Positions 1 to 14,458 of a stretch of DNA of 14,458 nucleotides are shown one piece after another. Each line of letters begins with the position of its first letter. The stretch's first letter is position 1. Made by a program: the position numbers and the translations under genes. The stretch lies in NCBI GenBank assembly GCA_011620345.1, contig WOZJ01000046.1:1-14458 (forward strand). The letters run 5' to 3'. The DNA is from Nitrospirota bacterium. Its GTDB lineage: Bacteria > UBA2233. A model generated the notes under the pieces. It was given only the letters and a program-made list of their open reading frames with translations, was not told where the DNA came from and did no database searches.

Positions 1-24
1 CCTTGGTCGCTCGATAACGCTTAC

Positions 25-2310
25 TTACGCACTAAACCGCCTGAGCCGGAGCGCGTTGGTGATCACTGAAACCGAACTCAGGCTCATAGCGGCCGCCGCG
101 ATGACAGGGCTCAAAAGTAGCCCGAAGGACGGATAGAAAACCCCCGCCGCCACCGGGATGGCCAGCGCGTTGTAGCCGAAGGCGAACAGGAGGTTTTGTT
201 TGATATTGCGTACCGTTGCCTTACTTAGCCGCCTTGCCCGTAAGATACCCTCCAAATCGGGCCTCATGAGCGTCACGCCCGCGCTTTCGATCGCCACGTC
301 CGTCCCGGAGCCCATGGCGATTCCCACGTCGGCCTTGGCCAGCGCGGGAGCGTCGTTGATCCCGTCACCGGCCATTGCCACGACCCTGCCCTCTTTTTGC
401 AGGCGCTCGACAATTGCTTGTTTTTGGTCCGGCAACGTCTCGGCGTAGACATCATCGATACCGAGCCTTCCCGCGATGGCCCTTGCTGTCGCAAGGCGAT
501 CTCCGGTGACCATAGAGACCCTGAGACCTTCTTTGTGGAGCGCTTCGATTGCGTCGCTTGCGCCCTCTCGAATGGGGTCCTCCACGCGAACCAACCCGGC
601 CAGCCTGCCGTCGATCACGACAAAAACAAGCGTTTCCCCGCCCTTCTGGAATGTTTCCGTCCGCTCTATTATCCCGCCCGGGGCAATCCCGAATGCTTCG
701 AGCATCGCTTGGTTGCCTACGAGGACATCGTGGCCCTTGATTTTGCCGTGCACCCCCTTCCCGGCTACGGCTTCGAACGTTTCAACGCTTAGGATCGCTG
801 CCCCTAAGCGTTTGGCGGCTTGTACGAACGCATCCGCAAGGGGATGTTCGCTTGCCGCCTCCAAGCCAGCCGCAAACTCGAGAATCTGGTTTTCCTCGAA
901 CCCCTCTTCAGGCATGATGCCCTTAAGGACCGGCCGGCCCAGCGTAACCGTACCCGTCTTGTCGAGAACGAGCGTATCCACCCTGCAAAGCATCTCAATC
1001 GCCCGGGCATCCTTGAACAGAACGCCCATCTGTGCGCCTTTGCCGCTCGCGACCATGATCGACATCGGCGTAGCCAGGCCAAGGGCGCAAGGACAAGCAA
1101 TCAAAAGGACGGCGATCGCGCTCAAGAGCGCGTACGTAAGCCTTGGGCTCGGCCCTAGCAAGGCCCACGCGGCAAACGCGGCCAATGCAATCAAAAGGAC
1201 GGCGGGGACGAAAACGCCGGCCACCTTATCGGCCAAGCGCTGGATGGGGGCGCGAGACCTTTGGGCATGCGCCACCATCTGGACGATCCGGGCGAGCACC
1301 GTCTCCTCCCCCACCCTTTTTGCGGTCATAATCAGCGAACCGTTCTTATTGAGCGTTCCGCCGATAAGCGGATCTCCGAGACTTTTCTCTACAGGGATGG
1401 GCTCGCCCGTAACCATCGATTCATCCACGGCGCTCTTTCCTTCGAAGACCTCGCCGTCCACGGGGATGCGCTCTCCGGGACGAACGCGAAGCCTGTCTCC
1501 AACCTGTACCTGCTCGATGGGAATATCTTCTTCTACGCCGTCACCCCGGAGACGCCGCGCCGTCCTCGGGGCAAGCTCCAAAAGAGACGCGATGGCGGCT
1601 CCGGTACGGCTCCTGGCCTTGAGCTCAAGAACCTGACCGAGCAGCACGAGCGTCACGATCAGCGCGGCGGATTCGAAGTAAACGGGAATGGAGCCGTCGG
1701 AGAGCCTGAACGCGTCCGGGAACAGCCCCGGAGCAAGCGCAGCGAGCACGCTGTACAGGTAGGCCACGCCCGTACCGAGCGCGATCAAGGTGAACATGTT
1801 GAGGCTTCGGTTGACAACCGAGGTATAGCCCCTTTGGAAGAAAGTCCAGCCTCCCCAAATGACGACCGGAGTGGCCAGAAAAAGCTCGAGCCAAACACCC
1901 GCCTTATGCGGCACGGCAACACCAAGGATCCCCTCGAGCGCCATGCCACCCATAGAAATCAAAAGAATAAGAAACGACAAAACGGCGCTTACATAAAACC
2001 GCCTTGTCATCGCCTTGAGCTCGGGGTCTTCTTTGGGAAGGGGTTCGGGCTCTCTGGGCTCCAAAGCCATCCCGCAGATTGGGCAGCTTCCCGGGGCATC
2101 CTGGATGACCTCCGGGTGCATCGGGCATGTCCAGCGTGTTTTCAGGGTATGCACCGGGGTTTTGCGCTCCAAGGCCATGCCGCACTTGGGGCAGGCCCCT
2201 GGAGTCTCCGAACTGACCCCAGGACACATCGGACATACGTATGGGGCTTTTGAACCTTGATTATGCGCTTGACAATGCGCGTGCTTTGAGTGTTCGTCTA
2301 TTTCAGCCAT
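25..2310 (-). CDS. copA: Cu+-exporting P1B-type ATPase with two N-terminal Cys-rich metal-binding modules
   Basis: This 761-residue protein should pump Cu+ (or Ag+) out of the cytoplasm across the inner membrane, driven by ATP. The N-terminus is His-rich and is followed by two heavy-metal-binding modules: C26-P-M-C29 with C40-P-K-C-G-M45, and C62-P-M-H-P66 with C76-P-I-C-G-M81. The ATPase core is complete: TGE at 301-303, the metal-site CPC at 406-408, the phosphorylated D450 in DKTGT, the nucleotide-site HP at 489-490, and GDGINDAP from 648. The last membrane segments carry YN and MSLSS, which with CPC mark the Cu+ (P1B-1) class. There is no ferredoxin-like HMA domain with a single CxxC. The ATG has a good ribosome site, AAGGGG, 7-8 bases upstream. 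The gene is divergent from an acyl-CoA ligase, about 3.8 kb from the cus-type operon. The family call is secure; Cu versus Ag preference is not decided. Confidence 0.96.
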
Positions 2311-2361
2311 GATTTATCCCCTTTAGAATTGAAGAACTATGAAGCTTCTTTAATCATCTTA

Positions 2362-2380
2362 CCGACCTTAGGCCTGTCGG
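2362..2380. promoter_or_regulatory. Dyad CCGAC-N9-GTCGG upstream of copA, possible operator
   Basis: Perfect 5-bp arms flank a 9-bp centre about 50 bp upstream of the copA start. On the minus strand the dyad lies between a weak TTGCTC and a weak TAAGAT spaced 18 bp apart, which is the layout expected of a MerR/CueR-type activated promoter. The arms do not match the CueR box I know. A second inverted pair, CCTTAGG (2366-2372) and CCTAAGG (2394-2400), overlaps it. Role and promoter assignment are inference. Confidence 0.3.
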
Positions 2381-2416
2381 AGCAAAGATGAACCCTAAGG
2401 ACAGCCTATGGGCACT

Positions 2417-2444
2417 TTGAAAGAACAAAGAAAAACGTTATACT
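2417..2444 (+). promoter_or_regulatory. Sigma70-type promoter of the acyl-CoA ligase gene
   Basis: TTGAAA (2417-2422) and TATACT (2439-2444) each match the consensus at five of six positions and are 16 bp apart. The predicted start of transcription, near 2451, gives a leader of about 40 bases before the TTG start at 2493. Confidence 0.6.
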
Positions 2445-2492
2445 GGATAGAAGGCTAGAACATACGAAAAAACCTAGAGGCAGGAAAGCCCC

Positions 2493-4553
2493 TTGACATA
2501 CAAAACGGATACACTGTGCGGCATGTTTCATAAACAGGCCAATCGCTACAAAAACCTTGAGATGCTGAGGGGCAAGTACGATAAAGAAGGAAGGCCTCAG
2601 AATGCTTGGGCGTCCCAATCGTGGAAAGACGTCCAGGACGAAGTCGTGGACTTGGGTAGAGGGCTTGTCGCCTTGGGTTTGAAGCCTGGCGATAGGGTGG
2701 CCGTTTTTTCTGAAAACAGGCCAAGGTGGGTTATCGCCGACCAAGCGATTCAAGCGTGCGGGGCCGTTGGTGTCCCCCTTTATTCCACGCTCACCCTCGA
2801 AGAGCTATCCTACATGCTAGGCGATAGCGGGGCAAGAATGGCTATTGTGTCGACTCAGCAAAAGCTTGAGATGGCTCTGAAGGCCAAAAGCCATGGGGTG
2901 CCTCTGGAAGCCGTGATTACGATGGGACCTATTGAAGGCCAAAAGCCAGAGTGTGTCTACACGTTTGCCGAAATAATCGGTATCGGTAAAAGCCAAGCCT
3001 CGTTCAACCACTTAGAAGACAGGATGAGCCGGGTCACTCCGGACGACATCGCCTCGATCGTTTATACCTCGGGAACCTCTGGCCGCCAAAAAGGCGCTGT
3101 TCTTACCCAAAAAAACCTCGTTTCTAACATATTCCAAAATACCAATTCGACGATTTTTAAGCGCCTCAAGAAGCTCGAGCCCCACCTGACGCACCTTTGT
3201 CATTTGCCCTTGTGTCACGCATACGGCAGGACCTGCGATTACCACGTCGGAGTCCTTCATTTAGGAAACGTTCTCGTCTTTGCCGAAAGTTTCGAAAAAA
3301 TACAGGAAAATCTCCTGGAAACCAGGCCCAACGTCGTCATCACCATTCCAAGGTTCTTTGAAAAGTACCACCACAGCGTGCTATCCGTCCTTTCCCGTCA
3401 AAATAATAGAACCCAGGCCTTCTTTTCTTGGGCCATGCGTGTTGGAAAAAGATATACAGAGGCCATGGCGCATGCAAGGAGAATGCCGGGGCGTGACATT
3501 CTCCAATTCGCTCTGGCCAACGCGCTCGTGTTCAATAAGGTTAGAAAACTCTCAGGGATGGACCGGCTAGTTTTTGCCAGTTCTGGGGGAGGGAAGCTCT
3601 CTGAGGAAGTATGCGCATTCATCCGCGCCCTGGGAATCCAGCTAAGCGAGGGTTACGGGCTTACAGAAACCTCTCCAACGATCAACCTAAATGAGCCGGA
3701 GTTCAAGGGAATCCATTCAGAATCTGTCGGATGGTTTACGAGCAAAATGATCGACTGGACGATTGATCTTGTGGTGACAAACCTTGCTCAAGGCAAGTCA
3801 CCCTACGCAAACCCCTTGCGTGCGCTCAAAATGGACATAGCCTATCGGGGCGTTGCGCACCGCTTGGAAATCAAGCCGGGGACGGTGGGCAGGCCCGTCA
3901 TCTGGACGGAAGAACGCATTGCCGAGGACGGGGAAGTTCTCGTGAAAGGCCCCCAAGTCTTTCAAGGTTACTGGAAAATGCCCGAGGAAACTAAAGAGGC
4001 CTTCACGGATGATGGGTTCTTTAAGACGGGAGATATCGGCTCTTTCGACGAGGATGGCTTTTTAAGAATCACGGACAGGAAAAAGGAAATCCTTATCACT
4101 TCAGGCGGGAAAAATATCCCCCCTCACCCCATCGAACTCGCGCTCATGGCGAGGCCTTATATCGAGCAGGCATGCCTCATTGGTGATGCCAGGAAGTACA
4201 TCACCGCTTTGATATGTCCAGACATCCAAGAAACCAAAAGATTGGCAAAAAAACTTGGCATCTTAGCGGCTTCTGACCAGGAGCTCCTTGAAATATCTCA
4301 AATTCGTCAGATCATTCAAAAGCAGGTGGACGAGGTAAACGCCACCCTCCCTAGGTATGCCCAAATCAAGTATTTTATGCTTTTAGACGAGCCTTTTTCC
4401 CTAGAAACGGGAGAATTGACGCCTACCTTCAAGTTCAAGCGCAGGGTCATTGAAGACAGGCGCAAAGAATTGATTGAAAAGATGTACCTCGAACACGACC
4501 CCGCCGCCTTGGCCCAAAAACAGCAAAATGGCAAACTAAAAGTACCCTCTTAA
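2493..4553 (+). CDS. Long-chain fatty acid-CoA ligase (AMP-forming), with an internal insertion
   Basis: This 686-residue adenylate-forming enzyme should activate fatty acids to acyl-AMP and then acyl-CoA at the inner face of the membrane, for lipid synthesis or degradation. Visible motifs are the ATP loop YTSGTSG (191-197), GYGLTETSP (387-395), TGDIG around D514, DRKK near 530, and the C-terminal catalytic lysine region GGKNIPP (K540). Between the TETSP motif and PGTVGRPV (from 462) lie roughly 60 residues that a typical FadD/FAA1-type enzyme lacks. The start is taken as TTG at 2493: an in-frame stop lies 15 bases upstream, AGGA is 7 bases upstream, and the N-terminus (DTLCGMFHKQA) then lines up with the usual family start. 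The alternative is ATG at 2523. The gene is divergent from copA and convergent with cysK, whose end is 28 bp away. Nothing here gives the chain-length preference. Confidence 0.92.
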   Translation: MTYKTDTLCGMFHKQANRYKNLEMLRGKYDKEGRPQNAWASQSWKDVQDEVVDLGRGLVALGLKPGDRVAVFSENRPRWVIADQAIQACGAVGVPLYSTLTLEELSYMLGDSGARMAIVSTQQKLEMALKAKSHGVPLEAVITMGPIEGQKPECVYTFAEIIGIGKSQASFNHLEDRMSRVTPDDIASIVYTSGTSGRQKGAVLTQKNLVSNIFQNTNSTIFKRLKKLEPHLTHLCHLPLCHAYGRTCDYHVGVLHLGNVLVFAESFEKIQENLLETRPNVVITIPRFFEKYHHSVLSVLSRQNNRTQAFFSWAMRVGKRYTEAMAHARRMPGRDILQFALANALVFNKVRKLSGMDRLVFASSGGGKLSEEVCAFIRALGIQLSEGYGLTETSPTINLNEPEFKGIHSESVGWFTSKMIDWTIDLVVTNLAQGKSPYANPLRALKMDIAYRGVAHRLEIKPGTVGRPVIWTEERIAEDGEVLVKGPQVFQGYWKMPEETKEAFTDDGFFKTGDIGSFDEDGFLRITDRKKEILITSGGKNIPPHPIELALMARPYIEQACLIGDARKYITALICPDIQETKRLAKKLGILAASDQELLEISQIRQIIQKQVDEVNATLPRYAQIKYFMLLDEPFSLETGELTPTFKFKRRVIEDRRKELIEKMYLEHDPAALAQKQQNGKLKVPS

Positions 4554-4581
4554 CCGCTAGGAGCAACGATAAGCCTCTATC

Positions 4582-5562
4582 CTATCCTTCGATATCCTGG
4601 AAAAGCCAGGTTGAGAGGTAACGCTCGCCCGTATCGGGCAAAAGAGCAACAATGAGCTTTCCCGCACTCTCTTCGCGCGCGGCAATCTTCATCGCGGCAA
4701 CCGCTGCAGCCCCCGAGGAGATGCCGGCCAGTATCCCCTCTTCGCGCATCAGGCGCCTGGCCATAACGCCCGCTTCCTCGTTCGTTACCTGGATAACCTC
4801 ATCGACCATCCCGCGGTTCAAGATGTCGGGGATAAACCCCGCCCCGATCCCCTGGATCTTGTGAGGTCCTGGCTTCCCGCCGGAAAGAACGGGCGAGTCC
4901 ACAGGCTCGACGGCAACGGCCTTGAAGTCTGGCTTCCTTGGCTTGATCACCTCGGCCACGCCCGTGATCGTCCCCCCTGTTCCCACGCCTGAAACGAAGA
5001 CGTCCACCCTTCCTTCGGTATCCCTCCAGATCTCCTCGGCCGTCGTGAGCCTGTGGATTTCCGGGTTGGCCGGGTTCTTGAATTGCTGGGGCATGAAGGC
5101 GTTCGGGGTGTGCTTGAGAAGCTCTTCGGCCCTCCTGATCGCTCCGGACATACCCTGCTCGCCTGGCGTCAAAATAATCTCGGCCCCGAAGGCCTTGAGC
5201 AGCTTCCTTCGTTCTATGGACATCGTCTCGGGCATCGTGAGGATCAGCCTGTAACCTCGGGCCGCGCACACGAATGCCAAGGCAATCCCCGTGTTGCCCG
5301 AGGTGGGCTCGATGATCACGGTATCTTTCTTTATCCAACCCTTTTCCTCGGCGTCCAAGATCATGGCCACTCCGATCCTGTCTTTCACGCTCGATATCGG
5401 GTTGAACGACTCAAGCTTGGCCACGACCTCGGCCTTCAGCCCTGCCGTGACCCTCTTTAGCTTGACGAGCGGCGTGTTGCCGATGAGCTCGCTCGAGTCG
5501 TTGGCGATCCCCCTTGTGAGCCTTGGTATATGAATTCCCTTGAAGTCGAGCACTTCGGCCAT
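4582..5562 (-). CDS. cysK: Cysteine synthase (O-acetylserine sulfhydrylase)
   Basis: This PLP enzyme makes cysteine from O-acetylserine and sulfide in the cytoplasm. The 326-residue protein shows the CysK signatures in order: the lead-in [11 protein letters not shown], the PLP-binding lysine in SSVKDRIG (K60), the substrate loop TSGNTG (87-92), the phosphate-binding GTGGT (194-198), [18 protein letters not shown], and a C-terminal [10 protein letters not shown]. The last two favour CysK over CysM. I place the start at the ATG at 5562, because GGAGG lies 5 bases upstream. A longer reading from ATG at 5574 adds four residues, but its first codons are that ribosome site and nothing suitable precedes it. 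The gene follows a small metal-binding-protein gene on the same strand and has its own promoter. A role in thiol supply under metal stress is possible only by context. Confidence 0.95.
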
Positions 5563-5610
5563 TGCCCCCTCCATACAATTTACAATTTATCTATATAACC
5601 TTAGGGTTTT

Positions 5611-5639
5611 ATAGTAAATCTTCTCGCTAGATGTGTCAA
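5611..5639 (-). promoter_or_regulatory. Sigma70-type promoter of cysK
   Basis: Read on the minus strand, a perfect TTGACA (5639-5634) is followed after 17 bp by TACTAT (5616-5611), which runs on into TATAAA (5613-5608). Transcription would start about 40 bases before the cysK ATG. The -35 begins 6 bp after the stop codon of the upstream small gene, so cysK can be expressed independently of it. Confidence 0.6.
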
Positions 5640-5645
5640 TACGCG

Positions 5646-5951
5646 TTATTCATCGAGTTTAGGGGCTTCGTTTTCATGGTGCCGTTCGTGATGAGACTCT
5701 TGTCGTTGGGACGGCTTTTGCCCTGGCTTGCCGCGTTGAAGGGTTCTTCCGCACTCGGGGCATTTACCGGGCCCATCGTAGGGCTTTTCTGGGTGGTAGG
5801 GGCAGTAGAAGAGGTCTTGGGCGGCAAACAAAACATTTGGGGGACCCGTTTGTGCGGAGGAAGCAAGCACGCTGCCATCAAACTTAAGGTCAGTACCCAA
5901 CGTCCAAAAGAACATTGAGGCAAACGATAAAAAAAATACCGCACGTTGCAT
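5646..5951 (-). CDS. Small exported or membrane-anchored protein with a Cys/His metal-binding module and His-rich tail
   Basis: I do not recognise a named gene. The 101-residue product starts with Arg and a hydrophobic stretch (about 4-19), then a possible signal-peptidase site near residue 33 (ASSA before Q34). This suggests a periplasmic or anchored protein. Residues 49-71 form a module with C50-P-Y-H53-P and C64-P-E-C67-G, laid out like the heavy-metal-binding domains of CopA and CusB in this window. The two Met of the usual CPMHP and CGM are Tyr52 and Arg69 here. A tail rich in His follows (H87, H88, H91, H92), with acidic residues. The start is an ATG preceded by AAAGGAGG at 7-8 bases, a strong site. 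The gene is divergent from the cus-type operon, so a periplasmic metal-binding or chaperone role is plausible. Zn or Ni binding is an alternative to Cu. Confidence 0.72.
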   Translation of the reverse strand: MQRAVFFLSFASMFFWTLGTDLKFDGSVLASSAQTGPPNVLFAAQDLFYCPYHPEKPYDGPGKCPECGRTLQRGKPGQKPSQRQESHHERHHENEAPKLDE

Positions 5952-5972
5952 GTGGTTGTCCTCCTTTCGTAC

Positions 5973-5989
5973 CTTGGTCGCTAACCAAG
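5973..5989. promoter_or_regulatory. Hairpin/dyad CTTGGT-N5-ACCAAG upstream of the small metal-binding protein gene
   Basis: Perfect 6-bp arms surround a 5-bp centre, 21 bp before the ATG at 5951. In the minus-strand transcript it would form a stem-loop just before the AAAGGAGG ribosome site. It could be a protein-binding site or a leader structure; the sequence does not decide. A second short perfect palindrome, GTCGATCGAC, lies at 6004-6013. Confidence 0.35.
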
Positions 5990-6045
5990 TTTTCTACCTG
6001 AAGGTCGATCGACAGCCCGGCCTCCTTGACATCCTTCTCATTTTT

Positions 6046-6073
6046 TTGCAACTATTTCTACATGATGTAGAAT
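6046..6073 (+). promoter_or_regulatory. Probable promoter of the cus-type operon with overlapping 13-bp palindromic operator
   Basis: TTGCAA (6046-6051) and TAGAAT (6068-6073) are 16 bp apart and match the consensus at four and five positions. The perfect palindrome CTACATGATGTAG (6058-6070) covers the spacer end and half of the -10, where a bound repressor would block RNA polymerase. Its TACA/TGTA half-sites recall operators of the CopY/BlaI/MecI winged-helix family, but those I know have a 2-bp centre and this has 3. An isolated perfect TTGACA at 6026-6031 has no good -10 partner. No regulator gene is in the window. Confidence 0.5.
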
Positions 6074-6120
6074 TTGATTGCGACTTTAGAATAACTCAAG
6101 TGCTTATACGGATGCAAGAC

Positions 6121-7425
6121 ATGAAGGTTCATTTCTACCACGTCATCGTCCAGATCATTCTTGGCGTGCCCCTTTGTTGCTTCAGCGCGTCCCTCGGCAC
6201 AAGGGCTTGGGCGGAGGAAAGCCGCATCGGTTTAGCAACGCTCATCGAGGAGGCCAAAATGGAAAACCCTGAGCTCAAGCGGGCCAAAAGCGCGCTAGAA
6301 GCGGCAAGAGCTATCCCAAAGCAGGTCAGCACGCTGCCAAACCCTGAGCTCACGTTTGGCCTGACCAACATCGGCTCGCGATACTCGGTAGGGAACGACA
6401 CAATGAGCATGCTGGAAGTCGGCATCAGCCAGCCCTTGCCGTACCCTAAAAAGTTGCACCTTTTAGGCCGGGCGGCGGATGCCGAGGCAGATGCGGCGGA
6501 CGAAGCCTACCGCAAGACCCTCTTTGAGGTCATATCAAGGCTTAAGTTGGCCTACTTCGATTATTGGCTCGAAGAAGAAACGAGGAGAATTTTTTTTGAA
6601 ATGCTCGGCCTTTTTAAGGCCCTTCGTGGAAACGCGCTTGGCCGCTACGAGGTCGGAGAGGCGATACAACAGGACGTTCTCCTGGCGGACATCGAAATCG
6701 ATAGGATCAAAGAGCGCCTCGAGTTGCTCAACCCAGAAAAGGAGCGCCTCCAGGCCGAGATCAACGCCCTTCTGAATAGGCCGCCTTCCCAACCTTTGGG
6801 AATACCGGAACGCTTGGAGCCGGCCAAGCTTGGTTCCTCGCTCGACGACCTCGTTCAAACGGCCAAGGTGAGCTCCCCGGTCATTCAAGAAATGCACCGC
6901 CTTACAGATCGCGACCGAATCCGCTTAAAATATGCCAAGGCGGCCTACATCCCCGACTTTAGGCTGAGCGCAGGCTACGGCGACAGGGAGGGCCTAAGCC
7001 CCCAGTGGAGCGTGGGCCTTGGCATCGAGCTGCCACTGTACTTTTGGAGGAAGGAGGTCTATGGCGTCAAGGAGGCCGCGGCCAACCTCGTTGCGAGCAA
7101 GCAGGCCCAGCAGGATACCCTCCAGGGTACGCTCGCCCAAATACGGACTGCCTACTCTCAAGCCCTCACGGCCAAGCGTCTGGCTTCTCTCTACAGTGAG
7201 CACATCCTCCCCAAGGCTAGGGCCGCGCTCGAATCCTCGCTGGCGAGCTACAGCGTGGGCAGGCTCGATTTCTTGGGCGTCATGACAAACGCCACGACAC
7301 TCCTGGAATACGAGATCGCCCATGCCGCAAAGATCGCGGAAGCTAAGAAGGCGATTGCCAAGATCGAGGAGCTTACCGGTGTGCCGTTTACGGAAAACAT
7401 AAACATAAACAAGAAGGAGTCTTGA
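6121..7425 (+). CDS. Outer-membrane efflux channel of the heavy-metal RND system (CusC/TolC type)
   Basis: This is the outer-membrane factor of a tripartite metal efflux system, forming the trimeric channel through which ions leave the cell. The 434-residue form starts with a signal peptide (about 1-31, cleavage after A-W-A before E32). It then has the two repeats typical of the outer membrane efflux protein family. The first holds STLPNPELTFGL and QPLPYPKKL; the second holds YIPDFRLSAGYG, a PLYFWR segment, and YSVGRLDFLGVM near the C-terminus. Reading frame is open up to 5950, but that extension crosses the promoter and the divergent gene's control region. ATG 6121 has a weak GGA 8 bases upstream; ATG 6112 in the same frame is possible. 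There is no obvious lipobox. The stop overlaps the TTG at the head of the next gene's frame, showing tight operon packing. Confidence 0.9.
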   Translation: MKVHFYHVIVQIILGVPLCCFSASLGTRAWAEESRIGLATLIEEAKMENPELKRAKSALEAARAIPKQVSTLPNPELTFGLTNIGSRYSVGNDTMSMLEVGISQPLPYPKKLHLLGRAADAEADAADEAYRKTLFEVISRLKLAYFDYWLEEETRRIFFEMLGLFKALRGNALGRYEVGEAIQQDVLLADIEIDRIKERLELLNPEKERLQAEINALLNRPPSQPLGIPERLEPAKLGSSLDDLVQTAKVSSPVIQEMHRLTDRDRIRLKYAKAAYIPDFRLSAGYGDREGLSPQWSVGLGIELPLYFWRKEVYGVKEAAANLVASKQAQQDTLQGTLAQIRTAYSQALTAKRLASLYSEHILPKARAALESSLASYSVGRLDFLGVMTNATTLLEYEIAHAAKIAEAKKAIAKIEELTGVPFTENININKKES

Positions 7426-7427
7426 AC

Positions 7428-8753
7428 GTGGACCGCGAACAAAAACATCGTCGCGATAAGGGCTTACGCATAAAAATCACGGGAGCCACGGTTTTTCTTG
7501 GGCTCGTCCTTGCCTGTGGCGCCGGTATTGGCTATTTCATGGAAGTGGGTTCTACAAGGCTTGCTCGGGCGAAATCTAGAAGCGAACAACAAGCCCAAAC
7601 CTACCACTGCCCGATGCATCCGAACTACACCTCGGACAAGCCGGGCAACTGCCCCATCTGCGGGATGAACCTCGTTCCCATCGAGGAAGAGACCGACACC
7701 AAGCACGAAGAAGACCAAGCTGAAACTGCCGTTCCTGGTAGGGCAAGCATCCGGATCAGTCCCAAGAAAAGACAGGCCTCAGGGGTGGAAACCGTTCAGG
7801 TAGCCCGCGGGCCGTTTATCAAAACAATCCGGACCGTGGGCAGGGTCGCTTACGCTGAGCCTATGATTTCGGAGGTTTATGCAAAGTTCGAAGGCTGGGT
7901 GGAGAAGCTCTACGTGAATAAAACAGGCGATTGGGTCGAGAGGGGAAGGCCTTTGTTTTCGGTTTACAGCCCAGAACTCGTCTCCACGCAGCAGGAATTC
8001 CTTCTGGCCTTGAACCTACAAAAAACCCAAGGGATCGGAGCAGATGCCCTCCTTAAGGCTGCGAGAAGAAGGCTTGCGTTCTTTGATATCGACGTAGACC
8101 AAACCCGCCACCTCGAAGCGACAGGCCAAACAAGCAAGACGCTTCTTTTGCGCGCCCCCCAAAGCGGTTTCATCATCCAAAAGAATGTATTCGAAGGCAA
8201 AAAAGTTTCCAAGGGCGAGAGCCTCTATACCATCGCCGACATTTCCACGGTATGGGTCTTGGCCGATGCCTACGAATCGGACCTGCCTTTCGTTTCGCTC
8301 GGGCAACAAGCGAAAATCAGCCTCTCTTACTACCCGAGTGCAGCGTTCTCGGGGCGCGTGGCCTATATTTACCCGTACCTCGAGCCAAACACCCGCACAA
8401 ACAAAGTCCGGATCGAGGTCAAAAACGCCGATTTCAAGCTCAAGCCCGACATGTACGCCCATATAGAGCTCGCTGCGAACATGGGCGAGCGGCTCAGCGT
8501 TCCCAAATCGGCCGTCTTGGATTCTGGCACCCGGAAGGTGGCCTTCCTCGACATGGGCAAGGGCTACTTCGAACCCAGGGAGCTCAAAACTGGGCTCGAA
8601 AACGAAACATCCTACGCGGTGCTGGATGGTCTCAAGGAAAACGACAGGGTCGTTGATAAGGCTGCCTTCATGGTTGACTCTGAATCGAGCCTGAAGGCAG
8701 GGCTCGGCCAGATGGGCGCCCCTTCAGGACACGCGGGCCATACGGGGCACTAA
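7428..8753 (+). CDS. cusB: Periplasmic adaptor of the heavy-metal RND system, with Cys-rich metal-binding module (CusB type)
   Basis: This membrane-fusion protein links the inner-membrane pump to the outer-membrane channel and probably hands metal to the pump. The 441-residue product has one N-terminal hydrophobic segment (about 15-38) as anchor or uncleaved signal. The module C61-P-M-H-P65 and C75-P-I-C-G-M80 follows. The adaptor core includes FEGWVEKLYVN, the PLFSVYSPELVSTQQEF hairpin entry, and the lipoyl and barrel segments. The C-terminus ends in GHAGHTGH, a further likely metal-binding tail. I choose GTG at 7428 because AAGGAG lies 8 bases upstream; the in-frame TTG at 7422 is only 2 bases from it. 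The gene follows the channel gene directly and abuts the pump gene. Cu+/Ag+ is favoured by the CPMHP module and the pump's signature, though Zn/Co/Cd (CzcB-like) transport is not excluded. Confidence 0.93.
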   Translation: MDREQKHRRDKGLRIKITGATVFLGLVLACGAGIGYFMEVGSTRLARAKSRSEQQAQTYHCPMHPNYTSDKPGNCPICGMNLVPIEEETDTKHEEDQAETAVPGRASIRISPKKRQASGVETVQVARGPFIKTIRTVGRVAYAEPMISEVYAKFEGWVEKLYVNKTGDWVERGRPLFSVYSPELVSTQQEFLLALNLQKTQGIGADALLKAARRRLAFFDIDVDQTRHLEATGQTSKTLLLRAPQSGFIIQKNVFEGKKVSKGESLYTIADISTVWVLADAYESDLPFVSLGQQAKISLSYYPSAAFSGRVAYIYPYLEPNTRTNKVRIEVKNADFKLKPDMYAHIELAANMGERLSVPKSAVLDSGTRKVAFLDMGKGYFEPRELKTGLENETSYAVLDGLKENDRVVDKAAFMVDSESSLKAGLGQMGAPSGHAGHTGH

Positions 8754-11700
8754 ATGATCGAGCGAATCATCGAGCTATCGGCTAAAAATAAGCTGCTCGT
8801 ATTCCTTGTGTGCCTGTTCTTGGCCTTCTGGGGCGTTTATTGCTTCAACCGGGTTACACTGGACGCGCTGCCCGATCTCTCGGATACTCAGGTAATCGTC
8901 CTTGCACGTTGGGACAGACCTCCCAACATAATCGAAGACCAGCTCACCTACCCGATCGTCACCTCCCTTTTGGGGGCGCCCAAGGTAAAAACGATCCGCG
9001 GGATCTCGGACTACGGGTTTTCTTACGTCTACGTGATCTTCGAGGACGGAACGGACATCTACTGGGCCCGCTCGCGGGTTCTGGAGTACCTCTCAAAAGT
9101 GACGCCGAACCTCCCCAAGGACGCCCAGGTCGAGATAGGGCCGGATGCCACGGGCGTAGGCTGGGTCTACGAGTACGCGCTCGTGGACAGATCGGGCAAG
9201 CACACCCTTCAAGAGCTTAGGAGCTTTCAAGACTGGCAGCTCAAGTACGCCCTGCAGAGCGTACCGGGCGTGGCCGAGGTGGCGAGCCTCGGCGGTTTCG
9301 TCAAGCAATACCAGGTCATCCCCAACCCGGAAGCGCTTTTAGCATACGGAATTCCAATCGATGCGCTCGTCAGCGCCGTTCGCGCGTCAAACCAAGAGGT
9401 GGGCGCCAGGCTCCTTGAGCTTTCGGGAAGGGAGTACATGCTTACCGTTCGGGGTTATGTCCAAAACCTCGAAGACATCAAAACCGCCGTCCTTAAGGTA
9501 GACAAAAACGGAACTCCCGTAACCGTCGGCGACGTCGCCCAAGTTCGGCTTGGTCCCGAGATGCGAAGAGGCGTGGCCGAGCTAGACGGCAAGGGCGAGG
9601 TGACAGGCGGGATCGTCGTCATGCGCTACGGGGTCAACGCGCTGGAAGTGATCCGGGCGATCGAGCAAAAAATGAAAGAAGTGTCTTTCCCGGAAGGCAT
9701 CGAACTTGTCCCCACGTACGACCGCTCCGGGTTAATTCTTGAGGCCACGCACACGCTTCGAAAAAAGCTGCTCGAAGAGATGGCCGTTGTTTCAGGAGTG
9801 ATCCTCTTGTTTTTGGTTCACTTCCCTTCCGCGGTCATCCCCATCGCCACGCTGCCGTTTGCCGCGCTGTTGGCCTTCATCCCGATGTACTACCTTGGGA
9901 TCGGCGCGAACATCATGAGCCTGGGCGGGATCGCCATCGCCATCGGGGCAATGGTGGATGCCTCGATCGTCGTCGTGGAGAACGTCTACAAGCGAATCGC
10001 CGAGCCCCACGAACAAGGGCAAGGCTCGCATGATGCCGGCATCCTCGAAGCGATCAAGGAGGTCGGGAGGCCAAGTTTTTACTCTCTTTTGGTCATCGCC
10101 GTCGCCTTTACCCCCATCTTCGCGCTGGAAGCCTACGAGGGCCGGATGTTTAAGCCCTTGGCCTATACCAAAAACCTTGCCATGCTCTTTAGCGCCTGCC
10201 TGGCCATCACGCTCGACCCGGCCCTTAGGATGCTGCTAACAAGGGAAAAACGCTTTACGTTTAAGCCTGCCTGGCTTTCTCGGCTCTCCTCGGGCATCTT
10301 CGTGGGGACCTACTACCCCGAGCACCGCCATCCCGTCTCCAGGGGGCTGTTTGCCCTCTACGAGCCTTTGATCCGGTTCGTACTAAAAAGGCCTCGGGTC
10401 GTAATCTTTGCGGCATTCATCTTGTTCGTCCTCTCGATGCCATTGTTCTTCAAAATCGGCAGCGAGTTTATGCCGCCCTTAAACGAGGGATCGATTTTGT
10501 ACATGCCCACCACGCCGCCGGGCATTTCGATCACCGAGGCTTCAAAACTCCTGCAGGTTCAAGACCAAATCTTGAGCAGCTTTCCCGAAGTCGAGCGGGT
10601 CTTCGGCAAGGCGGGCCGCGCACTCACCTCGACAGACCCGGCGCCATTATCGATGATGGAGACGACGGTTCTTTTAAGGCCCCAAAACGAATGGAGAAAA
10701 AATCCCAGGTGGTACTCCGAGCACGTCCCCGAGTTTCTCCAGGGCCCTTTAAGGCTCATCTGGCCAGACCGAATAGGCTACGAAGAATTGATCGCCCAAA
10801 TGGACGCCGCGCTTAAGCTGCCTGGCCAGATCAACTCCTGGACGATGCCCGTCAAGGGCAGAATCGACATGCTCACAACAGGCATTCGTACGCCCGTAGG
10901 CATCAAGATCTTAGGAGACGACCTCTCTAAAATTGAGCGGGTCGGGGCCGATATCGAGGCAATCCTAGGCGGCCTTAAAGGAACTCGAAGCGTCTACGCC
11001 GAACGGACGGCTGGCGGGTATTACTTGGACATCCAGCCCGACCGCACCGAGCTTGCAAGGTATGGCCTTACGATCCAAGGGCTCCAAGAGACGCTGATGT
11101 CCGCCATCGGCGGGGCCAACGTCTCGGAGACAATCGAGGGCAGGGAGCGCTACCCTATCAACGTTCGGTATCCAACAGGGCGGCGTGATGATGTCGAATC
11201 CCTAAAGAGGATTTACGTCTCCACGCCGGCCGGCGCTCAGGTTCCCCTAGGGCAGCTAGCCGAACTGCGCCTAAAGACAGGCCCGGGGATGATCCGGGAC
11301 GAAAACGGCAGGCTCGCGGGCTACGTGTTCGTGGACACCCAAGGCGTGGACATAGGCAGCTACACGAGCCAGGCCAAGGCCCTCTTGAGGGATAAGCTAA
11401 AAACCCCGCCCGGCTACACGCTTACCTTCTCGGGCCAGTACGAATCGATGCAGCGGGTTGAAAAGCGAATGCGCTTCGTCGTGCCCTTGACGCTGTTTAT
11501 GATTTTTTTGCTCATCCATTTAAACACCCGTTCGTACACCAAGACGCTCATCGTCATGCTGGCCGTCCCTTTTTCGCTCATCGGGGTGGCCTGGGCCTTG
11601 TGGCTCTTGGGCTATAATTTCAGCGTGGGCGTCATGGCTGGGATCATCGCGCTCTTGGGCGTGGATGCCGAAACGGGGATCTTTATGCTGGTTTATTTGG

Positions 11701-11996
11701 ACCTGGCCTACGAGCGTCGGCTCCGTACGGGTAAAATGCAAAACCTAAAAGACCTCAAAACGGCCATCCACGAAGGGGCACTAGGCAGGGTAAGACCAAA
11801 GATGATGACGGTCATGACGACGATCGTCGGACTTCTGCCCATCATGTGGGCACAGACCTACGAGATCGGCGCGGACGTGATGAAGCGGATCGCCGCACCC
11901 ATGGTGGGCGGAATCATGAGCTCGTTTTTCATGGAGCTCCTCGTGTACCCTGCGATCTATCTCCTCTGGAAACAGAGGGGACTCCATAAAACTTAA
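8754..11996 (+). CDS. cusA: Heavy-metal efflux RND pump, CusA/CzcA family
   Basis: This 1080-residue inner-membrane proton/metal antiporter drives export through the CusCBA-type complex. It shows the RND layout: one membrane helix near the start (about 14-31), a large periplasmic loop, a helix bundle with the proton-relay motif GAMVDASIVVVEN (D402), a second periplasmic loop, and a C-terminal bundle. LYMPTTPPG (M584) and RIDMLTTGIRTPVGIK (M706) match two of the three methionines of the Cu+/Ag+ site of E. coli CusA as I align them. The segment with the third (around 640-683) is rebuilt, with an insertion after NEWRKN and no clear equivalent. Start and stop of neighbours abut exactly (TAA then ATG), with GGGG 6 bases before the ATG inside cusB, so translation is probably coupled. 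Length and motifs are complete. Cu+/Ag+ specificity is likely but not proven. Confidence 0.95.
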   Translation: MIERIIELSAKNKLLVFLVCLFLAFWGVYCFNRVTLDALPDLSDTQVIVLARWDRPPNIIEDQLTYPIVTSLLGAPKVKTIRGISDYGFSYVYVIFEDGTDIYWARSRVLEYLSKVTPNLPKDAQVEIGPDATGVGWVYEYALVDRSGKHTLQELRSFQDWQLKYALQSVPGVAEVASLGGFVKQYQVIPNPEALLAYGIPIDALVSAVRASNQEVGARLLELSGREYMLTVRGYVQNLEDIKTAVLKVDKNGTPVTVGDVAQVRLGPEMRRGVAELDGKGEVTGGIVVMRYGVNALEVIRAIEQKMKEVSFPEGIELVPTYDRSGLILEATHTLRKKLLEEMAVVSGVILLFLVHFPSAVIPIATLPFAALLAFIPMYYLGIGANIMSLGGIAIAIGAMVDASIVVVENVYKRIAEPHEQGQGSHDAGILEAIKEVGRPSFYSLLVIAVAFTPIFALEAYEGRMFKPLAYTKNLAMLFSACLAITLDPALRMLLTREKRFTFKPAWLSRLSSGIFVGTYYPEHRHPVSRGLFALYEPLIRFVLKRPRVVIFAAFILFVLSMPLFFKIGSEFMPPLNEGSILYMPTTPPGISITEASKLLQVQDQILSSFPEVERVFGKAGRALTSTDPAPLSMMETTVLLRPQNEWRKNPRWYSEHVPEFLQGPLRLIWPDRIGYEELIAQMDAALKLPGQINSWTMPVKGRIDMLTTGIRTPVGIKILGDDLSKIERVGADIEAILGGLKGTRSVYAERTAGGYYLDIQPDRTELARYGLTIQGLQETLMSAIGGANVSETIEGRERYPINVRYPTGRRDDVESLKRIYVSTPAGAQVPLGQLAELRLKTGPGMIRDENGRLAGYVFVDTQGVDIGSYTSQAKALLRDKLKTPPGYTLTFSGQYESMQRVEKRMRFVVPLTLFMIFLLIHLNTRSYTKTLIVMLAVPFSLIGVAWALWLLGYNFSVGVMAGIIALLGVDAETGIFMLVYLDLAYERRLRTGKMQNLKDLKTAIHEGALGRVRPKMMTVMTTIVGLLPIMWAQTYEIGADVMKRIAAPMVGGIMSSFFMELLVYPAIYLLWKQRGLHKT

Positions 11997-12020
11997 CGCT
12001 CCCTAAATGCGTAAAGCGTT
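11995..12020 (+). terminator. Weak stem-loop after cusA, possible terminator
   Basis: AACGCT, overlapping the cusA stop codon, can pair with AGCGTT at 12015-12020 across a 14-base loop. The stem is only 6 bp and no strong U-run follows, so it is a poor intrinsic terminator. Its right arm touches the -35 of the next promoter. Confidence 0.2.
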
Positions 12021-12048
12021 GAGGATGTTGGTTGTTTAGGATTATAAT
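12019..12048 (+). promoter_or_regulatory. Sigma70-type promoter of the ferredoxin-pabB-pabC unit
   Basis: A perfect TATAAT (12043-12048) is preceded at 18 bp by TTGAGG (12019-12024, four of six consensus positions). The leader to the ferredoxin ATG would be about 35 bases and includes AAGGAGG. This makes the ferredoxin group a separate transcription unit from cusCBA. Confidence 0.55.
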
Positions 12049-12089
12049 TGGACATAGATAGTCTTATTTAATCCCAAGGAGGGTTCAGC

Positions 12090-12443
12090 ATGCCGTACGT
12101 TATCTCCAGCCTTTGCAGGGATTGTGTCGATACAGCCTGCGCGGCCGTCTGCCCAGTCGAGTGTATTTACGAGTACAAGGGCGAGGATAAGGAAACCTTT
12201 CCTAACCAGCTCTATATCCACCCGGATGAGTGCATCGACTGCGGCGCTTGCGAGCCGGAATGCCCTTGGCAGGCGATCTTTACGGACGAAAGCATCCCGG
12301 AAATCTTCAAGGACGACATCATACTCAACGCCAAAATTATGGACAGAAAAGACGAATTCGAGGTTGCCCAAACTCTCGAAAAGCCAAAACCTACGCCGGA
12401 AGAGGTCTTGGCCAACAAGCGCAAATGGGGGCTAGAGGCCTAA
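12090..12443 (+). CDS. fdxA: 7Fe ferredoxin (3Fe-4S plus 4Fe-4S), Azotobacter FdI type
   Basis: This small cytoplasmic electron carrier has 117 residues. By alignment with A. vinelandii FdI, C9, C17 and C58 should hold a 3Fe-4S cluster and C21, C48, C51 and C54 a 4Fe-4S cluster. C12 and C25 match the free cysteines 11 and 24 of FdI. The CxxCxxxxCxxxCP spacing fits the 7Fe rather than the 8Fe pattern. [17 protein letters not shown] is almost as in FdI, and the loop between the clusters is about 8-9 residues longer. The C-terminal 50 residues are charged and lack further motifs. The ATG follows a strong AAGGAGG and a promoter with perfect TATAAT. pabB begins 41 bp downstream on the same strand, so the genes may be co-transcribed, though no direct biochemical link between them is evident. 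The redox partner cannot be told from the sequence. Confidence 0.93.
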
Positions 12444-12484
12444 AGCGCCTCCGGCCCTCTTTAAAGGCGAGGATCATACCTAGG

Positions 12485-13798
12485 TTGAGTCAAGCCATCT
12501 GGCCGGTTTGCTGCGTCGATTTTGGCCCCTCTCCGAGCCTTCCCTCGCCCTTTTTTGCCATGAATCCGAAGTACGTGCTTCGGCTGGAATCCTCTGCGCT
12601 TACCCTTTACCGACGGGGCTGCGTCCCATCCACGATCTTTGAAGGCCTGAACCCTTTTGTCTTCCTGGATACGTTTCGCGCGCAGTATGCATCCGGCCTT
12701 TTAGGGGTCGGCTACTTAGGCTACCCGCTTAGGCGCTACACCGAGCGTGCCAGCCCCCTCGGCCCTTTCTCGGCCCCATTCTCAGAGTTATTCTTCGCGT
12801 TTTTTGACCACTTCTTCTGCCTTGAAGCCGAAGGCCCAAGACTTGAGCCCCTTTCGATCGAAGGCGAAAGGCTGGGTCAAAGCTCCTTACCTCGCCTCTT
12901 GGAGGCACTCGATTCGCTCAATGGTTCATCCGAACGGGCCGGCCTCAATCCGGAAAAGGTTTTCTCAGGAACCAAGAAAGCGTCCTACTTAAGAGGCGTA
13001 CAGGAGATACTTAAGCGAATTCGAAAGGGCGACGTCTATCAGGTCAACTTAAGCCTCGAGCTCTTTGCCCAAAACGTGAATCCCGAAGCGCTCTTTGGCG
13101 CGATGACCCGTAGCTACCCGATGCCTTACCAGGCCTTCCTCCGGCTAGACCCACTAAAGAGCGTCCTGGTGAACTCCCCGGAGCTTTTTTTAGAAATCAC
13201 CCCCGATAGGCAGATCCTCACCGCGCCCATCAAAGGCAGCATGCAAAGGTCTAAAGCGGCGCACCTAGACGCTTCTTTCGCGGATGCCCTTCAAGCCTCC
13301 CCGAAGGACAGAGCCGAACACCTGATGATTGTCGATTTGATGCGCAACGATTTAGGCCGCGTGTGCAGCATCGGAAGCATCCGGGTGCAAAACCTTTTTG
13401 GACATAGGCCGTTCCCAGGGATTCACCACTTGGAAACAAAGGTTTCAGGCGAGCTTCCAAAAAGACTTGGCCTTTTCGAGGCAATAGGAAAGGCCTTCCC
13501 TGGGGGCTCGATTACCGGCGCGCCCAAAATTATGGCCATGCGCATCATCGAAGAGCTCGAGCCAACCGAAAGGAGCGTCTACACCGGGGCTCTCGGGTGG
13601 GTTTTTAGGGACCATGTACGGCTTGCCATGGCTATCCGTACCACGCTCTGCTTTGAGGGCACGGCCATGTACCCCGTAGGCGGCGGGATTGTGGCCGACT
13701 CAGACCCGGAAGCGGAATGGGACGAGACGCAGACCAAGGCCAAGCCTTTTTTACAAGCGCTTGGATTTGGAGGCGACGTTGGGCTGGATCTGGCTTAA
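12485..13798 (+). CDS. pabB: Aminodeoxychorismate synthase component I
   Basis: This enzyme aminates chorismate to 4-amino-4-deoxychorismate for 4-aminobenzoate and folate synthesis, normally with ammonia from PabA (not in this window). The chorismate-binding domain is complete: RKGDVYQVNLS, the PabB-specific lysine in PIKGS (K250; TrpE has Ala here), DLMRNDLGRV, HHLETKVSGEL, AFPGGSITGAPK, and GGGIVADSDPEAEWDE. The N-terminal part (PVCCVDFGPSP, then FFAMNPKYVLRL) fits the PabB lead-in but is short. The start is uncertain. TTG at 12485 gives 437 residues, with GAGGA 11 bases upstream. ATG 12425 would overlap the ferredoxin gene, and ATG 12560 would cut into the conserved N-terminal domain. The end overlaps the start of a pabC-like gene by 20 bp, as expected for coupled translation of successive pathway steps. 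Confidence 0.93.
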   Translation: MSQAIWPVCCVDFGPSPSLPSPFFAMNPKYVLRLESSALTLYRRGCVPSTIFEGLNPFVFLDTFRAQYASGLLGVGYLGYPLRRYTERASPLGPFSAPFSELFFAFFDHFFCLEAEGPRLEPLSIEGERLGQSSLPRLLEALDSLNGSSERAGLNPEKVFSGTKKASYLRGVQEILKRIRKGDVYQVNLSLELFAQNVNPEALFGAMTRSYPMPYQAFLRLDPLKSVLVNSPELFLEITPDRQILTAPIKGSMQRSKAAHLDASFADALQASPKDRAEHLMIVDLMRNDLGRVCSIGSIRVQNLFGHRPFPGIHHLETKVSGELPKRLGLFEAIGKAFPGGSITGAPKIMAMRIIEELEPTERSVYTGALGWVFRDHVRLAMAIRTTLCFEGTAMYPVGGGIVADSDPEAEWDETQTKAKPFLQALGFGGDVGLDLA

Positions 13799-14458
13799 TG
13801 GCCAATTCTATTACCAAGAGGCGTTCGGGTGGCCCTTTTTTAGGTCTCGAGGGTTCCAAGAAGGGGTCTACGAGACAATCCGGTTCGATCCGGCAGGCCC
13901 TTCGCTCCTTAAGGAGCATGTATGTCGGCTCTTACACTCCAGGACGCTTCCCGTTGCAGACCTAAAGAGCAGCCTTTCCTTGGGCTACCTCGAGAAAACC
14001 CTCGGTGTGCTTTCGGAGAAAAACGGCCTCATCGGCCAAACCTCCCAGGCGAACCTCTTTGCCTATCTTGACTCCAAGCGGCTTCATCTTGCGATCAGCG
14101 TGCGCGAGATGGGGCCTTGTAAGGGCGTTGGAACCGCGATCCTCATCCCTCAGCGCCGAGATGGCCTAGAGCGCTTCTTTCAAGAAAAGACGTTCTTTGC
14201 AAGGTTCTTTTTGGATGATAAGACGAAGTATCTGCCCCCATTCCCGGAGGCGGAGGCCATTTTTTTGACGCCAGAGGGGACGCTTCTTGAAGGTGCGCGG
14301 TCCGCCCTCTTGTTTTTAAAGGACGGAGTAGCCCATGCCCCGGGCCTTGGACTCCCTATTCTGCCTTCGATCGGGCGGGCAGCCATGCTTCGGGCACTCC
14401 GCACCCAGGGCATTCCGGTACTCGAGGGACATTTCCCCGCCTCCGACCTCTTGAAGGC
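13779..14458 (+). CDS. pabC: Aminodeoxychorismate lyase-like class IV aminotransferase (PabC-like), cut by window end
   Basis: An open frame of 226 codons runs to the window edge without a stop. It starts at TTG 13779 inside the end of pabB, with GGAGG 5 bases upstream. The start MGWIWLNGQF matches the usual PabC opening, EGVYETIR follows near residues 35-42, and TPEGTLLEGARSALLFLKDG (about 164-183) matches the family's E-G-x-x-S-N-L-F strand, then LPILPSIGR. The product would release pyruvate from aminodeoxychorismate to give 4-aminobenzoate, right after PabB. Oddities: the Asn of the EGxxSN motif is Ala here, the PLP lysine is probably K148 or K150 in DDKTKYLP, and the stretch from it to the EG motif is about ten residues shorter than usual. 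It may be a divergent PabC or an inactive relative. The C-terminus is outside the window. Confidence 0.8.
   Translation, partial: MGWIWLNGQFYYQEAFGWPFFRSRGFQEGVYETIRFDPAGPSLLKEHVCRLLHSRTLPVADLKSSLSLGYLEKTLGVLSEKNGLIGQTSQANLFAYLDSKRLHLAISVREMGPCKGVGTAILIPQRRDGLERFFQEKTFFARFFLDDKTKYLPPFPEAEAIFLTPEGTLLEGARSALLFLKDGVAHAPGLGLPILPSIGRAAMLRALRTQGIPVLEGHFPASDLLK

Follow-up and report, generated by a model that had tools for sequence, protein, structure and literature searches.

What does a small, probably exported protein contribute beside a copper- and silver-type efflux operon when its heavy-metal-binding domain (HMBD) lacks both of the usual Met? The question is raised by a gene on the minus strand of a Nitrospirota contig, within the window, by which we mean the whole stretch of 14,458 nucleotides analysed here. 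The gene and its parts are as follows:

5646-5951 (-), stop codon included: gene of the small, putatively exported 101-aa HMBD protein, recognised by its ORF, PF19335 match, ortholog and dN/dS
5898-5942 (-): N-terminal hydrophobic stretch, residues 4-18, a putative signal peptide or anchor with no lipobox Cys, recognised from hydropathy and by eye
5736-5810 (-): HMBD, CPYHP-x6-PGKCPECGR, residues 48-72, with candidate ligands C50, H53, C64 and C67, and with Y52 and R69 replacing Met
5649-5693 (-): C-terminal tail, residues 87-101, with four His (H87, H88, H91 and H92), weakly constrained

The ORF begins with ATG and carries the Shine-Dalgarno sequence AGGAGG 8 nt upstream, bearing out the strong ribosome site of the original prediction. 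Its syntenic ortholog, which has a GTG start, lies at L033:5749-6054 (-) in Nitrospirae bacterium UBA2233 (the sister genome below); this is the only other genome of the phylum in the collection searched, and constraint is therefore assessed from two sequences. The gene order cysK, small gene, divergent cus-type operon is common to both genomes, and the predicted divergent orientation of the small gene and cusC is thus found in each. The two proteins are 81% identical. Over the whole gene dN/dS is 0.38 (16 synonymous and 22 nonsynonymous differences, Fisher p = 0.007), and over HMBD residues 47-73 it is 0.17 (nonsynonymous 3 in 61 sites vs synonymous 5 in 20, Fisher p = 0.02), which for a two-sequence comparison is modest but consistent evidence of selection. 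The possibility that homologs use another reading frame of the same DNA is not borne out: the one rival frame on the minus strand, 5636-5944, is free of stops in each of the two genomes but evolves without constraint (dN/dS 1.05, vs 0.38 for the annotated frame), and the remaining alternative frames over the gene are interrupted by stops. The Shine-Dalgarno sequence, the HMBD, the syntenic ortholog and purifying selection together identify a real gene.

The HMBD match is not a chance one, since PF19335 scores 34.9 bits (E = 1.5e-8) against a curated gathering cut-off of 23.6, and the CPxHP...PGxCPxCG framework of the family is present, with CPYHP at residues 50-54 and CPECGR at 64-69. An AlphaFold model of the protein is of low confidence overall (mean pLDDT 60.8, pTM 0.30), with ten-residue mean pLDDT values of 80 and 87 in the HMBD core (residues 51-70). 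The best Foldseek match of this model is the HMBD of LpCopA (8OVL; prob 0.99, E = 0.099, rmsd 1.1 A over 26 columns), and a second aligner, VIA, gives Z = 3.2 over 34 residues; taken by themselves, these matches of a predicted structure are weak, and they are in line with the match at the sequence level. Zinc proteins among the Foldseek matches had E values above 1 only and were not counted as evidence.

As predicted, both usual Met of the module are replaced (Tyr52 and Arg69), leaving a CxxH plus CxxC set. C50, Y52, H53, C64, C67 and R69 are all kept in the ortholog, as are P51, P54 and the PG pair. The only Met in the protein are M1 and M13, and there is therefore none beyond the N-terminal hydrophobic stretch in either species. 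The published coordination data on LpCopA are what make this loss meaningful. NMR and mutants identify M44, C59 and M61 as the Ag+ ligands of its HMBD, mutation of M44 or M61 reduces or abolishes Ag+ binding, and C42, C56 and the His are not Ag+ ligands; its fold and the residues C42, C56, C59 and H45 correspond to zinc-binding domains (PMC11970713). A gap-free alignment places Y52, C67 and R69 at M44, C59 and M61, so the small protein has no Met-Cys-Met trigonal site of the LpCopA type and, by homology, would have lost two of the three Ag+ ligands with the zinc-type set whole. Metal is therefore probably bound differently, perhaps as zinc, and sequence cannot decide between a Zn or Ni and a Cu specificity. 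A competing possibility, to which we give a lower but appreciable probability, is that the protein continues to buffer Cu(I)/Ag(I), its three Cys, perhaps with the tail His, holding a soft ion, and the loss of Met lowering or retuning affinity before hand-over to CusB/CusA. Retention of C67, the counterpart of the sole LpCopA Cys ligand, is in keeping with such a buffer, but the effect of the M44 and M61 mutations argues against it, as both positions are conserved as Tyr and Arg here.

How unusual the Met-free form is was estimated with one DNA pattern in 386 diverse genomes, which gave 138 matches judged by eye from the printed DNA, 5 of them apparently unrelated. Both Met are kept in 129/133 HMBDs, one lacks only the first (G264), one lacks only the second (G026), and two have neither (G036 and G237; 95% interval 0.2-5.3%). 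The Met-free variant is therefore rare, at a rate that is approximate and could be low because the pattern requires the codon after CG to end in C, G or T and passes over the window gene, in which the Arg codon has a final A. The near-constancy of the Met also weighs against a Cu(I)/Ag(I) buffer that works without them. The expectation that Tyr and Arg would be conserved in homologs held for the one ortholog and no further: among 84,980 species the pattern CPYHP-x6-PGxCPxCG matched the sister genome only, none beyond the genus, and it had no match in viral contigs. No relatives of the small protein were found in genome contigs, a weak negative because exact peptide patterns were used and very near genomes were excluded. 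Of the 8 records returned by a plasmid tblastn search with the protein, 7 carry an annotation as metal or copper ATPases and 1 has none; a looser Tyr/Asn pattern matched mostly other CxxH...CxxC sequences, which differ in spacing, and neither NCBIfam nor PADLOC was informative for the small protein. No counterpart of the Met-free small protein of G036 turned up in the 6 phylum mates searched, where the HMBD matches listed were in frames of at least 467 aa.

The loss of two near-invariant Met, the rarity of the variant outside the genus and a near-neutral C-terminal tail would also suit a degenerate HMBD without metal handling, retained, if indeed it is, for a structural role or for protein interactions. 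We consider this unlikely, as the four candidate Zn ligands, the neighbouring Pro and PG and the Tyr/Arg pair are shared by both genomes and the module itself has the low dN/dS given above.

The hydrophobic N-terminus of the original prediction is present (mean KD 1.87 over residues 4-18), and the protein is probably secreted or periplasmic, as judged from N-terminal hydropathy. The His-rich tail has fared less well: its four His are there, but only those at 88 and 92 hold their position in the ortholog and dN/dS for this segment is about 1 between the two sequences, and the tail should not be stressed.

The remaining features of the locus are the following:

25-2310 (-): copA-like P-type ATPase with two HMBDs (CPMCP...CGM and CPMHP...CGM), by family and motif match
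6056-6072 (unstranded): palindrome TTCTACATgATGTAGAA, perfect 8-1-8, a candidate operator overlapping the predicted cusC -10
6121-7425 (+): cusC-like outer-membrane efflux protein (PF02321), with start 6121 picked from a signal-like N-terminus
7422-8753 (+): cusB-like adaptor with an ordinary HMBD (CPMHP...CGM), by family and motif match
8754-11996 (+): cusA-like RND pump, by family match, with Met aligned with M573, M623 and M672 of E. coli CusA

These last three residues form the Met triad of the E. coli pump. Its gene content, a CopA-like ATPase together with a CusA homolog whose Met triad is aligned, gives the locus a Cu(I)/Ag(I)-like character, a setting that favours the Cu(I)/Ag(I)-buffer explanation and is equally in keeping with a metal-binding accessory of the efflux locus. 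It should be noted that this neighbourhood does not prove a function shared between the small gene and the efflux genes. In the first HMBD of the CopA-like ATPase (2167-2241 (-)), Cys replaces His in this genome (CPMC). The arms of TTCTACATgATGTAGAA are each kept at 7/8 bases in the sister genome, and TTCTACANNNTGTAGAA has a single exact match in each of the two genomes, at the palindrome (6056-6072). A genome search found no CsoR as a candidate cus regulator. BlaI was rejected in that role, as the one BlaI-type gene is situated elsewhere, paired with a BlaR1-like peptidase gene; at L102 2658-4068 the BlaI-type repressor gene adjoins a gene of an M56/BlaR1-like membrane peptidase, away from the cus locus. 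Positions 5611-5639 (-), which lie between the small gene and cysK, read TTGACA-17-TACTAT, and both hexamers are also seen in the sister genome; cysK may therefore have its own promoter.

The suggestion of an undescribed type goes too far, since HMBD proteins that are small, look exported and carry the ordinary Met motif occur in distant genomes inside cus-type operons (L093, a 98-aa frame, and L094, a 65-aa frame) or near efflux genes (L095 and L096), their neighbours being recognised by eye from N-terminal sequences. These resemble the window protein in size, hydrophobic N-terminus, single HMBD and cusCBA-like neighbours, and the association of a small HMBD protein with a cus operon is not new; their existence is a further point for a Cu(I)/Ag(I) buffer and also for the efflux-accessory explanation favoured below. 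All four keep CPMHP...CGM, whereas the window protein does not, and those of L093 and L094 are lipoprotein-like and lie within the operon, whereas the window protein has no lipobox and is divergent. In L096 (3126-5975), a 144-aa ordinary-HMBD frame lies beside cusC/cusB-like and cysteine-synthase-like genes, resembling the neighbourhood in the window. The two Met-free cases elsewhere, which are sporadic, are the exported-looking proteins of L037 (CPNHP...CGA) and L101 (CPKHP...CGG), in which both Met are likewise replaced, but by residues other than Tyr and Arg. No copper gene was seen near the L037 HMBD in the 5.5 kb read. The L101 ORF (3622-4536) is longer and lipoprotein-like, its Met-free HMBD being followed by a second CxxH...CxxCG half. 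Compared with the HMBDs of LpCopA and of CopA/CusB-type proteins, the window protein is alike in its CPxHP-x6-PGxCPxCG core, gap-free alignment and predicted core fold; unlike them, it is free-standing, probably exported, and has Tyr and Arg at both coordinating Met positions. SilE is disordered and relies on His/Met motifs, those of SilE/PcoE being MxxHxxxxxHxxMxx and HxxMxxxHxxMxx; in CusF the residues used are His, Met and Trp (PMC5008109). With SilE/PcoE and CusF, compared from published descriptions, the window protein may share the role of a periplasmic metal buffer or donor beside RND efflux; the His/Met repeats of SilE/PcoE are absent, there being no Met beyond residue 13. Overall, the window protein is a real variant, though one of narrow scope, of a module already described, and not a new kind.

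The explanation that we favor, tentatively and at somewhat less than an even chance, is a periplasmic Cys3His metal-binding accessory of the Cu(I)/Ag(I) efflux locus. The HMBD would retain a rubredoxin-knuckle or zinc-ribbon-like core with C50, H53, C64 and C67, but of the three sulfur ligands by which LpCopA binds Ag(I), and presumably Cu(I) as well, it would keep only one. The protein, probably exported to the periplasm, may carry a tetrahedral Cys3His site for a divalent ion, Zn(II) for example, or for Cu(I) held by its Cys, and may assist the adjacent, divergently transcribed efflux system by buffering or sensing metal. Zn(II)-type binding is our preferred guess and Cys-held Cu(I) its main rival. 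Against the favoured explanation, the thiolates of three Cys can bind Cu(I) well, and periplasmic Cys need not be in the reduced form. We further speculate, with rather little expectation that it will prove correct, that the protein represents a natural switch in HMBD specificity, in which the loss of both Met turned the module into a periplasmic carrier, either of Zn(II) type or for Cu(I) held by Cys only, that serves a Cu/Ag efflux system, for example by sensing mismetallation.

The Tyr/Arg form is known so far from two genomes of one small lineage, and its reach is therefore limited. Since the Met pair is near-universal in the surveyed HMBDs and binds Ag+ in LpCopA, a conserved Met-free form amounts to a natural mutant, one that could reveal how the Cys and His of the module work by themselves.
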